Positions 1 to 64,000 of a stretch of DNA of 64,000 nt are shown here, in pieces. The number at the start of each line of letters is the position of its first letter. The first letter of the stretch is position 1. The DNA comes from Candidatus Nanoarchaeia archaeon (GTDB lineage Archaea > Nanobdellota > Nanobdellia > Woesearchaeales > JACPBV01), in the NCBI GenBank assembly GCA_028279655.1, contig JANQNH010000018.1, positions 62,001 through 126,000 of the forward strand, in the 5' to 3' direction. The notes beneath the pieces were generated by a model. That model searched no databases. It saw nothing but the letters and a program-made list of their open reading frames with translations, and was not told the origin of the DNA. A program made the translations under genes and the position numbers.

Positions 1-93
1 GCAAGGTTAGAGAAGATAGCTCGGGAGTGGGATATTCCTATAATGTATGTTCCTTCATGGGCATCAAAACCACCAAGATGTAGATCTCTTTAA
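1..93 (+). CDS. C-terminal fragment of an unidentified protein
   Basis: An open frame runs from the window edge to a TAA at 91-93 and encodes the last 30 residues of a protein ending in KPPRCRSL. The 5' part lies outside the window. A TATA-like box for the next gene follows at about 107-118, which supports a real gene end here. I do not recognise the family. Confidence 0.45.
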   Translation, partial: ARLEKIAREWDIPIMYVPSWASKPPRCRSL

Positions 94-149
94 TCGAATT
101 ATCGGAAGGTTTATATTACTCTAATCATTCTTCTCTGGTGGGGGTTGTA

Positions 150-1124
150 ATGCTAAAGCCTTTTGTTTTTTTGTTCCTTATCCTGGTGATAGGATGTTCT
201 ATTAGCGGTAATACAGTTCTGGAAACTGTTCCTATGGAGAGAAATAAAGGGATGAATGTCTATTTCTGTCCTAGAGATGACTGTGAGCAGGTTATGATCG
301 ATATAATCCAGTCTTCTGATGAGCAGGTTCATTGCGCTTTTTTTGATATCAATCTTAAGGGCCTGATAAATGCCCTTGGTGAGAAGAGCAAGGAGGTTGA
401 TGTTAAATTGGTGGTGGATGACGAGAATTATGGAGATATTATAGGCCCTAATGTCAGGAAAGATACATCCTCACAATTTTCCCATAATAAGTTTTGTGTT
501 GTAGATGATAAGTTAGTGGTGACTGGCAGTATGAATCCTACTGAAAACGGAGCTAACAAGAACAACAATAATGTGATTGTTTTCTATTCAAATTATCTGG
601 CTAAGAACTATGAGGATGAGTTTAAGGAGTTATGGGATGGGGAGTTTGGTTCTGGTGATAAGGTTAAGTATAGGGAGATTAGTCTGAATGGCAATAGGAT
701 AGAGAATTATTTCTGTCCTGAGGATGATTGTGCCTCCCGGATAGCAAAGGAGCTGAGAACGGCTGAGAAGAGCATCTATTTCATGGCTTTTTCTTTTACA
801 AATGAAGAGATTGCTGATGGCATATTGTTCAATGATCGGGCAGACATCAGGGGGTTGTTTGAGAAGAGAGGTTCAGGAAGCTCTTATTCCCAATATAGCC
901 GTCTTAGAGATTTTGGATTAGACGTCAGGCTGGATAATAACCCCGCTACAATGCATCATAAGGTTTTTGTAATTGATAACAGGACTGTTATAACAGGGTC
1001 AATGAACCCAACTGGAGCAGGGGACAGGAAGAATGATGAGAATGTTCTTATAGTACACGATGAAGATTTAGCTATGAGATATGTAGAAGAATTCCTTGTT
1101 CTGTATTATTCTCCTGCCATATAA
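150..1124 (+). CDS. Secreted phospholipase D-like protein with two HKD motifs
   Basis: The protein has the two-lobed layout of the PLD superfamily. Each half opens with a YFCPxDDC motif and carries an HxKx4D active-site motif (HNKFCVVD near residue 112, HHKVFVID near residue 269) followed by VxTGSMNPT. Such proteins hydrolyse phosphodiester bonds in lipids or nucleic acids. The N-terminus is a hydrophobic signal ending in a lipobox-like VIGC, so it is probably exported and perhaps lipid-anchored. An in-frame GTG exists at 138, but the ATG at 150 has the strong GGTGGGGG ribosome-binding site just upstream and is preferred. Substrate unknown. The 3' end overlaps the convergent gene by 19 bp. 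Confidence 0.85.
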   Translation: MLKPFVFLFLILVIGCSISGNTVLETVPMERNKGMNVYFCPRDDCEQVMIDIIQSSDEQVHCAFFDINLKGLINALGEKSKEVDVKLVVDDENYGDIIGPNVRKDTSSQFSHNKFCVVDDKLVVTGSMNPTENGANKNNNNVIVFYSNYLAKNYEDEFKELWDGEFGSGDKVKYREISLNGNRIENYFCPEDDCASRIAKELRTAEKSIYFMAFSFTNEEIADGILFNDRADIRGLFEKRGSGSSYSQYSRLRDFGLDVRLDNNPATMHHKVFVIDNRTVITGSMNPTGAGDRKNDENVLIVHDEDLAMRYVEEFLVLYYSPAI

Positions 1125-1759
1125 CTGATTAGGATATCCCAAAGACTCTTGGTGGTGGTTACATTTCTTGATTTGTTTTGGGTTACTGTTGTTGTGATAT
1201 TTTTTAGTGAGGTAGTAAATTTTGTTACGCACTTATCATAAACAGGGGGTTTAACATCAGCGTATACCCAATAGACAGATGCAGGATTCTTCTTTTTTGC
1301 ATTCGCTATGATCATTACAGAATCTCCGGATTCAATCTCCCTGTCGATACCATTCATCCACATAGAAGCATAGTCCCATTCCAGCTCATCTCTGACTGAG
1401 TCATAATGTCTATTCTCATAGTTATCGTACTTGTACTCGGATTCATCAAAGAAAGCGAAGTTTACCTTGAATACTCCTGGTCTGTTCTCTTTATTTATCA
1501 GGGTGAAACCTACTGATATCTGCTGATCGTATTCAGGATACCACTCCCCCCATTCATAGTCCCATTCATATTCAGTTTTATTGCATTCTTGGGTAGGCTT
1601 CATAACTGTTGTCTCATTTGTATCAAGGGATTCCACAGGAACCATCCTCTCTTCAACAACCGTGCATCTGGATAGGACCAAGAAAAGATGTATAACGAGT
1701 ATTATTACGATGAACCTGATAAATGATTTCTTAAACTCCTTTTTTTTACTCTCAGTCAT
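1106..1759 (-). CDS. Membrane-anchored hypothetical protein
   Basis: 217 residues. A lysine-rich cytoplasmic N-terminus is followed by one hydrophobic helix (about residues 14-31), then an extracytoplasmic domain rich in Tyr, Trp, Asp and Glu with beta-strand character. No family is recognised. It converges on and overlaps the PLD-like gene by 19 bp. The helix may be an uncleaved anchor; a Cys soon after it (SRCTV) could alternatively be a lipid attachment site. Confidence 0.6.
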   Translation of the reverse strand: MTESKKKEFKKSFIRFIVIILVIHLFLVLSRCTVVEERMVPVESLDTNETTVMKPTQECNKTEYEWDYEWGEWYPEYDQQISVGFTLINKENRPGVFKVNFAFFDESEYKYDNYENRHYDSVRDELEWDYASMWMNGIDREIESGDSVMIIANAKKKNPASVYWVYADVKPPVYDKCVTKFTTSLKNITTTVTQNKSRNVTTTKSLWDILISYMAGE

Positions 1760-1999
1760 CTTAATATTGGCATAATGGACTCATGAGTATATAATCTTTT
1801 CCCAGATATCGGTTTTAGGAGAATTTTTTTTGGCTTTTTATTCTTTGTTGTGGATCAACTATAATATATGGGTATAGGGGACTTGATTTGCTCTTGCATA
1901 GCTTGAAGGATTGGAAGCTAAAAATGGAATATAGTCATTATTAGCGGATAGTAAATAATAGATATATTTAAAAATAAGAACTCATTTTAATGCGTTAAT

Positions 2000-2848
2000 A
2001 TGTTGGATGATGATGTAAGATTTGATAGGACTCCGTTGGTAGGTGTTCTTTGGACTCCAGATGGTGACCATTATGATTCAATTACTTCTAGGGTTGGGGT
2101 AGATAGAAAGTTAGCTGCATTGTTTGGAGCCAGATATAATTCCAAGTTAGGGTGGGACACTCGTATTTTGCATCGAAATGCCCCATTATTTATGGAGCAT
2201 AGTGACTTCTGGGGAAGATACGAAAGGTTTGGTTTTGAAAAGATTAAAAACATATTGGCACAGGCTAAATCATCCTGCATTGCTGTAGAAGATCTTGTTG
2301 CTGACAGACTAAGAGTAGATATGAATGATGATAGCTGGGATTATTATCGATTCATCCCTATACATGAACCCGAAGATCCAATACCTAGAGGTTATCAATT
2401 AAAATTTGATGATGAAGGATATTTAATTGCTGAAGACCTTATAGCCCCTCCTGAGGACCTTATTTACTATCTTGGTTTTAATGCTAATGCGAGTAGGGAA
2501 GGGTATGTAGAGGCGAAATATTCTGCAGCTGCTGCTGAGCAGGTTGCCAACCTATTTGGTGCAAAATCTGTTGGTAGGAGGGGTGCTCCTTCATATACCT
2601 TGGAGGAAGTTCAGGCCATCTTAGATAAAGAGGGAATAATTGCTGATGCTGATTTTTTAGTTCATAATGGCAAGTTAGACTTTGATAGAAGAGTTTGCCT
2701 GTATAGGGATTGGCGTCAGTTCCTTACTTTTGAAAGAGATTCTAATTCTTTAGATAAAGAAAAATTTAAACTTAAGTTAAATATGAATAAAAATCCGGAA
2801 GCTGGTATTGGTACTTCTTTATATGGGTGTTTCTTAGCAGATAGTTAA
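2000..2848 (+). CDS. Hypothetical protein, single-gene leaderless unit
   Basis: 282 residues, acidic, soluble, with no signal peptide and no recognised motif. A TATA box (about 1961-1972, TATATTTAAAAA) lies about 30 bp before the ATG, so the transcript is probably leaderless. The gene stands alone between a membrane protein and DUF371. Real coding is supported by length, promoter placement and absence of an overlapping candidate. Confidence 0.6.
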   Translation: MLDDDVRFDRTPLVGVLWTPDGDHYDSITSRVGVDRKLAALFGARYNSKLGWDTRILHRNAPLFMEHSDFWGRYERFGFEKIKNILAQAKSSCIAVEDLVADRLRVDMNDDSWDYYRFIPIHEPEDPIPRGYQLKFDDEGYLIAEDLIAPPEDLIYYLGFNANASREGYVEAKYSAAAAEQVANLFGAKSVGRRGAPSYTLEEVQAILDKEGIIADADFLVHNGKLDFDRRVCLYRDWRQFLTFERDSNSLDKEKFKLKLNMNKNPEAGIGTSLYGCFLADS

Positions 2849-2936
2849 AGATATATTTCTTCCTTTAAAGCCTAAACGCTGAATGGGTAAACTATACGAA
2901 ATTTTATAAAGAAGAAGGATTCACTATATTTTCAGA

Positions 2937-3332
2937 ATGGAATATTCTTTTATTGCATGGGGGCACGAGAACATAACTGGAAAACATAAGCGTACTTTGG
3001 AGTTTACTAAGGATAATGAGGTAACTTTGGCAGGTGATTGCATAATAGGGGTAAGTGCTAACTTCAGCATATATGACCTTAAGGAGCTTATCAATGAGGG
3101 TTCTAGTCTGAAGATGGTTATAAGTGCGGATGATGTATCTGATGAGGTCATATTTGAAGGAAATCCTGAGTTTGATGATGATAAGGAGATAGTAGTCAGG
3201 ATGGGAGAGTTTAGTTCTGACAGAACATTGGGTCTTAAGGCAAACAAGGCCTGTGCTGATCTGAAGAAAGAGCTTATCGAGAAACTGGGTAATCCTGACC
3301 AGAGGATTGACGTTTTAATCACTAACGTTTAA
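2937..3332 (+). CDS. DUF371 family archaeal protein
   Basis: 131 residues matching the archaeal DUF371 pattern: an opening WGHENITGKHKRTLEFTK segment and the signature GDCIIGVSAN near residues 37-46. The family is widespread in archaea and its function is unknown. A TATA box at about 2900-2911 places transcription start next to the ATG. The 3' end overlaps the convergent PUA-type gene by 18 bp. Confidence 0.85.
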   Translation: MEYSFIAWGHENITGKHKRTLEFTKDNEVTLAGDCIIGVSANFSIYDLKELINEGSSLKMVISADDVSDEVIFEGNPEFDDDKEIVVRMGEFSSDRTLGLKANKACADLKKELIEKLGNPDQRIDVLITNV

Positions 3333-3770
3333 TCTCCTAATCTTTGGAATGAAGTTGAGTATCCTGTTCTCCTTTACTTTTCCTGATCCCAGAAAATCAT
3401 CCTGGTGTTTCAGTATTATGAATCCTTTTTCTGTTACTGGTTTTTCGATGTCTTTTCCTTTCAACCATTCTCTTGCTTCCTTTGCTTCTAGTTCTACCAC
3501 ATTCTTAATTGATCCCGGTCCGATCAGTTGAGATCCTTCTATGCTTAACCTAACTTCATTATTGCTTAGTTCTGCAATATATAATCCTGCGGAGTTTATC
3601 CTTATCCTGTCTAGGTCAATATTTGCAATATCTTTGTTTACTATAAAGATCTTATTCTTATTGTTTATTAGAAAGGTGTAATCCAGTTTTGCTTTGAATC
3701 CGAACTGTTTGTTAAGGAGCTCTAGAAATCTTTTTTTGTCTTTTCTCTCTAAAACCTTTAGATTTTGCAT
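3315..3770 (-). CDS. PUA-like RNA-binding domain protein (NOL1/NOP2/Sun C-terminal type)
   Basis: About 151 residues. The C-terminal half has features of the archaeal PUA-like RNA-binding domain found after rRNA m5C methyltransferases: a central GPGSIKNVVE turn and the ending DDFLGSGKVKENRILNFIP. No methyltransferase domain is present, so it is a standalone RNA-binding module, probably acting on rRNA or tRNA. The frame opens at a TTG (3800) inside the end of the aIF5B gene, but the ATG at 3770 lies 18 nt after that stop and is the better start. It is probably co-transcribed with aIF5B. Confidence 0.7.
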   Translation of the reverse strand: MQNLKVLERKDKKRFLELLNKQFGFKAKLDYTFLINNKNKIFIVNKDIANIDLDRIRINSAGLYIAELSNNEVRLSIEGSQLIGPGSIKNVVELEAKEAREWLKGKDIEKPVTEKGFIILKHQDDFLGSGKVKENRILNFIPKIRRLNVSD

Positions 3771-3787
3771 TTTTATTGGTTTTTTGA

Positions 3788-5542
3788 TTATACTCCCCAA
3801 ACAGGATTTGCTTTTCTTTTTATCTGTGCAACCTCTTTTAGTATCGCCTTTTCTTCTTCTGTGAGGTATTTCTTTAGTTTCTTTAGCTTTCTAAAATGAT
3901 CTTCAGGTATTGATGAATATAATGTTTCTCCTTCGTTTATCTGCCTCCCTACTGTGACCCCTTCCATGGAGACAGCAACTTGTTTCCCTCTCTCTGCTTT
4001 GTCTATGTTCTCCTGCTCTGCCTGCATGCTTTTTACCTCTGTTATGTCTTTTCCATCTTCTTTCATCAGCGGGGTGCCTACCTTTATGGTGCCTGCCAAT
4101 ACGTCTGCACCTACAACAGCAGGGTTGTTCTGCCTGAAGACATAGCCCTTCATCAGCTGAAATTTACATGGAGTTACTAGTTCATCCAGCTCTTTTGCCT
4201 CAATCTTTTTTCTCTCTTCAACCTGCCACTTTTCAAAGTCTTCTATAAGCTTGTATATTACATTATTGGAGATTATCTTCACGTTATCTGGCTCTGAATC
4301 TGAAGTTACATTAAAACCAAGTATTACTGATTTTAATGGATCCTTTTCATAGTTTGCTTCTGCATCTGATATATCCTTTTTTGTAATATTTCCTATAGAT
4401 GCCTTTTTTATCTGTATGTTCTTCTCTTTTAGCAGCTTGTCCAAGGCTTCTAGGGATCCTAACGAATCAGTCTTCACTACAATTCCTTCTTTGTCTGTCT
4501 GTATGATCACCTCTTCTACTTCTGCCTTGATCTCTTCCTTTACCTTTTCCACCTGTTCTTTTGAGCAGGACCTTATGGGCATCCCTGAGAGGACTTCATC
4601 GATGTCGTTTGCTGCTATCTTAACACCTGTTGCAGCATTTACTTCCTTTACAGCCTTGAAGTTACTTTTCTTGTCTCTCATCTCTTTCAGTGGCATGGGT
4701 TCAAAGAGGCCTTTTACCTTGGTTACTATGGGTTCTGTTAGGGTCCCTATCACAATAGTGTCGTTTCTCTTTAGACTTCCGTCATAAAGTATTACATCCA
4801 TTGATTTTCCAAGGCCCTTCTCTTCTTTAACCTCTAAGACAGTGCCTTTTGCATCCCCGTCTACATTGCATTCTAGGCATGTCTCCAGGAACTTTTGGGC
4901 TAGTGCTGAGAGTATCATCAACAATTCAGGTATACCTTCTCCTGTTTTTGCTGATGTGGGTACTATTGCAATCCTTTTTGTGAAATCATCTACCCTATCG
5001 AATCTTTCTGAATCAAATCCCATCTCTGACAACTTTCCTACCAGCTCATATATCTTTTTGTCCAGAAGTTGCTGAATAGTCTGTCCTTGCTCTTGTATAT
5101 TTGCTACAATTGATTTGTCGCTTGAGTTCCATCCTGCTATAAGGTCTATCTTATTTGCTGCAATTATAAAGGGTGTTTTGTAATTCTTCAGTATTTCTAT
5201 AGACTCTAAGGTCTGTGGCTTTAGGCCTTCGTTTATGTCTATCACTAGGATGGCTATATCTGCCAGGTTACCTCCTCTCTTCCTTAGGCTTGTGAATGAT
5301 GCGTGTCCTGGTGTATCTATGAACAATAATCCCGGGATGGTGAAATTCATCTTCAGGGTTTCCAGAAGCTTGCCGCATATCTTCTTTATCGTGTCCAGTG
5401 GGATTATCGAAGCTCCTATAGCCTGGGTTATGCCTCCTGCCTCTCCTTTTGTTATAGCGCTACCTCTAATATTATCCAGGATGCTGGTCTTTCCATGGTC
5501 CACATGCGCCAAAATGACGCACAAAGGGCTTCTTATTGTCAT
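3788..5542 (-). CDS. infB: Translation initiation factor aIF5B (IF-2 like)
   Basis: 584 residues, the length of archaeal aIF5B. The G domain starts at the N-terminus with HVDHGKTS (residues 13-20), then DTPGHASF and NKIDL. These are followed by the domain II barrel, domain III and the C-terminal barrel that contacts initiator tRNA. The protein is a GTPase that promotes ribosomal subunit joining. No intein is present at the G1 motif, a common archaeal insertion site. It is followed at short distance by the PUA-like gene. Start ATG at 5542 places the G1 motif at the usual position. Confidence 0.97.
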   Translation of the reverse strand: MTIRSPLCVILAHVDHGKTSILDNIRGSAITKGEAGGITQAIGASIIPLDTIKKICGKLLETLKMNFTIPGLLFIDTPGHASFTSLRKRGGNLADIAILVIDINEGLKPQTLESIEILKNYKTPFIIAANKIDLIAGWNSSDKSIVANIQEQGQTIQQLLDKKIYELVGKLSEMGFDSERFDRVDDFTKRIAIVPTSAKTGEGIPELLMILSALAQKFLETCLECNVDGDAKGTVLEVKEEKGLGKSMDVILYDGSLKRNDTIVIGTLTEPIVTKVKGLFEPMPLKEMRDKKSNFKAVKEVNAATGVKIAANDIDEVLSGMPIRSCSKEQVEKVKEEIKAEVEEVIIQTDKEGIVVKTDSLGSLEALDKLLKEKNIQIKKASIGNITKKDISDAEANYEKDPLKSVILGFNVTSDSEPDNVKIISNNVIYKLIEDFEKWQVEERKKIEAKELDELVTPCKFQLMKGYVFRQNNPAVVGADVLAGTIKVGTPLMKEDGKDITEVKSMQAEQENIDKAERGKQVAVSMEGVTVGRQINEGETLYSSIPEDHFRKLKKLKKYLTEEEKAILKEVAQIKRKANPVWGV

Positions 5543-5654
5543 TTTTGTTACTAAACCTTGAGTAATTATATATCCTTTTTAAACATTATGATTAACAAAA
5601 TAAATCTTTAAATATCTGGTAATTTCCTTTAGACTTAATTGTTAGGGATTAGGG

Positions 5655-6023
5655 GTGAAAAAATTGAGGAAATTATCGGTATTTTTGTTGTTTTTGGTTG
5701 CTGCTAGTTTTATCAATTCTCATGCTTTGGGGAGATTCTATATCGAAGAACCCTTCCAGAGAGGAGATTTTGGAAACGCTTATGTAACTGTTAGGAACAA
5801 TTTTAGATCAGATATGGACGATGTTAATGTCAAGTTCTTCATATATGATCTGGGATTGATATATGCATCAGGTTCTTCTGACATAGAGGATAATGACCAT
5901 GTAGTGCAGAGAGTCTCTATGTATATCCCAAAAGACGTCCCTCCTGGTGATTATCTGACTAAGATAACAGCTGGGAATGATGATTTTAGGGATACGCAGC
6001 ATATCTATCTAAGGATTGTATAA
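5655..6023 (+). CDS. Small secreted protein with predicted beta-sandwich
   Basis: 122 residues with a clear signal peptide (hydrophobic core LSVFLLFLVAASF), then a domain of alternating beta strands ending in a PxGDYxxKI pattern typical of Ig-like or COG1361-type surface domains. The frame can start at GTG 5655. However, GGGGTGA at 5652-5658 looks like a ribosome-binding site for the in-frame TTG at 5664, so the true start may be 9 nt later. Function unknown; probably an envelope protein. Confidence 0.65.
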   Translation: MKKLRKLSVFLLFLVAASFINSHALGRFYIEEPFQRGDFGNAYVTVRNNFRSDMDDVNVKFFIYDLGLIYASGSSDIEDNDHVVQRVSMYIPKDVPPGDYLTKITAGNDDFRDTQHIYLRIV

Positions 6024-6045
6024 TCTTTTTCTTGTTATTATATTG

Positions 6046-6170
6046 AAACCAACAATAATAATGGACTCAAACACGGATTTTACTTCTTAAAATCCTATGT
6101 CAAAAGGAAAAATGAGAACTGTGTAACTCATTTTTCCTCTTCAGACAGTTTTCGTCCTTATTGTTGGTTT
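6046..6170. repeat. Structured intergenic element E1
   Basis: A perfect 13-bp outer stem (AAACCAACAATAA at 6046-6058 with its complement at 6158-6170) encloses a second stem GGAC-TC-AAAC/GTTT-TC-GTCC, hairpin a (GGATTTTA/TAAAATCC) and arm b. Arm b is TGTC/GACA enclosing the 11-bp hairpin GGAAAAATGAG/CTCATTTTTCC. The same architecture with compensated base changes recurs at 23852-24041 and 38994-39122. It lies between a secreted-protein gene and trm1, upstream of the trm1 TATA box (GGTTTTTATT near 6190). Confidence 0.75.
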
Positions 6171-6220
6171 TTCTTAAGTTTTAGGAAAGGTTTTTATTTG
6201 GATGGTTCTTTTAGTGCTCT

Positions 6221-7252
6221 ATGAATAATATAATCAAAGAAGGCAAGGCTGTACTTAAGGTTGCTATGGTTAAGACCGTAAGCAAGCAGATGGATGTCTT
6301 CTATAATCCTGTTATGAAGTTTAATAGAGACATTTCTGTTCTTCTGTTGAATTCATTATCCAGGAAAGGACTGAACATAGCTGATCCTTTGGCTGGAAGC
6401 GGGATCAGGGCTGTTAGGTTTATCTTGGAACTTAAAAAAGGGAAGATTAAGACCCTCACTGTTAATGATTACTCATCAAAAGCTGTCAAATCGATAAAGG
6501 ATAACTTTAAATTAAATAAGATAAAGGCCAGCGATGATATCATAATCAAGAACGAGGATGCAAACCTGTTTTTATTAGATTCTACTGGCTTTGATTATAT
6601 CGATATTGATCCTTTTGGGACTCCTAATCCTTATCTTGACAGTGCTGTCAGGAGGATATCCAGGGAAGGGATTTTGGCGGTTACGGCTACGGATACTTCT
6701 GCATTATCTGGGACGTATCCAAGGGCTTGTATTCGTAAGTATTGGGCTGTGCCTCTTAGGAATGAGTTGATGCACGAAGTAGGGCTTCGTATATTGGTAC
6801 GAAAGGTGCAGTTAGTAGGTTCACAATACGATAAGGCTCTTGTCCCTGTCTTTTCCTATTCCAAGGATCATTACATGAGGATCTTCTTCAGGTGTACTAA
6901 AGGAAAAGAGGATGTTGATTCTGTCCTTAGGCAGCATGGCGAGTTTGAAGGAATTGGCCCTATATGGAAGGGGGCTTTGTGGGACAGGAAGCTGATTGAT
7001 AGGATGGTTAAGGGGAATAAAATACCGGATAATGCTAAGATATTACAAGTTATTAAGGATGAGGCTTCTGTCGGTGGTGTTGGATTTTATGATCTGCATA
7101 GGATCGCTAAGAGATATAAGGTTAAGATCCCAAGGAAAGAGGAGTTGATTGAGAGATTAAAGGATAAAGGATACAAGGCTAGTGGAACTCATTTTAGCGG
7201 TAAAGGTATTAGGAGTGATATCCCTCTAGAGAAGTTGTTGAAATTACTTTAA
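6221..7252 (+). CDS. trm1: tRNA (guanine26-N2)-dimethyltransferase Trm1
   Basis: 343 residues. Trm1 methylates G26 of tRNA to m2G/m2,2G using SAM. The SAM-binding motif DPLAGSGIRAVRF (near residues 58-70), the catalytic DIDPFGTP (near 127-134) and the C-terminal domain match the family over its usual archaeal length. A TATA box (about 6188-6198) lies about 27 bp before the ATG. It is downstream of element E1 and converges with a GNAT gene (9-bp overlap). Confidence 0.96.
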   Translation: MNNIIKEGKAVLKVAMVKTVSKQMDVFYNPVMKFNRDISVLLLNSLSRKGLNIADPLAGSGIRAVRFILELKKGKIKTLTVNDYSSKAVKSIKDNFKLNKIKASDDIIIKNEDANLFLLDSTGFDYIDIDPFGTPNPYLDSAVRRISREGILAVTATDTSALSGTYPRACIRKYWAVPLRNELMHEVGLRILVRKVQLVGSQYDKALVPVFSYSKDHYMRIFFRCTKGKEDVDSVLRQHGEFEGIGPIWKGALWDRKLIDRMVKGNKIPDNAKILQVIKDEASVGGVGFYDLHRIAKRYKVKIPRKEELIERLKDKGYKASGTHFSGKGIRSDIPLEKLLKLL

Positions 7253-7780
7253 TTCTTGCACTAAATATTGTTTTTTAATCATAAAGGTTCCACTTCTATC
7301 TTTCCTGATCTTTTTTTGCTCTATTATCTCACTTAGAGCAAATCCATGTTTCTTATAGAAATTGATTGCACGAGGATTGCTCATCCATGCACGTATGAAT
7401 AGATACTTATTTTTCCTGTCAGCTTCTTTTATGAACCTTCTCATCATTTTTGATCCAATTCCTTTTCCCCTATAATCTTTATGCAGATGCATCTCATCGA
7501 TGTACAGGCATCTTTCTACTGGATATCTGCCGCTTATGCTTTCTGGAAGAAGGGAGTCATTTCTTAAAGGACCTGCAAGCATGAAACCAATTAGTTTTCC
7601 TTTGTTGATAGCAAAGTATCCGTAACCTCTTTTTTTGAATATTCCTATAAGGTATCGGGTCTCTTCATCCTTATCCAGGTATTGTTCCATCGGGGGACTT
7701 GTTCCAGCTTCTAGATAGATTTCCAATAGTTGAGACTGGTATTCTTTGAAGGTTTTGATGTCTGCTTTTATTATATGCAT
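7244..7780 (-). CDS. GNAT-family N-acetyltransferase
   Basis: 178 residues with the GNAT fold. The acetyl-CoA binding motif A is visible as DYRGKGIGSKMMRRF (near residues 100-115), preceded by the beta strand YIDEMHLHK and followed by NPRAINFYKKHGF, the usual motif B. It transfers acetyl groups to an amine; the substrate cannot be read from sequence. It converges with trm1, and no operon partner is obvious. Confidence 0.85.
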   Translation of the reverse strand: MHIIKADIKTFKEYQSQLLEIYLEAGTSPPMEQYLDKDEETRYLIGIFKKRGYGYFAINKGKLIGFMLAGPLRNDSLLPESISGRYPVERCLYIDEMHLHKDYRGKGIGSKMMRRFIKEADRKNKYLFIRAWMSNPRAINFYKKHGFALSEIIEQKKIRKDRSGTFMIKKQYLVQELK

Positions 7781-7837
7781 GCTGTGAAGAATTAGTACAG
7801 GATATTTAAAATTTACCCTATATTGTTTATGATAAAA

Positions 7838-8320
7838 TTAAGCTGCGTACTTATGATTCCATAGACACCGGGATTCTGAATTGCTGCCTTTAAATATGAC
7901 CCTGTCTCCTTGGTCTGGATTGTCATAGAGATATATTAGACCTTCTAAAGCCTGTTTTACAGCTTCTTCTCCTGATGTTGGTTGCCCTATATGGTTTACC
8001 TGAGAGACTAAGCTTTTTTCTCCTGGAAGGGCAAGCTCAAATGTGGCGTTAACTCTGGTTCCTTCTGTTATAATGGAATGACCGTATAGTCTACCATTTA
8101 CTATTGGATCAGGATGGTCTCCACTAGCAGTACTTGTTTCAAAACCATGCAACCTCTCTGCAGATATAGGTAACTTTCTTCCAGCAGCAATATAGTCCAT
8201 AAGACCAGCAAACCTGCCTTTATTTTGTGTATATGAGTCCAGGGAGATAGTCGGAGCTATAATCTCAGACAATCTACTTGCATACGTTGCATAGTCTCCT
8301 GTTGTATAAGCTAATCTCAT
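7838..8320 (-). CDS. Hypothetical protein
   Basis: 160 residues, soluble, no signal peptide, no recognised family. It contains a short glycine/proline-rich central part and ends in KYAA. A TATA-like GATATATG box about 30 bp upstream of the ATG suggests a leaderless single-gene transcript. Next to the aEF1B operon but separated from it by its own promoter. Confidence 0.5.
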   Translation of the reverse strand: MRLAYTTGDYATYASRLSEIIAPTISLDSYTQNKGRFAGLMDYIAAGRKLPISAERLHGFETSTASGDHPDPIVNGRLYGHSIITEGTRVNATFELALPGEKSLVSQVNHIGQPTSGEEAVKQALEGLIYLYDNPDQGDRVIFKGSNSESRCLWNHKYAA

Positions 8321-8361
8321 TTTACTTTTTAATAACTTAGAATAAGGCCTTTTGCATATAT

Positions 8362-8640
8362 CTATCCAATAGCCCTTCTTACGTCAGTTATCTCAGCAGA
8401 GTTAACGCCTTCTATCTGGGTTATCTTCTCTGCTATAGGATCCGGGGATCCTTTTGCTTCATCCATTACAAATATGATCTTTACTGCCTTCAATCCAAAA
8501 GCGACAGGTTCTATCTCTGTCTTTGTCTCTCCTTCTCCTGCTAACTCTGCTATTGTTTTCTTTGCTTCCTCTTCTACTTTAGCCAGATCTACTTCTGGAG
8601 AATCAGGCATGATCTTTACTGTTATGATTGCGTTTGCCAT
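8362..8640 (-). CDS. ef1b: Translation elongation factor aEF-1 beta
   Basis: 92 residues from the ATG at 8640. It is the archaeal guanine nucleotide exchange factor for aEF1A. The compact alpha/beta domain matches the family: opening MANAIITVKIMPDSPEVDL, central EPVAFGLKAVKIIFVMDE, and C-terminal GVNSAEITDVRRAIG. A longer frame from 8670 would overlap the upstream zinc-ribbon gene; the ATG one base after that gene's stop is preferred. The pair zinc ribbon plus aEF1B is a common archaeal arrangement. Confidence 0.95.
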   Translation of the reverse strand: MANAIITVKIMPDSPEVDLAKVEEEAKKTIAELAGEGETKTEIEPVAFGLKAVKIIFVMDEAKGSPDPIAEKITQIEGVNSAEITDVRRAIG

Positions 8641-8641
8641 C

Positions 8642-8818
8642 TTAGTTTGGTCCTTCAAAATTACATTCATGACATTTGTACTTAGCAGCTATCTCTCTAC
8701 AATGCTTGCACCTAATTATCGTTGTTTTTCCGCAGTTTGGACACTGAAACTTTGTAGAGCCTTCTATATTAGCTATTATCAATTTGCATGAACCGCATTT
8801 TAACTGTTCTTGTGTCAT
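8642..8818 (-). CDS. Zinc-ribbon protein paired with aEF-1 beta
   Basis: 58 residues from the ATG at 8818. Eight cysteines form four CxxC pairs (CGSC, CPNC, CKHC, CHEC), enough for two zinc sites. This resembles the small archaeal zinc-ribbon family (HVO_2753-like) encoded next to aEF1B. The frame can extend to a TTG at 8836, but a TATA box (CTTTTTAAATG, about 8840-8850) about 28 bp upstream of the ATG favours 8818. It lies immediately before and is probably co-transcribed with aEF1B. Role unknown, probably linked to translation. Confidence 0.88.
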   Translation of the reverse strand: MTQEQLKCGSCKLIIANIEGSTKFQCPNCGKTTIIRCKHCREIAAKYKCHECNFEGPN

Positions 8819-8841
8819 AGCACTTAGAATTCTCAAGGCAT

Positions 8842-9900
8842 TTAAAAAGCTTTTGATTCTATTATGTTATTCTTTTTGTCTATTTTGAATATGCTGCCAA
8901 GAAACTGTTCACACGTGTAGATGTTGGTCAATGTATGGTTGGTTATCTCTGATGTTTTTATCTTACTTCCTGTTAATGCCAGGAATGGAATTAGGTTATC
9001 AGCGAGGTGCTTGTCAACAGGTGCTCTGGAATATATCTCTTTTATCAGTTGCTCTGCAGCTTCTCTTCCTACATCTTCTGCCCTTTTTCCTCTTTCTCCT
9101 AAAGAATCAGCACCCACCCTTATTGGATTGAAGATGTCTATCTCATCAGGATCTTTTGAGAATATTGCCCATAATGTGATTCCAGAGCCTGTTGAGGCTG
9201 TATCCTGGTATTGTGTCTGAATGTCTATATGGCAGTTCAGTTTGCTTAGGTGGAGCTTAGCTGAGCTTGCCTGTCTTTCTGCAACATTCGCTTTCTGAAG
9301 ATCCACTGAAGCATGGGAAATCCCTTTTAGCTGTACTATCTGGTATTGCTCAGTAAGTTTTATCTGCGGCGCTTCCTTTATGTCTTTGAATTTTGACTTT
9401 ATCTTTATGTCTACATTTCCCTGTCCTTTTGGATAATATCCTCTTTTTTCTAAGCTACATTCAATATCTGCATATCTTCTGAGTTGAGGTATTATGATGT
9501 TGTTAAAGTAATCAAACTGGGGACTCCATTTGGTGTCTGTACCTCCTGTAATCTTGAGCCTTAATTTGGATGGTGAGAATATAGATGGTATAAGTAAGGA
9601 TTGTAATAGTAATGTTATTGAGCCTGCTGTTCCTATGTCGATGGATATGGTCTTTGGCTTTATCTTTCCCGGTAGGTATTTTAGGTATTGAGATCCTGGC
9701 TCTGCCCCTTCTGTTTGCGCATTACACAGCTTTTCCAGTGCTTTGATACAGAACAGGTGCTGGTTCTTTAGTCCTGGTTGAGGCCTTCCTTTTCTTATAC
9801 CTGATATTTCAAAGGCTTTCTGTTTTATTGTGGATAGGGCCAGGGCTGTTCTTATGATCTGGCCTCCTCCTTCTCCATGGTTTCCATCCAGGCTTACCAT
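8842..9900 (-). CDS. rtcA: RNA 3'-terminal phosphate cyclase RtcA
   Basis: 352 residues. RtcA converts RNA 3'-phosphates to 2',3'-cyclic phosphates using ATP. The N-terminal signature LDGNHGEGGGQIIRTALALS is intact, and the family motif PxGxG appears as YYPKGQGNVDI. The C-terminal region with ADNLIPFLAL is also typical. In this window it complements RtcB and archease, since cyclic phosphate ends are RtcB substrates, although the genes are not adjacent. Confidence 0.95.
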   Translation of the reverse strand: MVSLDGNHGEGGGQIIRTALALSTIKQKAFEISGIRKGRPQPGLKNQHLFCIKALEKLCNAQTEGAEPGSQYLKYLPGKIKPKTISIDIGTAGSITLLLQSLLIPSIFSPSKLRLKITGGTDTKWSPQFDYFNNIIIPQLRRYADIECSLEKRGYYPKGQGNVDIKIKSKFKDIKEAPQIKLTEQYQIVQLKGISHASVDLQKANVAERQASSAKLHLSKLNCHIDIQTQYQDTASTGSGITLWAIFSKDPDEIDIFNPIRVGADSLGERGKRAEDVGREAAEQLIKEIYSRAPVDKHLADNLIPFLALTGSKIKTSEITNHTLTNIYTCEQFLGSIFKIDKKNNIIESKAF

Positions 9901-9954
9901 AAAAATAAAGAAAAAGGTTATGGTATTAAAAATATTCTATTTTGAATCCATAAC

Positions 9955-10215
9955 TTACCAGTTTATCTCATCCAGCTCTGAGTCTATATTCTCTAGATCA
10001 CTCATGTCTATTTCGTCCTCTAATGAGTCTATCTCAGCTATCTCTGATTCTATTGAGACCTCTGGAGCTTCTGTAGTGTCAGTAGGTGTTTCTGTTGTTT
10101 CAGCTGGTGTGGTTTTATCTTGTGTTTCGGTTGGTGTTGTGGTTGTATCTTCTGCTTTTTGACATCCGATTAACACCATTAGTATCATGGTTACTAAGAT
10201 GATTTTTTTTATCAT
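9955..10215 (-). CDS. Small acidic lipoprotein
   Basis: 86 residues. A signal peptide ends in a lipobox-like VLIGC, followed by a Thr/Pro/Glu-rich linker and a strongly acidic tail (SEIAEIDSLEDEIDMSDLE). The start codon overlaps the stop of the upstream coiled-coil gene in an ATGA junction (10212-10215), so the two are translationally coupled. The pair is probably a surface complex; function unknown. Confidence 0.7.
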   Translation of the reverse strand: MIKKIILVTMILMVLIGCQKAEDTTTTPTETQDKTTPAETTETPTDTTEAPEVSIESEIAEIDSLEDEIDMSDLENIDSELDEINW

Positions 10216-11363
10216 TCTGAATCACCTCCTTCATCCTCGTTGTCATTTGTTTCTTCTTCCTCCCCCTCTTCTGTTTCGTCTTCTGTCTCTTCTTCAGCAA
10301 CCTCTGTTAACTCTTCCTGTCCTCCTTCCTGCTTTATGCTTCTGACTATATCTCTGAGTAGTTTCTGTGCTTCCTGTAATGCTGTGTGCGCTTCTTTCAT
10401 ATAACTATTTCCTTCTTTTGCAAGTTCGTGCGCAGTTTCAACATCCTCTGCAGATACAGCCTCTTTGAACTTATCCAATGCGTTTTCATAGTTAGTATTC
10501 GCTTCTTCTATCTTTGTATTAAAGTCATCAACCAGGGACTGTACCTCTGACGTGTCTAATCCTTTTTCTTCCATCCTCTCAAGGGCTTTCTCTAATCTTA
10601 CCTTTAGCTGTTTTACCTTTACAATCACTCCACCGATCCTAGCATTAACCATCCTTCCGTTGTGTATGGCCAGCCTCTTCTTGATCCTAAGCCATGCATT
10701 TTTTATGGTCTTTGAGGCTTCTATGATATCTTCTTTCTCTTCTGAGGATTCTATGGTTGATTTTGCATCCTCAAGCTCCTGGATCATCTCTTCTATCTTT
10801 TCAATGGTTTCGGCTGCTTCATCTTCAGTCAGATCCTCGTTCTCTTCTACCTTTGCAACGATCTTCTTTAGATGCTCTATGATCCTGTCTGCTGTCTTTA
10901 GCAAGGATTCTTTTGCTTTCTCTTTTATCTCCTCTCTTGCCTGCTCACATTCCTCTGAGTCCTGATCCTCGCATGCTTTAATCTTATTCTTGGCATCCTG
11001 GAATCTGTCTTTAGCACTTAGGTAGTTCTGTCTTGCTGTCTGGTACCTTGCTTTTGCGGTTTGATATGCCTCTTTTGCTTTGGTAATCTTTTGTGCTGTT
11101 ATCTTTCTTGCTGTTTTTATCCTTTTGGTTGTAGCAGCTTTTAATTTACACCTCTTCTGTAGGGTTTCTTCATCAACATCTGGGTTGTCTGCTGTAAGTC
11201 TTGCAAGACATTCCTCAGGTGTTTCTGCTGTAGTGTGTTTTGCAGCTACAACATTTCTTGCGGTTACTGCCCTTGCTTCTCTTGTACTTGTTATTGCAGG
11301 TTCTGCCGGTACAACACTAACCAGAAAGAGAGCAATCATCAAATATACTATTGTCTTTCTCAT
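10212..11363 (-). CDS. Secreted alpha-helical coiled-coil protein
   Basis: 383 residues: signal peptide (TIVYLMIALFLVSVVPAEPA), then a long Ala/Lys/Glu-rich helical region with heptad character and one short Cys-containing loop (KACEDQDSEECEQ), then a very acidic Glu/Asp tail. A strong GAGGTGATTACCG ribosome-binding site precedes the ATG, and a TATA box (GTTTATATATTAG) lies near 11405-11417. It forms an operon with the downstream lipoprotein. No specific family is recognised; such proteins are common on DPANN cell surfaces. Confidence 0.75.
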   Translation of the reverse strand: MRKTIVYLMIALFLVSVVPAEPAITSTREARAVTARNVVAAKHTTAETPEECLARLTADNPDVDEETLQKRCKLKAATTKRIKTARKITAQKITKAKEAYQTAKARYQTARQNYLSAKDRFQDAKNKIKACEDQDSEECEQAREEIKEKAKESLLKTADRIIEHLKKIVAKVEENEDLTEDEAAETIEKIEEMIQELEDAKSTIESSEEKEDIIEASKTIKNAWLRIKKRLAIHNGRMVNARIGGVIVKVKQLKVRLEKALERMEEKGLDTSEVQSLVDDFNTKIEEANTNYENALDKFKEAVSAEDVETAHELAKEGNSYMKEAHTALQEAQKLLRDIVRSIKQEGGQEELTEVAEEETEDETEEGEEEETNDNEDEGGDSE

Positions 11364-11476
11364 CGGTAATCACCTCATTTTTAGATTAAGGTGTATACGA
11401 GTATAACTAATATATAAACTTTCTTAAAATAAAAATGTTCCTAGTTTTATGAAATTCTCATTATATCCGAATTCTA

Positions 11477-11515
11477 TAAAAAAGAAAAAAAAGAGTGAAA
11501 ATAAAAATTTCACTC
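11477..11515 (-). terminator. Hairpin plus T-run terminator
   Basis: Perfect 8-bp stem with a 7-nt loop, followed on the minus strand by TTTTTTTTC and a further T-rich run. It is intrinsic-terminator-like and lies 112 nt downstream of the stop of the winged-helix gene. Confidence 0.6.
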
Positions 11516-11555
11516 GTAAAGGTAGCCTATCGCCAATTACGTTGTAACTGACTAA
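11485..11555 (-). ncRNA. Candidate small RNA with own TATA box and terminator
   Basis: On the minus strand a TATA box (TTTAAATA at 11584-11577) is followed about 26 nt later by a stretch of about 70 nt with no start codon. It ends in a perfect 8-bp hairpin (GAGTGAAA at 11515-11508 pairing with TTTCACTC at 11500-11493) and a run of eight T (11492-11485). This is the layout of an independent small transcript. It could instead be the 3' UTR and terminator of the winged-helix gene at 11627-11989. No C/D or H/ACA box pattern was found. Confidence 0.35.
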
Positions 11556-11626
11556 GGAAAGTATACCTAAAAAGCTATATTTAAATGTTACGGTGAATTG
11601 TTTATACTGGCGAGAAGTTAAAAAAT

Positions 11627-11989
11627 CTATCTGAAGACTGTCTGTACCTTTCTAGTGTATTTAATAGGGCTTTCTTCTCTTAATTTTTTAAAGACATTAA
11701 AGAATGGCTTTATCCTTTTGTTTATATCTTCATATAAATCCTTTCCTTTTTTAGTGAGTTCCAACTCCTTGTTCTTGTAGTTTATCAGCTTCTTTTTTTC
11801 CAGTATCTCCAGGTTTTTGTATAGTGCTCTTTCCTGTTTTTTTGCAAACTTCGCTGTCTTCACAAGCCCTATGAATGTTTTTTTAGAAATAGAGACTTTT
11901 AATGGTTTGTCTTTAATTTTCTTGTTTGCCTCTTCAAACCATTTACCTAAGGTAAATAGGATAAAGTTCTGTACTCTGGTTGTCTTCAT
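11627..11989 (-). CDS. Winged-helix DNA-binding protein
   Basis: 120 residues, very lysine-rich. The middle part reads as a winged helix: a recognition-helix region (FAKKQERALYKNLEILEKK) followed by a beta wing (LINYKNKELELTKKGKDLYED). This resembles MarR or PadR-like archaeal regulators of about 110-130 residues. It is probably a transcriptional regulator; the target is unknown. It lies between the candidate small RNA and the riboflavin genes, on the same strand as the latter. Confidence 0.7.
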   Translation of the reverse strand: MKTTRVQNFILFTLGKWFEEANKKIKDKPLKVSISKKTFIGLVKTAKFAKKQERALYKNLEILEKKKLINYKNKELELTKKGKDLYEDINKRIKPFFNVFKKLREESPIKYTRKVQTVFR

Positions 11990-12037
11990 ATAGGAAAAGA
12001 AGGGTGAAGTGAAATATAAAAAAACTACGTTTTTTAT

Positions 12038-12451
12038 TCACTTCAGCCTTCTAATCATCTTCAATGCAGACTCTACTGATCTCTTTGCATAGCTTTCAAT
12101 CCTCTTAACTCCATCGGCCCTAGTCATCTTAGGCCCTGATATCCCAAGAGATACTGGTTTCTTGGACTGTACACTGATGTCTGCTATCTTTCTTGCTGCG
12201 TTGTTGGCAACGATCTCATCGTGTGCAGTGTCTCCTTCGATTACTGCTCCTAAGCAGACAACTCCGCTGATGTCTTTTCTCTCTACGAGGCTCCTTACTG
12301 CCAACGGCATATCGAATGCTCCTGGCACCCTTATAATCTTAGCTACCTTTGCCCCCATAAACTCTGTGTGTTCTTCTGCTATCTTACTCATAAGATGAGT
12401 AATGTCTGCGTTGTAGTCTGATACTACAAAACCTAGTTTTTCGTTTGTCAT
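12038..12451 (-). CDS. ribH: 6,7-dimethyl-8-ribityllumazine synthase (RibH)
   Basis: 137 residues, the compact archaeal size. It condenses the ribityl-aminouracil intermediate with dihydroxybutanone phosphate in riboflavin synthesis. Visible family motifs are VPGAFDMPLAVRSL, GAVIEGDTAHDEIV (catalytic His region) and PVSLGISGPKMTRADG. It lies 10 bp after ribC on the same strand, so the last two riboflavin steps form an operon. Confidence 0.96.
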   Translation of the reverse strand: MTNEKLGFVVSDYNADITHLMSKIAEEHTEFMGAKVAKIIRVPGAFDMPLAVRSLVERKDISGVVCLGAVIEGDTAHDEIVANNAARKIADISVQSKKPVSLGISGPKMTRADGVKRIESYAKRSVESALKMIRRLK

Positions 12452-12461
12452 TTTTCCTCCA

Positions 12462-12944
<483 letters not shown>

Positions 12945-12960
12945 TTATCTTTTGTATTTG

Positions 12961-13075
12961 AAAAACCAGCAACAATGAAGGCGGGAGACGGACATTTTGA
13001 CTTTGTCAAAATGTCCTACTGGGCACCCCGTAAGGGACATCCCCCGCCCAGTCTCCACTTTTGTTGCTGGTTTTT
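12961..13075. repeat. Structured intergenic element E4
   Basis: A perfect 15-bp outer stem (AAAAACCAGCAACAA at 12961-12975 with complement at 13061-13075) encloses GGAGAC/GTCTCC, a perfect 12-bp hairpin (GGACATTTTGAC/GTCAAAATGTCC, loop TTT) and an arm closed by ACTGGGC/GCCCAGT. It has the same order of parts as E1-E3 but different sequence. It lies 32 bp upstream of the ribC start and directly beside E5. Confidence 0.7.
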
Positions 13076-13080
13076 TTGAA

Positions 13081-13186
13081 GAAAACCCCAACAACAATGG
13101 CCGGTGAGCCGGGGGTTGCCCCCTTTGGGGTGGCTCACAGGCTTTGCTTCGCAAAGCCTCGGCCCATTTTTGTTGTTGGGGTTTTC
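13081..13186. repeat. Structured intergenic element E5
   Basis: A perfect 17-bp outer stem (GAAAACCCCAACAACAA at 13081-13097 with complement at 13170-13186) encloses an arm GTGAGCC/GGCTCAC with a G/C-rich inner hairpin and a 9-bp hairpin AGGCTTTGC/GCAAAGCCT (loop TTC). Its outer stem shares CAACAA with E4 and E1-E3. It occupies the gap between the RbkR-type kinase stop (13230) and E4. Confidence 0.7.
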
Positions 13187-13229
13187 TAATTATCATAAAA
13201 TGACTTACTAATCAAACACCCCCTCTTTT

Positions 13230-13868
13230 TTAAGATATTTTTACCTTATCGTTATCTTCTACCTTTAATGAATCTCTTAGATTGACTTGAGCAATGACCT
13301 CTATTATATCCTCAGGATGGCGTGCCCTATCTGGTTTTACTATTGCAGCTTCTATGTTGTTGATCTTTATCTTGTATGCTGTTATTGATCCAAAGGTCCT
13401 TGTTTTTGTTTGAAAACCCTTGATCTTTATGGTATTCTTGTTTGCCAATAATGATGTTAGCTCTTCTTTGCCTACCTTTAGGTTTAATGTTCCTGGGAAT
13501 GCATCAATGTTTAAGGCTTGCCTGAACTGCTTCTGGTATTCTCTTTGTGAGACATAGTAGGAACCTTCTCCAATGCCTTTTTCTACTGTTCCTGTGATTG
13601 ATGTTTTTTTGGGCCTGAATATGGTTTTTAGCTGCCTGTAGTTCTCCTCCAGAAGTTCTCTTCCTTTGTTGTCTAATGTTACCTTTAGGCCGTTTGGGCT
13701 TGTGGACCTTCTTATAAGGCTTTTTTCTTCCATTTCTTTGAGCTTTCTGCTGATTGTCTGCTGGGGTATGTCAAGTTCCTTGGAAATGGTTATTGTCGAG
13801 CTGTTGAGGCTGCCAAATATTCCCTGTTTTTTTGCTATATACATAAGCAGTTCTAGGTACTCGTACAT
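13230..13868 (-). CDS. rbkR: CTP-dependent riboflavin kinase with N-terminal HTH (RbkR type)
   Basis: 212 residues. The N-terminal part (about 1-80) is a winged helix (DIPQQTISRKLKEMEEKSLIRR). The C-terminal part (about 90-212) is the archaeal CTP-dependent riboflavin kinase: GTVEKGIGEGSYYVS, FPGTLNLKV and HPEDIIEVIAQVNLR. In characterised archaea this fusion both makes FMN and represses or activates riboflavin genes. Its position upstream of ribC-ribH fits that. A TATA box (GTTTATAAG, about 13892-13900) lies upstream of the start. Confidence 0.94.
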   Translation of the reverse strand: MYEYLELLMYIAKKQGIFGSLNSSTITISKELDIPQQTISRKLKEMEEKSLIRRSTSPNGLKVTLDNKGRELLEENYRQLKTIFRPKKTSITGTVEKGIGEGSYYVSQREYQKQFRQALNIDAFPGTLNLKVGKEELTSLLANKNTIKIKGFQTKTRTFGSITAYKIKINNIEAAIVKPDRARHPEDIIEVIAQVNLRDSLKVEDNDKVKIS

Positions 13869-13970
13869 GTGAGCTAAAAATGAGTAGTTACTTATAAACT
13901 TTATGGTACTTATAATTGGGTAATCATATTAAAGGAAATTTTTAAATATCCTGCTATGTTGTTCAATCTT

Positions 13971-15149
13971 ATGGGGAAGTTGTTGATTGTTGGGGTGGAT
14001 CCAGGGACTACATTAGGGTATGCTGCGGTCGATTTTGAGGGCAATGTTGTTAAGATACATTCTGAGAAAAACCTCGATATGGGGACCTTGATTTCTTTAT
14101 TAATAAAGTTGGGCAAACCACTGATAATTGCAGGAGATAAGGAGCATAATCCTGATTTTATCGATAGGTTGGCTGTTAAGCTGGGTGCCAGGGTAATCGG
14201 CCCTGATTATGACCTTAAGGTAAGCGAGAAGAGGGATATAGTGAGAGGAGTTAAGACAGGGAACCAGCATGAGATAGATGCCTTGGCCTCTGCTTTTTTT
14301 GCACTTAAGAAGATCGGCCCATTGTTGAAGAAGATAAATATCTTTGTCGAACATTATAATAAATCTGATATCAAGGATCAACTTGTTGAGTTTGTGGTTG
14401 GAAAGGGGCTTAGCATCCGTGATGCTGTGGAGATTATTGACGGACCTAAGAAAGAGGAGGTTAAGATAATCAAGGATGTTGTTGAAGAGAGGAGGCTGAG
14501 GGAAAAGGATTTTCTGGAATTGTATAAGAAGCTAAAAGATTCAGAAAGGGATATCTCTTTGCTTAGGAAGCAGAACCTTAAGCTTAGGGATGAGATAAGG
14601 TCGGTGAAGAGGGATTATGAGTATATGTTCAGGAGGATCAGCAAATCCCAACAGGATAAGAAGATGCAGTCTTTACTGGATTTTAAGGAGAGGAAGATAA
14701 AATTCTTTGACAAACAGCTTGGCAAGAAGGAAGAGGAGATAAAGACAATGCAGAACGAGACAACCACCCTGATCTATTTTCTTTCTAATATGAACTCCAG
14801 TGTACTCCTTAAGAAGCTGGATAATCTTGGCGTTAGTGAGTTTGAGAAGAAGAGGGATATCCTTAATATTAAATTAGGGGATGTCCTATTAGTCAAAGAT
14901 ATGGATATCGGTTCTGATAAGGTTGTTAAGGAGATAAAAGGGAAGATAGAAGTAATATTCTATAAGAAACCAATCAGCAAGAAGGTAGAGTCTAAGCTTC
15001 CTTTTGTTTTTATAAATGTTAAGGAAGTAAATATAGAGGAGAATGACCATTTTGGGATTATTGACAGGAAGGAATTTGAGAGAGCAAAGAACAGAGAGGG
15101 GCTGTTGCATAAGATAGTAGGGGATTATAAAAGAGAAAGATCAGTCTAA
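13971..15149 (+). CDS. DUF460 protein, RNase H-like fold (COG2433)
   Basis: About 392 residues. The N-terminal domain starts LLIVGVDPGTTLGYAAVD, the RuvC/RNase H-like first acidic strand, and continues to NQHEIDALASAFFALKK. A long coiled coil (about residues 165-265) and a C-terminal domain follow. COG2433 proteins are predicted archaeal nucleases or nucleic acid-binding proteins. An ATG exists at 13956, but the TATA box at 13940-13949 fits a leaderless start at 13971. The 3' end overlaps the convergent NMD3-type gene by 9 bp. Confidence 0.88.
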   Translation: MGKLLIVGVDPGTTLGYAAVDFEGNVVKIHSEKNLDMGTLISLLIKLGKPLIIAGDKEHNPDFIDRLAVKLGARVIGPDYDLKVSEKRDIVRGVKTGNQHEIDALASAFFALKKIGPLLKKINIFVEHYNKSDIKDQLVEFVVGKGLSIRDAVEIIDGPKKEEVKIIKDVVEERRLREKDFLELYKKLKDSERDISLLRKQNLKLRDEIRSVKRDYEYMFRRISKSQQDKKMQSLLDFKERKIKFFDKQLGKKEEEIKTMQNETTTLIYFLSNMNSSVLLKKLDNLGVSEFEKKRDILNIKLGDVLLVKDMDIGSDKVVKEIKGKIEVIFYKKPISKKVESKLPFVFINVKEVNIEENDHFGIIDRKEFERAKNREGLLHKIVGDYKRERSV

Positions 15150-15434
15150 CCTGAACAGGACAGTCACCCTGTAGATGTTCTTGCTGGTAACCCTATTTCT
15201 TGAATGAAGTTTTCTTGAGGTCTTGAGTTCTCCATTGAAGGAATTCTTTAGTTTTTTCCCTAATGACAGCAGGAATTTGTTAGATGAGATATATAGGTCT
15301 GTTCCAGTCTTAAGCTTTTCCTGTTTGGCAATCCATACCTTCTGGTTCTTTTTGAATTGGTTTCTAACGAAATTTATCACTTCTTCGCTTGGATTTCTTA
15401 GCTGCAATATCCCTTCATAGTAGTTTGGGTCCAT
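15141..15434 (-). CDS. Standalone NMD3 C-terminal domain protein
   Basis: 97 residues that match only the C-terminal part of archaeal NMD3: YYEGILQLRNPSEE at the start, TGTDLYISSNKFLLSLGKKL in the middle, SRKLHSRNRVTSKNIYRVTV at the end. Full-length NMD3 binds the large ribosomal subunit and has N-terminal zinc ribbons, which are absent here. It is probably a reduced ribosome-binding module. It converges with DUF460 (9-bp overlap). Confidence 0.75.
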   Translation of the reverse strand: MDPNYYEGILQLRNPSEEVINFVRNQFKKNQKVWIAKQEKLKTGTDLYISSNKFLLSLGKKLKNSFNGELKTSRKLHSRNRVTSKNIYRVTVLFRLD

Positions 15435-15488
15435 AATATATTATAAAACCGATAACTTTTTAATACTTTTCCTATACTTCTAGTGGTT

Positions 15489-16091
15489 ATGGACAAGAAA
15501 AAGGTAAAGAAGTTCTTGAGGAAGACCTGGTGGTTTATCTGGGAGGATGACAGCCTATTGAGTTGGGTAGTCAATATCATACTGGCATTTGTACTGATCA
15601 AGTACATAGTCTATCCGGGTCTTGGATTCCTGCTTGGGACCAGTTATCCAATAGTTGCGGTTGTCTCAGGATCTATGGAGCATGACGGAAGCTTTGATGA
15701 TTGGTGGGGGGAACATGAGGATTGGTATACTTCTAATGGTATCTCTAAAGAGGAGTTCAGGTCTTTTGACTTTAGGAACGGGTTTAATAAAGGAGACATC
15801 ATGATACTTTATGGAAAGGATGCTGTTGATGTGGAGGTTGGGAATGTAATGGTCTTTAGAAGCAGGAGGCCTGATCCAATCATCCATAGGATCGTTGATA
15901 AGTGGGAGCATGACGGAGAATATTACTTTAAGACCAAGGGCGACCATAATGCAGATTCAATGAAATCCTCTACCCTGGATGAGACAAACATCAATGAAGA
16001 TAGGCTGCTTGGCAAGGCTGTGTTTAGGGTCCCATTGCTGGGTTACATAAAGATATGGTTTGTAGAGTTAATCAAATTATTTGTGAGGTAA
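15489..16091 (+). CDS. sec11: Signal peptidase I (Sec11 type)
   Basis: About 200 residues. One N-terminal transmembrane helix (LSWVVNIILAFVLIKYIVY) is followed by the catalytic Ser motif VSGSMEH, the His motif RRPDPIIHRIV and the Asp motif KGDHNADS, the Ser-His-Asp set of archaeal Sec11-like peptidases. A second hydrophobic segment lies at the C-terminus. It removes signal peptides of secreted proteins, several of which are encoded in this window. A GTG at 15483 is possible, but the ATG at 15489 is preferred. Confidence 0.9.
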   Translation: MDKKKVKKFLRKTWWFIWEDDSLLSWVVNIILAFVLIKYIVYPGLGFLLGTSYPIVAVVSGSMEHDGSFDDWWGEHEDWYTSNGISKEEFRSFDFRNGFNKGDIMILYGKDAVDVEVGNVMVFRSRRPDPIIHRIVDKWEHDGEYYFKTKGDHNADSMKSSTLDETNINEDRLLGKAVFRVPLLGYIKIWFVELIKLFVR

Positions 16092-16155
16092 AAAATGTTT
16101 TGTCCTTTACCTTCTAGTTTTAATATTATTTTATCCTTGGTGTTAGTGAAATAAA

Positions 16156-17067
16156 ATGAATAATAAAACAAGACAAGATGCGTACAAACAAGCAATGGTT
16201 CTAAGGAAACAAGGGTTAGGTAGAAGAAAGATATATAGGATTCTTGAGGATAGGGGATATGTTAATATTTCTTCTGGTTCAATTTCATCTTGGCTTTACT
16301 ATAATCGCAAACCTAGATTAAAGGAACCTACTGGAAACTATAAAAAACTGACTCCTGAAAAAGCCTTTGTTTTAGGGGTTGTAGGGCCGGGTGATGGGTA
16401 CATATCTTTTTGTAAGATGGGTTTACAAGTGATAGATGAAGATTTTGCTCTTAAATTTAAGATATGTCTAGAAAAAGTATATGGCTTTAAATGTCAAAGA
16501 TATCTACAGAAAAAAAGCGGATATGGGGGGCTTCCAAGACACAAAATTATGTTACATTCGAAGCAAGCAGTATTAGATATAAGTGGTTATGGTGTAAGCT
16601 TAAAGGAAAAGGATTGGCGGGTACCTAACGTAATTAAAGAAGCAGAGAATAGGATTAAAGCTGAATATATACAAGGATTCTCTGATTCACAAGGGTCTGT
16701 TGGGAAAAGAAATATTTCTTTAGCATCAAATAATTTAAAAGGCCTTAGAGAAATAAAACAGCTTTTAACCGATATTGGTATACGAGCATCTATTCAAAAG
16801 AGCAATAATACTAACTTGATAGCTATTCAAGATAGAAAATCTTTGGAAAAGTTTTATTCGCAGATTAGCTTTTGTACTAAACGTAAGGAAAGAAAATTAG
16901 CTACTTTGTTGAGCAAATACAAATTTTATGGAACACCGACAAAAAGAGTGGATCAACTCATGCCTAAAATAAGGGAGTTGAGGCGAAAAGGTTATAAACA
17001 ATATGAGATTGCTAATAAATTTAATATAAACCAATCAACTGTATGTAGGAGACTAAAAGAGGATTAA
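16156..17067 (+). CDS. Free-standing LAGLIDADG homing endonuclease-like protein
   Basis: 303 residues. A helix-turn-helix-like N-terminus (GRRKIYRILEDRGY) is followed by two LAGLIDADG-type motifs: FVLGVVGPGDGYI (residues 71-83) and AEYIQGFSDSQGSVG (169-183). A C-terminal HTH (QYEIANKFNINQSTVCRRLK) ends the protein. In motif 2 the acidic catalytic position is Gln (DSQG), so double-strand cleavage may be impaired. It sits alone between the signal peptidase and tfs genes, one base before the tfs ATG. It is probably a mobile or domesticated insertion. Confidence 0.8.
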   Translation: MNNKTRQDAYKQAMVLRKQGLGRRKIYRILEDRGYVNISSGSISSWLYYNRKPRLKEPTGNYKKLTPEKAFVLGVVGPGDGYISFCKMGLQVIDEDFALKFKICLEKVYGFKCQRYLQKKSGYGGLPRHKIMLHSKQAVLDISGYGVSLKEKDWRVPNVIKEAENRIKAEYIQGFSDSQGSVGKRNISLASNNLKGLREIKQLLTDIGIRASIQKSNNTNLIAIQDRKSLEKFYSQISFCTKRKERKLATLLSKYKFYGTPTKRVDQLMPKIRELRRKGYKQYEIANKFNINQSTVCRRLKED

Positions 17068-17068
17068 A

Positions 17069-17392
17069 ATGATATTTTGCAAGAAGTGTGGTTCGATATT
17101 AATTCCTAAGAAGGAAGGGAACAAGACAATATCAGTATGTTCCTGCGGGTATAAGTCTGCGGACGATGATGCTGGTAAGCTGAAAGAGGATGTAAAGGGA
17201 AAGTCTGGTAAGATAGATATTGTTGATAGTGAGCAGGATATGAAGGCCCTGCCAAAGATGAAGGTTGAATGTCCTAAGTGCGGCAATCAGGAAGCTGGTT
17301 TCTGGGAAGTTCAGACAAGAGCATCTGATGAGCCTGCAACCAAGTTCATGAAGTGTACCAAGTGCAAACATATATGGAGAGATTATAATTAG
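17069..17392 (+). CDS. tfs: Transcript cleavage factor TFS
   Basis: 107 residues. The N-terminal zinc ribbon has CKKCG and CSCG; the C-terminal TFIIS-type ribbon has CPKCGNQEAGFWEVQTRASD, DEPATKFMKC and CTKC. The acidic tip needed for transcript cleavage appears as SDEP, where DE is the catalytic pair. It rescues stalled RNA polymerase. Translation probably couples to the LAGLIDADG gene, whose stop is one base upstream. Confidence 0.95.
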   Translation: MIFCKKCGSILIPKKEGNKTISVCSCGYKSADDDAGKLKEDVKGKSGKIDIVDSEQDMKALPKMKVECPKCGNQEAGFWEVQTRASDEPATKFMKCTKCKHIWRDYN

Positions 17393-17394
17393 GA

Positions 17395-17838
17395 TTATGC
17401 TACATTATTTCTTTGATAATCGGAATTTGCCTGATTTATTGGACCCATCAATGTCTTTTGGGTGAGTCCTAACTTATCTATAAGGGGGTGTCTGCTTATT
17501 GCTAAGGCTCTGCTCTCCTGATCATTTTTGCATTCATAGGTCATAAAGAGGATTTCTGGTACTTTGTGAGGATATCTACTCCTTCTATACAAGTCTAAGA
17601 TTTCAGTTATTGTCTGGGGGCCATCTTTGCTTGGCATCTGTATATCACAAAGAATTACAGATATATCAGGGGGAGTATCTTCTTCTAGGGTTTTGGAGAT
17701 ACCATCAATTGCAGCATCTGGGTCAAGATAAGGTGTAACTTTATAGCCTTCTCCACCTATAACATCACTATAGCCATCTAACGTAACCTGACTATCATCT
17801 ATTAAAACTATATGTTTCCTTAATTTTATTGTTCCCAT
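17395..17838 (-). CDS. Response-regulator receiver-domain protein
   Basis: 147 residues forming a single REC domain: acidic pair DD near residue 14, phosphoacceptor Asp in LCDIQMPSKDGP (near 66), a Thr switch in LFMTYE, and Lys in IDKLG. No output domain follows, as in CheY-like proteins. A TATA box (GATTTATATAC) lies near 17860-17870. No histidine kinase is in the window, so its partner is unknown. Confidence 0.8.
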   Translation of the reverse strand: MGTIKLRKHIVLIDDSQVTLDGYSDVIGGEGYKVTPYLDPDAAIDGISKTLEEDTPPDISVILCDIQMPSKDGPQTITEILDLYRRSRYPHKVPEILFMTYECKNDQESRALAISRHPLIDKLGLTQKTLMGPINQANSDYQRNNVA

Positions 17839-17937
17839 TCTTGTTTGTTTAGTTGCTTATGTATATAAATCTTTCTATTTTTAACTACTAATAAGTAATG
17901 ATATAATAATAAAAAGAGTATTTGGGATTAATGGGTT

Positions 17938-18168
17938 ATGGACATAAAGGAGACTACTTTTAAGATAATCGTTAAGCCTAATTCAGCTAGGAATGAGATC
18001 TTGAGGTATGATGAGGGAAGAGATGCATATTTAGTTAGTATTAAGGCTAAGCCTGAAGGAGGAAAGGCCAATGTGGAGATTGTCAGGTTCCTTTCGAAGG
18101 CGCTTGGAAAGAGGGTTAGGATCGTTAGAGGTCTTAGGGGGAGGGAGAAATTAGTTAGAGTAGAGTGA
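17938..18168 (+). CDS. DUF167 (YggU) family protein
   Basis: 76 residues matching the small DUF167 family: KIIVKPNSARNEIL, the central SIKAKPEGGKANVEIVRFLSK, and GKRVRIVRGLRGREKLV. The fold is known in the family but the function is not. It stands alone before the large coiled-coil gene. Confidence 0.92.
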   Translation: MDIKETTFKIIVKPNSARNEILRYDEGRDAYLVSIKAKPEGGKANVEIVRFLSKALGKRVRIVRGLRGREKLVRVE

Positions 18169-18286
18169 ATTGTATAGGGGCAATATCTTGATTTTTGAGC
18201 ACAAATCTTCCTCATAAAACATTCGAAAGATTTATAAATAAGTATTGTAAAAGTATAAAAATATGTAAAAAGGGGGTGAATAGAAG

Positions 18287-21200
18287 ATTACTAAGAAAGG
18301 TAGTTCTAAACATAGACCTAGTAATGATAGTAGCAGTTCTACCCCCTTGGAAGAACTTCCTCCCCCACCACCACCACCATTTCTAACAACAAAGCCCAAG
18401 GGTTCTGCCCCTTTCAAATCTGATTTTAGTGATAAGAAGGATGAGTTGAATATTCTCAAGAAGTTTAATGAGCTAAATAGAAATGCCTTGGAAAGGGCAG
18501 AACTGAAGAAGCAGAGGCAGATGGAGAAGGAGAGGAAAAGGAACGAGAAACTAGAGAATAAACTTATGCGCAGGAGAATAGAGGAACTGAGGGCTAAAAG
18601 AAGAGAGAAGGAGCTTAAGAAACAGGCTAAGGAGGAGGAGAAAGAAAGGCAGAAGCTTTTGAATGTGGAGAAGGAAAGGGAAGCTGAGAAGCTGGAAGCT
18701 ATAAGAAGCAAGGAAAAGCAAAAAAGCCTGTTACTTAAGGAGAAGATTGCCGAAGAAGAGAGAAGACGAAGAGAAAAGGAAAGGCTAAAGAGGGACGCTG
18801 AAAGAAAGAGGATTCAAGAAAAGGCGAAGAAGGAATCCTTTAGACTACGATTGAAAGAAGAGAAGATGAAGTTAAGGGAAGAGAGACTGAAGTTAAAAGA
18901 AGAAGCCAAAAGAAAGAGGATGGAGGAAAAACAGAGGGGAAGAGAGGAAAAGACCAGGCTAAAGGAAGAGAAGCTAAAGAAGAAACTTAAGCTAAAAAGA
19001 GAAAAACAGAGAAAGAAGGAAGAGGCAGAAAGAGAAAGTATCAAGGCAAAGGAGAAAGAGCAGAAAGAGATAGAAAGAAACAGAAGAGAGATAGAGAGAA
19101 AGCAGGAGGAAGCAAGGAGGCTAGAGGAAGAACGAAGGAAGAGAGAGATCGAGGCCAAGGAGAAAGAAAAAAGAAAGGCAGAAAGGCAGAGAAGACTTGA
19201 GGAAAGAAAGAGAGAAGCAGAGAATAGGTTAAGGGAAGAGCAGAAGAGAAAGGAGATGGAAGCTGAGGATAAAGAAAAAAGAAAGGCAGAAAGGCATAGG
19301 AAACTGGAAGAAAGAAGAAAGGAAAGAGAACAGATAAAGGCTTTAGAGGAGAAGCAAAAGGAAGAGGAAGAAAGGACAAGGTTAGAGGAGCTGGCCAGGT
19401 CTCAGGAGCTTGAGGTAAAGAGGAAGGAAGAAGCCAAAAGATTGCGATTAATCAGAAAGATTCAAAGGCAGAAAGAAGAAGCCAAAAGAAAAAGGATAGA
19501 GGAAAAGCAGAGGATAAAGGAAGAGAAGATTAAGCTTAAAGAGGAGAGGCGAAAGAAGAAACTTAAGCTAAAAAGAGAAAAACAGAGAAAGAAGGAAGAG
19601 GCAGAAAGAGAAAGGATCAAGGCAAAGGAGAAAGAGCAGAAAGAGATAGAAAGAAACAGAAGAGAGATAGAGAGAAAGCAGGAGGAAGCAAGGGGGCTAG
19701 AGGAAGAACGAAGGAAGAGAGAGATCGAGGCTAAGGAGAAAGAAAAAAGAAAGGCAGAAAGGCAGAGAAGACTTGAGGAAAGAAAGAGAGAAGCAGAGAA
19801 CAGGCTGAGGGAAGAGCAGAATAGAAAGGAGATGGAAGCTGAGGATAAAGAAAGAAGAAAGGCAGAGAGGCAGAAACTACTTGAGGAGAAAAAGAGGGAA
19901 TTAGCCAAGAAACGAGAGGAGAAGCAAAGGATAAAAGAAAAGGAGAGAGAGGAACGAGAAAAGGCTGAAGAACTTCGATTGGATGAATGGAGGAAAAAAC
20001 AGGCTGATAGATTAAAGGAAAGAGAAAAGGTCAGAGAAGAAAGGCGGATGCAAAGAGAGGCCAGGAGAGAAGAGAGACTAAGGATAAAGGAGGAGAAAAA
20101 GAGAGAAAGGGAAGAAAAGAGACAACTAGTTGAAGAAAGAAAGAAAGAGCTTGAGGCTCTCGAACATATAAAAGAGGAAAGATCATCTGAAGAGGATGTT
20201 CCATCAGAATTACCATTACCTGTTGCGCCTGAATCAGTTGAGAAGAAGGTTGCATTTATCGATAATATCAAGATTTTTGTGAAGGAAAAGAAGAAGGAGA
20301 TAGATAGTATAAGAAAAAAGAGGGAGAAAGAAAGGAAGAAGGCTGAAGCTGCAAGGAATAGAGAAAAGAAGAAGAGAGAAAGAGAAGCAGAGAAGCAGAG
20401 ACTTAAACGGGAAAAGGAAAGGGAAAGAGAGAGAAAGCAGAAGGAAGCCAAAATAAGGGAAGCAGAGAAGCAGAGAGCTGAAGAGATTAGGAAAAAAGAG
20501 CATGAGAAAGAGCTTAAACTTAGGAGAACCAGGGAGCGCAATAAAAGAGAAGCAGAAAAAAGGGAAAAAGAAGCAAGAATACTGGAAAATGAGAGGAGAA
20601 GGGAGGAAGAAGAGAAGCAAAGAAGACTAGAGGAAGAGGAGAAAGAGAGGTTAGCCCTACAGGCTGAAAAGAAGAGGAGAAAAGATAGAGAGAAGAGACT
20701 GAGGGATTCAAGGAGAAGGCGAAGAATCGCTGCTAGAGAGAAGGCAAGACGTGAAAGAGAAAAGGAAAGAAGGAAGAAGGAGGCAGAGCTTGACAGATTG
20801 AGGGAGGAGAAAGAAAGGGAGGCAGAGAAGCAGAGGCTTGAAAGGGAGAAGGAAAAAGAAAGAAAAAGAAAGCAGAAGGAAGCTAAGAGAAGGGAGAAGC
20901 TAAGGATAAAGGAAGAAAAAAGAAAGAAAAAGGAAAAAGAAAAAATATTGCTGGAGAAGAAAAGGAACGAGTTAAAAGTTCTGCAGGATATTGAGAAAGA
21001 GAGACATGTTGAAAAGAAGGATGCATTTCCCTTTAGACTGCCATTGCCTGCACCACCAGAGCTAGAGGGAAAGCCAGAGACGTCTGATGTTATTAAAGAT
21101 CTTCTTGATGAGGATTTAAAAAAGGAAGAAAAGAAGAAGGCTGAAAATCCAGAAGTTGTTGAGAAAGAGCAAAAGCCAAAGGAGATAGAATTTGTACATA

Positions 21201-22288
21201 ATATTAAGACTTTTGTTAAAAAGAAGAAATCTCAGATAAAGAAAAACCTTAAGGATATGGAGAAACAGAGGAAAAAAGAAAGGGCAGCTCGAAAAAGAGA
21301 GGAAGCGAAGCAGAAGAGAGAAGCAGAGAAACTTAGGTTAGCTGAAGAGAAACAAAGAAAGAAAGAAGAGGCAAAGCAGAACAGAGAAGCTGAGAGGCTT
21401 AGGTTAGCTGAGGAAAAACAGAAGAAAGAATCAGAGAAGCTCAAGTTAGTTGAGGAGAAGCAGGCGACAGAGGAATTGGATCTAGAGATTGGTAAAGAAT
21501 TTGAGGAGTTAGGTCTTATTGAGGATAAGCAGAGCAAGAAAGAGGAAACAAGAAAGAAGAAAGAAGCAGAGAAGCTTAAATTGGCTGAAGAGAAGCAGAG
21601 AAAGAAAGAAGAGGAAAAGCAGAGAAGAAAGGAAGAGAAGGTTAAGCTTAAAGAGGAGAAGCGAAAGAAGAAGCTAAAGCTGATAGAGGAAAGGAAGAGA
21701 GAAAAGGAAAAAAGGAAGGAGACTGAGATCAAAAAGAAGAAGGAACTTGAGCTAAAGGCACTGGAAGAGGAGGAAAAAAGGAGAGAGTTCTTGGTTGCTG
21801 AGAGAGAGAAGGAACTACAAAAGATACAACAGGGGGAAGAGAAGAAAAGGAAGAAGGAAGAAGAAAGAGAGAAGAAGAAGATCCACAAGGCAATCAAGGA
21901 TGTAAAGAAGAAGAAGCTTGTTAAGGTTATAAAGGACATGGCTATCGATATACCTCTCAAGAAGCTATCTAAGAAGAAGGTGAAGCTGCCTATAAAGAAT
22001 ATCAAGGATATGGAGATCGAGATCCCACTTAGGAAGGAGCAGAAACTTCCGAAGCCACCTAAACCAGGTAAAAGGAAGAAGTTTAACGAAGTGGAGTTTA
22101 TTAAGGGCAGGTTGTATGATGCCAGGGATGCACTTACTGATCTTGATTTGGAGAGGGCAAGGAATATATATGTCGAGGTAATGGCAAATTACAAAGATAT
22201 GAAGGAGAAGGACAAGGCAAAGGTTTATGAAGATATCAGGGAGCTTTATGAAGATAGAAAGAATGCTGAGTCTATGTTTCAGAAATAG
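18287..22288 (+). CDS. Giant Lys/Glu/Arg coiled-coil protein
   Basis: About 1333 residues, nearly all a charged K/E/R-rich helix, with a Pro7 run near residue 26. Two short breaks carry related modules (FIDNIKIFVKEKKKE and FVHNIKTFVKKKKSQ). A C-terminal folded domain of about 65 residues ends DIRELYEDRKNAESMFQ, a type seen in DPANN proteins. The first usual start in frame is TTG 18347. The frame is open back to 18284, and a strong AGGGGGTGA site at 18271-18279 stands 7 nt before an ATT at 18287, so an AUU start adding 20 residues is likely. A TATA box (GATTTATAAATAAG, 18229-18242) lies upstream. Probably structural; no enzymatic motif. Confidence 0.8.
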   Translation: MTKKGSSKHRPSNDSSSSTPLEELPPPPPPPFLTTKPKGSAPFKSDFSDKKDELNILKKFNELNRNALERAELKKQRQMEKERKRNEKLENKLMRRRIEELRAKRREKELKKQAKEEEKERQKLLNVEKEREAEKLEAIRSKEKQKSLLLKEKIAEEERRRREKERLKRDAERKRIQEKAKKESFRLRLKEEKMKLREERLKLKEEAKRKRMEEKQRGREEKTRLKEEKLKKKLKLKREKQRKKEEAERESIKAKEKEQKEIERNRREIERKQEEARRLEEERRKREIEAKEKEKRKAERQRRLEERKREAENRLREEQKRKEMEAEDKEKRKAERHRKLEERRKEREQIKALEEKQKEEEERTRLEELARSQELEVKRKEEAKRLRLIRKIQRQKEEAKRKRIEEKQRIKEEKIKLKEERRKKKLKLKREKQRKKEEAERERIKAKEKEQKEIERNRREIERKQEEARGLEEERRKREIEAKEKEKRKAERQRRLEERKREAENRLREEQNRKEMEAEDKERRKAERQKLLEEKKRELAKKREEKQRIKEKEREEREKAEELRLDEWRKKQADRLKEREKVREERRMQREARREERLRIKEEKKREREEKRQLVEERKKELEALEHIKEERSSEEDVPSELPLPVAPESVEKKVAFIDNIKIFVKEKKKEIDSIRKKREKERKKAEAARNREKKKREREAEKQRLKREKERERERKQKEAKIREAEKQRAEEIRKKEHEKELKLRRTRERNKREAEKREKEARILENERRREEEEKQRRLEEEEKERLALQAEKKRRKDREKRLRDSRRRRRIAAREKARREREKERRKKEAELDRLREEKEREAEKQRLEREKEKERKRKQKEAKRREKLRIKEEKRKKKEKEKILLEKKRNELKVLQDIEKERHVEKKDAFPFRLPLPAPPELEGKPETSDVIKDLLDEDLKKEEKKKAENPEVVEKEQKPKEIEFVHNIKTFVKKKKSQIKKNLKDMEKQRKKERAARKREEAKQKREAEKLRLAEEKQRKKEEAKQNREAERLRLAEEKQKKESEKLKLVEEKQATEELDLEIGKEFEELGLIEDKQSKKEETRKKKEAEKLKLAEEKQRKKEEEKQRRKEEKVKLKEEKRKKKLKLIEERKREKEKRKETEIKKKKELELKALEEEEKRREFLVAEREKELQKIQQGEEKKRKKEEEREKKKIHKAIKDVKKKKLVKVIKDMAIDIPLKKLSKKKVKLPIKNIKDMEIEIPLRKEQKLPKPPKPGKRKKFNEVEFIKGRLYDARDALTDLDLERARNIYVEVMANYKDMKEKDKAKVYEDIRELYEDRKNAESMFQK
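18976..19867 (+). repeat. Near-identical direct repeat inside the coiled-coil gene
   Basis: About 316 bp at 18976-19291 recur at 19552-19867 with an offset of exactly 576 bp (192 codons) and few differences. Both copies encode the KLKLKREKQRKKEEAE to KRKAER segment. The high DNA identity, including synonymous positions, points to a recent in-frame duplication or gene conversion, not only composition bias. Confidence 0.8.
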
Positions 22289-22820
22289 AGTTTAGTATAG
22301 TTTCTGTTTGTTTTTTCAGTCTGTCTAAGGTGCTGTTGTTGTTTATGACAGAATCTGCTAATATCATACATCTGTTGATCTCCTGTCCTTTTGATTTACC
22401 CCTGTTCTCAAGGTTATCCAGTCTTTTGAACTCCATGAATGTGGTTGGATCTCCATCCCTTTTTCTTTTGTTAAGACGCTGGAATCTAAGCTTTTGAGGG
22501 GCAGTTACTGCTATTATGTGGACGTCTTCTCCTTTCCTTAACTCTATTATCTCGTCTCTGTTCCTTATACCATCTACCACTGCTTTGTCTGTCTTTATCT
22601 TTTTCAGGAGTCTTTTGGAGAGTATACCTTTGTTTCTCTCCTCTTTTTTGATGTCTGTACCTAGTTTCTGCAGGTTAGCCCTTGTGGGTTCAATGCTCCT
22701 GTCTTTTGCTATCTCTCTTAGGATGTCAGAATAAACATAATGCTCAAAACCTTTAGACTTAAGGTATTTCACTACCTCTCCTTTTCCGGAGCCCATTGTC
22801 CCTGTTAAGCCTATAATCAT
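22272..22820 (-). CDS. UPF0200-type P-loop kinase-like protein
   Basis: 182 residues. A Walker A motif GLTGTMGSGKGE sits at residues 4-15, and the protein continues with VYSDILREIAKDR and VVDGIRNRDEIIEL, as in the archaeal UPF0200/dephospho-CoA kinase-like NTPases. It is probably a nucleoside or nucleotide kinase. Its 3' end overlaps the convergent coiled-coil gene by 17 bp, and its 5' end is divergent from thyA. Confidence 0.88.
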   Translation of the reverse strand: MIIGLTGTMGSGKGEVVKYLKSKGFEHYVYSDILREIAKDRSIEPTRANLQKLGTDIKKEERNKGILSKRLLKKIKTDKAVVDGIRNRDEIIELRKGEDVHIIAVTAPQKLRFQRLNKRKRDGDPTTFMEFKRLDNLENRGKSKGQEINRCMILADSVINNNSTLDRLKKQTETILNSISET

Positions 22821-22922
22821 GAACTATGGAAAAGTTTTGTTGTATTTAAAGATATTGATAAATCAATTGAGCTGACTTAGAAAACTATATAAATATGTCT
22901 GCTTTAGGTTTTTTGGGGGAAT

Positions 22923-23789
22923 ATGAAAGCTTATCTGGATATTGTAAGGAATGTTTTGGAAAAAGGAGCAGTAAGGCATAACCGGACAGGGGTAGATGCC
23001 ATTACAGTTGCAGGAGTTATGTTTGAACATGATATGTCGCAAGGTTTTCCTCTATTGACCACAAAGTCAGTTCCTTTAAGATTAGTTGCTTCTGAGTTGG
23101 AGTTTTTTCTTAGAGGAATATCAGATAAGAGATGGCTGCAAGAGAGGGACAATCACATCTGGGATGAGTGGTGTAGCCCTTCTATAGTGCCTTATGCCCA
23201 TGATTCTGCGACAAAACAGAAGATGCTTGAAGAGAGGGACCTTGGGCCCATCTATGGGTGGCAATGGAGGCATTTTGGTGCTGAGTATAATGGTTATGAT
23301 AAGGATTATAGCTCTAAGGGTGTTGATCAGGTGAAAAGAGTGGTAAACCTGCTTAAGACCAATCCTGATGACAGGCAGATGTTAGTCCTTGCTTGGAATC
23401 CTATGGATATTGAAAAGGTGATCCCTCCTTTCTGCCATTATGGGTGGCAGGTCACTGTTATGGATGGCAAGCTAAACCTTATGTGGAATCAAAGGAGCGT
23501 AGATGTTGCTTTGGGGCTTCCTTTTAACATTGCTTCATATGGGCTGTTGTTGCATCTGCTTTGCAAGGAGGCTGGATTTAAGGAAGGCAGGCTAGTTGGT
23601 TTTTTAGGGGATACACACATCTATACCAATCATGTGGATGGGTTGAAGGAGCAGCTTAGCAGGGTTCCTATGAAGCTGCCCTTGATTCGAACTAATAACT
23701 TCACTTCTATCTTTGACTGGAAGTATACTGATTCAGAGGTTATTGGTTATGAGCATCATCCGAGGATAAAATTTGAGGTTGCTGTTTAG
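22923..23789 (+). CDS. thyA: Thymidylate synthase ThyA
   Basis: 288 residues. It methylates dUMP to dTMP with methylene-THF. Family motifs: NRTGVDAITVAG (phosphate-binding Arg loop), GPIYGWQWRHFG, catalytic Cys in PPFCHYGWQV, the substrate loop LMWNQRSVDVALGLPFNIASY and LGDTHIYTNHVD. It begins a dTMP cluster with DHFR and Tmk. Element E2 lies between its stop and the DHFR start. TATA box ACTATATAAATATG is near 22885. Confidence 0.97.
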   Translation: MKAYLDIVRNVLEKGAVRHNRTGVDAITVAGVMFEHDMSQGFPLLTTKSVPLRLVASELEFFLRGISDKRWLQERDNHIWDEWCSPSIVPYAHDSATKQKMLEERDLGPIYGWQWRHFGAEYNGYDKDYSSKGVDQVKRVVNLLKTNPDDRQMLVLAWNPMDIEKVIPPFCHYGWQVTVMDGKLNLMWNQRSVDVALGLPFNIASYGLLLHLLCKEAGFKEGRLVGFLGDTHIYTNHVDGLKEQLSRVPMKLPLIRTNNFTSIFDWKYTDSEVIGYEHHPRIKFEVAV

Positions 23790-23851
23790 GTAATATTATA
23801 AATAAAATCGGAAAAAATAATAACAAAAAAGGGTTAATAAAAAATAGTCTT

Positions 23852-24041
23852 AGGAAAAAACCACCAACAACATAGGGTTCATACACGAATTTTACTTCGT
23901 AAAATCCTATGCCAAACGGAAAAAACTTCGTTTTTTCCTAGTTCAAAATTGCTTCGCAATTTGTGAACAAAGGAAAAATCCACACTTCGTATGGATTTTT
24001 CCTCTTCAGGCAGTATTCACCCATGTTGGTGGTTTTTTCCT
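23852..24041. repeat. Structured intergenic element E2
   Basis: The largest copy of the E1-E3 family. Its outer stem is 18 bp (AGGAAAAAACCACCAACA, with the complement ending at 24041). It has a second stem GGGT-TC-ATAC/GTAT-TC-ACCC, hairpin a (ATTTTAC/GTAAAAT) and arm b closed by TGCC/GGCA. Arm b holds three hairpins (GGAAAAAAC/GTTTTTTCC; a GTTC...GAAC arm with AAATTGC/GCAATTT; GGAAAAATCCA with its complement). Most loops are TTC. It ends only 20 bp before the DHFR ATG, so it is probably in the DHFR 5' leader or the thyA-DHFR intergenic RNA. Confidence 0.8.
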
Positions 24042-24061
24042 TTGAATATAGAGGCATTATC

Positions 24062-24592
24062 ATGACGGAGATTGTTGTTATCGTGGCAATTGCACAGAAC
24101 AGAGCAATAGGAAAGGATAATGATATTCCCTGGCATATCAAAGAGGATTTTTTGCACTTCAAGGAAAAGACAACTGGTTTTCCATGCATAATGGGGGATA
24201 AGACCTATGACTCTTTGCCGGATAATGTAAGGCCTTTGCCTGGAAGGGAGAATATCGTGTGTACTCTGGATAAGGAGTATAAGGCTTCTGGAGCTACTAT
24301 ATTCCATGATTTTAATGAGGCTATTGCCTATGTTAAAGGCAAGGAGGTTGAGAAAGCCTTTGTGATTGGCGGAGCAACAATATATAAGCTGGGAATGGAA
24401 GTGGCGGATGTTTTTGAACTTACACGTGTATATCATGACTATGATGCTGATACTTTCTATCCTGATGTTGATTTCTCTAAGTGGGAAGAGATCAGTAGAG
24501 AGGATCACGAAGGGATGGATGTTAAGAATGATATCAAGGTTAGGTTTTCTTTTATAACCTACAGGAGGAAAAAAAATGTTCATAGTATTTGA
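24062..24592 (+). CDS. folA: Dihydrofolate reductase
   Basis: 176 residues from the ATG at 24062. It regenerates tetrahydrofolate consumed by ThyA. Motifs: VAIAQNRAIGKDNDIPWH, the substrate Asp in HIKEDFLHFKEKT, NADPH-binding GDKTYDSLP and AFVIGGATIYKLG. The frame extends upstream through E2 to 23963, but that part is the repeat element and not DHFR sequence. The 3' end overlaps tmk by 17 bp. Confidence 0.95.
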   Translation: MTEIVVIVAIAQNRAIGKDNDIPWHIKEDFLHFKEKTTGFPCIMGDKTYDSLPDNVRPLPGRENIVCTLDKEYKASGATIFHDFNEAIAYVKGKEVEKAFVIGGATIYKLGMEVADVFELTRVYHDYDADTFYPDVDFSKWEEISREDHEGMDVKNDIKVRFSFITYRRKKNVHSI

Positions 24593-25178
24593 CGGGCTTG
24601 ATGGATCTGGGAAGGGTGAGATGATAAAAAGACTGGAGAAGTATCTGGTTGGCAATGGTTTTAATGTGCTTGTTACGAGAGAGCCTACCGATGGAGAGTA
24701 TGGCAAGCAGATACGTTCTATACTGAAAGAGGAGAAGGATCCTAAGAAAGGTGCTGAGAGGTGCCTGAGCCTGTTTGTAAAGGATAGGCAAGAGCATCTT
24801 GATGAGGAGATAAATCCTTTTTTAGAGGAGACTGGTGCTATAGTTATATGCGACAGGTATTATTACTCTACACTGGCTTTTCAACATACACAGGGTGTTG
24901 ATATTGAGAAGGTTGTCTTTCAGAATATGAATTTTAGGACCCCTGATATTGTTTTTATATTAGACCTGCCTGCTGAGACTGCCATTGCCAGGGTAGATAA
25001 AAGGGGGGCAGGAAAAGAGAAGTTTGAGGAGCTGGAGTTTATGAAGGAACTTCGTAAGAACTTCTTAAATCTGGGAGATGTTCTTGATGATAATATTAAG
25101 GTGATAGATGCTTCAAAATCGAAAGATAAGGTGTTTGAACAGATTAAGAAGGAGATTGATGATGTTCTCGGATTCTGA
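24576..25178 (+). CDS. tmk: Thymidylate kinase
   Basis: 200 residues. It phosphorylates dTMP to dTDP. P-loop FDGLDGSGKGEMI at the N-terminus, the DR(Y) motif ICDRYYYSTLAFQ, and the Arg-containing LID region ARVDKRGAGKEKFE. It overlaps the DHFR gene by 17 bp, with the ribosome-binding site AGGAGG inside the DHFR end, so the thyA-DHFR-tmk route is translationally linked at this junction. Confidence 0.96.
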   Translation: MFIVFDGLDGSGKGEMIKRLEKYLVGNGFNVLVTREPTDGEYGKQIRSILKEEKDPKKGAERCLSLFVKDRQEHLDEEINPFLEETGAIVICDRYYYSTLAFQHTQGVDIEKVVFQNMNFRTPDIVFILDLPAETAIARVDKRGAGKEKFEELEFMKELRKNFLNLGDVLDDNIKVIDASKSKDKVFEQIKKEIDDVLGF

Positions 25179-25215
25179 GATGTTTTTATAAAGGGATTAT
25201 GATTTCTCTCCCTTT

Positions 25216-25902
25216 ATGGAAGTAAAAATTGAAGACTCAGATATAGTCCCTACAGCTACGTATCATATGAGGGCTGTAGATTCTGATCAAGGACTATATG
25301 GAATTGTAAATATGTCTGCGAAACAGGAGGATAGCAATCGTGTTCATAGTTTTGTATGGAATATTTGTGCTTTTTTTCAAAAGTCCGAGGGTAGGATTTT
25401 CGTGGATCCAAATATTTTCTTTTATGGTAGGAGGGAGGCTTTGCAAGGTTTATACAGGGGAGACGTATCTGAAAAATTTAATCTTGGTGACTTTGAAGAT
25501 GATGAAGCTAGATCAACAAATCCTGATGGGGGAAAAACGGATAAGATCTACTTCATACCTTTGGATCGGTTAAGGGGAAGTCAAGATTTGCAACGTAAAC
25601 AAAAAGACCTCATCTCTTATCTTATTAAAGGGGCAGCTGTTTGGTTAGAGAAGTTATCTTATAAACATAGGATTCTTTCTCAAAGCGATGCAAGATCTTT
25701 TGTGACTTTTGTTAAAGGTGACCTAGCTTTTCCTATACAATTGCTGGAGGAAGTAAGGAGCAGGGATAGTAGGTATTATAAGGGTTATGATCACGATCTG
25801 TCGCTTGGCAAGTTACTGCGTTCAGTATCAGATTTAGGAACACCCTCTGAAGAGATATTTCAATTTCCAGAATGGACCAACAAATATGGGGGGATAAGTT
25901 AG
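25216..25902 (+). CDS. Hypothetical protein, leaderless single gene
   Basis: 228 residues, soluble, no recognised domain. A TATA box (GTTTTTATAAAGG, about 25184-25196) lies about 27 bp before the ATG. It is convergent with the two-TM Cys-rich protein gene, 4 bp apart. No function is proposed. Confidence 0.55.
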   Translation: MEVKIEDSDIVPTATYHMRAVDSDQGLYGIVNMSAKQEDSNRVHSFVWNICAFFQKSEGRIFVDPNIFFYGRREALQGLYRGDVSEKFNLGDFEDDEARSTNPDGGKTDKIYFIPLDRLRGSQDLQRKQKDLISYLIKGAAVWLEKLSYKHRILSQSDARSFVTFVKGDLAFPIQLLEEVRSRDSRYYKGYDHDLSLGKLLRSVSDLGTPSEEIFQFPEWTNKYGGIS

Positions 25903-25906
25903 TGTA

Positions 25907-26278
25907 TTACTTAGCACTATACTGGAACTGTGAGCTGTAGTATGCTTCTGGAGGTTCTGTTTCAGTTGTCTCTATCTCTTCTTTTTCTTTTTTTCCGAAC
26001 AGCTTCTCCCATCTTAAGATTATTGTTAGGACAACGATTGTAGCGCAGATTATCAGTATGGGAAGGGTTATGCTTCTCTTTATCACTGTCTTTTCGATTA
26101 CTGGGATATTGTGGCATGAGAAATCAGAGCCACAGTATTGCTCTTCCTCACAATCAGCATTTGAGTTGCATTCCCTGTTGTTTACGTTGATCAACCATCC
26201 AATAAATACTAGTGCCACTAGAATGATCACGATTGCTATTAGTCCTGCCTGTGCCTTTTTATTAACCACCTTAGGCAA
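25907..26278 (-). CDS. Two-helix membrane protein with Cys-rich external loop
   Basis: 123 residues. The N-terminal KKAQAGLIAIVIILVALVF resembles an archaeal pilin-like/class III signal helix. A loop with six Cys follows (pattern C-x5-C-x5-C-x5-C) and then a second helix (TLPILIICATIVVLTIIL) with a charged tail. The loop is probably extracellular and disulfide-bonded. The first codon is TTG at 26278, placed about 25 nt after a TATA box (GATTTATATAC), so a leaderless TTG start is likely. Function unknown. Confidence 0.6.
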   Translation of the reverse strand: MPKVVNKKAQAGLIAIVIILVALVFIGWLINVNNRECNSNADCEEEQYCGSDFSCHNIPVIEKTVIKRSITLPILIICATIVVLTIILRWEKLFGKKEKEEIETTETEPPEAYYSSQFQYSAK

Positions 26279-26377
26279 TAGAATGGGTTTTTAGTATATA
26301 AATCTTTCTTTTTTAACTACTATAGGATGAGAACTCTTGGAAAGATATATAAATCAAAGTGATATCCTAATGCTAAA

Positions 26378-27406
26378 ATGGTTTGGAGTTATTTTTGGCC
26401 ATATAATCTAGGGGTGATTGTTACAAGATTTTGTAATTCATCTTGCCCTTTCTGTAGTGAAGATTCCATCTTAGTTGGAGATAGTGAATTAGAATATATG
26501 GATCCCAATATAGCTAAAGTATGTATTGATGAAGCAGTAGAACAAAAAAACGTGCCTCCAACTTTGATAATTACGGGGGGAGAACCTTTTATAGATGATA
26601 GGGTTTTTGAAATCATAGGACATGCTCAACAAAAAGGTATGAGAGTTAATATTGAGACTAATGGTAGCTATGGTTCTTCCGCTGAGAGAACAGAGGAAAT
26701 TATGCAAAGGTTGGCTTCTGGTGGAGATGGGTTTCCTGCTCTTCAATTTAGTTTAGACCCTGATCATAATGATCCAAAAACAAATTCAAATCATATCGAT
26801 AGAGTGGGTGTTGAATATGCAATTAAAAAAGCATTGGAGTTTGGCTCCTGGGTAAGGGTTCTCGTACATTATAGAGAGGGGACAAAACAAAAAGCAGAAA
26901 AAATCTTTACACAGTTCAATGGTCAGACTTCGGAACATGACCGCCATTTGAATGTTCAGTTAGTACAAGCCAAATGGGATGGGAGAAGAAATCAATACTT
27001 TCCAGGTTCGGAGCCTCTGACTGATGCGGAATTGGAGCAAATGGAGTGTGTTTGGTTGAAAACAATAAGATCTGGATATTTGTTTAGGAGTATGGACAAT
27101 GTAGTAGTTGACTATAGAGGAAATATTTTTGGCCCTTGTTATGAAGCTGAAGCGTCTCACCCTATACATCTTGGTGTAGTGGATATTGCAAGAAATGATA
27201 ATCTGACTAGAGCCCATGATCTTTGGTTTGGAAATCCTTTGGTAAAATTGTTAATACATGATTACTTGGGTGCAATTTACTCTAGACTTAGAGATAAAGC
27301 TCCAGGTTTATTAAGAGGAAAATACTATTCTCACTGTGACTTTTGTAATCATGTTAAACAAAGTCCAGATATTCTGGATACCCTTCAAAAGAATGTAACA
27401 AGTTAA
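26378..27406 (+). CDS. Radical SAM protein with C-terminal Cys cluster
   Basis: 342 residues. The radical SAM [4Fe-4S] motif is CNSSCPFC (near residues 19-26), followed by the SAM-binding GGEP in ITGGEPFIDD and the INIETNG-like strand (VNIETNGSYG). Additional Cys (GPCYEAE, SHCDFCNH) near the C-terminus suggest a SPASM/twitch-like auxiliary cluster. Such enzymes modify peptides or other substrates. No peptide substrate gene is adjacent. The leaderless start is supported by a TATA box near 26346. Confidence 0.8.
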   Translation: MVWSYFWPYNLGVIVTRFCNSSCPFCSEDSILVGDSELEYMDPNIAKVCIDEAVEQKNVPPTLIITGGEPFIDDRVFEIIGHAQQKGMRVNIETNGSYGSSAERTEEIMQRLASGGDGFPALQFSLDPDHNDPKTNSNHIDRVGVEYAIKKALEFGSWVRVLVHYREGTKQKAEKIFTQFNGQTSEHDRHLNVQLVQAKWDGRRNQYFPGSEPLTDAELEQMECVWLKTIRSGYLFRSMDNVVVDYRGNIFGPCYEAEASHPIHLGVVDIARNDNLTRAHDLWFGNPLVKLLIHDYLGAIYSRLRDKAPGLLRGKYYSHCDFCNHVKQSPDILDTLQKNVTS

Positions 27407-27528
27407 TGATTACCTGTGTCTTTGGCCTCTTCTTCGTCTTCTTCCTCTGTCTTCTTTGAGAAGAACCTATCCAGGTTGGTGTTCTTTCTTATTGTGTTGT
27501 AGCTGATCTTTGGTTTTTCGTATGCCAT
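27403..27528 (-). CDS. Small conserved-looking protein downstream of dut
   Basis: 41 residues: MAYEKPKISYNTIRKNTNLD, then FFSKKTEEEDEEE and a short tail. The ATG comes one base after the dut stop, so it is very probably translated from the dut mRNA. It has a basic N-terminal half and an acidic tail. It converges with the radical SAM gene (4-bp overlap). Family not recognised. Confidence 0.5.
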   Translation of the reverse strand: MAYEKPKISYNTIRKNTNLDRFFSKKTEEEDEEEAKDTGNH

Positions 27529-27529
27529 G

Positions 27530-27964
27530 TTAATGGTGGCCTGTTGAGCCGAATCCTCCTTCTCCTCTTGTCGTTTCGTCCAGTTCTTCTACTTCTTCAA
27601 ATTCTGCTGCTTCTACCTTGTTGAAGACCATCTGGGCTATTTTCTTTCCAGATTCTATCTTAAATTCCTCATTACCGTGATTTATCATGATGCAGCAGAC
27701 CTCTCCACGATAGCCAGAATCCACCGTCCCGGGACTGTTAACTACACTTATCCCATGTTTTACAGCTAGACCTGACTTTGGCCTGACCTGTGCCTCATAC
27801 CCTTCTGGCAGCGCTATCTTGATCCCTGTAGATACCAATGCTCTTTCTCCTGGTTTGAGTGTGTAATCCTCTGTAGAGTAAAGGTCTACACCTGCATCTC
27901 CCTGGTGAGCATATTTTGGTATGGTTGCATTATCCTTGATCTTCTTGATCTTTACCTTTATCAT
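27530..27964 (-). CDS. dut: dUTP diphosphatase (trimeric type)
   Basis: 144 residues. All five dUTPase motifs are visible: [48 protein letters not shown], and the Gly-rich ending [12 protein letters not shown]. It hydrolyses dUTP to dUMP, supplying ThyA and keeping uracil out of DNA. Its function links with the thyA-DHFR-tmk genes 3 kb away. Confidence 0.96.
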
Positions 27965-28064
27965 TTTAGACGTGAGAAATTTTTATAATTAATCCTGGGA
28001 TTAACTCATATTTAAATAATGTTAAAGTTAAAAATATAGTTTAGAAAGCGTTATACTTCCAGAG

Positions 28065-28562
28065 TTATGACGCTTTGAAATCCATTATCGACTTAAGGCT
28101 TTTATTCTTTACCTTTCCTGTTTTTGAGTCTACCTTTATATTGAGGGTCTTGAAGCTTTTTGTTACATACGTTATATTGTATACCTGGCCAACGTCCAGG
28201 TTCTGCAATATTGTTATTATCTTGAAAGGGATCTCCTGTTTGTACTCGGTTGCCTGTATCTTCTCTGCTGTCTGTAAAGCCTCTGCGATATCTGTCTTAA
28301 TCCCCTCCTTCTTAAGCTCTTTTATCTTTGCGTCCGGCCTTTTGAATATGTTCTCTGTCTCTGCGATCTTTATGTCCGTTTCTGTTATTATGAAAGTTGT
28401 TATTGTGTCGTCTTTGTTATAGTAGCCTACCTGCCAGTCATCCCTGTTTGCGTCATCCAGCATCTTGAAGACGTGTGCTAAGAAAGACCCTTTGTGTTTT
28501 CCTTTCCATTCCTTAAATCCTTTGTCCTGCTCTAATCTCTTCAGTATATCAAGTATTTCCAT
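28065..28562 (-). CDS. Hypothetical protein with possible PepSY-like C-terminus
   Basis: 165 residues, soluble. The N-terminus is helical (ILDILKRLEQDKGFKEW), then beta-rich (TITTFIITETDIKIAE). The C-terminal YNITYVTKSFKTLNIKVDS segment with TGKVK resembles a PepSY/strand-rich repeat of conserved archaeal hypotheticals. The assignment is tentative. The gene is divergent from TYW1, with 52 bp between the starts. Confidence 0.55.
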   Translation of the reverse strand: MEILDILKRLEQDKGFKEWKGKHKGSFLAHVFKMLDDANRDDWQVGYYNKDDTITTFIITETDIKIAETENIFKRPDAKIKELKKEGIKTDIAEALQTAEKIQATEYKQEIPFKIITILQNLDVGQVYNITYVTKSFKTLNIKVDSKTGKVKNKSLKSIMDFKAS

Positions 28563-28614
28563 AATAGTCTGAAAAAGATTAATAATTTAAATATGTTTGT
28601 ATTCTATCAGCAAT

Positions 28615-29532
28615 ATGGCATCTAAGAAGAAGGAAGAGGAGCTGTATAAGCAGGGCTATAGGTTGGTTGGTAGCCATAGTGCTGTGAAGGCATGTATGTG
28701 GTGCAAGAAATCCCTTAAAGGAGAGGGCCATTGTTACAAGGAGGAGTTCTATGATACCAAGAGCCACAGGTGTGTGCAGATGACTCCTGCACTTGACTTC
28801 TGCAATCATAGATGCGTTTGGTGCTGGAGGGATATTGAATTTACAAAGCCCAAGTGGGAGGGGGATGCTGATGATCCTAAGTTAATCGTTGATGAGTGCA
28901 TAAAGGCCAATCTCAAGTATTTACAGGGTTTTGGGGGTAATAAAAGAACTGTCCTGAAGAAGTATAAGGAGATTGGTAAGCCGCAGCAGTTTGCCATATC
29001 CCTCAGCGGGGAGCCTACACTTTATCCTAAACTTCCTGAGCTGATACTCGAGTTGAGAAGGAGAGGGATAAACCAGTTTTTGGTTACGAATGGTACACAG
29101 CCATCTATGTTGAAGAAGCTGCTGGACAAAAAAGCAGAGCCTACCCAGCTGTATATTACACTGCCTGCGCCTAGCGAGGAGGTGTATCTTAAGGTATGCA
29201 GGCCTTTGATAAAGGGAGGATGGAAGAGGATCCTTAAGTCAATGTCTTTGTTGGGCAGTTTTAAGAGGAATGTTGTCAGGTTGACTTTGGCCAAGAAGGT
29301 TAATATGGTTGATGCTTCCAGGTATGCTTCCCTTATCAAGAGATATAAACCAAGGTATGTTGAGTGTAAGGCATATATGTTTGTAGGGTATTCCCAGAAG
29401 AGGCTGAAGAAAGAGAATATGCCCTTCCATACTGAGGTAAAAAGGTTTGCTGAAGAGATTGCTTCCATTTCTGAGTATAATATTGTTGATGAGAAAAAGG
29501 AATCCAGGGTAGTTTTGCTTTCCAGGGATTAG
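28615..29532 (+). CDS. taw1: 4-demethylwyosine synthase TYW1
   Basis: 305 residues from the ATG at 28615. It makes the tricyclic base of wyosine at position 37 of tRNA-Phe. It carries the radical SAM motif CNHRCVWC and the additional upstream Cys (CMWCKK, HCYKEEFY, HRCVQMTPAL) that bind the second cluster. It also has LSGEPTLYPKLPELI and FLVTNGTQP. A TATA box (AATTTAAATATG, about 28584-28595) fits this start, not the TTG 18 nt upstream. The 3' end overlaps the phosphoesterase by 4 bp. Confidence 0.95.
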   Translation: MASKKKEEELYKQGYRLVGSHSAVKACMWCKKSLKGEGHCYKEEFYDTKSHRCVQMTPALDFCNHRCVWCWRDIEFTKPKWEGDADDPKLIVDECIKANLKYLQGFGGNKRTVLKKYKEIGKPQQFAISLSGEPTLYPKLPELILELRRRGINQFLVTNGTQPSMLKKLLDKKAEPTQLYITLPAPSEEVYLKVCRPLIKGGWKRILKSMSLLGSFKRNVVRLTLAKKVNMVDASRYASLIKRYKPRYVECKAYMFVGYSQKRLKKENMPFHTEVKRFAEEIASISEYNIVDEKKESRVVLLSRD

Positions 29533-30125
29533 ATCTCTATTATTTTTCCAAAGGGTCCTGGGTTAATCAATCTTGTTTCTTTGAGCTTGTCTTCTTTTTC
29601 TGCGTTTTCGTGCAGGTGGCCTGATATCACTAAGCTAGGCTTTGTCTTTACGATGAAGTTCTTTATTGATTTATTTCCGCATGGTTCTCCTAATATATCA
29701 TCCAGCTTTGTCTTGTAGGGAGGTGCGTGGGTTATCAGGACTATCTTCTTGTCTTTGTGTTTTTTTACCTCTTTCTCCAGCTTTTTGCTTGCCTTTATGA
29801 ATTCTTTGTCAACCATAGAGAATCCAGACCCTCCATATCCAAGGAATAAGTAGTTGTCTTTGATGTAGTACTTTTTGTGTATGTCTGTAATGTTGTTAAA
29901 CATCTTTGTCAATTCGTTTAGGTCCTTGTCATCTTCATGGTTTCCAGGTATGATCAGTACTGGCTTGTTTAGCTCGTTTATCTGCAGGAGAAGGAGGTCA
30001 AGCCCGTTTTCAAATATGGATATGTCTCCTGCACATGCTATCATATCTGCCTGTTTTGCCTTCTTTTTTATCTCTTTCAGGGCCTTGTTGTTTCCGTGCA
30101 GGTCTACAAAAGCTAATATTTTCAT
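29529..30125 (-). CDS. Calcineurin-like metallophosphoesterase
   Basis: 198 residues with the full metal-binding set: DLHGN (D8, H10), ACAGDIS, IPGNHEDD, LITHAPP and SGHLHEN. This is the small archaeal phosphoesterase type related to YfcE/MJ0936. The substrate is not predictable. A paralogue lies at 49333-50046. Convergent with TYW1. Confidence 0.88.
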   Translation of the reverse strand: MKILAFVDLHGNNKALKEIKKKAKQADMIACAGDISIFENGLDLLLLQINELNKPVLIIPGNHEDDKDLNELTKMFNNITDIHKKYYIKDNYLFLGYGGSGFSMVDKEFIKASKKLEKEVKKHKDKKIVLITHAPPYKTKLDDILGEPCGNKSIKNFIVKTKPSLVISGHLHENAEKEDKLKETRLINPGPFGKIIEI

Positions 30126-30206
30126 TGAATCTAGAATTTGATAATTAGTATTTAAATTTAACCTCTTTAGATAAGGTTTTTAAAAGGGTGAGGATTTGCA
30201 AAAGGT

Positions 30207-30620
30207 ATGGAAGGAAAATACTTATTTAGCAAAGGACATGGGGAATTAGATGTAGATCCAGAACATAGCATAACCATCCCAGATGAGCTTATGTGCATAG
30301 TCCAGGCAGTTTGGGAAGCAGATAAGGATAATAAAGGAAAGGTTTTTTTGGAGAAAGGGGAAGTGGTGATTCCTTCTTCTGATGGAATGGGCACTTCCAA
30401 ATATTATAATTGTTATACTTCTAAAAGTCATTTTTACGAAACACAAAGGAGATTCTCTGAATTTGGAGTAGATGGGGAAAGGACGTTTCGTGTTGAACCA
30501 TTTACAGTTAAGGAAGGGAACCTTCCTTTACCAGGATCGCTTGGAGATCTGGATAGGGTTTTTTGGCACGTTAAGGACAATCGTAATTATTTTATTATTA
30601 GTGATAAATGTCTATTGTAA
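30207..30620 (+). CDS. Hypothetical protein, leaderless
   Basis: 137 residues, acidic, no known motif. TATA box GTTTTTAAAAGG (about 30176-30187) sits about 27 bp before the ATG. It is followed by another unknown gene on the same strand with its own promoter. Confidence 0.5.
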   Translation: MEGKYLFSKGHGELDVDPEHSITIPDELMCIVQAVWEADKDNKGKVFLEKGEVVIPSSDGMGTSKYYNCYTSKSHFYETQRRFSEFGVDGERTFRVEPFTVKEGNLPLPGSLGDLDRVFWHVKDNRNYFIISDKCLL

Positions 30621-30679
30621 TTACTATTAGATGGTAAAAAATAGAAAAGTTTATAAGGTGGAATTTAACTCTTCTTACC

Positions 30680-31369
30680 ATGACAACTTTAGGATTACCA
30701 AGAGCAATCTATGAAATAGCCAAGGAGCTAGAGGGTAATGGTATTGCCAGTTTTGAATCCCGTTGCGAAGACATTGACTGGGACGAAATTAGGCATTTTC
30801 AATTTGAACACGAATCTCATGGAGGTATAAGCGTTCGTATTGATTATGATACTGGTGGTTTTTTACAAGGACTTTACTTGAAATGTAAACCTTCTGAGTT
30901 AGATAAGGAATCTGACTGCTCGCACCATAACTCTGCAACTCCTGAAGAGTTTCTTGAGTCTATCGTTTATGAGAAGGAGCCTAGCAAGAATTTTATATTA
31001 CAAAAAGAACGTAGAGCTAAAGAGAGAGAAGCTTCAGGTGCATTGTATGAGGATATTGATTTTGGTCTACTGTCTCAAACAAGGAGGACTAAACCTATTT
31101 ATAAAGACCTAGAGAGGGTTATGACTGAATATATAATTAACTTAGACTGTTGGATTCCTGTTATACAAACAAAAAGGAGGATTAGGTTTCCTAGAGCATT
31201 AAATGCTGAACCCACTAATCAGTATGCATTACATCTTTATAGGCGTGTTGAAGAAATGGGTGGTGTTTCAGCTGATTTTAGCAGGGATTCTCTAATTCCT
31301 AATGCTTTTACAAGGGAGATGTTTGAGTTGTTAGGTAGATACTTAGATAAAAAGAATCTGCTTAATTAA
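30680..31369 (+). CDS. Hypothetical protein, leaderless
   Basis: 229 residues, soluble, no recognised family. It contains a charged region (KERRAKEREASG) between two presumably folded parts. TATA box GTTTATAAGG (about 30649-30658) is about 27 bp upstream of the ATG. Convergent with the dolichol kinase-like gene. Confidence 0.55.
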   Translation: MTTLGLPRAIYEIAKELEGNGIASFESRCEDIDWDEIRHFQFEHESHGGISVRIDYDTGGFLQGLYLKCKPSELDKESDCSHHNSATPEEFLESIVYEKEPSKNFILQKERRAKEREASGALYEDIDFGLLSQTRRTKPIYKDLERVMTEYIINLDCWIPVIQTKRRIRFPRALNAEPTNQYALHLYRRVEEMGGVSADFSRDSLIPNAFTREMFELLGRYLDKKNLLN

Positions 31370-31380
31370 GGTGGTCTCTT

Positions 31381-31968
31381 CTACAAAATTCTTATCAACC
31401 AGATAACTGCACCAGCAATAATTGGTATTGTGATATTATCATCTATCTTGAACTTACCTAGCTTAAGATTCAACCCTTCCAGTATCATTGCGATGAAGGA
31501 AGCCGATATGGCCTCTGAGGGCTTTACAAAGAGCATTGCCCCTAAGGAGGCGGCTATTATCCCAACTATGACGCCTTCTAGGAATTTTGTGTTATTGAAT
31601 GGGTGTTTTATCCTTCCGAAGGGGCCTATGAGTCTTGAGAACGAGTCTCCAAGAGCAAGGATAATAATAGATGCCATGGCAATATCCTTTTCAAACAACA
31701 CCATTACAATTAATGCTCCTATGAGGTACATTATAAATCCTTTTCCTGGTAGCTCTTCCAGGGCTTGTTTTCTTTCCACTGGTTTTAGTATCCTAAGGAC
31801 CGCCTTGGGTTTTATTTTCTTTATATATAATGAGGCTGCCAACGAGATGATTATTATTACTAAAAGGGTTGATGGGCTCAGAAGATCATGAGATATCATA
31901 GATATCAGGATTAATCCAACTAATATATGGATGGGCTGCCTTTTTATCTCTAGTCTTATCCTTTCCAT
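31381..31968 (-). CDS. Dolichol/phytol kinase-like membrane protein
   Basis: 195 residues with about six hydrophobic helices. The CTP-dependent polyprenol/phytol kinase family signature is seen as LALGDSFSRLIGPFGR and KFLEGVIVGIIAASLGA. It is likely to phosphorylate an isoprenoid alcohol for lipid or glycan synthesis. Third gene of the group CCA-adding enzyme, COG2426, kinase, with 1 bp between stop and start. Confidence 0.8.
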   Translation of the reverse strand: MERIRLEIKRQPIHILVGLILISMISHDLLSPSTLLVIIIISLAASLYIKKIKPKAVLRILKPVERKQALEELPGKGFIMYLIGALIVMVLFEKDIAMASIIILALGDSFSRLIGPFGRIKHPFNNTKFLEGVIVGIIAASLGAMLFVKPSEAISASFIAMILEGLNLKLGKFKIDDNITIPIIAGAVIWLIRIL

Positions 31969-31969
31969 C

Positions 31970-32446
31970 TTAGATCAACTTTATGAAAACATTAAACAGC
32001 TCTACCCCTGTCAAGCTTACTATTGTCACCACTATTCCAGCGATGAGGACGCCAATAATGTTCGCTATCATGAATTTTCTGTATTTCAGGCCTATGAGAT
32101 ATGCGGCTAAGGCACCAGAGTAGACACCTGAGCCTGGTAATGGGATACCTATAAAGACTGCTACTGCCAATTCACCATATTTTTCTACGTATTTGTTTAT
32201 CTTTTTCTGGGTTTTTTCAACATATCTCTGGTAGAGGTTTTCTATTATCTTTATCTTTGTAGATATCCTGATGATCTTGTCCAGCAGAGGGTATAATACT
32301 GCTCCCAGGATTATGTTGGTTATGACACATATAAGGAATATAAGGGACCAATGCATGTTTGTCTTTAATATCCCATAGGGTATTGAGGCTCTCAACTCCA
32401 GGAAAGGGAGGAAGGTTATCCATATCAGGTTTAGTATCTCGTTCAT
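31970..32446 (-). CDS. COG2426 small membrane protein (putative small multidrug export family)
   Basis: 158 residues with four or five hydrophobic helices. It has the family signature LPFLELRASIPYGI at the start and the IPLPGSGVYSGALAAYLIG motif. The export function is only a family label and is unproven. Its start overlaps the CCA-adding enzyme stop by 4 bp (ATGA), so the genes are coupled. Confidence 0.85.
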   Translation of the reverse strand: MNEILNLIWITFLPFLELRASIPYGILKTNMHWSLIFLICVITNIILGAVLYPLLDKIIRISTKIKIIENLYQRYVEKTQKKINKYVEKYGELAVAVFIGIPLPGSGVYSGALAAYLIGLKYRKFMIANIIGVLIAGIVVTIVSLTGVELFNVFIKLI

Positions 32447-33684
32447 TTTGTATTGAAGCTCTTTATCTTTTCCTTAAGATATTCTTCTTTCTTTAGGGAT
32501 CTTATCAATTCTTTAGGATCTTTGTACTGTCTTTTTATCTTTGTATATATCTTATCTCCTTTCTTATAGGTTTTTTGGTATTTCCTTCTGAAAACCTTAA
32601 CATGATCTTTTGCTTTTAATGGAGGACCTTGCCTTTCTATCAGGTTGGATAACCTCTCTTTCTTTACAATGAAATGGAATTGTGCTTTTTTGTCCCAATA
32701 CCATCCATGATCCAGCACCTTGAAGTCGTTTTGCTCTAGCTTTTGGTTTATGAATTCCACTGCCTTTACCAGTTTACATCCTATGACATCCACCTTGCCT
32801 TTTTTAGGGACCACATCTACCATTATCAAAATGTTGCTTTTTGCCTTTTTTCTTAATCCCTGTTCGTTTATCTCTTTAATCACAAAGAATTCTTTCGAAG
32901 GATTCTTTAGGAACCTTTTTGCTCTTTTCCTTAGCAGGTCAAACTTTTCCTTGCCTATGGCTGCAGCAGCATTCCTGCTTGCTTGGACAGGGTCTATAAC
33001 TATTAAAGGAGAGTATGTCTTTGATCTGTTTAATTCCATCATTATGTTCTTTCCTTTCCAATGGTTCTCTACGTCTATTATAACCTTGTCTTTCCATCTT
33101 GCTATATTTTTTATTGTATTTGCAAATCCTTTGTATTTGATCACCAGGATCTCGCATATGTACCCTGAGAATCCCTGTATGTAGCTTTCTGCCCCATAGA
33201 CCCTGGCTGATTTGCAGAACTGTTTCAGTAACCTTATGTCATCCCTATACTCTTTTCCCTTCCTGTTTACCCAGCTGGCATGCAAAGGAGAGACATCAGT
33301 AATGTTCTTTGCGTCCTCTGCTTTCTTAATATCGAGTATAGGGATTATCTCTGATGTGTAGTTATCCTTCTTTATCTGGAAATAGTCCCTGCTCCCATGT
33401 AATCTTATCAGTTTGAACCTTTTATTGAGATGTCTTTCAAGTATGTTAGCCAGTTCCTGGCCTTTATCCTTGTATTTTTTGTAATTGAATTTTACGAATA
33501 TATCTGCGTCATTGTCTTTCTTTAGCCATGTTCCCTTTATTCCAGAGCCTCCGAGTATTGCCTTTGCGTCTCTTAGGTTCTTGTTTATCTTACTTAGAAT
33601 AGAGTTTGCCCTACCCAGGACCAGTTTCTCTTCTTCCTTGTTTGGTTTTATCTCGTTTAGAGCTTCTGATATTATATCTTTCAT
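32443..33684 (-). CDS. cca: CCA-adding enzyme (archaeal class I tRNA nucleotidyltransferase)
   Basis: 413 residues, the usual archaeal length. It adds CCA to tRNA 3' ends. The nucleotidyltransferase motif is GGSGIKGTWLKKDNDADIFV (GGS and DxD). Next come SRDYFQI with IIPILDI for the third carboxylate, LLKQFCKSARVYGAESYIQG and the C-terminal RNA-binding region. First gene of a three-gene unit. Confidence 0.95.
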   Translation of the reverse strand: MKDIISEALNEIKPNKEEEKLVLGRANSILSKINKNLRDAKAILGGSGIKGTWLKKDNDADIFVKFNYKKYKDKGQELANILERHLNKRFKLIRLHGSRDYFQIKKDNYTSEIIPILDIKKAEDAKNITDVSPLHASWVNRKGKEYRDDIRLLKQFCKSARVYGAESYIQGFSGYICEILVIKYKGFANTIKNIARWKDKVIIDVENHWKGKNIMMELNRSKTYSPLIVIDPVQASRNAAAAIGKEKFDLLRKRAKRFLKNPSKEFFVIKEINEQGLRKKAKSNILIMVDVVPKKGKVDVIGCKLVKAVEFINQKLEQNDFKVLDHGWYWDKKAQFHFIVKKERLSNLIERQGPPLKAKDHVKVFRRKYQKTYKKGDKIYTKIKRQYKDPKELIRSLKKEEYLKEKIKSFNTK

Positions 33685-33711
33685 TATTATCCTGATTTAG
33701 GATTAGCCTGT

Positions 33712-33808
33712 CAAAAACCACCTACAATAGGTAGTTTTTGAAACACAAAATTACAATAACCTTCTTTTGTGCAGTTAACCCACTTATTATAGGCGAATGT
33801 AATTTTGT
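33712..33808. repeat. Two intergenic stem-loops (E6), possible diverged element
   Basis: A 13-bp hairpin with one mismatch (CAAAAACCACCTA at 33712-33724 with 33728-33740) is followed by an 11-bp stem (ACAAAATTACA at 33745-33755 with TGTAATTTTGT at 33798-33808) enclosing 42 nt. It occupies the divergent gap between cca and the antiporter. The AAAAACCACC start recalls E2, but the overall architecture differs. Confidence 0.45.
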
Positions 33809-33888
33809 TGTTTAAAAACCTTTTGAAAAACCATTCTATGGAAAAATTAATAAATAGATATCAATATAATCGGTATAAAAAGAGGCAT

Positions 33889-35076
33889 ATGATGGATCCA
33901 ATAACTTTTTTGACATATCTGGCTATCCTTCTGCTGGTAGGGATAATCTGTACTTTACTTTCGCAGAAGATACGCATACCTAATATCCTGTTATTGATAA
34001 TTGCAGGTATTCTCATTGGAAACCTTTCATACAGGGGGAACCCCCTGATACAGTTCCCAGACACGTTCCTGACATCCATCAGCGTACTTGCTTTAGTGCT
34101 AATAATCTTTGATTCCAGTTCCAGGTTTAAACTGAGGGAGTTTACAAATCTGTCAACATATGCACTTGGACTTACTGGTATGTTCTTGCTGCTAAATGTA
34201 TTGTTTCTTACTTTTTTCACACTAAAGATATTTCCCAGCAGTTCCTTCTTTGTTGCTCTATTGTTCTCTACTCTTATGAGCGGCACTGCTCCGGATGCTG
34301 TCCTAACGATGTTCAAGAAGACAAAGAATAGGATTTTTGAGCTTCTGGAGATAGAGGCCCTTATCAATACCCCTCTTGTTGTACTGTTGCCTTTTATCAT
34401 GCTTGACTTTATCAAGAGTGTTGAGGTTGAGTACATCTTTTCCAAGTTTATCGAACAGATCGGTCCTTTTATCCAGCAGTTTGTCACTGGTATAGGTGCA
34501 GGCATAGTGGTAGGGATAATAGTATTTAGGGTTATGAAGAAGAAATATTCTGAGACCTTAAGTCCTCTGGCGATCATCACATCTGCTCTATTGACATACA
34601 TACTTGCTGAGAACCTAGGTGGTAATGGGGTGTTGGCTGTTACGACAATGGGATTGTTCTTTGGAAATATGTATGTTACCCATAAGGTGCAGCTACGGGA
34701 GGTATCTGCATTTTTTGCAAATTCCCTGGAGATACTTGTTTTTATCCTTATAGGCCTGATCATAAGGGTTCCACTTAATTTTGTCTTTATACTGAAGTCT
34801 GTACTTTTGTTTGTTCTTTATCTTGCTATAAGGTATGCAGCTATTTCAATCTCTCTAAAGAAAATGGAGTATAAATTCAAAGAGAAGCTCTTTATGACGT
34901 TTAATGTGCAGAAAGGTATTGCAGTCGCTGTAGTTGCATTTACACTTACAACATTGTATATGGGCGGGATAAGGACAATACTTCACCTTACCTTGCTTTT
35001 CATGCTGTACTCGATAATCATCTCAACCCTTGTTATAAGGTTCTCTAATTACTTTGTTAAGACTAAGGTAAAATGA
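33889..35076 (+). CDS. Cation:proton antiporter (CPA family)
   Basis: About 395 residues with about 11 hydrophobic helices. The N-terminal IPNILLLIIAGILIGN and central MSGTAPDAVLTMFKK match Na+/H+ exchanger-type CPA proteins. It likely moves Na+ or K+ against protons for pH and ion balance. The frame opens at 33805, but the ATG at 33889 follows an AGAGG site and a TATA box (TTAATAAATAG, about 33847) and places the first helix at the N-terminus. It overlaps the next gene by 4 bp (ATGA). Confidence 0.85.
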   Translation: MMDPITFLTYLAILLLVGIICTLLSQKIRIPNILLLIIAGILIGNLSYRGNPLIQFPDTFLTSISVLALVLIIFDSSSRFKLREFTNLSTYALGLTGMFLLLNVLFLTFFTLKIFPSSSFFVALLFSTLMSGTAPDAVLTMFKKTKNRIFELLEIEALINTPLVVLLPFIMLDFIKSVEVEYIFSKFIEQIGPFIQQFVTGIGAGIVVGIIVFRVMKKKYSETLSPLAIITSALLTYILAENLGGNGVLAVTTMGLFFGNMYVTHKVQLREVSAFFANSLEILVFILIGLIIRVPLNFVFILKSVLLFVLYLAIRYAAISISLKKMEYKFKEKLFMTFNVQKGIAVAVVAFTLTTLYMGGIRTILHLTLLFMLYSIIISTLVIRFSNYFVKTKVK

Positions 35077-35861
35077 CTAAGATTCTTATTGGTCCTGGAG
35101 GGACAGCAGGATTAGGCTATGAAGCTGGACTGAAGAAGATAGGTTCCCTGGGATTGGAGGCTTTGGAGGTTGAACTGACTCACGGGGTGAATATCTCTAA
35201 TTCTACTGCTGAGAAGGTTGGTGAGCTTGCTAATGAACAGGGGGTATCCTTGTCAGTACATGCACCTTACTTTGTCAATCTAGCTTCTGATGAGAAACAA
35301 AAGGTAAGTGCTTCTAAGATCCGTATATTGCAGAGCTGCGAAAGGATGCATCATCTCGGTGGAGGACCTGTTGTTTTTCATCCTGGATTCTATCAGAAAA
35401 AGAGCAAAGAGGAGACTTATGAGAGGATCAAGGGAGAGGTTGTTGATTTGATGAAAACCATCAAGGAGAAGAAATGGAGATGTACTTTGGCATTAGAGAC
35501 TACTGGGAAGCACAGTGCTTTTGGTGATCTGGATGAGCTACTGAGCCTTGTAAAAGAGATCAAGTGCGGTCTGACTATTGATTTTGCCCATATGAAGGCA
35601 AGGACTGAGGGCAAGATGGATTATGGAGATATGCTGGACAGGGTAAAACGTCTTAAGCACATCCACTCTCATTTTTCCGGTATAGAATGGACTCCAAAGG
35701 GAGAGAGGAAGCATCTTTTGACGCCCGAGAAGGAGATTAAGCTTTTGTTAGGAGAGATTTTAAAAAGAAAGCTGGATATCACTATAATCAACGAGAGCCC
35801 TGATGTTATTGGGGATAGTGTTAAGATGAAGAAGATTTTGGATGGGTTAAAAAAAACTTAA
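35073..35861 (+). CDS. nfo: Endonuclease IV-like TIM-barrel protein
   Basis: 262 residues. The AP endonuclease IV/xylose isomerase-like barrel is seen with conserved metal ligands: SVHAPYFVNLAS, VFHPGFYQK, LALETTGKHSAFG, TIDFAHMKAR, HIHSHFSG and INESPDV. It would cleave at abasic sites in DNA. Being distant from canonical Nfo, another barrel hydrolase role is possible. Coupled to the antiporter by an ATGA overlap; the 3' end overlaps the rSAM gene by 4 bp. Confidence 0.8.
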   Translation: MTKILIGPGGTAGLGYEAGLKKIGSLGLEALEVELTHGVNISNSTAEKVGELANEQGVSLSVHAPYFVNLASDEKQKVSASKIRILQSCERMHHLGGGPVVFHPGFYQKKSKEETYERIKGEVVDLMKTIKEKKWRCTLALETTGKHSAFGDLDELLSLVKEIKCGLTIDFAHMKARTEGKMDYGDMLDRVKRLKHIHSHFSGIEWTPKGERKHLLTPEKEIKLLLGEILKRKLDITIINESPDVIGDSVKMKKILDGLKKT

Positions 35862-37456
35862 ATTCCCCTGAACCTTTCTAACTTGGATATCTCATATTTT
35901 CTTGTTTTTTCGTCTCTTTTTATCAATCCCCTATCCAATATTTCCTTGTCTGTAAATAATTCAATAGCTTTTCTTCCTTTGTCAATCTCTTTGTTTATCA
36001 GGTCTATTGTATATTTTATGGTTTCATACGCTCTTTTTGGTGTGATTGAGGAGCTTATAGGTTGATTTGCGGTTAGGGATTCAAAGCACCTGTAAATTCC
36101 ATGATATTCCTGTTCTTCATACCCTAACTTTTTAGCAACTCTAGGTAAAAAATGTGCAGAGTTTATTGGTTTATCTTTACTTGGCCTGACGCACGTAAAT
36201 GGATTCTTACTTTGTTCTGAATTAGGCATGTCTGCTGCTATAGTGCCTGGCATGAACCTTAAGATGTTCAGATTGAGGTAATCAGGATTGCATTCTTCAA
36301 TAGCAAACTTTATAGCTTCTTTATCTTCTTCTAGGGTTGTGGGGCGATAGACTCCATTCTCTTCTTTTGGTAGGCCCGTGATCAGGAAGTAACTGCTTTG
36401 GATCCCTATACTTGCCATCTTTTGGAAAACTAATCTTACATCTTCCTTGTATTGCTTTGCTTTTCTCCATTGTCCCTCTTCGGTTCCATTGAACTTCCCT
36501 ATTGCTTTGAGTGCTCCAGGATCTGTGTGTTCAACTCCAAAAAATTGATAGACTGCTCCATGATCCTTTGCAAATTCAATGTTGTTTATGTTATTTCTTA
36601 TTCTTTCTGCTTCAATATCTATTCTTGTATTTAATCCAACTTTAAGACCATACTTATATAGTATCTCCATTTTTTTCCTAAATCTTTCTTGGTTAACTGT
36701 TACAGTGTCATCATCAAGATAAACTGCCTGGAAATCATTATCTTTTAGATTTTTAACCATCTTTTTGAACCATTCTTCTCCAACATGCACTACTTCATTT
36801 CCTTCTGGACTTTTATTGCAGAATGCACAGCTATATGGGCATCCTCTTTGAGTATACAACTGGGCAGTCTTTAGTTGGTTGCCCCTTTTATCTTTAAACA
36901 TATCCATGTTGTGAACAAGAGGTATATGGACTAGATTATGATTCTGATCTATGCCATTAAGATTTTTTGCTCTTGGCGCTATTGATTCATTGAATGTTCC
37001 TTCTTTGTCAGCAAAACAAAGTCCCTTGACAGAACCCATCTTTTCATTGAATGTTCCATTAGATACTATCCTGACAATCTCTGCAATTCCCTCTTCTCCT
37101 TCTCCATTGAAATATGCAGTGATCCATGGTGTATTCAAAGCAATATCCTTTACCCCTTTTGCTGCGTATCCTCCAACTATAATTGGAACTTCTTTATCTA
37201 ATGAATCATAGATCATTTTTGCATGTTCATCAATCCTTGACCATTGTGTTGCAAGTCCACCAACTATGCAGATTAACTGGGAATTTTTGCACTCCTGCAG
37301 AACATCATCTATAGTTAAGTCTTGCCTTTCTAGATCCATCTGGACTACGTTTTTGTAGCCTCTTCTATCTAATACAGAGGCCAGTACTGGTAATGCTTTA
37401 TTTGCTCCATTGAATGACCTATGTTCAAGTTTTTCACCAATAAGTACTATTTTCAT
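35858..37456 (-). CDS. B12-binding-type radical SAM protein
   Basis: About 532 residues from the ATG at 37456. The N-terminal half resembles a cobalamin-binding Rossmann domain (DLERQDLTIDDVLQECKNS, ICIVGGLAT, VPIIVGGYAAKG). The radical SAM motif is CPYSCAFC (near residue 213), with the strands YLDDDTVTV and GLNTRID after it. Substrate unknown; such enzymes methylate or rearrange unactivated carbons. A GTG at 37468 is an alternative start. A palindrome (37469-37489) covers its promoter, and the divergent neighbour is an Lrp-type regulator. Confidence 0.85.
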   Translation of the reverse strand: MKIVLIGEKLEHRSFNGANKALPVLASVLDRRGYKNVVQMDLERQDLTIDDVLQECKNSQLICIVGGLATQWSRIDEHAKMIYDSLDKEVPIIVGGYAAKGVKDIALNTPWITAYFNGEGEEGIAEIVRIVSNGTFNEKMGSVKGLCFADKEGTFNESIAPRAKNLNGIDQNHNLVHIPLVHNMDMFKDKRGNQLKTAQLYTQRGCPYSCAFCNKSPEGNEVVHVGEEWFKKMVKNLKDNDFQAVYLDDDTVTVNQERFRKKMEILYKYGLKVGLNTRIDIEAERIRNNINNIEFAKDHGAVYQFFGVEHTDPGALKAIGKFNGTEEGQWRKAKQYKEDVRLVFQKMASIGIQSSYFLITGLPKEENGVYRPTTLEEDKEAIKFAIEECNPDYLNLNILRFMPGTIAADMPNSEQSKNPFTCVRPSKDKPINSAHFLPRVAKKLGYEEQEYHGIYRCFESLTANQPISSSITPKRAYETIKYTIDLINKEIDKGRKAIELFTDKEILDRGLIKRDEKTRKYEISKLERFRGI

Positions 37457-37468
37457 CTTATTAATCAC

Positions 37469-37489
37469 TATTGTATGGTGAATACAATA
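37469..37489. promoter_or_regulatory. Palindromic operator candidate
   Basis: Perfect 8-bp inverted repeat TATTGTAT-GGTGA-ATACAATA in the divergent region between the B12-type radical SAM gene and the tandem Lrp gene. It lies between a TATA-like box (TTTTTTATATAT) and the start of the radical SAM gene, so a bound protein would block that promoter. The Lrp-like neighbour is the obvious candidate ligand. Confidence 0.55.
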
Positions 37490-37562
37490 TATAAAAAATT
37501 ATCTAATATATTTCTTTACTTTTATAGAAAAATTTATATATAAATATCTAATAGTAAAAAAT

Positions 37563-38531
37563 ATGTCTGTAAATAAGTTTAATCTTGACGAGTACGATAA
37601 GAAGATACTTTATGAGTTGGATAAGGATTCAAGCATAAACCTATCCCAATTATCTAAGACTATCGGAAGATCTAAACAATTTACCTTATTTAGATTAAAA
37701 AGGTTTGAGGAATGTGGTGTAATAACACATTATAATGCAATTGTGGATATGGCAAAACTCGGCTTTTTTACTTTTAGAGTATATATTAAATTCCAGCAGA
37801 TGACTAATCAAGAGGTAGATCTCCTTGTAGATTATCTTAAATCTCAGGATAATATCTGGACAATAGCTGTATGCCACGGCAAATGGGATCTGGCTTTCTT
37901 TATTGGGACAAAAAAGATTGATGAGGTTCATAAGGTTTGGGATAATTTCTTATTGAAGTATAAGAAGAATGTAGAAAGCTATAATTTTAGTTTATATTCT
38001 CCCATATACAATTTTAACAGGACATTCTTTCTTAAGGCTAAAAGGGAGGTTATTACCAGGATTTATGGTGAGAGCAAAGAGGAGGAGATAGATGAAATAG
38101 ACTGGAAGATTATCAAAAGCTATGCCCCTGATGTCAGGCAATCATTTTTGAAGCTTAGCAGAACATTAAAATTATCTCCAGATACAATTAGGAATAGATT
38201 TCGAAAACTTGAGGGAAGAGGGATTATATGCGGCTATAAAATTGGATTAGACATCAATAAACTAGGATATGTCTCTTATAGGATTGACCTTGACCTTACT
38301 TCTACTTCTATGAATAAAGCATTGTTTGAGTTTTGCAGGCAACATACGAATATATATCAGATAAACAAGACTATTGGGGGAGCAGATTTTGAGATGGAAC
38401 TAATTGTAAAGGACCTGAGCGAATTACTGGAGATTATAGAAGATATAAAAACCAAATTTAAGGATGTTGTCAATAATGCCAGCTATTTTAGTTATTCAAC
38501 TTATCATATGTTGAATTATATTCCTGATTAG
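37563..38531 (+). CDS. Tandem Lrp/AsnC-type transcription regulator
   Basis: 322 residues made of two Lrp units. Each has an N-terminal HTH (LSQLSKTIGRSKQFTLFRLKR near 26-46; FLKLSRTLKLSPDTIRNRFRK near 193-213) followed by an RAM-like ligand domain (FRVYIKFQ, WDLAFFIGT; YRIDLDL, GADFEMELIV). Single-chain duplicated Lrp proteins are known in archaea. It is divergent from the radical SAM gene and may control it and itself. TATA box near 37530. Confidence 0.85.
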   Translation: MSVNKFNLDEYDKKILYELDKDSSINLSQLSKTIGRSKQFTLFRLKRFEECGVITHYNAIVDMAKLGFFTFRVYIKFQQMTNQEVDLLVDYLKSQDNIWTIAVCHGKWDLAFFIGTKKIDEVHKVWDNFLLKYKKNVESYNFSLYSPIYNFNRTFFLKAKREVITRIYGESKEEEIDEIDWKIIKSYAPDVRQSFLKLSRTLKLSPDTIRNRFRKLEGRGIICGYKIGLDINKLGYVSYRIDLDLTSTSMNKALFEFCRQHTNIYQINKTIGGADFEMELIVKDLSELLEIIEDIKTKFKDVVNNASYFSYSTYHMLNYIPD

Positions 38532-38579
38532 TCTTTTATCAGCTAACATTTAAATACTATGGAGGAAACTTAAGATAAT

Positions 38580-38960
38580 ATGAAAAAGATCATACTAGAT
38601 ACTAACTTTTTGCTGATCCCTATCCAGTTCAAGGTAGATATATTCTCAGAGATTGACAGGATATGTCTGTTTAATTATAAGCTGTATATCGTTGATAAGA
38701 CAATAGGGGAGTTGGAGAAGATAATAGAAGAGCAGAAGGGAAAGCATAAGTTTGCTGCGAAGATCGCTTTGCAGCTAGTTGAGAAGAAAAAGGTAAGTAA
38801 GATAAAGACCGGGGAAGGCAAAGTGGATGATCTTATAGTTGATCTACTTGATAAGGATACTATACTAGCTACACAGGATGCTTTGCTTCGGCAGAGGGCT
38901 GTTGAGAAAGGTTCTAGGGTGATTATGCTTAGGTCAAAGAGATATCTTGTGTTGAAATAG
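38580..38960 (+). CDS. PIN-domain RNase (Fcf1/UTP24-like)
   Basis: 126 residues. PIN acidic residues are visible: LDTNFLL (D7), the E in GELEKI (D/E of motif 2), and KVDDLIVDLLDKDTILATQDALLRQR. It resembles the archaeal PIN protein related to eukaryotic rRNA-processing Fcf1, often near rpoE. It has no antitoxin partner, so a housekeeping RNA-processing role is more likely than toxin function. Confidence 0.82.
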   Translation: MKKIILDTNFLLIPIQFKVDIFSEIDRICLFNYKLYIVDKTIGELEKIIEEQKGKHKFAAKIALQLVEKKKVSKIKTGEGKVDDLIVDLLDKDTILATQDALLRQRAVEKGSRVIMLRSKRYLVLK

Positions 38961-38993
38961 TTATGATTATTCTTTTTGTTCTTTTTTGATGTG

Positions 38994-39122
38994 GAAAATA
39001 ACAACAACAAGGGGTTCAAACACGAATTTTTCTTCGAAAAATCCTTTGTCAAAAGGAAAAATCAGAACTTTGTAGCTGATTTTCCCTCTTCAGACAAGTT
39101 TTCACCCAATGTTGTTATTTTC
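38994..39122. repeat. Structured intergenic element E3
   Basis: A perfect 12-bp outer stem (GAAAATAACAAC at 38994-39005, complement at 39111-39122) encloses second stem GGGT-TC-AAAC/GTTT-TC-ACCC, hairpin a (ATTTTTC/GAAAAAT, loop TTC) and arm b, TGTC/GACA around GGAAAAATCAG and its complement. The unpaired strand CTCTTCAGACA is shared with E1 and nearly with E2. It lies between the PIN gene and rpo7, 17 bp before the rpo7 TATA box. Confidence 0.75.
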
Positions 39123-39174
39123 TGCTCCTGAAATAGTAAGGTTTTTAAAGGGGTTTGATTTCCATTATCCTAAA

Positions 39175-39774
39175 ATGTTCTATAGTATGGAGATTAAGGA
39201 TCATATCAGAGTACCTCCTGATTTGTTCGGTCTGGAGGTTAAAGAATCAGTAGTCAAGAGACTAAAGAAGAAATATGAGGGATTTATCTCAAAGGATCTT
39301 GGAATAGTCATAGATGTGAAGGATGTTAAGACTATTGGTGAAGGGGTCATTATACCAGGAGACGGAGCTTCTTATTATGATACTACATTTGAGCTACTTA
39401 CCTTTAAACCTGAGATGCAGGAGGTTGTTCTTGGTAAGATTAAGGATATTGCTGACTTTGGGGCTTTTATCAATCTAGGGCCTATAGAAGGAATGATACA
39501 TGTCTCACAGACAATGGATGATTTTGTCAGTTTCAGTAAAGAGAAGGTTCTTTCCGGGAAGGAATCAAAGAAAACCCTTAAGATAGGGGATAAGTGCAGG
39601 GCGAGGATCATCGCTGTTTCATTCAAGGACGTTACTAACCCGAAGCTGGGATTAACTATGAGGCAGCCTTATCTTGGTAGGCTAGACTGGATAGAGGATG
39701 ACGTCACTAAGGCACAGCCAACAGAAGATAAGGAAGACAAAGACTCAAAGAAGGAAGGGAAGAAGAAAAAATGA
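39175..39774 (+). CDS. rpo7: RNA polymerase subunit Rpo7 (RpoE')
   Basis: 199 residues from the ATG at 39175. The N-terminal domain (MFYSMEIKDHIRVPPDLFG) and the S1 domain (VVLGKIKDIADFGAFINLGP, GMIHVSQ, GLTMRQPYLG) match archaeal Rpo7/eukaryotic Rpb7. It forms the stalk with Rpo4 and binds RNA. A Lys/Asp-rich tail is added. A longer frame reaches back into E3, but the TATA box GTTTTTAAAGG (39140-39151) fits a leaderless start at 39175. The gene is coupled to spt4 by a 4-bp overlap. Confidence 0.96.
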   Translation: MFYSMEIKDHIRVPPDLFGLEVKESVVKRLKKKYEGFISKDLGIVIDVKDVKTIGEGVIIPGDGASYYDTTFELLTFKPEMQEVVLGKIKDIADFGAFINLGPIEGMIHVSQTMDDFVSFSKEKVLSGKESKKTLKIGDKCRARIIAVSFKDVTNPKLGLTMRQPYLGRLDWIEDDVTKAQPTEDKEDKDSKKEGKKKK

Positions 39775-39956
39775 AGCGGAAAGTCTGTAAGAAATGCAAA
39801 CTCTTTGTTGAAGGGAGCGAGTGTCCGGTCTGCAAAGGGAACCAGTTCAGCACTAACTGGCAGGGAAGGTTGAATATTCTTGATGCTAATAAATCAGTAA
39901 TTGCAGGGAAGATCGGAATAAATGTAAAAGGAGAGTATGCTATTAAGGTTAGGTGA
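39771..39956 (+). CDS. spt4: Transcription elongation factor Spt4 (RpoE'')
   Basis: 61 residues. The zinc ribbon has CKKC and CPVC, followed by FSTNWQGRLNILD and KIGINVKGEYAIKVR, typical of archaeal Spt4. With Spt5 it promotes elongation. The gene overlaps rpo7 by 4 bp. Confidence 0.95.
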   Translation: MKRKVCKKCKLFVEGSECPVCKGNQFSTNWQGRLNILDANKSVIAGKIGINVKGEYAIKVR

Positions 39957-39961
39957 GTTCT

Positions 39962-40327
39962 ATGGATTTAAAAATAATTAAAAAACAAGATAATCCTTTA
40001 TTGTCCAGGGTTGAGATGGACCTGGAAGCAGTCTTTTTTAATGCGGCAACCCCTAAGAAAGAGGATATCAAGAAGAGCATCGCAACCACACAGAAGGTTG
40101 ATGAGAAACTTGTTGTCGTAAAGGACGTCTATGGGGATTTTGGTGCAGGAAAGGCAAGCGTTCTGGTTTATATCTACAAATCTGAAGAGGAGCTTAAGAA
40201 GGTAGAGCCTAAGAAGAAGAGCAAGAAAGGAGATAAGCCTGCTGAAGGCGGGGCTAAGGAAGAAACACCTAAGGAAGAAAAGAAGGAAACTCCAAAAGAG
40301 GAAGCTCCTAAGGAAGAGGCTAAATAA
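39962..40327 (+). CDS. rps24e: Ribosomal protein eS24
   Basis: 121 residues from the ATG at 39962. The core (DLKIIKKQDNPLLSRVEM, ATPKKEDIKKSIA, VVVKDVYGDFGAGKASVLVYIY) is that of eS24. A Lys/Glu/Pro-rich tail of about 45 residues with KEETPKEE repeats extends beyond the usual length of about 100. A GTG at 39953 is part of the ribosome-binding site AGGTGAG and is not the start. Confidence 0.95.
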   Translation: MDLKIIKKQDNPLLSRVEMDLEAVFFNAATPKKEDIKKSIATTQKVDEKLVVVKDVYGDFGAGKASVLVYIYKSEEELKKVEPKKKSKKGDKPAEGGAKEETPKEEKKETPKEEAPKEEAK

Positions 40328-40329
40328 AA

Positions 40330-40563
40330 ATGGCAAAAAAACCTAAGAAAGAGAAAAAACATAAGGGAAGATGGGAACTTTATGATGCTTCAGGGACTTT
40401 AAAGAGAAAGAACACTTCTTGTCCAAAATGCGGCCAGGGAACATTTATGGCTAAACACAAAGATAGGTTAACATGTGGAAAGTGTTCATATTCAGAATTT
40501 GTTTCTAAAAAGGCTGAAGAGAAGAAGGAAGTTAAAGAAGAAAAGCCTGCCGATAAGAAATAA
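40330..40563 (+). CDS. rps27ae: Ribosomal protein eS31 (S27ae)
   Basis: 77 residues. The zinc ribbon has CPKCGQG and CGKCSYSEF in the classical spacing, preceded by the basic MAKKPKKEKKHKGRWELYD segment. A charged Lys/Glu tail is added. It follows eS24 by 2 bp, the conserved archaeal order rpo7-spt4-eS24-eS31. Confidence 0.96.
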   Translation: MAKKPKKEKKHKGRWELYDASGTLKRKNTSCPKCGQGTFMAKHKDRLTCGKCSYSEFVSKKAEEKKEVKEEKPADKK

Positions 40564-41451
40564 TCACTTTTTTTCTATCTTTTGAAATACCAATAAATCC
40601 TCTGTTGTTAATTTCTGCCTCTTTTTGATCTTTTCCTCTACGTCCTGCTCCTTGTTCTTTAGTATCTCCTGCTCTTTGTGTTCTTTCTTCTGCTTATTGG
40701 ATTTTACGAACTTGTCTACCTGCGCCCTTATCTCGTTCAATTCAGCCAATTTTGACTTAAGCTTATCGTTTGTCTCGTTGAACTTTGTCTTGAACTCTAT
40801 GAATTTTTTGAATGCCTCTTCTTCCTTGGACTTTAATTCATCTACTTCTTTTGATAATGAGATCATGTCTTCATGCTGTTTTTGGCTTTCTTGGGCTGTT
40901 TTCTGTATGCTCCTATGGGTTTCCTCTGCCTCTTTCTTCTTTTCATCTATGCCCTTGGACTTTTCATGGATCTTGCTCCAGACATTGCTTATCTTCTCTG
41001 CTTCCTTGCATTTCTTTTTAAGGTCTTTAATTACGACCATGAGCTGTTTCTCCTTTTCAAAAGAAAGACCTTCAGTCTCTATCTTGAATTCAAGCTTCTC
41101 AATCTGCTCTTTTATCTTAGAAGGATCATCTTTGATGTCAAACTTTCTAGAAATCTTCCTTTTTTCTTCTGATAATTCCTTTAATTCAGAAATCTTATCC
41201 TGGGCTTCTTTGTTGAGTTTCCCCCTTCTCTCCTTATCTTCTTTGACCTTCTTGGTAAGGGAATTCCTCTTTTCCTTGTCTTCCTTTATCTTCTTTATTA
41301 TCTCTCTTATCTCACTGCCTATCTCTTCTTTTTTCTTAAACCAACTCTCTTTTTTGTCGTCAGTCTGATTGAGTTCTGTCTTTAGCGCAGTTACTTCTCT
41401 TTTTATAGTGTTTAGTCTGTTAAATAGCTCTTTTTGATCTTCCTTTTGCAT
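40564..41451 (-). CDS. Archaeal coiled-coil protein (COG1340)
   Basis: 295 residues forming long coiled coils with a short break (FDIKDDPSKIKEQIEKLEFK) and the RxxxKxEEAFKKFIEFKT pattern of COG1340, which is related in architecture to eukaryotic Bfr1. It is probably ribosome- or RNA-associated. It lies between ribosomal gene clusters and converges with eS31 with no spacing. Confidence 0.8.
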   Translation of the reverse strand: MQKEDQKELFNRLNTIKREVTALKTELNQTDDKKESWFKKKEEIGSEIREIIKKIKEDKEKRNSLTKKVKEDKERRGKLNKEAQDKISELKELSEEKRKISRKFDIKDDPSKIKEQIEKLEFKIETEGLSFEKEKQLMVVIKDLKKKCKEAEKISNVWSKIHEKSKGIDEKKKEAEETHRSIQKTAQESQKQHEDMISLSKEVDELKSKEEEAFKKFIEFKTKFNETNDKLKSKLAELNEIRAQVDKFVKSNKQKKEHKEQEILKNKEQDVEEKIKKRQKLTTEDLLVFQKIEKK

Positions 41452-41513
41452 TTTGCGTCACGTTCACTTTACGAGTCATTTTTTCAATTGTTATTAAAAT
41501 ATAACAAAAAAAA

Positions 41514-41828
41514 TTAGCCGAAAAGGCTTCCAAGACCTGCAGCTGCCTGTTCCTGGGACTTTTTGTCGTCTTCTTTCTTGGCTGGAGCTTCTTTCTTCTC
41601 TCCTTCTGCTGGAGCTTCTCCACCTGCTGCCGGGGCTGCTGCTACTGGTGCAACTGCTGCTTTTTCGATCGCTTCGTCAATATTAACACCTTCCAATGAA
41701 GCTATCAATGCCTTGACTCTTGCATCATCTACCTTAACGCCAGCTGCTTCCAATACTTTCTTTATTGTAGCTTCGTCAGCTTTTCCGCCTGCTTTGTGAA
41801 TCAACATTGCTGCGTATATATATTCCAT
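41514..41828 (-). CDS. rpl12: Ribosomal protein P1 (archaeal L12)
   Basis: 104 residues from the ATG at 41828. The N-terminal dimerisation domain starts [19 protein letters not shown], followed by an Ala-rich hinge, an acidic/Lys segment and the conserved end AGLGSLFG that recruits translation GTPases. The GGAGGT ribosome-binding site lies just upstream, so the longer GTG frame at 41843 is rejected. Third gene of the uL1-uL10-P1 cluster. Confidence 0.96.
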
Positions 41829-41876
41829 TTTATGTACCTCCACTATTTATTGTTAATTTTTACTCTTTTATGAATA

Positions 41877-43484
41877 TTATTTCCTCAATGTCCCTTTTCT
41901 GATTAACTCCTTGGTCAGGTCTGCAACATTATCCTGCTCTTGTTTTTTCTTTTCCTTTTCTTCTTTTGTCTCCTGCTTTTTCTCCTGCAAATCCTGGATT
42001 GAGGGTACCTTCTCTGGGGCTTTTTCTTCTTCTGTGTCTTGAGGTTTTGGGGCAGGCGTTTCTTTTGCTGTTAATTTGCCTGCTTCTTCAACCAGTTTTC
42101 CTGCATCTGGTATCTCGCCTTTGACAAATTTCTTTGTCTTTGCGACCATCTCGGCAATCTTTTGATCAGTATCTTTTGGTTTTTCTTTAGGTTTGTTCTT
42201 TTCAATATTTTCTAACTCTTTCTCTTTTTCTATCCTTTCTTTTTCTAACTGTTTTTCTTCAATCTCCTTCACTTCTTTCTTGACTTCCTTTTCAACAGGA
42301 GCTTGAACCTCAGGCTTTTTTACTTCTTTCTCTAATTTCTTTTCTTCTTTTATTATCTCTTTTTCTTCTTCAAGAACCTTTTCTTCCTTTTTTTCTGTAG
42401 GTGTTGGCTCTTGTTTTGTTTTTTCCTCAGCTTTAGGAGCAGGAGTCTCTTTTTTAGGTTCTGGTGTTTCTTCCTTTTTAGGAATCTCTTTAGGTGGTTC
42501 AGTTTTTTCTTCTTTGGGTTCCTTCTTGGCTTGTGGTTCTTCTTTTTTCTCTTCAGCCTTTGGTTCTACTTTAGGTTGTTCTGCTTTTTCCTTTTTCTTC
42601 TCTTCTTTTGGCTTTTCAACTGTCTCTATTTTGGCAGTTGATTTCAGGCTTAGAGCTGAACCCTCTGCTTTTGAAAGTAATGATTCTATGATGCCTTCAT
42701 CAATAATTTCCTGTGATAACCCTAATGCCTTTGCATCATTGAATGCTTTGCCTATCAATGCCTTGATTGTCGCTTCTGTTGGGTATTCTATGTTCATGGC
42801 CAGGTTGAAGGCTCCTGATACGGCCTTTTCAAGGTCTGCTTTGAACTTTTCTTCGTCAATATCTAGTATATCTCTTGTGAAAATCTCTCCATTTTCGTAT
42901 ACGGCTGTTACATTCAGTCCGACTTCCATAGGTTCTATTCCTAACCTTGTCAGGATCTCAGCTGCTTTTGGTGAAATCTTTTCTCCTTCTTTTGCAGCTA
43001 TGGAGTCTTCTTTTATCGCTACTTTTCCGCCTTCGACTCCAGATTTTATTCCAAGCTCTGCTAGCTCTCCGATAACAGGACCTGGCATGAAGCTTGTCGG
43101 GCCTTTTGGTACTATGATATCAAACGGTGCCGTCTGTCCTGCTTTAGCAGGAGCACTTGTCTTGCTTTTCTTTAGATTCTTGAACAATGAGAACGGATTC
43201 TCCTTAGTGAATATTAGAGCAGGCATTCCTTTTAGGTGAGGCTCTATCTGTTCAATGCCTTTCTTTTTATCTTTTACACCTTCGATAGCATGCTTAATAA
43301 CCCTTCTTTTGGTCATGGCCAGTTCTATCTTTCCCCTCAACTGGGCTCTCATCTGCTGTAGCTGAGGGGCAGGAAGGTTTTCCATATCTACAGCTGCTAT
43401 GATTGGATAGTCAAGTATCAGTTTCTGTACTTTCTTAGCTATATCCTTCTTCTTCTCTGATACGTGATGGGTCTTTTCACTCAT
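41877..43484 (-). CDS. rpl10: Ribosomal protein uL10 (P0) with long atypical tail
   Basis: 535 residues, against about 280-350 for the family. The first 285 residues are normal uL10: RNA-binding domain with AVDMENLPAPQLQQMRAQLRG, then the insertion domain (FMPGPVIGELAELGIKSG) and the P1-binding helices (EATIKALIGKAFNDAKALGL). The rest is a Lys/Glu/Pro/Gln-rich low-complexity region ending LTKELIRKGTLRK. The usual LGxLFG tail shared with P1 is absent. It overlaps uL1 by 8 bp. Confidence 0.94.
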   Translation of the reverse strand: MSEKTHHVSEKKKDIAKKVQKLILDYPIIAAVDMENLPAPQLQQMRAQLRGKIELAMTKRRVIKHAIEGVKDKKKGIEQIEPHLKGMPALIFTKENPFSLFKNLKKSKTSAPAKAGQTAPFDIIVPKGPTSFMPGPVIGELAELGIKSGVEGGKVAIKEDSIAAKEGEKISPKAAEILTRLGIEPMEVGLNVTAVYENGEIFTRDILDIDEEKFKADLEKAVSGAFNLAMNIEYPTEATIKALIGKAFNDAKALGLSQEIIDEGIIESLLSKAEGSALSLKSTAKIETVEKPKEEKKKEKAEQPKVEPKAEEKKEEPQAKKEPKEEKTEPPKEIPKKEETPEPKKETPAPKAEEKTKQEPTPTEKKEEKVLEEEKEIIKEEKKLEKEVKKPEVQAPVEKEVKKEVKEIEEKQLEKERIEKEKELENIEKNKPKEKPKDTDQKIAEMVAKTKKFVKGEIPDAGKLVEEAGKLTAKETPAPKPQDTEEEKAPEKVPSIQDLQEKKQETKEEKEKKKQEQDNVADLTKELIRKGTLRK

Positions 43485-44238
43485 TTTTCTCTTCTTTTGG
43501 CTGTTCTTCAGCTTTTTCTGCAGCCTCTTCTTTAGGTTTTTCCTTTACTGGCTTTTTCTTTTCTTTTTCAGTTTCCTTTTCTTCTTCTTTCTTGCCTATC
43601 TGGAATGCTTTTCCCATTGTTAGTTTTAATAGTGAGTTTTTTATGTTATTCTTTCCGCTAGGTAGGTGGTGGATCAAGTCATCATAGGTAGTCATCACAT
43701 TGTCTATCACTTCTTCATCCTTCATCTCTTCATTGCCTACTATTGTCTGTATGATAGCATCATTTTTTGTCTGTATCTTGGTAGTTTTTTGTAGTTTTTC
43801 ATATAATGGCTTTAGATTTGCATTAGGAGGAACTACGCATCCTGCCTTTGGGTTTGGCATCTTCCCTTTTGGACCGAATACCCTACCAAAGGTCTGAGCT
43901 ACCTTGGGCATGATTGTTGCCTGTGCAATGAAGAAATCATAATCTGTTGCCAGCTTTTTTGCTTCTGCTTTCTGATATTTTGGAAATTCATCAACAGAAA
44001 TAGCCAAATCACAGACTTCCTTTGCCTGTGACAGGAGTTCTGGTCCTACGAGAGCACATACCTTTGATTTTTTGCCTTTTGAGTAATGTAAGGTGTGAAA
44101 GAAGTTTATTGCCTGCTCTGTCTTCTTTAGATCAATATCCCTTAGATTTATAATTAGATCAATAGATTGGACAAAGTTTCTCTTTTGAGAATTCTCCTTT
44201 ACTTTCTTTAATGTTTGTGTTACTTGTGATTTATCCAT
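43477..44238 (-). CDS. rpl1: Ribosomal protein uL1
   Basis: 253 residues. uL1 forms the L1 stalk and binds 23S rRNA. Motifs: QSIDLIINLRDIDLKK, FIAQATIMPKVAQTFGRVFG, the signature GPKGKMPNPKAGCVVPP, and LKLTMGKAFQIGKK. A Lys/Glu tail of about 35 residues is added to the normal C-terminus. A TATA box (AATTTATAAAC, about 44301-44311) lies upstream. Two TTTGCACAATAAC-type sites lie just beyond that TATA. Confidence 0.96.
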   Translation of the reverse strand: MDKSQVTQTLKKVKENSQKRNFVQSIDLIINLRDIDLKKTEQAINFFHTLHYSKGKKSKVCALVGPELLSQAKEVCDLAISVDEFPKYQKAEAKKLATDYDFFIAQATIMPKVAQTFGRVFGPKGKMPNPKAGCVVPPNANLKPLYEKLQKTTKIQTKNDAIIQTIVGNEEMKDEEVIDNVMTTYDDLIHHLPSGKNNIKNSLLKLTMGKAFQIGKKEEEKETEKEKKKPVKEKPKEEAAEKAEEQPKEEKNE

Positions 44239-44327
44239 CCTACCCTCCTACATATTTCAGTAGTATATTGGGATTACTTGAGTATAGGAATTGTTGGTCT
44301 GTTTATAAATTTAGCGGTTTTTTCGGC

Positions 44328-44359
44328 TTTGCACATTAACTATGGATTTGCACAATAAC
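44328..44359. promoter_or_regulatory. Two TTTGCACAATAAC-type sites upstream of uL1
   Basis: TTTGCACATTAAC (44328-44340) and TTTGCACAATAAC (44347-44359) stand in the same orientation, 19 bp apart, about 17-50 bp upstream of the TATA box of the uL1 operon. Inverted copies occur at 44712-44753. The placement is typical for an archaeal activator or for a site blocking TBP/TFB. Confidence 0.5.
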
Positions 44360-44371
44360 CCCCTTAAAAAT

Positions 44372-44644
44372 TTACTTCCATTTCCCTTTTAATTTTCTGT
44401 AAAGTATATATCTGTGATAGATGACAGAGAATACAAATAAAACAAAAAGTACACCAAGTTTATATAGCATAAGATATGGCTCTTTTACCCCCCCTTTTTC
44501 TAGATTAAGGGTAACTAGGTCAAGTAGTATCATAGTCATGGCAACAAATAATGCTATTTGCATACCCTTGTAAATGTATAATGGGCTAACATCAGTTGGA
44601 GCAAATATATAACGAAGAAATGAAATCTTTTTTTTCTTAGCCAT
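44372..44644 (-). CDS. Small two-helix membrane protein
   Basis: 90 residues from the ATG at 44644. A basic N-terminus (MAKKKKISFLRYIF) is followed by two hydrophobic helices (ALFVAMTMILLDLVTL and YKLGVLFVLFVFSVIYHRYIL) and a basic end. Function unknown. Its promoter TATA (GGTATTTAAATAATC, about 44683-44692) and both flanks carry TTTGCACAATAAC-type sites. Confidence 0.6.
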   Translation of the reverse strand: MAKKKKISFLRYIFAPTDVSPLYIYKGMQIALFVAMTMILLDLVTLNLEKGGVKEPYLMLYKLGVLFVLFVFSVIYHRYILYRKLKGKWK

Positions 44645-44711
44645 TTTAATCATCCCTAATAAACAATAGAGTAATATGATTATTTAAATACCTTTTTGTG
44701 CGAATCTATAG

Positions 44712-44753
44712 GTTATTGTGCAATTTAGCCTTTTTATACTATTATTGTGCAAA
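44712..44753. promoter_or_regulatory. Two inverted TTTGCACAATAAC-type sites between divergent promoters
   Basis: GTTATTGTGCAA (44712-44723) and TTATTGTGCAAA (44742-44753) are reverse complements of the sites at 44328-44359. The first is 20 bp upstream of the TATA box of the small membrane protein. The second is 24 bp upstream of the TATA box (CCTTTAAAAATAG) of the ferredoxin-type gene. A degenerate fifth copy lies near 44693. Confidence 0.5.
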
Positions 44754-44810
44754 GCCGGTTTTTTGGCTTTAAAGACAACCTTTAAAAATAGCTGATATTT
44801 CTGATGGTTT

Positions 44811-45419
44811 ATGTTAAAGATAACACCATATTTAGGGGTGCTTGTGGTTATAGTATCTGTTTTTGGTATTTGGGAGCCTAAGCTTGGATATTTTCTTTTG
44901 ATAGTATTTGCTGCGCTTCTGTTAATCAGCCCATTTAGGGGGAGGTGGTTCTGCGGGAACCTTTGCCCCAGGGGTAGTTTTAATGACTTTTGGCTTGGGA
45001 AGATCAGCTTTAGGAAGAAAATACCTGGGTTTTTTCGCAATATCTGGCTAAGGGTTGTTGTATTTGTCGCTTTGATGGGATTTATGGTATTTAGGATAAT
45101 CGGAACAGAAGGGATAGTTGATAAGATAGGGATGGTCTTTGTAACAATGTGTATAGTTACAACCTTGATCGCTATACTCTTTGGCATCTTTTTGAATCCC
45201 AGGACATGGTGCAGCTTTTGTCCGATGGGAACTGTCCAGAGATGGTTTGGGGGAAAAAGATATCAGTTAAAGGTTGACAGCTCTAAGTGTGTTGACTGTA
45301 AGCTTTGTCATAAGGTCTGTCCTATGGGGCTTAATGTCAATGAGATGTCGCATAAGCCAGATTGTATAAAATGTGGTAGATGTGTTAAAGTTTGTCCTAA
45401 AGGGGCTTTGAGTTTCTAA
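44811..45419 (+). CDS. Membrane [4Fe-4S] protein (NapH/CcoG-like)
   Basis: 202 residues. It has hydrophobic helices (LGVLVVIVSVFGIW, LGYFLLIVFAALLL, VVVFVALMGFMVF, IVTTLIAILFGIFL), two short Cys motifs facing the membrane (FCGNLCPRG and CSFCPMG) and a C-terminal pair of ferredoxin motifs (CVDCKLCHKVCP and CIKCGRCVKVCP). It likely passes electrons across or along the membrane. The donor and acceptor are unknown. The start is leaderless, with the TATA box about 27 bp upstream. Confidence 0.85.
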   Translation: MLKITPYLGVLVVIVSVFGIWEPKLGYFLLIVFAALLLISPFRGRWFCGNLCPRGSFNDFWLGKISFRKKIPGFFRNIWLRVVVFVALMGFMVFRIIGTEGIVDKIGMVFVTMCIVTTLIAILFGIFLNPRTWCSFCPMGTVQRWFGGKRYQLKVDSSKCVDCKLCHKVCPMGLNVNEMSHKPDCIKCGRCVKVCPKGALSF

Positions 45420-45464
45420 TTCAGTAACACAAGATTTAAAAACTTACTTAGACTACATTCTGGC

Positions 45465-46535
45465 ATGCCGCTATTTGATGATATGTTGAGTTCTGAAGAA
45501 AGCTTGTTTCGGAATGAGCAGGCTTTGGACTTTGCTTTTCAGCCCAAGCCAATGAAGTTCAGGGAAGAGCAGCAGAGGTATATGGCTAACTGTATAAAAC
45601 CCCTTTTCCATGAGAGGAACGGGAAGAATCTTTTTATCTATGGGATCCCTGGTATAGGGAAGACCCTTGCCTGTAGCCAGCTTATCGATGAGCTGGAGGA
45701 AAGCAGTGAGGATGTTGTTCCCTTGTATATAAACTGTTGGCATAAGAATACATCCTTTAAGGTTTATCTGGAGCTGTGTGCCTTATTGGGTTATAGGATG
45801 ACGCAGAACAAGAAAGGAGACGAGTTGGTGGAGGTAATAAAGGATATACTGAACAAGAAGTCAGCTGTTTTTGTCTTTGATGAGATAGATAAGATGGAGG
45901 ATTTTGACTTTCTATATGCTTTATTAGAAGGAGTTTACAGGAAATCTATCTTTTTGATTACTAATTATAAGGACTGGCTGAATGGTCTTGAGGAGAGGGT
46001 GAGGTCCAGATTGATGATCGATCAACTCGAGTTTAAACCCTATAACAGCAAGGAGACAGAGGGCATACTCAGGCAGAGGATTGGTTTTGCTTTTGTTCCA
46101 GGCGTACTTGACGATAGCGCATTTAGTCTGATACTTAACAAGACTGTTGAGATGGAGGATATAAGGGCTGGATTGAATCTTTTGAGGGAGTCTGGGCTTA
46201 ATGCAGAGAACAGGTCTAGCAAGAAGATACTTCTGGAAGATACCCAGGCTGCACTAAAGAAACTGGACGAGTATAATCTTGAGGGATCTGATAAGCTTGA
46301 AGGAGACCCAAAATTTATCCTGAACCTGATTAAGAAGAACAGCGGCATTAAGATGAAGAGCTTATATAAGATATATCAGGAGAAAGGGGGAGGGATGGCT
46401 TATAGAAGCTTTTTTAGAAAGGTAAACAAGCTTGCAGAGGATAAGTTTGTCAGTCTGGAGAAGAAGACTGGAGGATTAGAGGGGACCACTACGATTGTTA
46501 CCTATTCTAATGTTAAGAAACTTAGTGAGTTTTAG
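45465..46535 (+). CDS. orc1: Orc1/Cdc6 replication initiator
   Basis: 356 residues. AAA+ ATPase with Walker A GIPGIGKTLA (near residue 60), Walker B FVFDEIDKM, sensor 1 SIFLITNYKDW, and a C-terminal winged helix (IKMKSLYKIYQEKGGGMAYRSF). It binds origins and loads MCM. Archaeal origins often lie beside this gene; no standard ORB sequence was recognised here. It converges with the acylphosphatase gene (4-bp overlap). Confidence 0.93.
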   Translation: MPLFDDMLSSEESLFRNEQALDFAFQPKPMKFREEQQRYMANCIKPLFHERNGKNLFIYGIPGIGKTLACSQLIDELEESSEDVVPLYINCWHKNTSFKVYLELCALLGYRMTQNKKGDELVEVIKDILNKKSAVFVFDEIDKMEDFDFLYALLEGVYRKSIFLITNYKDWLNGLEERVRSRLMIDQLEFKPYNSKETEGILRQRIGFAFVPGVLDDSAFSLILNKTVEMEDIRAGLNLLRESGLNAENRSSKKILLEDTQAALKKLDEYNLEGSDKLEGDPKFILNLIKKNSGIKMKSLYKIYQEKGGGMAYRSFFRKVNKLAEDKFVSLEKKTGGLEGTTTIVTYSNVKKLSEF

Positions 46536-46804
46536 TACTTTATTGAAAATGTTTTGAATTCGTCCGCTGGTTCTTCATATTTTATATCTACATCTTCTAC
46601 ATGGGCACCTTCTGGGCCTGTTCTACAGAAGTTTATCAGTTGTTGTAGTTTTTCTTCTGTACCTTCTGCTACAACCTCTACCCTGCCGTCAGGTAGGTTT
46701 CTTACAAAGCCCTTAAGTCCTAGCTTGTTTCCAACTATGTTCGTGTTGTGCCTAAACCATACTCCCTGTACCCTTCCTGAAATTATAATCTGCACCCTTT
46801 TCAT
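46532..46804 (-). CDS. acyP: Acylphosphatase
   Basis: 90 residues. The complete signature GRVQGVWFRHNT (catalytic Arg) and the second motif GLKGFVRNLPDGRVEVVAEG (catalytic Asn) are present. It hydrolyses acyl phosphates. A TATA box (AATTTAAATAATCC) lies near 46829. Confidence 0.96.
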   Translation of the reverse strand: MKRVQIIISGRVQGVWFRHNTNIVGNKLGLKGFVRNLPDGRVEVVAEGTEEKLQQLINFCRTGPEGAHVEDVDIKYEEPADEFKTFSIKY

Positions 46805-46887
46805 AATGATATTTTTTTCTAATGGATTATTTAAATTTATCCTTGCTTACCTCTATAGTGTGGTGTTCTAATGGGAATCCAGTGTGG

Positions 46888-47008
46888 CACTTGCCAACTT
46901 TTTGGCAAGTGGATAGGGAAGCTGTGATGGCAAAATTTTAGTGTTATGGGGGTTTTGGGGTACCCACTTGCCACTTGCCAAGGGGCTGCGTGAGGTATTT
47001 AAATGAGG
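46888..47008 (+). promoter_or_regulatory. CACTTGCCA promoter module, copy A
   Basis: A 121-bp stretch closely similar to 52437-52556. It opens with a perfect 10-bp palindrome (CACTTGCCAA-CTTT-TTGGCAAGTG) and carries a TGGCAAAATTTT block. It ends with the direct repeat CACTTGCCACTTGCCAA 20 bp before GCGTGAGGTATTTAAAT, which contains the TATA box. It drives the small genes starting at 47122. Confidence 0.7.
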
Positions 47009-47042
47009 GCTCTTTACAATATAGTTATGTTGTTGCAAAATT

Positions 47043-47085
47043 AAGGCAGGAAAAATTAACACGCCCCCTTGTGTCCTCCTGCCTT
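47043..47085 (+). promoter_or_regulatory. Structured leader hairpin before small genes
   Basis: A 9-bp stem (AAGGCAGGA at 47043-47051 with TCCTGCCTT at 47077-47085) with an inner ACAC/GTGT stem is followed by ATTTTTTATC. It lies in the 5' leader between copy A and the start at 47122. It may act as an attenuator or an early terminator. Confidence 0.5.
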
Positions 47086-47121
47086 ATTTTTTATCATTGA
47101 AAAACTGAGGAGGTGTTGTCC

Positions 47122-47238
47122 ATGGTTGATTTAAGAAAAGAAACAATACAGGATCTGTTCTATAAGCAGGTCAGGAAGCTGACTTTGAGCAAGGCTCAGA
47201 GTTTTGATCTACAGTTTTCAGATGCTTGGATAAACTAA
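47122..47238 (+). CDS. Small ORF of 38 residues
   Basis: MVDLRKETIQDLFYKQVRK is followed by 19 more residues and two stop codons. It has a strong ribosome-binding site (GGAGGTG, 47109-47115) and a clear promoter (copy A). Family not recognised. The next small gene starts 9 bp later in the same frame. Confidence 0.5.
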   Translation: MVDLRKETIQDLFYKQVRKLTLSKAQSFDLQFSDAWIN

Positions 47239-47247
47239 TAAGCAAAA

Positions 47248-47427
47248 ATGTATGAAATGAAGAAACATCTTACTAAGAAATGGGAAATTACCTTTATGGA
47301 ACTTGAAAATGATGTTGGAAAGAAGTTCAAATTGACTAGGATACTGCCAGATATGTCGGTTGCAGAAACCAAGGTTTTTCGTTCGAAGGAGGAAGCAAAG
47401 AAACAATTTGATGAATGGCTAAAATAA
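47248..47427 (+). CDS. Small ORF of 59 residues
   Basis: The product begins MYEMKKHLTKKWEITFMELE and ends EEAKKQFDEWLK. It is basic and soluble, with a predicted strand followed by a helix. It is probably co-transcribed with the 38-residue ORF upstream. Its end overlaps the convergent phosphatase gene by 9 bp. No family recognised. Confidence 0.5.
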   Translation: MYEMKKHLTKKWEITFMELENDVGKKFKLTRILPDMSVAETKVFRSKEEAKKQFDEWLK

Positions 47428-47724
47428 TTTATTTACCTTATATTTTAGGATTTCAATTAATTCCGGTTGATTAAAATGGTAAACATCAGGAATATCAAGG
47501 GAGAGGATACGTTTTTGCATGTAGAGCTTAGGAAAGCGTTTAGCTATCTCGCTCCTCTGTTCACTTTCCATGACCATAACAGTGTCAGCCCAGGAAAGAT
47601 CCTTTTTGGAAAGTGGCTTTTCAGTGTAAAGGCCTGCAGATTTGGTCTGAAATTTGCCTTTGAAAAGCTCTCTAGCTGTTTTGCTCCTGTTTTGGTTTTG
47701 GTTGCAGACAAATAATACATTCAT
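47419..47724 (-). CDS. Low-molecular-weight tyrosine phosphatase-like protein (COG4551)
   Basis: 101 residues. The phosphatase loop CNQNQNRSKTA fits CX5R(S) at residues 7-14, and the remaining pattern (LSWADTVMVMESEQRSEI, LDIPDVYHFNQPELIEILK) matches the short predicted protein tyrosine phosphatase family. The substrate is unknown. Confidence 0.85.
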   Translation of the reverse strand: MNVLFVCNQNQNRSKTARELFKGKFQTKSAGLYTEKPLSKKDLSWADTVMVMESEQRSEIAKRFPKLYMQKRILSLDIPDVYHFNQPELIEILKYKVNKLF

Positions 47725-47781
47725 ACTATGCTTATAAGATGAGCTATAATTTAAAGTTTACTAACAAATGAGGTGGTTTAA

Positions 47782-47901
47782 ATGGAAGAATTTGAAAAGG
47801 AATTGGATATGTACACTGAAGAAGGTGTAAATTGTTATTGCGAGAATGATGAGATCAACAGCAGAGAAGAGGGTTTTATGTTAGGTTATCTAGGAGCGTG
47901 A
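47782..47901 (+). CDS. Small acidic ORF of 39 residues
   Basis: Begins MEEFEKELDMYTEEGVNCYC and ends GFMLGYLGA. A GAGGTGG ribosome-binding site precedes the ATG. It is followed 5 bp later by another small ORF. Family unknown. Confidence 0.4.
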   Translation: MEEFEKELDMYTEEGVNCYCENDEINSREEGFMLGYLGA

Positions 47902-47906
47902 TAAAA

Positions 47907-48020
47907 ATGTTTTTTCGAAAAGGATATATGGACTGGGAAAGCTATAAGAGCAGGATTGATTTTTTGGATCTTTTTTATTGGCAGCAGAACTGCAGGAGAC
48001 AGAATCTTAGGAATTTGTAG
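47907..48020 (+). CDS. Small basic ORF of 37 residues
   Basis: Begins MFFRKGYMDWESYKSRIDFL and ends in a basic RRQNLRNL tail. It lies close behind the acidic 39-residue ORF and before the VapBC promoter. Supported only by position and composition. Confidence 0.35.
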   Translation: MFFRKGYMDWESYKSRIDFLDLFYWQQNCRRQNLRNL

Positions 48021-48048
48021 AAATGAAATGGAAAGATTTATATATTGG

Positions 48049-48084
48049 TTATACATAATATAATTATAGTTATATAATGTATAA
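48049..48084. promoter_or_regulatory. Operator candidate of the VapBC pair
   Basis: An inverted repeat with 14-bp arms and one mismatch (TTATACATAATATA at 48049-48062, TATATAATGTATAA at 48071-48084) overlaps the expected transcription start. It lies just after the TATA box (GATTTATATATTGG, about 48034-48047). Toxin-antitoxin pairs usually repress themselves through such palindromes. Confidence 0.6.
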
Positions 48085-48097
48085 TTAGTGATAAACA

Positions 48098-48313
48098 ATG
48101 ATAGAAGTTGAAACAACTGCTAGGAGGTGGGGCAATTCTATAGGTATCTCCTTACCAAGAGACATAGTTGAGAGAGCAAATATAAAGCCAAATAAACAGG
48201 TAAGGGTTTTTATTCAAGATAAGAAAATAGATTTGTCTAAGGTTTTTGGTACTCTTAAAATTGATAAACCCACACAAGAGATTTTGGATGGAATAAGGCA
48301 AGGTGAAGATTAG
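48098..48313 (+). CDS. vapB: AbrB/MazE-type antitoxin (VapB)
   Basis: 71 residues. The N-terminal swapped-hairpin AbrB domain reads TARRWGNSIGISLPRDIVERANIKPNKQVRVF; the C-terminal part would wrap the toxin. It precedes vapC with no spacing (stop at 48313, ATG at 48314). Confidence 0.9.
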   Translation: MIEVETTARRWGNSIGISLPRDIVERANIKPNKQVRVFIQDKKIDLSKVFGTLKIDKPTQEILDGIRQGED

Positions 48314-48679
48314 ATGTTCTTCTTTGATACTTATGCTTTAATTGAGATAATAAAAGGAAATCCTAATTATAAGGATTATGCCAAACATCCGTTTTTGGTG
48401 ACTAGGCTTAATTTAATGGAGCTTTATTATTCTTTATTAAGACTTTTTGATGAAAAGAAGGCTGAATATTATTTTGAACTTTTTCTTCCTTTATGCGTTC
48501 CTGTTAAGAATAGAACTATAAAATCTGCTATGAGATTTAGGTTATATCAGAGAAAGAAGAAGAATCTGATATCTTATATTGACTGCATAGGTTATTTTGT
48601 GGCATTGGAGAATGATGTGAGGTTAATTACTGGAGAAAAAAATTTTTTAGGATTACGAAATGTAGAGTTTGTTAAATAA
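48314..48679 (+). CDS. vapC: PIN-domain toxin (VapC)
   Basis: 121 residues. PIN acidic residues: FDTYALIEI (D5), LNLMELYY (E), and YIDCIGYFVALENDVRLITGEKNF (D, D). It is an RNase that would cleave tRNA or rRNA when unbound. Paired with the AbrB-type antitoxin upstream. Confidence 0.9.
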   Translation: MFFFDTYALIEIIKGNPNYKDYAKHPFLVTRLNLMELYYSLLRLFDEKKAEYYFELFLPLCVPVKNRTIKSAMRFRLYQRKKKNLISYIDCIGYFVALENDVRLITGEKNFLGLRNVEFVK

Positions 48680-48732
48680 TGTGTATCTCATTAGCGTAAC
48701 ACTTATAAACATATTTTACTTTCCTGTTTCTT

Positions 48733-49299
48733 ATGAAAATCCTTACAAAAGATGAAGTCAATGTGAACAAGGAAGTAATCTTAGAGGTGATGGTAAACGG
48801 AGCTATCTTTATCCATCCTACAGATACTATCTATGGCATAGGGTGCAACGCTACTGACGAGAAGTTTGTGGATGAGGTGAGGGATATAAAACAAAGACCG
48901 GATTCTCCTTTTTCAGTTATCGCTCCTTCAAAGAAATGGATAAGGGAGAACTGCCTTGTGAACGATGCAGGGGAGAAGTGGCTTCGGAAGTTACCCGGGC
49001 CATATACATTGATACTTAAGGCTAAGGATGGTGTTGCCAATAATGTTGCTCCTGGTATGAAATCATTGGGAGTAAGGATTCCTGACCATTGGTTCAGTGA
49101 TCTTGTTAAGGAGTTAGGTGTGCCAATAATTACCACTTCTGCGAATAGGTCTGGTGGGGATTTTATGACCTCTCTGGATAATCTTGACGATGAGATAAAG
49201 CCCAAGATCGAGTTTATAGTCTATGAGGATGAGAAGCACGGAAGGCCGTCTACTATCGTTGACCTTACTGGAAAGGAAGCTGTTGTTAAAGAAAGATAA
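48733..49299 (+). CDS. sua5: Threonylcarbamoyl-AMP synthase (Sua5/YrdC)
   Basis: 188 residues: the YrdC domain only, without the Sua5 C-terminal domain. Motifs: AIFIHPTDTIYGIGCNAT, IKQRPDSPFSVIAP, LPGPYTLILKAK, GVRIPDH, PIITTSANRSGG and GRPSTIVDL. It makes the intermediate for t6A37 in tRNA. A TATA box CACTTATAAAC (about 48700) supports the start. Confidence 0.95.
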   Translation: MKILTKDEVNVNKEVILEVMVNGAIFIHPTDTIYGIGCNATDEKFVDEVRDIKQRPDSPFSVIAPSKKWIRENCLVNDAGEKWLRKLPGPYTLILKAKDGVANNVAPGMKSLGVRIPDHWFSDLVKELGVPIITTSANRSGGDFMTSLDNLDDEIKPKIEFIVYEDEKHGRPSTIVDLTGKEAVVKER

Positions 49300-49332
49300 G
49301 GTTTTTAAATAATTGTTATTTCTAGTGTTATT

Positions 49333-50046
49333 ATGGTTAATAAGGAAGTAAAGGAAGATCATAAGGGTAAACTTAAGATACTTGCTGCTGGAGACAATGA
49401 AAATCAAGGATCTTCAAGCCCCCAGCAGAATGAACATAATAAACTTAAGATACTTGCTGCTGGAGACATACATGGAGATATAGGCCTAGCTGAGAAACTG
49501 GCTGAGAAGGCAAAGAAGGAGAAAGTAGACCTTGTAGTCCTTTGTGGGGATCTGACTATGGGAGAGACTTCTACTGATAATATCATAGGGCCTTTCAAGA
49601 AGAGGCACGAGAAGGTCTTGCTGATCCCTGGCAACCATGAGACTGTTGCTACTGCTGATTTTTTGGCTGAGCTGTATGGGATGAAGAATATCCATGGATA
49701 TTCTGTGAAATATGGGGATGTCGGCATATTTGGTGCTGGTGGAGCTAACATAGGGGTCTTTCAATCGTCTGAGAAGGAGCTTTATGATCTCTTGAAGAAA
49801 GGGCACGATAAGATTAAGTATCTGAAGAAGAAGATAATGGTTACGCATGTTCATCCTACTGGAAGCAAGATGGAGAAGTTTACTGATATCTTTCCTGGTT
49901 CTGAAGGTGTTAGGAAGGCCATAGAGAAGTTCAAGCCTGCTCTACTGCTATGTTCCCATGTTCATGAGGCAGAAGGTATTGAAGAGAAGATCGGCAAGAC
50001 TAAGGTCCTTAATGTAGGGAAGAGAGGGAAGATAATTGAAATTTGA
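49333..50046 (+). CDS. Metallophosphoesterase with duplicated N-terminal strand
   Basis: 237 residues. Calcineurin-like motifs: GDIHGD, VLCGDLTMG, IPGNHET, VTHVHPTG and CSHVHEAEG. The normal start strand KLKILAAGD occurs twice, at about residues 13-21 and 37-45. Only the second copy continues into the metal motif IHGD, so the first about 35 residues are an extra in-frame extension created by a 72-bp duplication/insertion. Paralogue of 29529-30125. Confidence 0.85.
   Translation: MVNKEVKEDHKGKLKILAAGDNENQGSSSPQQNEHNKLKILAAGDIHGDIGLAEKLAEKAKKEKVDLVVLCGDLTMGETSTDNIIGPFKKRHEKVLLIPGNHETVATADFLAELYGMKNIHGYSVKYGDVGIFGAGGANIGVFQSSEKELYDLLKKGHDKIKYLKKKIMVTHVHPTGSKMEKFTDIFPGSEGVRKAIEKFKPALLLCSHVHEAEGIEEKIGKTKVLNVGKRGKIIEI
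49368..49468 (+). repeat. 29-bp direct repeat at the start of the phosphoesterase gene
   Basis: A 29-bp sequence beginning TAAACTTAAGATACTTGCTG occurs identically at 49368-49396 and 49440-49468, exactly 72 bp apart. The 43 bp between the copies keep the frame open. Confidence 0.9.
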
Positions 50047-50049
50047 GAA

Positions 50050-50874
50050 TTATTGTTTTTCAATTATGGCCCTTACTTTGTAGCCTGCATCTTTAAGGGC
50101 TTGTCCAAGAATTGGTGTAAATGATCCAGGTTCAAATTCTGCTTGGTAATATGATGAAAAGGAATGAGATATGTATTCATGTAAGCAATCCCATTGATCA
50201 TATTCTACTAAATTGGAGAATGTTTTAAGGTGGTTAGCATCTCCATCATTTTGTTCTATCCTACTTATCTCATCTTGGACCTTGCGTTCGAATTCATAAG
50301 GGTATATATCTTTTGGAACTCTTTTTTCAACTTCAGACATTAGACCAAGATCTTGTTTAGCTGCTTCCAGAATTTTAGTACGAGTTTCCTCTGGTAGATG
50401 GTCAAAATAAGTATGGAGAGCTTCATGTGCAACAATCCTGAATTCTACTTGTTTTTCAGCAGTAGGCCATTTCTCAGGACAGTCGTGGATTACTAATAAG
50501 TTTTCTAAGGGTACACCATATGCTTCTTCACACATTTTAGATTTTCTACAGCCCTCTAATATATTTGCAGGTATGGGGTACTTTAAAGGGCGCCCTGATT
50601 TTAAGAAATAGTGGCCTGGCGGGATTTTCTCAGGTGATATATGATAATAATATGGAACTTCCCCTGTAGTCTTTTCATAAAATCTAAAAGGATGATCTAC
50701 AACCAGATTTGTATCAATACCGGGATCATTAACAAAAGGACTTAATACTAGCCTACTTTTCCTTACCTCATCAGGCAGATCCGATACTTGATTTAAAAAT
50801 TCTTTTGGAAATCTACCTTTATTTATTTTGTATACTCTAAAGTCATTACTCTCCTTCATATCTTCAAAGAGCAT
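50050..50874 (-). CDS. Putative zinc metallopeptidase
   Basis: 274 residues. An HExxH zincin motif is present (AHEALHTYFDHL, near residues 149-160), and a downstream CLHEYISHSF could provide the third ligand. No signal peptide. A TATA box near 50888 fits a leaderless start at the second in-frame ATG (50859, MKESNDF) better than at 50874. Family not recognised; peptidase function is inferred from the motif alone. Confidence 0.6.
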   Translation of the reverse strand: MLFEDMKESNDFRVYKINKGRFPKEFLNQVSDLPDEVRKSRLVLSPFVNDPGIDTNLVVDHPFRFYEKTTGEVPYYYHISPEKIPPGHYFLKSGRPLKYPIPANILEGCRKSKMCEEAYGVPLENLLVIHDCPEKWPTAEKQVEFRIVAHEALHTYFDHLPEETRTKILEAAKQDLGLMSEVEKRVPKDIYPYEFERKVQDEISRIEQNDGDANHLKTFSNLVEYDQWDCLHEYISHSFSSYYQAEFEPGSFTPILGQALKDAGYKVRAIIEKQ

Positions 50875-50928
50875 TCTTTTATTTAAAAATATTACTATTA
50901 TTAAGTAATAAACTATTTTAGAAAAGTA

Positions 50929-52380
50929 CTAGCCTTTCAAAACCCCGATAGGCTCCATCCTGATAACCTTAATAGAAATATCTGAATTGTGGACTGATTC
51001 TATGACGTTTTCAACGTCTTTATATGCGCCTGGTGCTTCTTCAGCAAGTGATTTTGGAGATGTTGCTTTGCTTACTATGCCTTTGTCTGCCAGTTCCTGG
51101 CTTATCTTCTCTCCTCTGAACTGCCTTAATGCTCCATGTCTTGACATTGCCCTTCCTGCTCCGTGTGCTGAAGAGCCAAAGGTCTTTTCCATGGCTGTTT
51201 GGGTGCCTTTTAGGATATAGGACGATGTACCCATAGAACCTGCTAATAGAACTGGCTGGTCTGGGAAGGATCTTGTTGCACCTTTTCTGTGTACGAACAG
51301 TTGTTTCTTTTCATTATCTACCTTATGTTCTTCCAGCTTGACAACGTTATGACATATCCCGTAGATCGTGTGCATGTCCATAGATTCCCAGTCTTTTTTG
51401 AATATTTTTTCAAAGGTCTCTCTTATCCATTGCGTCATCACTAACCTGTTTGTGAATGAGTAGTTTACTGCGCACTTCATAGCTGCGAAATAATCCTGGC
51501 CTTCTTGGGATTTTGCTGGAGCGCATACTAGCTGCCTGTCTGGTATCCATATGTTGTATTTCTTTACAGCTTGTTCTTGGATCTTTAGGTAGTCGCTCGC
51601 TACCTGGTGGCCTAATCCTCTTGAGCCGCAGTGAAGCATAATTAACACTTGGTCTTTATCTGTTACTCCCCATTCTTTTGCCTTGTCGTCATAGATGTCT
51701 GATACTTTTTGTATCTCCAGGAAATGATTGCCTGCTCCTAATGTTCCTAGCTGAGGTTTGCCTCTTTTTTTTGCCAGGTCAGAAACCTTTTTTGGGTCTG
51801 CCCCTTCCATTTTTCCATTTTCTTCGATGTGTTTTAGGTCTTCCTTTACCCCATAGTTGTTTTCAACAGCCCATTCACAGCCGTCTTTTAGGACGCTGTC
51901 TAATTGGTTTTCATCTAGTCTTAGCTTTCCTTTGGACCCTACACCGCAAGGTACTGAGTTGAATAAAGCCGGGACTAACTCTTTTAGCTTTTCTTTAATT
52001 TCTTTGTACGAAAGGCTTGTTCGGATGGAGTTTACGCCGCAGTTTATGTCCTAGCCGACGTATTGTCTAAAGCCACATAAACCACTTGAGATAATCCCCT
52101 CTTCAGCATCAAAAGCAGCTACAGCTCCCATCGGAAGCCCATATCTGGTTAGAATAGCTTTGCTAGACTAAAATCCAAAGTGGGCATCCGGTAAAGCACA
52201 TACAGGTTCAACAACACCTGGGAGGCAACAAACATTGCTTAATTGCTCAATTGCACCGTCTTCCATCGCATCATAGATGGCTTTGTTTGCAATTAATTTA
52301 CCAGCAACCTTCATCTCCTTCCTAACTGTTTTTGGCAATAACCATTCGTAGTCATTTATCTTTTGTAGTTTCTTTTTCAC
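50929..52380 (-). CDS. rtcB: RNA ligase RtcB, mRNA interrupted by two BHB micro-introns
   Basis: RtcB joins 2',3'-cyclic phosphate and 5'-OH RNA ends, the last step of archaeal tRNA and BHB-intron splicing. Proposed exons are 52380-52173, 52142-52069 and 52050-50929, together 1404 nt or 467 codons, the normal length. Unspliced, the frame stops at TAG 52170-52168 and again at TAG 52053-52051. Removing the introns restores PDAHFGYGLPMGAVAAFD and ISSGLCGFDINCGV. The remaining active site is intact (GAGNHFLE, LHCGSRGLGH, ICHNVVK, nucleophile His in SSAHGAGRAMS). The GTG start at 52378-52380 has a GAGGT site and a TATA box (ATTATATAAATAGC, about 52411-52424). Confidence 0.93.
52051..52068 (-). other. 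BHB intron 2 of rtcB (18 nt)
   Basis: The minus-strand RNA forms an exon-exon helix of 9 bp (52083-52075 GGTUUAUGU with 52049-52041 ACAUAAACU), then a 4-bp central helix GGCU/GGCU (two GC, two GU pairs). It has 3-nt bulges UU|A and AG|G cut at the BHB rule positions, and a 3-bp intron helix GAC/GUC with loop AAUAC. Excision joins GGC-TTT to GAC, giving the conserved GF-DINCG of RtcB. It contains the second TAG. Confidence 0.88.
52143..52172 (-). other. BHB intron 1 of rtcB (30 nt)
   Basis: The minus-strand RNA forms exon-exon helix GCCCA/UGGGC (52185-52181 with 52141-52137), a 4-bp central helix UUGG/CCAG (52178-52175 with 52148-52145), and 3-nt bulges AU|U and AU|A. The intron stem is UUAG/CUAA and UAGC/GCUA with an AAA loop. 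Two extra nt (CU) face bulge 2, a slight relaxation. Excision joins GGAT to ATGGG, giving HFG-YGLP, the RtcB consensus HxGYGxP. It contains the first TAG. Confidence 0.88.
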
Positions 52381-52436
52381 GGTTTACCTCTTAGATTATG
52401 TATGTACTCTGCTATTTATATAATTTTTGGCTTTTT

Positions 52437-52556
52437 CACTTACCAACCTTTTGGCAAGTGGAGAGAGGGATTGTAATGGCAAAATTTTTAGGTTTTAGGC
52501 GTTTTGAATGTAGCACTTGCCACTTGCCAACTCCTGGCGTGAGGTATATAAATAAG
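52437..52556 (+). promoter_or_regulatory. CACTTGCCA promoter module, copy B
   Basis: 120 bp matching copy A: palindrome CACTTACCAA-CCTT-TTGGCAAGTG (52437-52460), TGGCAAAATTTTT block, direct repeat CACTTGCCACTTGCCAA (52514-52530) and GCGTGAGGTATATAAAT with the TATA box. It lies between the divergent rtcB and LAGLIDADG genes. The palindrome is about 13 bp upstream of the rtcB TATA box, so both genes could respond to the same regulator. From 52557 to the start at 52697 no further gene or motif was seen. Confidence 0.7.
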
Positions 52557-52696
52557 GAGATCTTCTATGGATTTTGATTAGTTTTCATTCAATATTTCAC
52601 ATCACTTCAAAATGGATTCAACAATCAAATAATGGTTTTTGCTAAAGTTGAAAATCAATTATATTGTTTCACCCTACTAGATATTTGTGATATAAA

Positions 52697-53866
52697 ATGA
52701 ATTCAAATAATAGAGAAATACATCTAAAAGATTTCCCAAAAGACAAAGTAGTTATTTTTTTGGAAGATAAGTTTAGAAAAAAATTGATAGATAATGCTAT
52801 AAATATGTTTGGTAGAGAAGAATTAGCAAGAAGCCTAAACATTAGAAAATTAGATACAATAACTAGATGGAAGGAAGCCAAAATAAATAGGGGTAAAAAT
52901 TGGATAACGCCTCAAGGAATACCCTTGGATAAGCTTGATATCCTGTTGAAGCTACTAAATGTTGATTTAGATGTTGTAGAGGAACATGTTACATCATACA
53001 AATCTAGGGGTAAATCTTTGCAGATAAAAAATCCGAATTTGCCCATATCTGAATCTCCAGTACTTTTTAGGGTTATGGCCCATTTAATAGGAGACGGTTC
53101 CGCAAATGAGAATAATGTTAGTTATTTTAAGAATTTTAACAAAGCAGTGTATGATGAATTTGCGAATGATTTGAAAGAAGTATTTGGAGGTATTGAATTA
53201 TCTTTAAATAAAGATAATGTTGTCTTTCCAATCACTGTTAGGCATATATTGTCAAGCTTTTATAATATAAATTTTGGAACTTTTGATTCTAATATCCCTA
53301 AAAGGTTATTCCATCTATCTCCAAAATATGCTGGGGCATTTATTCATGGATTTTTTGATGATGAGGGGAATGTAGATACTTCTTGTATTAGATTTTATTC
53401 GTTTAATAAAAGAGTTCTTCAAGATATTATACGTCTATTGATAATGAAATTTCCAAAGATTGCATCAATAACTGACCTTAAGGATAGAAAGAAAAAAACA
53501 GGCATAGAATATTATTTCTCAATTAACTCTGCAGGTTTAGAAAATTTCCATAAACTGATTGGATGTACGCATTCATCTAAGAAAGAGAAATTGAAATTTT
53601 ATATCAAAAGGAAACAAAAAGGTTGGAACCATAGAAGTAAAGGGAATACCAAATTAATGATTTTGGAATCTTTATCAAGTACTCCTAAAACTATCTATGA
53701 GTTAACAAATGAATTGCTTGTATCAAGAGAAACTGTTAGGGCTCATTTATTTGGTTATCACAGTGAAAGGAAGAGAAATACTAAAGGATTGATTGAGCAA
53801 GGTTTGGTTGAAATAAAATGCTTTGGAAAATACAATTCTGTAGTTCTTGGACTGAAAAATTCGTAA
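52697..53866 (+). CDS. LAGLIDADG homing endonuclease, divergent from rtcB
   Basis: 389 residues. An N-terminal helical region with HTH character (REELARSLNIRKLDTITRWKE) is followed by two motifs: VMAHLIGDGSA (about 126-136) and GAFIHGFFDDEGNVD (about 214-228), both with the catalytic acidic residue. The C-terminal part is a winged helix (KTIYELTNELLVSRETVRAHLF). No splicing domains, so it is free-standing. Its position beside an intron-containing gene suggests a homing role. Confidence 0.88.
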   Translation: MNSNNREIHLKDFPKDKVVIFLEDKFRKKLIDNAINMFGREELARSLNIRKLDTITRWKEAKINRGKNWITPQGIPLDKLDILLKLLNVDLDVVEEHVTSYKSRGKSLQIKNPNLPISESPVLFRVMAHLIGDGSANENNVSYFKNFNKAVYDEFANDLKEVFGGIELSLNKDNVVFPITVRHILSSFYNINFGTFDSNIPKRLFHLSPKYAGAFIHGFFDDEGNVDTSCIRFYSFNKRVLQDIIRLLIMKFPKIASITDLKDRKKKTGIEYYFSINSAGLENFHKLIGCTHSSKKEKLKFYIKRKQKGWNHRSKGNTKLMILESLSSTPKTIYELTNELLVSRETVRAHLFGYHSERKRNTKGLIEQGLVEIKCFGKYNSVVLGLKNS

Positions 53867-53917
53867 AACCATTTATTTTCGATAAATTTAAATATCTTAT
53901 ATTGTTTGAATATACAT

Positions 53918-54592
53918 ATGGCTGGCGGAGAGGAGATGTTCGAGGATAAAGAGGGCAAGAAGAAAATGGAAAAAGATACTGTCGAAATTAAGATAAGATT
54001 TAACAGATTTTGGCTTGAAAGGGCCATATATATTGTAGTGATCCTCATATTGATAGGTTTGTTGTTCTATAATCCTTTTGGTGCTGTTATCTGCGGGGAA
54101 AACAAGTCAGAGGTTACTTCTGTTCCTGTGGTAAGTGAGCCAGAACCTGAGGTTGAGGGGCCAGAGATTGAAGAAGAACCTGTTGTTGAGACAGAACCAG
54201 AACCTGAACCCGAGCCGGAAGAAGAGCCAGATCTATCAGGAGAGGCAACACTTACTATAGATAAGATAAAACTGGATGAGAATAAAACAAAGGTAGAATC
54301 AATAACCATTAAGATCAACAACCAATATAAGATATTCACTCCACTGGTATGGGTATATTGGTATGATAAGGATAGTGTTGGAGCAGTTAAGGAATTTCCT
54401 AACGGGGGCAAGATCTCTTTTACAGGCGCTATACCTTTGCGCCAGACCTCTGTCAAGAAGCTGGATGATGAGCTCAAGGCACATTATCTTAGAACAGATG
54501 ATGATAGGAGAGAGACCTTTAAGGTCGAGTTGTATGATGCATCTGATAAGACCCTGCTTGATAGCAAGACAAAGTCAATAGCAACAGATTAG
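53918..54592 (+). CDS. Membrane-anchored protein with acidic stalk
   Basis: About 224 residues from the ATG at 53918. A charged cytoplasmic N-terminus, one helix (AIYIVVILILIGLLFYNPFGAV), a Glu/Pro-rich stalk (EPEPEPEPEEEP) and an extracytoplasmic beta-rich domain (LTIDKIKLDENKTKVESI). TATA box AATTTAAATATC (about 53885) fits this near-leaderless start. Function unknown. It overlaps the archease gene end by 4 bp. Confidence 0.7.
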   Translation: MAGGEEMFEDKEGKKKMEKDTVEIKIRFNRFWLERAIYIVVILILIGLLFYNPFGAVICGENKSEVTSVPVVSEPEPEVEGPEIEEEPVVETEPEPEPEPEEEPDLSGEATLTIDKIKLDENKTKVESITIKINNQYKIFTPLVWVYWYDKDSVGAVKEFPNGGKISFTGAIPLRQTSVKKLDDELKAHYLRTDDDRRETFKVELYDASDKTLLDSKTKSIATD

Positions 54593-54999
54593 ATGTCCAG
54601 ACTTACAGTTGCCTTGTAGCCTTCTTTTGTTTTTTCTAACTTGAAGTTATACATAGTTACTGCCTTTACCACTGTCTCTCCTAGTTCTGGCCTTATTGGT
54701 TCCCCTTTTAGCTTCGCCTTTAGCTTTGTTTCGGTTATCTCTTCTATCTCGAACTTTGAGAAGAACTTTTCTTCTGTGTCTACTATTGCTATGAGTGCCT
54801 GAAGCCAATTCAGCATTAGGTCCTCCAGGTTATCTGCTCTTACCTGGAATTCCTCTGTTTTCTCTTGTTTTACCTGCTTGATCTTGCAGATTACGCTGAA
54901 TAGCGCTTCAGCTGCGTTTTCGAAGAGCTCTTTCTTTGTCTTTCCGTAGGCTTCGAACATTACGTCTGATCTTATCTTATCCAGGAATTTATATTTCAT
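54589..54999 (-). CDS. archease: Archease
   Basis: 136 residues. It is the RtcB cofactor that speeds GMP loading and broadens nucleotide use. Family features: SDVMFEAYGKTKKELFENAAEALFSVI, DLMLNWLQALIAIVDTEEKFFSKF, and KAVTMYNFKLEKTKEGYKATVSLDI with the terminal metal-binding residues. Located 2.2 kb from rtcB on the same strand but not in its operon. Confidence 0.95.
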   Translation of the reverse strand: MKYKFLDKIRSDVMFEAYGKTKKELFENAAEALFSVICKIKQVKQEKTEEFQVRADNLEDLMLNWLQALIAIVDTEEKFFSKFEIEEITETKLKAKLKGEPIRPELGETVVKAVTMYNFKLEKTKEGYKATVSLDI

Positions 55000-55031
55000 G
55001 ATCGTTTAGAATGAGTGCTGTTATATAAATG

Positions 55032-55337
55032 TTAGTATGGTACCACTTCTGGTATCTCTTCTTTCTCTTCCTTTGGCTCTTCCTGATCCATGGGTTCGTC
55101 TTTTGGTCCTTCTGAAGGTGTTCCAAACATGTTTACAAATGCGTTTGCTGGCTCTGTTTGAGAAGCATCTGTGCTTTGTGCGGGTTCTGACTCTGCCGAT
55201 GCACCGAAGGAGTTTGGATCCTCGAAAATATTCTTGGAATTTGAGTATGATTTCTCTCCAACCAGGTGCTGGAGCATCTTTATCACCTTCTGTATCTCCT
55301 CTGGAGAATCATGTTTTGTGTCTATTTCTATCTTCAT
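55032..55337 (-). CDS. Hypothetical acidic protein
   Basis: 101 residues. A short structured N-terminus (IEIDTKHDSPEEIQKVIKMLQHLVGEK) resembles a helix preceded by a strand; the rest is a disordered Ser/Pro/Glu-rich tail. It lies upstream of archease on the same strand with 32 bp between, so the two may be co-transcribed. No function known. Confidence 0.6.
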   Translation of the reverse strand: MKIEIDTKHDSPEEIQKVIKMLQHLVGEKSYSNSKNIFEDPNSFGASAESEPAQSTDASQTEPANAFVNMFGTPSEGPKDEPMDQEEPKEEKEEIPEVVPY

Positions 55338-55476
55338 ATCTTTATTTTGAACTTATTAGAATATAAATTTTTCTATATATTGGATGCGGATAATTGGTAC
55401 TACATATTTTTGAGACATGAGATATTAAACATAGAATTTATAAATAAAATAGTTTACTTTAGAGTGGGTGATTTTT

Positions 55477-55929
55477 ATGGCAAAGAAGATTGTTGAATGG
55501 GTAAAATATGCTATAGATATTGAGAAGAAAAGCGTATCTTTCTATAATGAATGTGCTGAGAAGAGCAAATCTACAGCAAAACAGCTTTTCCTCTATTTGA
55601 AGCGGGAAGAAATGAGCCATATAAGGGCATTGACTAAGCTTCTTAACAAGGTTTCAAAGGGCCAGGCAATCCCTGATGTGTCAAATTTTCGAAAACTAAA
55701 GAATCCACTTTTTGCATCACAGGAGATTGATAGGATAACTAGAAGCGATTTAAAGGGCATGTTAAGCAAGGCCGAAAGGTTTGAACAGGAGGGGATTAAG
55801 TTTTATACAAAGCACGAAAAACGTGAAACTGATAAGAATCTTAAAAGGCTTTTTGTAAGACTGAGACACGATGAGGGCAACCATATAATTGCCATAAGAA
55901 GGGTAGGTAAGCTACTGGGTGTTGCTTAG
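55477..55929 (+). CDS. Ferritin-like diiron protein (rubrerythrin domain)
   Basis: About 150 residues in a four-helix pattern. Diiron ligand candidates: E in AIDIEKKSVSFYNE, EEMSH (ExxH), E in RFEQEGIKFYTKHEKR, and DEGNH (ExxH). No C-terminal rubredoxin. It is likely to act in peroxide or iron handling. Start at 55477 with GGGTGAT site upstream. Confidence 0.8.
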   Translation: MAKKIVEWVKYAIDIEKKSVSFYNECAEKSKSTAKQLFLYLKREEMSHIRALTKLLNKVSKGQAIPDVSNFRKLKNPLFASQEIDRITRSDLKGMLSKAERFEQEGIKFYTKHEKRETDKNLKRLFVRLRHDEGNHIIAIRRVGKLLGVA

Positions 55930-55941
55930 AGATTATTTACT

Positions 55942-57201
55942 TTAGATATATTTGACATCAAGTTCCAGTTGATCCTGGGTAGGGTATTCTTCAACTATTG
56001 CCAGAAACAGCTCTTTGTCTTTTAGGAGTTTTTTGTCTTTGTCTATGTTTTTTAACAGGTTTTTGTTGATCTTGTCTCTTATTTTGTTTATTTCTTTTGT
56101 TGATGTCAATATCCTTAGTTTGTCTTTGTCTACCTCTATATATCTTATCTTGAAGTCTTTTTTTAGGTTGTTTTTTATTGAGTTTAGGTTTTTTAGGTAG
56201 CTGTTTGTCTTTTTTTTATTTTTGTTTAACCTTTCCAGTTTCTTTCTATAGCCAATTCCTGGTTTTAGCTCTTTTAGGTAGATTGCTCCTCTGATTAGGG
56301 TCCCTTCTTCTGTTATCCTGTCGTACGGCCTCTTTATGTTTTTGGCCCTTCTCTTTATCCTGTTTGCTAATTGGACTTTGTCTTTTAGCCTTGCAGTGCA
56401 GTAATGGACATTTAGCTTTATTTTTCTCTTTTCTATGTATCTTATCAGTTTTAGTGCCAGTTCGTTTGAACCCTTGATTGCGTATGAGAATTCGTCTTTT
56501 GTTTTGTAGCCTAGTTTGGCTAGTTTGTTTACTTTATTGTCAGCTATCTCTAGCTCGTTTAGGTTGAGGAACTTTATCTTGTTCTGAGAATTATTGTTTA
56601 TGTTCTCTATTATGTTTATCATTGTCTTTAGCTCTTTCTCTTTTCCTGGTATGACTGGGATCTCTACTCCAACGTGCCAATCGTAAGCTAGAGGCAGGAT
56701 CATCTTTGCCCATAGTTTGTTATCTGTGTCTAGGTGTATCCTTATTTCGTCTAATCCTGCTTTGTGTAGTTGTTTGAGATTGTTTTCAGTTACTAGGTCT
56801 AATGATGTGTATAGATGGATGTGGAATTTCTTACCAAATTGCTTCTTTAATCTTCTTATGGTGAATAAGGTTCTCCAGAGCCTGCATAATGGGTCTCCTC
56901 CTGTAATTCCTGCTCCTTTTGCATCTATTAGCTTAGCTTCTTTTATTATCTGATGTATATTGGTAACTTTCCATTCATCTGCATAGATTACGTCTTTTTT
57001 GTACTTTTTATCAGATATTGGGCAGAAGTAGCAGCACCTTTGGCATAATCCTGTTATGAAAAGTACAAGTTTTTGGCCTTTTACACATAGTTGACAGCCT
57101 TTTGGCAAGTTGCCTATTCTGTATGAGTAGTATTTGGTCTTTTGCATCTTTATAGATATGTTGTTGGTGTTTTTAACTGTTTTGGAATTTGCAATAACCA
57201 C
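55942..57201 (-). CDS. Archaeal radical SAM protein (COG2108-like)
   Basis: 419 residues. The cluster motif is CQRCCYFC (with a preceding CQLCVKGQKLVLFITG), followed by AGITGGDPLCR and barrel strands (EIRIHLDT, VGVEIPVIPG). The C-terminal part is Lys-rich and contains a possible TRAM-like strand region. Substrate unknown. The GTG at 57201 lies about 24 nt from a TATA box (TTTTTAAAAAC); an internal ATG at 57147 is an alternative start. Confidence 0.82.
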   Translation of the reverse strand: MVIANSKTVKNTNNISIKMQKTKYYSYRIGNLPKGCQLCVKGQKLVLFITGLCQRCCYFCPISDKKYKKDVIYADEWKVTNIHQIIKEAKLIDAKGAGITGGDPLCRLWRTLFTIRRLKKQFGKKFHIHLYTSLDLVTENNLKQLHKAGLDEIRIHLDTDNKLWAKMILPLAYDWHVGVEIPVIPGKEKELKTMINIIENINNNSQNKIKFLNLNELEIADNKVNKLAKLGYKTKDEFSYAIKGSNELALKLIRYIEKRKIKLNVHYCTARLKDKVQLANRIKRRAKNIKRPYDRITEEGTLIRGAIYLKELKPGIGYRKKLERLNKNKKKTNSYLKNLNSIKNNLKKDFKIRYIEVDKDKLRILTSTKEINKIRDKINKNLLKNIDKDKKLLKDKELFLAIVEEYPTQDQLELDVKYI

Positions 57202-57273
57202 TATATGATAGAAAAGTTTTTAAAAACATATCCAACCCTGAGGTTTATTGATTTTATATAGATGGGGGGTAAA

Positions 57274-58482
57274 ATGGGAAAGGAGACTAAGAAGACTCTG
57301 GCTATGATTGGATCAGATGCATTAGAGGAAGTTCTTTTATTGGCAGAATCGGAATTTTCTCCAGCTAGATTTCTAGTAAATCTTCATAACTTTAAAGTTG
57401 GAGAGTCAAGTATCTATGATTCGAAAGGAATTGCCAAGGAGGAGGGAATTGCAGAGTTGATCGGTGAACAGAAGAGTGACGCATCTGGCAGACAGGTCCT
57501 TAGGATTCTTGAAAGAAAGGACATATCTTCATTATTGGGGGCTTATTCTGTTTCCGAGGATGACGAACCGTTGGTTAACTCTGCAATCGAATATTTCTCC
57601 ATTTTATTTAATAAATATAAACAACCTAACTTTAGATTACTATTCGCAAGGACTTTGTCTGAAGGTGCATTCTTGCCTGCTGAAAATAGGGCAGCATTGA
57701 TGAATACCCTGAAGGGAGTTATGGGGATGGATAAACTATGTAAATATGATCCAAATTTTGGATATTTTTTTCCACGTTTTATGCCAATAATTGTGTTGCC
57801 TTTGCTTAAGGAGTATAGAGACAAACTTGGACCGAAAGCCCCAGACGAACCTGATGTTGCTTATAGAGATGTAGTCAAGGGGTTTTCTCAGGACTTAGAA
57901 AGAGCGGTGATGTATGTTAGAGGTAAGATTGAGTCATGGGAGCCAAGTTCCAAAAATTTGAGTTATTGGGAGTGTTTCCCTGAGAAAAAGAAGGAGGATC
58001 AGAAAGATTATAATTCGATTGTTACATCGTTACGCGATGAGGTGAAGATGACTCCTGCCCAGTACGTAGCGGAGATGGTAGGTCATCGGAGTGTGGATGG
58101 TAAATGGAAGCCACTTTCGAGGGAGGCTGTGGCTGAAACTCTATTTGGAGCTTCGGCAGCAAAAGACAGGGTAAATGAGGTAACAGAGCCACAAATTTCA
58201 GTATACTCGCTTGTTTCTTCTTTGGGAACTCCTTTCTCTATGGAAAGACATGGTATAGCTGGAGACCATAGAAATTCAATTACGATAAATTTTGGTGATC
58301 ATTCAAATAAATTGGAGGTTGAACTGCAATTTGACAGTGGTTTAAGACCAAATGAAGAGGAGGCATACCTTTTATTAGCTGATTTAACTCTGGCTAGATT
58401 AAGGAGTGTTAGTGATCCGGGCTATAAAGGTTATGTAACGGCAACTACTAAATGTAGATCTTTTATTGTATCAGGACAATAG
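57274..58482 (+). CDS. Hypothetical protein
   Basis: About 402 residues, soluble and mostly helical in the first half, with no recognised domain. The frame starts at ATG 57262, but that codon is part of the GGGGGGT ribosome-binding site of the ATG at 57274. It overlaps the convergent tatD gene by 12 bp. Confidence 0.6.
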   Translation: MGKETKKTLAMIGSDALEEVLLLAESEFSPARFLVNLHNFKVGESSIYDSKGIAKEEGIAELIGEQKSDASGRQVLRILERKDISSLLGAYSVSEDDEPLVNSAIEYFSILFNKYKQPNFRLLFARTLSEGAFLPAENRAALMNTLKGVMGMDKLCKYDPNFGYFFPRFMPIIVLPLLKEYRDKLGPKAPDEPDVAYRDVVKGFSQDLERAVMYVRGKIESWEPSSKNLSYWECFPEKKKEDQKDYNSIVTSLRDEVKMTPAQYVAEMVGHRSVDGKWKPLSREAVAETLFGASAAKDRVNEVTEPQISVYSLVSSLGTPFSMERHGIAGDHRNSITINFGDHSNKLEVELQFDSGLRPNEEEAYLLLADLTLARLRSVSDPGYKGYVTATTKCRSFIVSGQ

Positions 58483-59238
58483 ATTCTGATAATTCATCCA
58501 AATATTCTTTTCAACTTCTTCTAATGTCAGGTTTTTTATCTCTGCTATCTTTTTGTAGGATTCTACTACGAATGCCGGTTCGTTTCTCTTTTCTTTGAAA
58601 GGGCTTAGGAAAGGGGCATCTGTTTCGCAGAAGAGGTGGTTTATGTCTATCTCCTGGACCATCTCCTGGAACTGCTGGAGTCTTACGACATTGGTAGGTA
58701 TTGAGAAAGAATATCCTAGGTCATAGGCCCTCTTTACAAGGTGTTTTCTACCTGAGAAGCAGTGCATTATCACTTTTTTGTGTCCAGAGGATTCAAGTAT
58801 ATCTAAAGCGTCTAACTCTGCTTTTCTTGAATGTATGATAACTGCTTTGTCCAGTTTTTTTGCTGTTTCTAGAATCTTCTCAAAAACCTGTTTTTGCATC
58901 TCTTTGTCTTTTCCGTTTTTATAGTCTAAACCGACTTCTCCGATTGAGATGAACTTTTCCTTGTTTTTAATCCATGATTCTAGCTCAAGGTCAACGTCGA
59001 ATTTGTTTTCTATCCCTTCTCTTTCTAAGGCGTCCATAGGGTATAATCCGAAGGAGGGTTTTATCAGTTCTGGGTCTTTTTTAGATATTTCCAGGATAAG
59101 TTTGTTTGTCTCTGGATTTATTCCAGAGGTTACGATTCTTTTTAATCCTGCTTTTTTTGCGTTTTCAATTACTTCATCGATTCTTTCTACTATTCCCTGG
59201 AAGTCCAGGTGGCAGTGTACGTCTATGAATAGGCTCAT
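58471..59238 (-). CDS. tatD: TatD-family metal-dependent hydrolase
   Basis: 255 residues. Metal-binding motifs: DVHCHLDF, SIGEVGLDYK, AVIIHSRKAE, IMHCFSGRKH and LFCETDAPFL, all in the TatD order. The family includes 3'-5' DNases. Genomic role undetermined. Confidence 0.95.
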   Translation of the reverse strand: MSLFIDVHCHLDFQGIVERIDEVIENAKKAGLKRIVTSGINPETNKLILEISKKDPELIKPSFGLYPMDALEREGIENKFDVDLELESWIKNKEKFISIGEVGLDYKNGKDKEMQKQVFEKILETAKKLDKAVIIHSRKAELDALDILESSGHKKVIMHCFSGRKHLVKRAYDLGYSFSIPTNVVRLQQFQEMVQEIDINHLFCETDAPFLSPFKEKRNEPAFVVESYKKIAEIKNLTLEEVEKNIWMNYQNLLS

Positions 59239-59279
59239 CTTAGAAAGAGGAAGGAAGATGTTTAATAAATCTTTTTGTT

Positions 59280-60479
59280 TTAGGTTTTGTGAAGAGGTTT
59301 TAATGTCATACTTTGGTAGAATGCAGAGTCATTTAGGAGTTGACACTGGAATGCAGGATACTCTGCCAACTTTCCTGTTTCATGAAAAGGAGTAAATCTT
59401 CTTCCTATTTTTCCTTCCTCCATTTGAACAGCAATTCCGTAGTGCCCTGATCTGTGAGGATCTATCCGATATACTCCGTCCTTGGTTTTGTTAAATGTGT
59501 ATTCTACGAATGCTAATGTTGGCATACTATGCAGGGAAGAGGTAGTTCCGAAATCTGACTTAATACGAGTAGATTCGTAAACTCGGATGAACAATTTATC
59601 TCTTTCTTCCCAGATAATCGTTGGACTTTTGGTTTTTGAATGTTCCAGGTAATTAAAATCAGTCTTTGTTACTTGTACAGTAGAATCTAGAACTCCTGCT
59701 CTTATTAGAGCGGATTCTCTTATTTTTGGATCGTGCCATTTTTCTGTTCTGTTGCTTACTGAGATTTGTTGATCCTGCCAGGCTTGTGCAGCAATCGCTC
59801 CTGCCAAGATATCTGCATATGTACTATACTCCTCTTCCTCTTTATTTCTAGTCCATATCCTTACTCCCTTATGACCGGTTTTTCCTGGAATTATTATGCT
59901 CTCATAATCATAGATTTTTTCAATCATAATCTTACCCATTACATTGTTTTGGGGCGCTTTTACATAATCAGCAGAAAGCAGGCTATCTGCCTTTGCAACC
60001 TCTAGGACCTTAAGGTGATCTGTGTCGCTTATCTTGCATAGGTACTGAGTTAATGGTGGTTTGCCTGACGGATTTGATAGATCAAACTGCTGGATGACAG
60101 CATATTCGCCCTCTGGACGACGAAATCTTAATATTCTTATATAGGCATCTTTGTCTTGCAGCTTTGTTTGGGAGCCATAGCATTCAAACGCTGTTGTTTT
60201 TGACAATATACCATCTATTAAGCTATCCCAATCTGGGTGAACTCTTCTGGATCTCTCATATGTTGATTTAACCTCCAGCCCTTCGTCTATCTTGGTAATC
60301 AGAGCTTTTGAATCTAATTCTCCTTCAAACTTTAACCTATTGAGCCTTGCTTCAAGGGTTAGATCAGAATTATTCGAGGTGTCTAGTGGTGGATACATGG
60401 AAAGGGGATTGACCATTACTACACCTGCTGTTGAGGTACCTGCAAACTTAAGGAAATCTCTCCTGTTCATTTCCTGCAT
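59280..60479 (-). CDS. Tat-exported hypothetical protein
   Basis: 399 residues. The N-terminus is a twin-arginine signal (NRRDFLKFAGTSTAGVVMV), which implies export in a folded state. The mature part has no recognised domain; it contains several charged beta-rich stretches. Two close ATG codons (60479 and 60470) are possible starts. A TATA box CTTTATAAATTT lies near 60510. Confidence 0.65.
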   Translation of the reverse strand: MQEMNRRDFLKFAGTSTAGVVMVNPLSMYPPLDTSNNSDLTLEARLNRLKFEGELDSKALITKIDEGLEVKSTYERSRRVHPDWDSLIDGILSKTTAFECYGSQTKLQDKDAYIRILRFRRPEGEYAVIQQFDLSNPSGKPPLTQYLCKISDTDHLKVLEVAKADSLLSADYVKAPQNNVMGKIMIEKIYDYESIIIPGKTGHKGVRIWTRNKEEEEYSTYADILAGAIAAQAWQDQQISVSNRTEKWHDPKIRESALIRAGVLDSTVQVTKTDFNYLEHSKTKSPTIIWEERDKLFIRVYESTRIKSDFGTTSSLHSMPTLAFVEYTFNKTKDGVYRIDPHRSGHYGIAVQMEEGKIGRRFTPFHETGKLAEYPAFQCQLLNDSAFYQSMTLKPLHKT

Positions 60480-60671
60480 TTTCCTAGTAGTTATGGATTA
60501 TCTGGAAATTTATAAAGCTTTTGTAATGATAAGATTTATAAATATATTATTATTCCCAATAGGTATGGATTCAGTAAGAAAGTCAGGATCTTAGATGTTT
60601 CTTTTGTTAGATTTATTTATAGTTATTTGTTGTTTTAGTTGATGATATTATATTGATTAAAGGTGATAATT

Positions 60672-60776
60672 ATGGCTTACAACAAGAAAATTAAGATTTT
60701 CTTGAGCATGCCATTTTTTGGAGGAAAAAATGTCATACATACAAGATTTAAAATGGAACAAGGGAATGAAGGTTAA
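60672..60776 (+). CDS. Small upstream ORF overlapping the deoxyhypusine synthase start
   Basis: 34 codons beginning MAYNKKIKIFLSMPFFGGKN, with a good GGTGATAATT ribosome-binding site directly before the ATG. It runs 47 nt into the next gene in another frame, so its translation would affect initiation at 60730. It could be a regulatory leader peptide or chance. Confidence 0.3.
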   Translation: MAYNKKIKIFLSMPFFGGKNVIHTRFKMEQGNEG

Positions 60777-61731
60777 GGATATGGTTAGTTCGTTTAGTAA
60801 TTTGGGGTATCAAAGTGTGGAGTTGAAGAAAGCAAGTGATGTTATTGTCAAGATGAAGAAGGACAATGCCAAGATATTCCTTACGTTTACCTCGAATATG
60901 GTCACTTCTGGCTTAAGGGGTTTTTTTGCCCAGTTGATCCAGTTAGGTATGGCTGATGTTATTGTAACTACGGTTGGTGGTATCGAAGAGGACATAATGA
61001 AGGCTTCTGGTGCTAGGTTTAAGATTGGTAATTTTAGTTCGGATGATGTTGAGCTCCATGAGAAGGGTGTTAATAGAATAGGAAATATTTTGGTAAATAA
61101 TGAAAGCTATATGCACTTTGAGGATAGAATCATGCCTATGTTGGACAAATTGTATGCTAAGCAGAAGAGGTGGGATGTTTCTTCATTGCTTAGAGAGATT
61201 GGCTTGATGCTTGATGATAAAGACTCCATATTGTTCCAGGCAGCCTCTTGCGGGGTTCCAATTTTCTGTCCTGCAATAACTGATGGTGCGTTTGGGTTTC
61301 ATCTTTATCTGTTTCAGCAGAAGCATACTGACTTTATAGTGGATGTTGTCAAGGATTTTGGGAATATCCTTTTTGTCACTTCATATGATGAGAAGAAGGG
61401 AGTGATCGCTTTAGGGGGGAGCATATCAAAGCACCATGCTATCCTAAGTACTTTGCTTAATGGTGGTGCTAATTATGCTGTGTATATGACAACTGCACAT
61501 AAGACCTCTGGAAGCATGAGCGGAGCTACAACCGAAGAGGCAAAGTCATGGGGGAAGGTGAAGGATGAGAGCGATGTTGCTACAGTGATTGGAGATGTAA
61601 CTATCACATTTACTTTGGCTATGATCAATGCTCTGGAACAGTTGAGTGAAGAGGGGCTTTTGAAGCCTAGAGAAAAAGTTAAGGTTGAGGGGAGAAGCTT
61701 GGAGGATATTAAGAAATATGTCAGAGGCTAA
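60730..61731 (+). CDS. dys: Deoxyhypusine synthase
   Basis: 333 residues from the ATG at 60730, after a GGAGG site. It transfers the aminobutyl group of spermidine to a lysine of aIF5A. Motifs: LTFTSNMVTSGLRGFFAQL, GGIEEDIMKA, ITDGAFGFHL, and the active-site Lys region TTEEAKSWGKVK. Its end overlaps the next gene by 14 bp, so the two are translationally linked. The aIF5A gene is not in the window. Confidence 0.94.
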   Translation: MSYIQDLKWNKGMKVKDMVSSFSNLGYQSVELKKASDVIVKMKKDNAKIFLTFTSNMVTSGLRGFFAQLIQLGMADVIVTTVGGIEEDIMKASGARFKIGNFSSDDVELHEKGVNRIGNILVNNESYMHFEDRIMPMLDKLYAKQKRWDVSSLLREIGLMLDDKDSILFQAASCGVPIFCPAITDGAFGFHLYLFQQKHTDFIVDVVKDFGNILFVTSYDEKKGVIALGGSISKHHAILSTLLNGGANYAVYMTTAHKTSGSMSGATTEEAKSWGKVKDESDVATVIGDVTITFTLAMINALEQLSEEGLLKPREKVKVEGRSLEDIKKYVRG

Positions 61732-62752
61732 ATTTATCTTGTCAAATAGCAAGGTTATCGAGCAGTTTACCAAGGTTAGAGAGGTTGCTGATGTTGTCTC
61801 TTATAGCTCTAAGACCAACCAGGATGTTACCAAGGTTCTTGAGGAAGGGACTGATTGTATGTTTAGCGTGCACTTTGTAAACGAGTTAAAGCATCTAAAG
61901 GATATGTCCAGGGTGATATTCTTAGCACAAGCATGGAACATCGATCTGATTAAGTCGTTAGTGGATAGGGGGATAAGGTACTTTATCGTTGATAATGAGA
62001 ATGACCTGGATATCTTGTTGAGCTTTTTGGAGAGTGCGGATGTTAAGATCAATCTTCTCCTCAGGATGAGATTAAAGGAGAATACCATACGAACAGAGAA
62101 ATACTTTGTTTTTGGAATGGCCAGCGAGATAATCAATAGAAGAGTTAGGGAACTTAGGAAGAACGATAAGATAATAAAGCTAGGGATACATTTTCATAGA
62201 AAGACCCAGAACATGTCAGAATGGAACCTTAGGTATGAACTGTCTAATGTATTTGATGATGATTTCTTTAAGCATATAGATCTTGTCAATATCGGAGGGG
62301 GGATACCTTCGGTTTATGCAAATACTAATGAGGATGTTATAAGGACGGTTTTTGACAGGATCCTTGAATTCAGGTCCTGGTTGAATGATAGGAAGATAGA
62401 GATGATCATCGAGCCTGGGAGATACATTGCTGCTCCGGCTGTTAAGCTTATGACCCGAATTATTGCTGTGGATCAGGGCAATATAACTGTGAACGCTTCT
62501 GTCTATAATTCAGATATGGATGCTATTATTGTCCCTGTTAAGCTGCTTGTTGAAGGTGAACTTTCTAAGGGCGAGGGAAAGCCTTATGTGATCAAAGGGA
62601 TGACTCCTTGTTCTATGGACCTTTTTAGGTATAGGGTCTATCTTTCTTCTCCTAAGGTTGGTGATGAATTGGTGTTCTTGAATGCAGGAGCTTATAATTT
62701 CAGCTCTGATTTTTGCGATCTGGATAAACTGGATGTGGAGATTGTTGAATGA
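61718..62752 (+). CDS. PLP-dependent group IV decarboxylase (carboxynorspermidine/ornithine type)
   Basis: 344 residues. PLP Lys in SYSSKTNQD (near residue 31), the Gly-rich phosphate loop VNIGGGIPS, EPGRYIA, the catalytic Cys in TPCSMDLFRYR and AGAYNFSSDF. It fits the alanine racemase-fold decarboxylases, nearest in look to carboxynorspermidine decarboxylase. Overlap with dys suggests that it makes the polyamine donor for hypusine. Substrate not proven. Confidence 0.85.
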   Translation: MSEAKFILSNSKVIEQFTKVREVADVVSYSSKTNQDVTKVLEEGTDCMFSVHFVNELKHLKDMSRVIFLAQAWNIDLIKSLVDRGIRYFIVDNENDLDILLSFLESADVKINLLLRMRLKENTIRTEKYFVFGMASEIINRRVRELRKNDKIIKLGIHFHRKTQNMSEWNLRYELSNVFDDDFFKHIDLVNIGGGIPSVYANTNEDVIRTVFDRILEFRSWLNDRKIEMIIEPGRYIAAPAVKLMTRIIAVDQGNITVNASVYNSDMDAIIVPVKLLVEGELSKGEGKPYVIKGMTPCSMDLFRYRVYLSSPKVGDELVFLNAGAYNFSSDFCDLDKLDVEIVE

Positions 62753-62757
62753 TCTTA

Positions 62758-64000
62758 TCATAACCTTTTTACTACAATCAATGTCCGATCATCCTCAGCT
62801 GGTCTTTTTCCACTAAACATCTCAACCTCTTTGTAGATTCCATTTACTATCTGATCTGCACTATCCTGGGAGTGCGTCAATACATAATCTATCAACCTTT
62901 TCTCTTCCCATTGTTCTTTCCTTCCTGGATTGAATGTTTCTGTGATTCCATCTGAACCGAGAACTATGATCTCTCCTCTTCTCATGTGTCCTGTGTATAT
63001 TTCGTTTTCTATGCCCTTAATAACTCCAAGTATGGGTGATGAACCATCTAGTGGAATACATTTTCCATCATAAAAACTATACGGGAGAGGGAGGTGCCCA
63101 TTATTTATATAAGCATAGTCCCCATTTTTTTGTAATTCCATAAGAACTGATGAGGCAAAATAATCGTCTTTTTCATCACAGAGGGCCCTATTTATTTTAC
63201 TCATAGTCGTTACAGCTTTTTCTCCTTTATTCTCTCTTAGGAGATCACGGATTGTTCTGGAGAGTAATGAGGCTGGCAGTCCATGTCCTGTTACGTCTGA
63301 TAGAACTATCCTATATGTGTCTCCATGCTGTTTCCCTAAGCGATAATCCCCACCTACTTCTTCAGCAAACCTTATTTCATCACCTATGTCGTATCCTTCG
63401 AAAGGATCCATTGGCTCTATCAAACCTTCCTGTATCCCGTGAGCGACTTTCAGTTCTGCGTTTCTTTTAGCTAACTCGCTCTCAACCTCTGATTGTCTTG
63501 CTCTTGACCTCATATACCTTCTGGCATCCATGCCTATATGAGATATTGTCTCTCTTATGGTCCCTACATATGGATCAATATCATCTTTTTGCTTTAAGGC
63601 AACCAGATAGTCTAGTCCTTTATCTAACGCAATTATTGTTCTTTTTCTAAGAAAATAAGGTGTTCTATCTGAATCGTGCCTAAATATCACTGGTGTTTTT
63701 CTTAGTTCTTCTAATGGGAGGTCTTTTTTCTCCATGCAATAACCTGTAAATAATGGATCTGGGTTTCCAAATTGTGCGATTACCCTGTAATCTCCGTTGT
63801 TCCTTTCCATCAGGCTACCTCCTTCTATACCGAAGTAAGGGTATGGTGTGATAACCTTGCCAATAACATTTAACAGGCTTATTGCCCTTTTTGTTGGTAT
63901 CTCGTTTGGTCTTGCATCGATCCTTCTGTCAAGAAGGGCATTTAGGTGCTTGTCTAGTGATCTTAGGACATCTCCTTGCTCCTTTACCTTCTGCTCCTGG
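62758..64000 (-). CDS. SpoIIE/PP2C-type protein phosphatase, N-terminus beyond window
   Basis: The C-terminal domain (about 220 residues) is a SpoIIE/RsbU-type PP2C: VGGDYRLGKQHGDTYRIVLSD, DVTGHGLPASLLSR, YAYINNGHLPLPY, VLGSDGITETFN and the final EDDRTLIVVKR. An N-terminal sensor-like (GAF-like) domain and a helical linker precede it. An ATG at 63810 exists, but the frame stays open to the window edge and encodes plausible protein, so the gene is probably longer. It implies Ser/Thr phospho-signalling. Confidence 0.85.
   Translation of the reverse strand, partial: QEQKVKEQGDVLRSLDKHLNALLDRRIDARPNEIPTKRAISLLNVIGKVITPYPYFGIEGGSLMERNNGDYRVIAQFGNPDPLFTGYCMEKKDLPLEELRKTPVIFRHDSDRTPYFLRKRTIIALDKGLDYLVALKQKDDIDPYVGTIRETISHIGMDARRYMRSRARQSEVESELAKRNAELKVAHGIQEGLIEPMDPFEGYDIGDEIRFAEEVGGDYRLGKQHGDTYRIVLSDVTGHGLPASLLSRTIRDLLRENKGEKAVTTMSKINRALCDEKDDYFASSVLMELQKNGDYAYINNGHLPLPYSFYDGKCIPLDGSSPILGVIKGIENEIYTGHMRRGEIIVLGSDGITETFNPGRKEQWEEKRLIDYVLTHSQDSADQIVNGIYKEVEMFSGKRPAEDDRTLIVVKRL

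Follow-up and report, generated by a model that had tools for sequence, protein, structure and literature searches.

A free-standing LAGLIDADG endonuclease gene and the two micro-introns of the neighbouring rtcB gene probably form a two-part homing unit, an arrangement known as collaborative homing, in the 64,000-nucleotide stretch of archaeal DNA analysed here (hereafter the window), which belongs to a 2.07-Mb draft assembly and whose closest named rtcB relatives are found in Woesearchaeota and Nanoarchaeota MAGs. Across the order, two genes, rtcB and carB, repeatedly carry micro-introns at the same active-site motifs, and these introns are statistically tied to adjoining endonuclease genes; in rtcB, moreover, the intron sits in the gene of the ligase thought to join spliced exons in archaea. 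To our knowledge, only few cases of bulge-helix-bulge (BHB) introns in archaeal protein genes have been described. A broader proposal, advanced tentatively and with belief and doubt nearly balanced, is that in Woesearchaeota-like archaea the 12-33-nt BHB micro-introns could be immunity tags of free-standing LAGLIDADG endonucleases, masking their targets in the essential genes rtcB and carB and homing together with them, the rtcB ligase being self-dependent; if true, this would represent an active route for archaeal mRNA intron gain. The features of the window on which the argument is built are the following:

50929 to 52050, minus strand: rtcB exon 3, with the stop at 50929 (Pfam RtcB, E 2e-112 for the 50929-51810 part)
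52051 to 52068, minus strand: predicted rtcB micro-intron 2, 18 nt, AGACAATACGTCGGCTAG, site B, GF^DINCG
52069 to 52142, minus strand: rtcB exon 2
52143 to 52172, minus strand: predicted rtcB micro-intron 1, 30 nt, TTTAGTCTAGCAAAGCTATTCTAACCAGAT, site A1, HFG^YGLP
52173 to 52380, minus strand: rtcB exon 1, with the GTG start at 52380
52515 to 52552, plus strand: putative promoter of the endonuclease gene, tandem ACTTGCCA, then TATATAAA (sequence inspection)
52697 to 53866, plus strand: free-standing LAGLIDADG endonuclease gene of the HE-W family, 389 aa (ORF, Pfam, homologue alignment and profile)
53906 to 54592, plus strand: flanking gene that marks the slot

Each of the two rtcB insertions contains a TAG in frame, and the removal of both gives an uninterrupted RtcB of 467 aa, with predicted joined-exon junctions CACTTTGGAT^ATGGGC and GTGGCTTT^GACATAAAC. 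Both fit the BHB rule (3-nt bulge, 4-bp helix, 3-nt bulge, frame restored): intron 1 has a central helix TTGG/CCAG with bulges AT|T and AT|A and a fold z of -4.5, and the predicted minimum-energy fold of intron 2 is a textbook BHB, with bulges TT|A and AG|G, central helix GGCT/GGCT and an outer 7-bp exon helix TTTATGT/ACATAAA. The second interrupts GF^DINCG, the active-site motif of RtcB, and an EndA gene was found in the genome from which the window derives. On these sequence features, 52143-52172 and 52051-52068 are credible archaeal BHB introns. At 30 and 18 nt they code for nothing, in agreement with the view of the sequence-only reading that they are too small for an endonuclease. In the window, an intron-bearing gene is linked to an endonuclease gene that stands on its own, as in collaborative homing.

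The same reading had described an intact two-motif LAGLIDADG gene with HTH parts 316 bp from the rtcB start, and the ORF, the Pfam matches and both catalytic Asp motifs bear this out. The interval from 52381 begins with the intergenic region, the gene proper starting at 52697; the two genes face each other in divergent orientation, 316 bp from start to start, and the rtcB intron sites lie about 525-650 bp from the endonuclease gene; the orientation and this distance both weigh against the homing unit. The LAGLIDADG motifs of the protein are located near aa 128-136 and 217-225, and Pfam detects LAGLIDADG_3 (aa 213-289, E 3.9e-6) and a C-terminal HTH_5 (aa 318-351, E 1.5e-4). Both catalytic motifs, LIGDG (D133) and FFDDEG (D222), are intact, without variation of either Asp among 22 homologues, and the family profile matched PI-PfuI (1dq3, E 4e-14), PI-PkoII and I-DmoI in the PDB, although the window protein alone found no credible relative when searched against single PDB chains. 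In 300 shuffles of the segment the longest open frame reached 134 aa, compared with the real 389 aa, and the GC content of the gene is 29.7%, that of rtcB being 42.6% and that of the whole window 38.1%. The motifs and the catalytic acidic residues support, at the level of sequence, the assignment of this ORF as a LAGLIDADG homing endonuclease. The window was also scanned with Rfam and for tRNAs, without a match, and IMG/VR yielded no relatives of HE-W or of the HE-R family described below.

The distribution of the introns was surveyed in 353 genomes of the order, all draft assemblies, in which about 135 rtcB loci were read as DNA. Micro-introns occur in rtcB of 39 genomes, at the same two active-site motifs: site A introns (29-33 nt) occupy two exact positions 6 bases apart, and those of the site B region (12-32 nt) several exact positions. 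Their lengths, 12-33 nt overall, are often not divisible by three, and all three stop codons are represented; automatic site-B calls of 9 or 12 nt in stop-free loci were dropped as protein length variation. At frame-consistent boundaries, 119 of 120 central-helix pairs are formed in 30 rtcB and carB introns, whereas the shuffling of exon and intron parts between loci gave a mean of 80.8 pairs and reached 119 in none of 2000 shuffles. The state of the intron changed at least 17-19 times on the RtcB tree (in a second tree the G323 row was misaligned and given no weight), and inteins are present in the same rtcB regions of about 40 further genomes. Small shifts of the insertion position, of a few bases inside a single short target, would be better explained by target masking than by descent of a single intron. 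Three loci (L064, L138 and L139) carry at site B 12-nt introns (e.g., ATTAAACCTTAG) that obey the BHB rule although an inner helix is nearly absent, and could be among the shortest introns that can be proposed. In the rtcB of L149 (G179), which also has introns, about 50 nt are missing from the stretch that separates the two sites, reflecting either a real deletion or an assembly collapse.

Evidence for a link between endonuclease and intron comes from HE-R, a separate LAGLIDADG family of about 290 aa, found by searching rtcB flanks with the LAGLIDADG gene adjoining rtcB in G036, whose members lie directly upstream of rtcB or divergent from it. The HE-R alignment gave 17 matches with E < 1e-75 among the 353 genomes and the next only at 1e-32, the two groups being about 40 orders of magnitude apart; 16 of the 17 genes adjoin rtcB, and the remaining one is on a contig end (G251). 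The adjoining rtcB carries introns in 13 of the 17 (G036, G074, G148, G198, G202, G211, G216, G228, G235, G248, G259, G298 and G307), in every case including a site-A intron, and an intein in one (G030), and decayed HE-R remnants adjoin intron-bearing rtcB in G050, G179, G244 and G290. In an exact test stratified by family, for which counts were tallied by hand from search tables and the remnants of G050 and G290 left out, the association gave p 1.2e-8 with remnants and 5.4e-7 without them; in 12-13 phylogenetically independent pairs on the RtcB tree, a test of lower power, the endonuclease follows the intron in about 6 and the opposite occurs in 0 (p about 0.03). Joint presence and absence in the relatives lends strong support to the proposal that the introns are due to an adjacent endonuclease acting in trans, although the main rtcB-specific family is HE-R, and the window gene belongs to the broader HE-W. 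The data do not demonstrate that one enzyme spreads both introns, since HE-R tracks site A and no HE-R was found at rtcB loci with a site-B intron only. An endonuclease beside an intronless rtcB, part of what the sequence-only reading named as refuting its proposal, was encountered in two more divergent HE-R members (G022 and G323), perhaps also in G251; these cases, and the HE-R gene beside an intein-bearing rtcB in G030, count against the pairing. More than half of the intron-bearing rtcB loci have no nearby endonuclease or remnant, as expected from a homing cycle, yet this majority is also compatible with coincidence. As further observations on rtcB flanks, L143 (G183) has a LAGLIDADG gene of another type (262 aa, LMGDGHVQ) 2 kb upstream, two genes from an intron-bearing rtcB, and weak LAGLIDADG-like fragments lie 0.4-1.4 kb upstream of intronless rtcB in L177, L181 and L190 (G279, G282 and G277, of one genus); these fragments are possibly remnants, and as such would argue against strict linkage.

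The slot between rtcB and the gene at 53906-54592 is found in three states. In G003, of the same family and with an RtcB 82% identical, the homologue of this gene lies 73 nt from an uninterrupted rtcB and the endonuclease is absent, so that the junction is an empty site; in G036 the slot holds HE-R and rtcB has one intron; and in the window it holds HE-W and rtcB has two. No LAGLIDADG gene was seen in the 1.6 kb upstream of rtcB in L116-L120, which are near relatives without introns. The comparison of relatives for joint presence and absence supports the pairing of HE-R with rtcB and, as described below, that of HE-W with carB, while for HE-W with rtcB itself there is one positive locus, the near relatives G003 and L116-L120 being devoid of both.

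HE-W was observed beside rtcB in this genome only, a weak point of the proposed pairing; its relatives are located at htpX, nreA, endA, rpL12, topA, aspS, a GTPase gene and carB, with the gene overlapping a gene end in several cases, and the genes adjoining most of them are intron-free. In G041, the HE-W gene is preceded by a truncated copy of the topA start and followed directly by the intact one. The second HE-W gene of the genome studied here is placed between carA and carB, and this carB contains a 23-nt BHB intron (G000:C13, L091 about 8738-8820: GCTGAAT|ATAAGCAATAAGCTTTATCAGAG|TCGACTAT). Micro-introns at GQAAE^FDYSG were identified in about 16 of 105 genomes with carB, and, among the evaluable loci, 8 of 14 with an intron but 0 of 24 without one have an HE-W gene whose end lies at the carB start (p 6e-5), indicating that HE-W at carB behaves like HE-R at rtcB. 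Some carB loci bear a second BHB micro-intron, at GSGA^LKIGE. For the window gene itself, a link to the rtcB introns is suggested, short of proof, by adjacency, the empty-site comparison, the analogy with HE-R and the carB data.

In the homing unit favoured here, the endonuclease would recognize conserved rtcB coding DNA at or near the intron insertion site and cut intronless alleles, and repair from the donor allele would copy the intron along with the endonuclease gene linked to it. The micro-intron, by splitting the DNA target, would protect its carrier, and the tRNA splicing endonuclease (EndA) would remove it from the RNA, as predicted from the fit of the splice sites in sequence and fold; with the intron excised from the RNA, an essential active-site codon could be interrupted and function kept. 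Splicing by EndA and joining by RtcB would follow from established archaeal tRNA splicing, and RtcB, the putative exon-joining ligase, would be required for its own mRNA. After fixation the endonuclease would decay and the intron persist, a stage to which the truncated and broken copies observed may correspond.

Other explanations have to be weighed against this homing unit. HE-W may be an ordinary free-standing homing gene targeting an intergenic slot or gene end, the rtcB introns being old and unrelated; the fact that most HE-W relatives abut or overlap the ends of intact genes (nreA 3′ end, topA 5′ end, htpX, rpL12 and the GTPase gene), positions at which insertion alone can abolish the target, together with the lack of HE-W beside rtcB in other genomes, agrees with this possibility. 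It is nevertheless considered unlikely, since this genome has one other clear HE-W gene, adjoining an intron-bearing carB, HE-W tracks carB introns (8/14 vs 0/24), and the very slot that HE-W occupies at rtcB holds another endonuclease family, with an intron, in G036 and neither of them in G003.

A role of the endonuclease as a maturase-like helper or splicing regulator of the adjoining gene, instead of a mobility engine, could be inferred from the tight linkage to introns, the HTH domains and the precedent of LAGLIDADG maturases of group I introns, but it appears very improbable: many intron-bearing rtcB and carB loci have no such gene, intact introns are found beside decayed endonuclease copies, the catalytic Asp residues show no variation, and BHB introns require only EndA and a ligase. 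Less weight still can be given to the notion that the insertions are not introns at all, and that rtcB is a pseudogene or its TAG codons are read through; both window insertions do contain an in-frame TAG, but those of relatives (12-33 nt) are often not a multiple of three and include all three stop codons, and the insertions fall at active-site motifs of an otherwise intact gene, with the BHB rule fitting at the frame-restoring boundaries, which makes this notion hardly credible.

The proposed homing unit can be compared with several known systems. Archaeal rRNA BHB introns of the I-DmoI type encode LAGLIDADG enzymes, and the case presented here shares with them the BHB type and the LAGLIDADG nuclease, the HE-W profile matching I-DmoI, but differs in that the gene is outside introns too small to encode it and the hosts are protein genes. 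In phage collaborative homing, described for T3/T7-like phages, a cyanophage and the ICP1 terminase, the endonuclease gene adjoins the intron and is not within it (PMC10448857); a free-standing endonuclease by an intron-bearing essential gene, with proposed cleavage of the insertion site and joint movement, is common to both, whereas the phage introns are self-splicing ribozymes and those described here are BHB introns of 12-33 nt, presumably removed by host enzymes, associated with a LAGLIDADG nuclease, a type other than those of the phage systems, at two unrelated genes of archaeal chromosomes. The BHB intron of the cbf5 pre-mRNA of Crenarchaeota, also in an archaeal protein-coding gene, was reported as one old intron with lineage-specific losses, and the account includes no linked endonuclease (PMC2738675); rtcB and carB differ in having several exact positions, many state changes and linked endonuclease genes. 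The RtcB inteins at DIN^C affect the same conserved active-site region but, unlike the micro-introns, are long, maintain an open frame and are removed as protein. Searches of the literature for introns in rtcB or in DPANN mRNAs retrieved nothing, a result that leaves room for reports elsewhere. In practical terms, annotation of genomes of this order will easily mistake rtcB and carB for broken genes and list carB as truncated.

Other observations concern the sequences around these genes. Most HE-W and HE-R genes are preceded by variants of the putative promoter (ACTGGACA, ACTGGTCA plus a TATA box). About 130 bp at the putative promoter of the window HE-W gene (52437-52564) are 77% identical to 46888-47014, a segment upstream of a small ORF (47122-47238, 38 aa) without Pfam match, of which similar small ORFs are present in relatives, and tandem ACTGGACA or ACTTGCCA plus a TATA box is common to HE-W, HE-R and these small genes. 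The window contains a second gene with LAGLIDADG_3 and HTH (16156-17064, plus strand, 303 aa), near a DUF460 gene. A 17-nt core, TTAGTCTAGCAAAGCTA, whose single occurrence in IMG/VR lies within an apparent coding stretch and was judged to be chance, is identical in rtcB intron 1 of the window (52143-52172) and in the carB intron of G066 (L012 2527-2555), a genome of a different family, and the HE-W proteins adjoining these two introns are only distantly related; this identity may result either from transfer between the genes or from a favoured hairpin.
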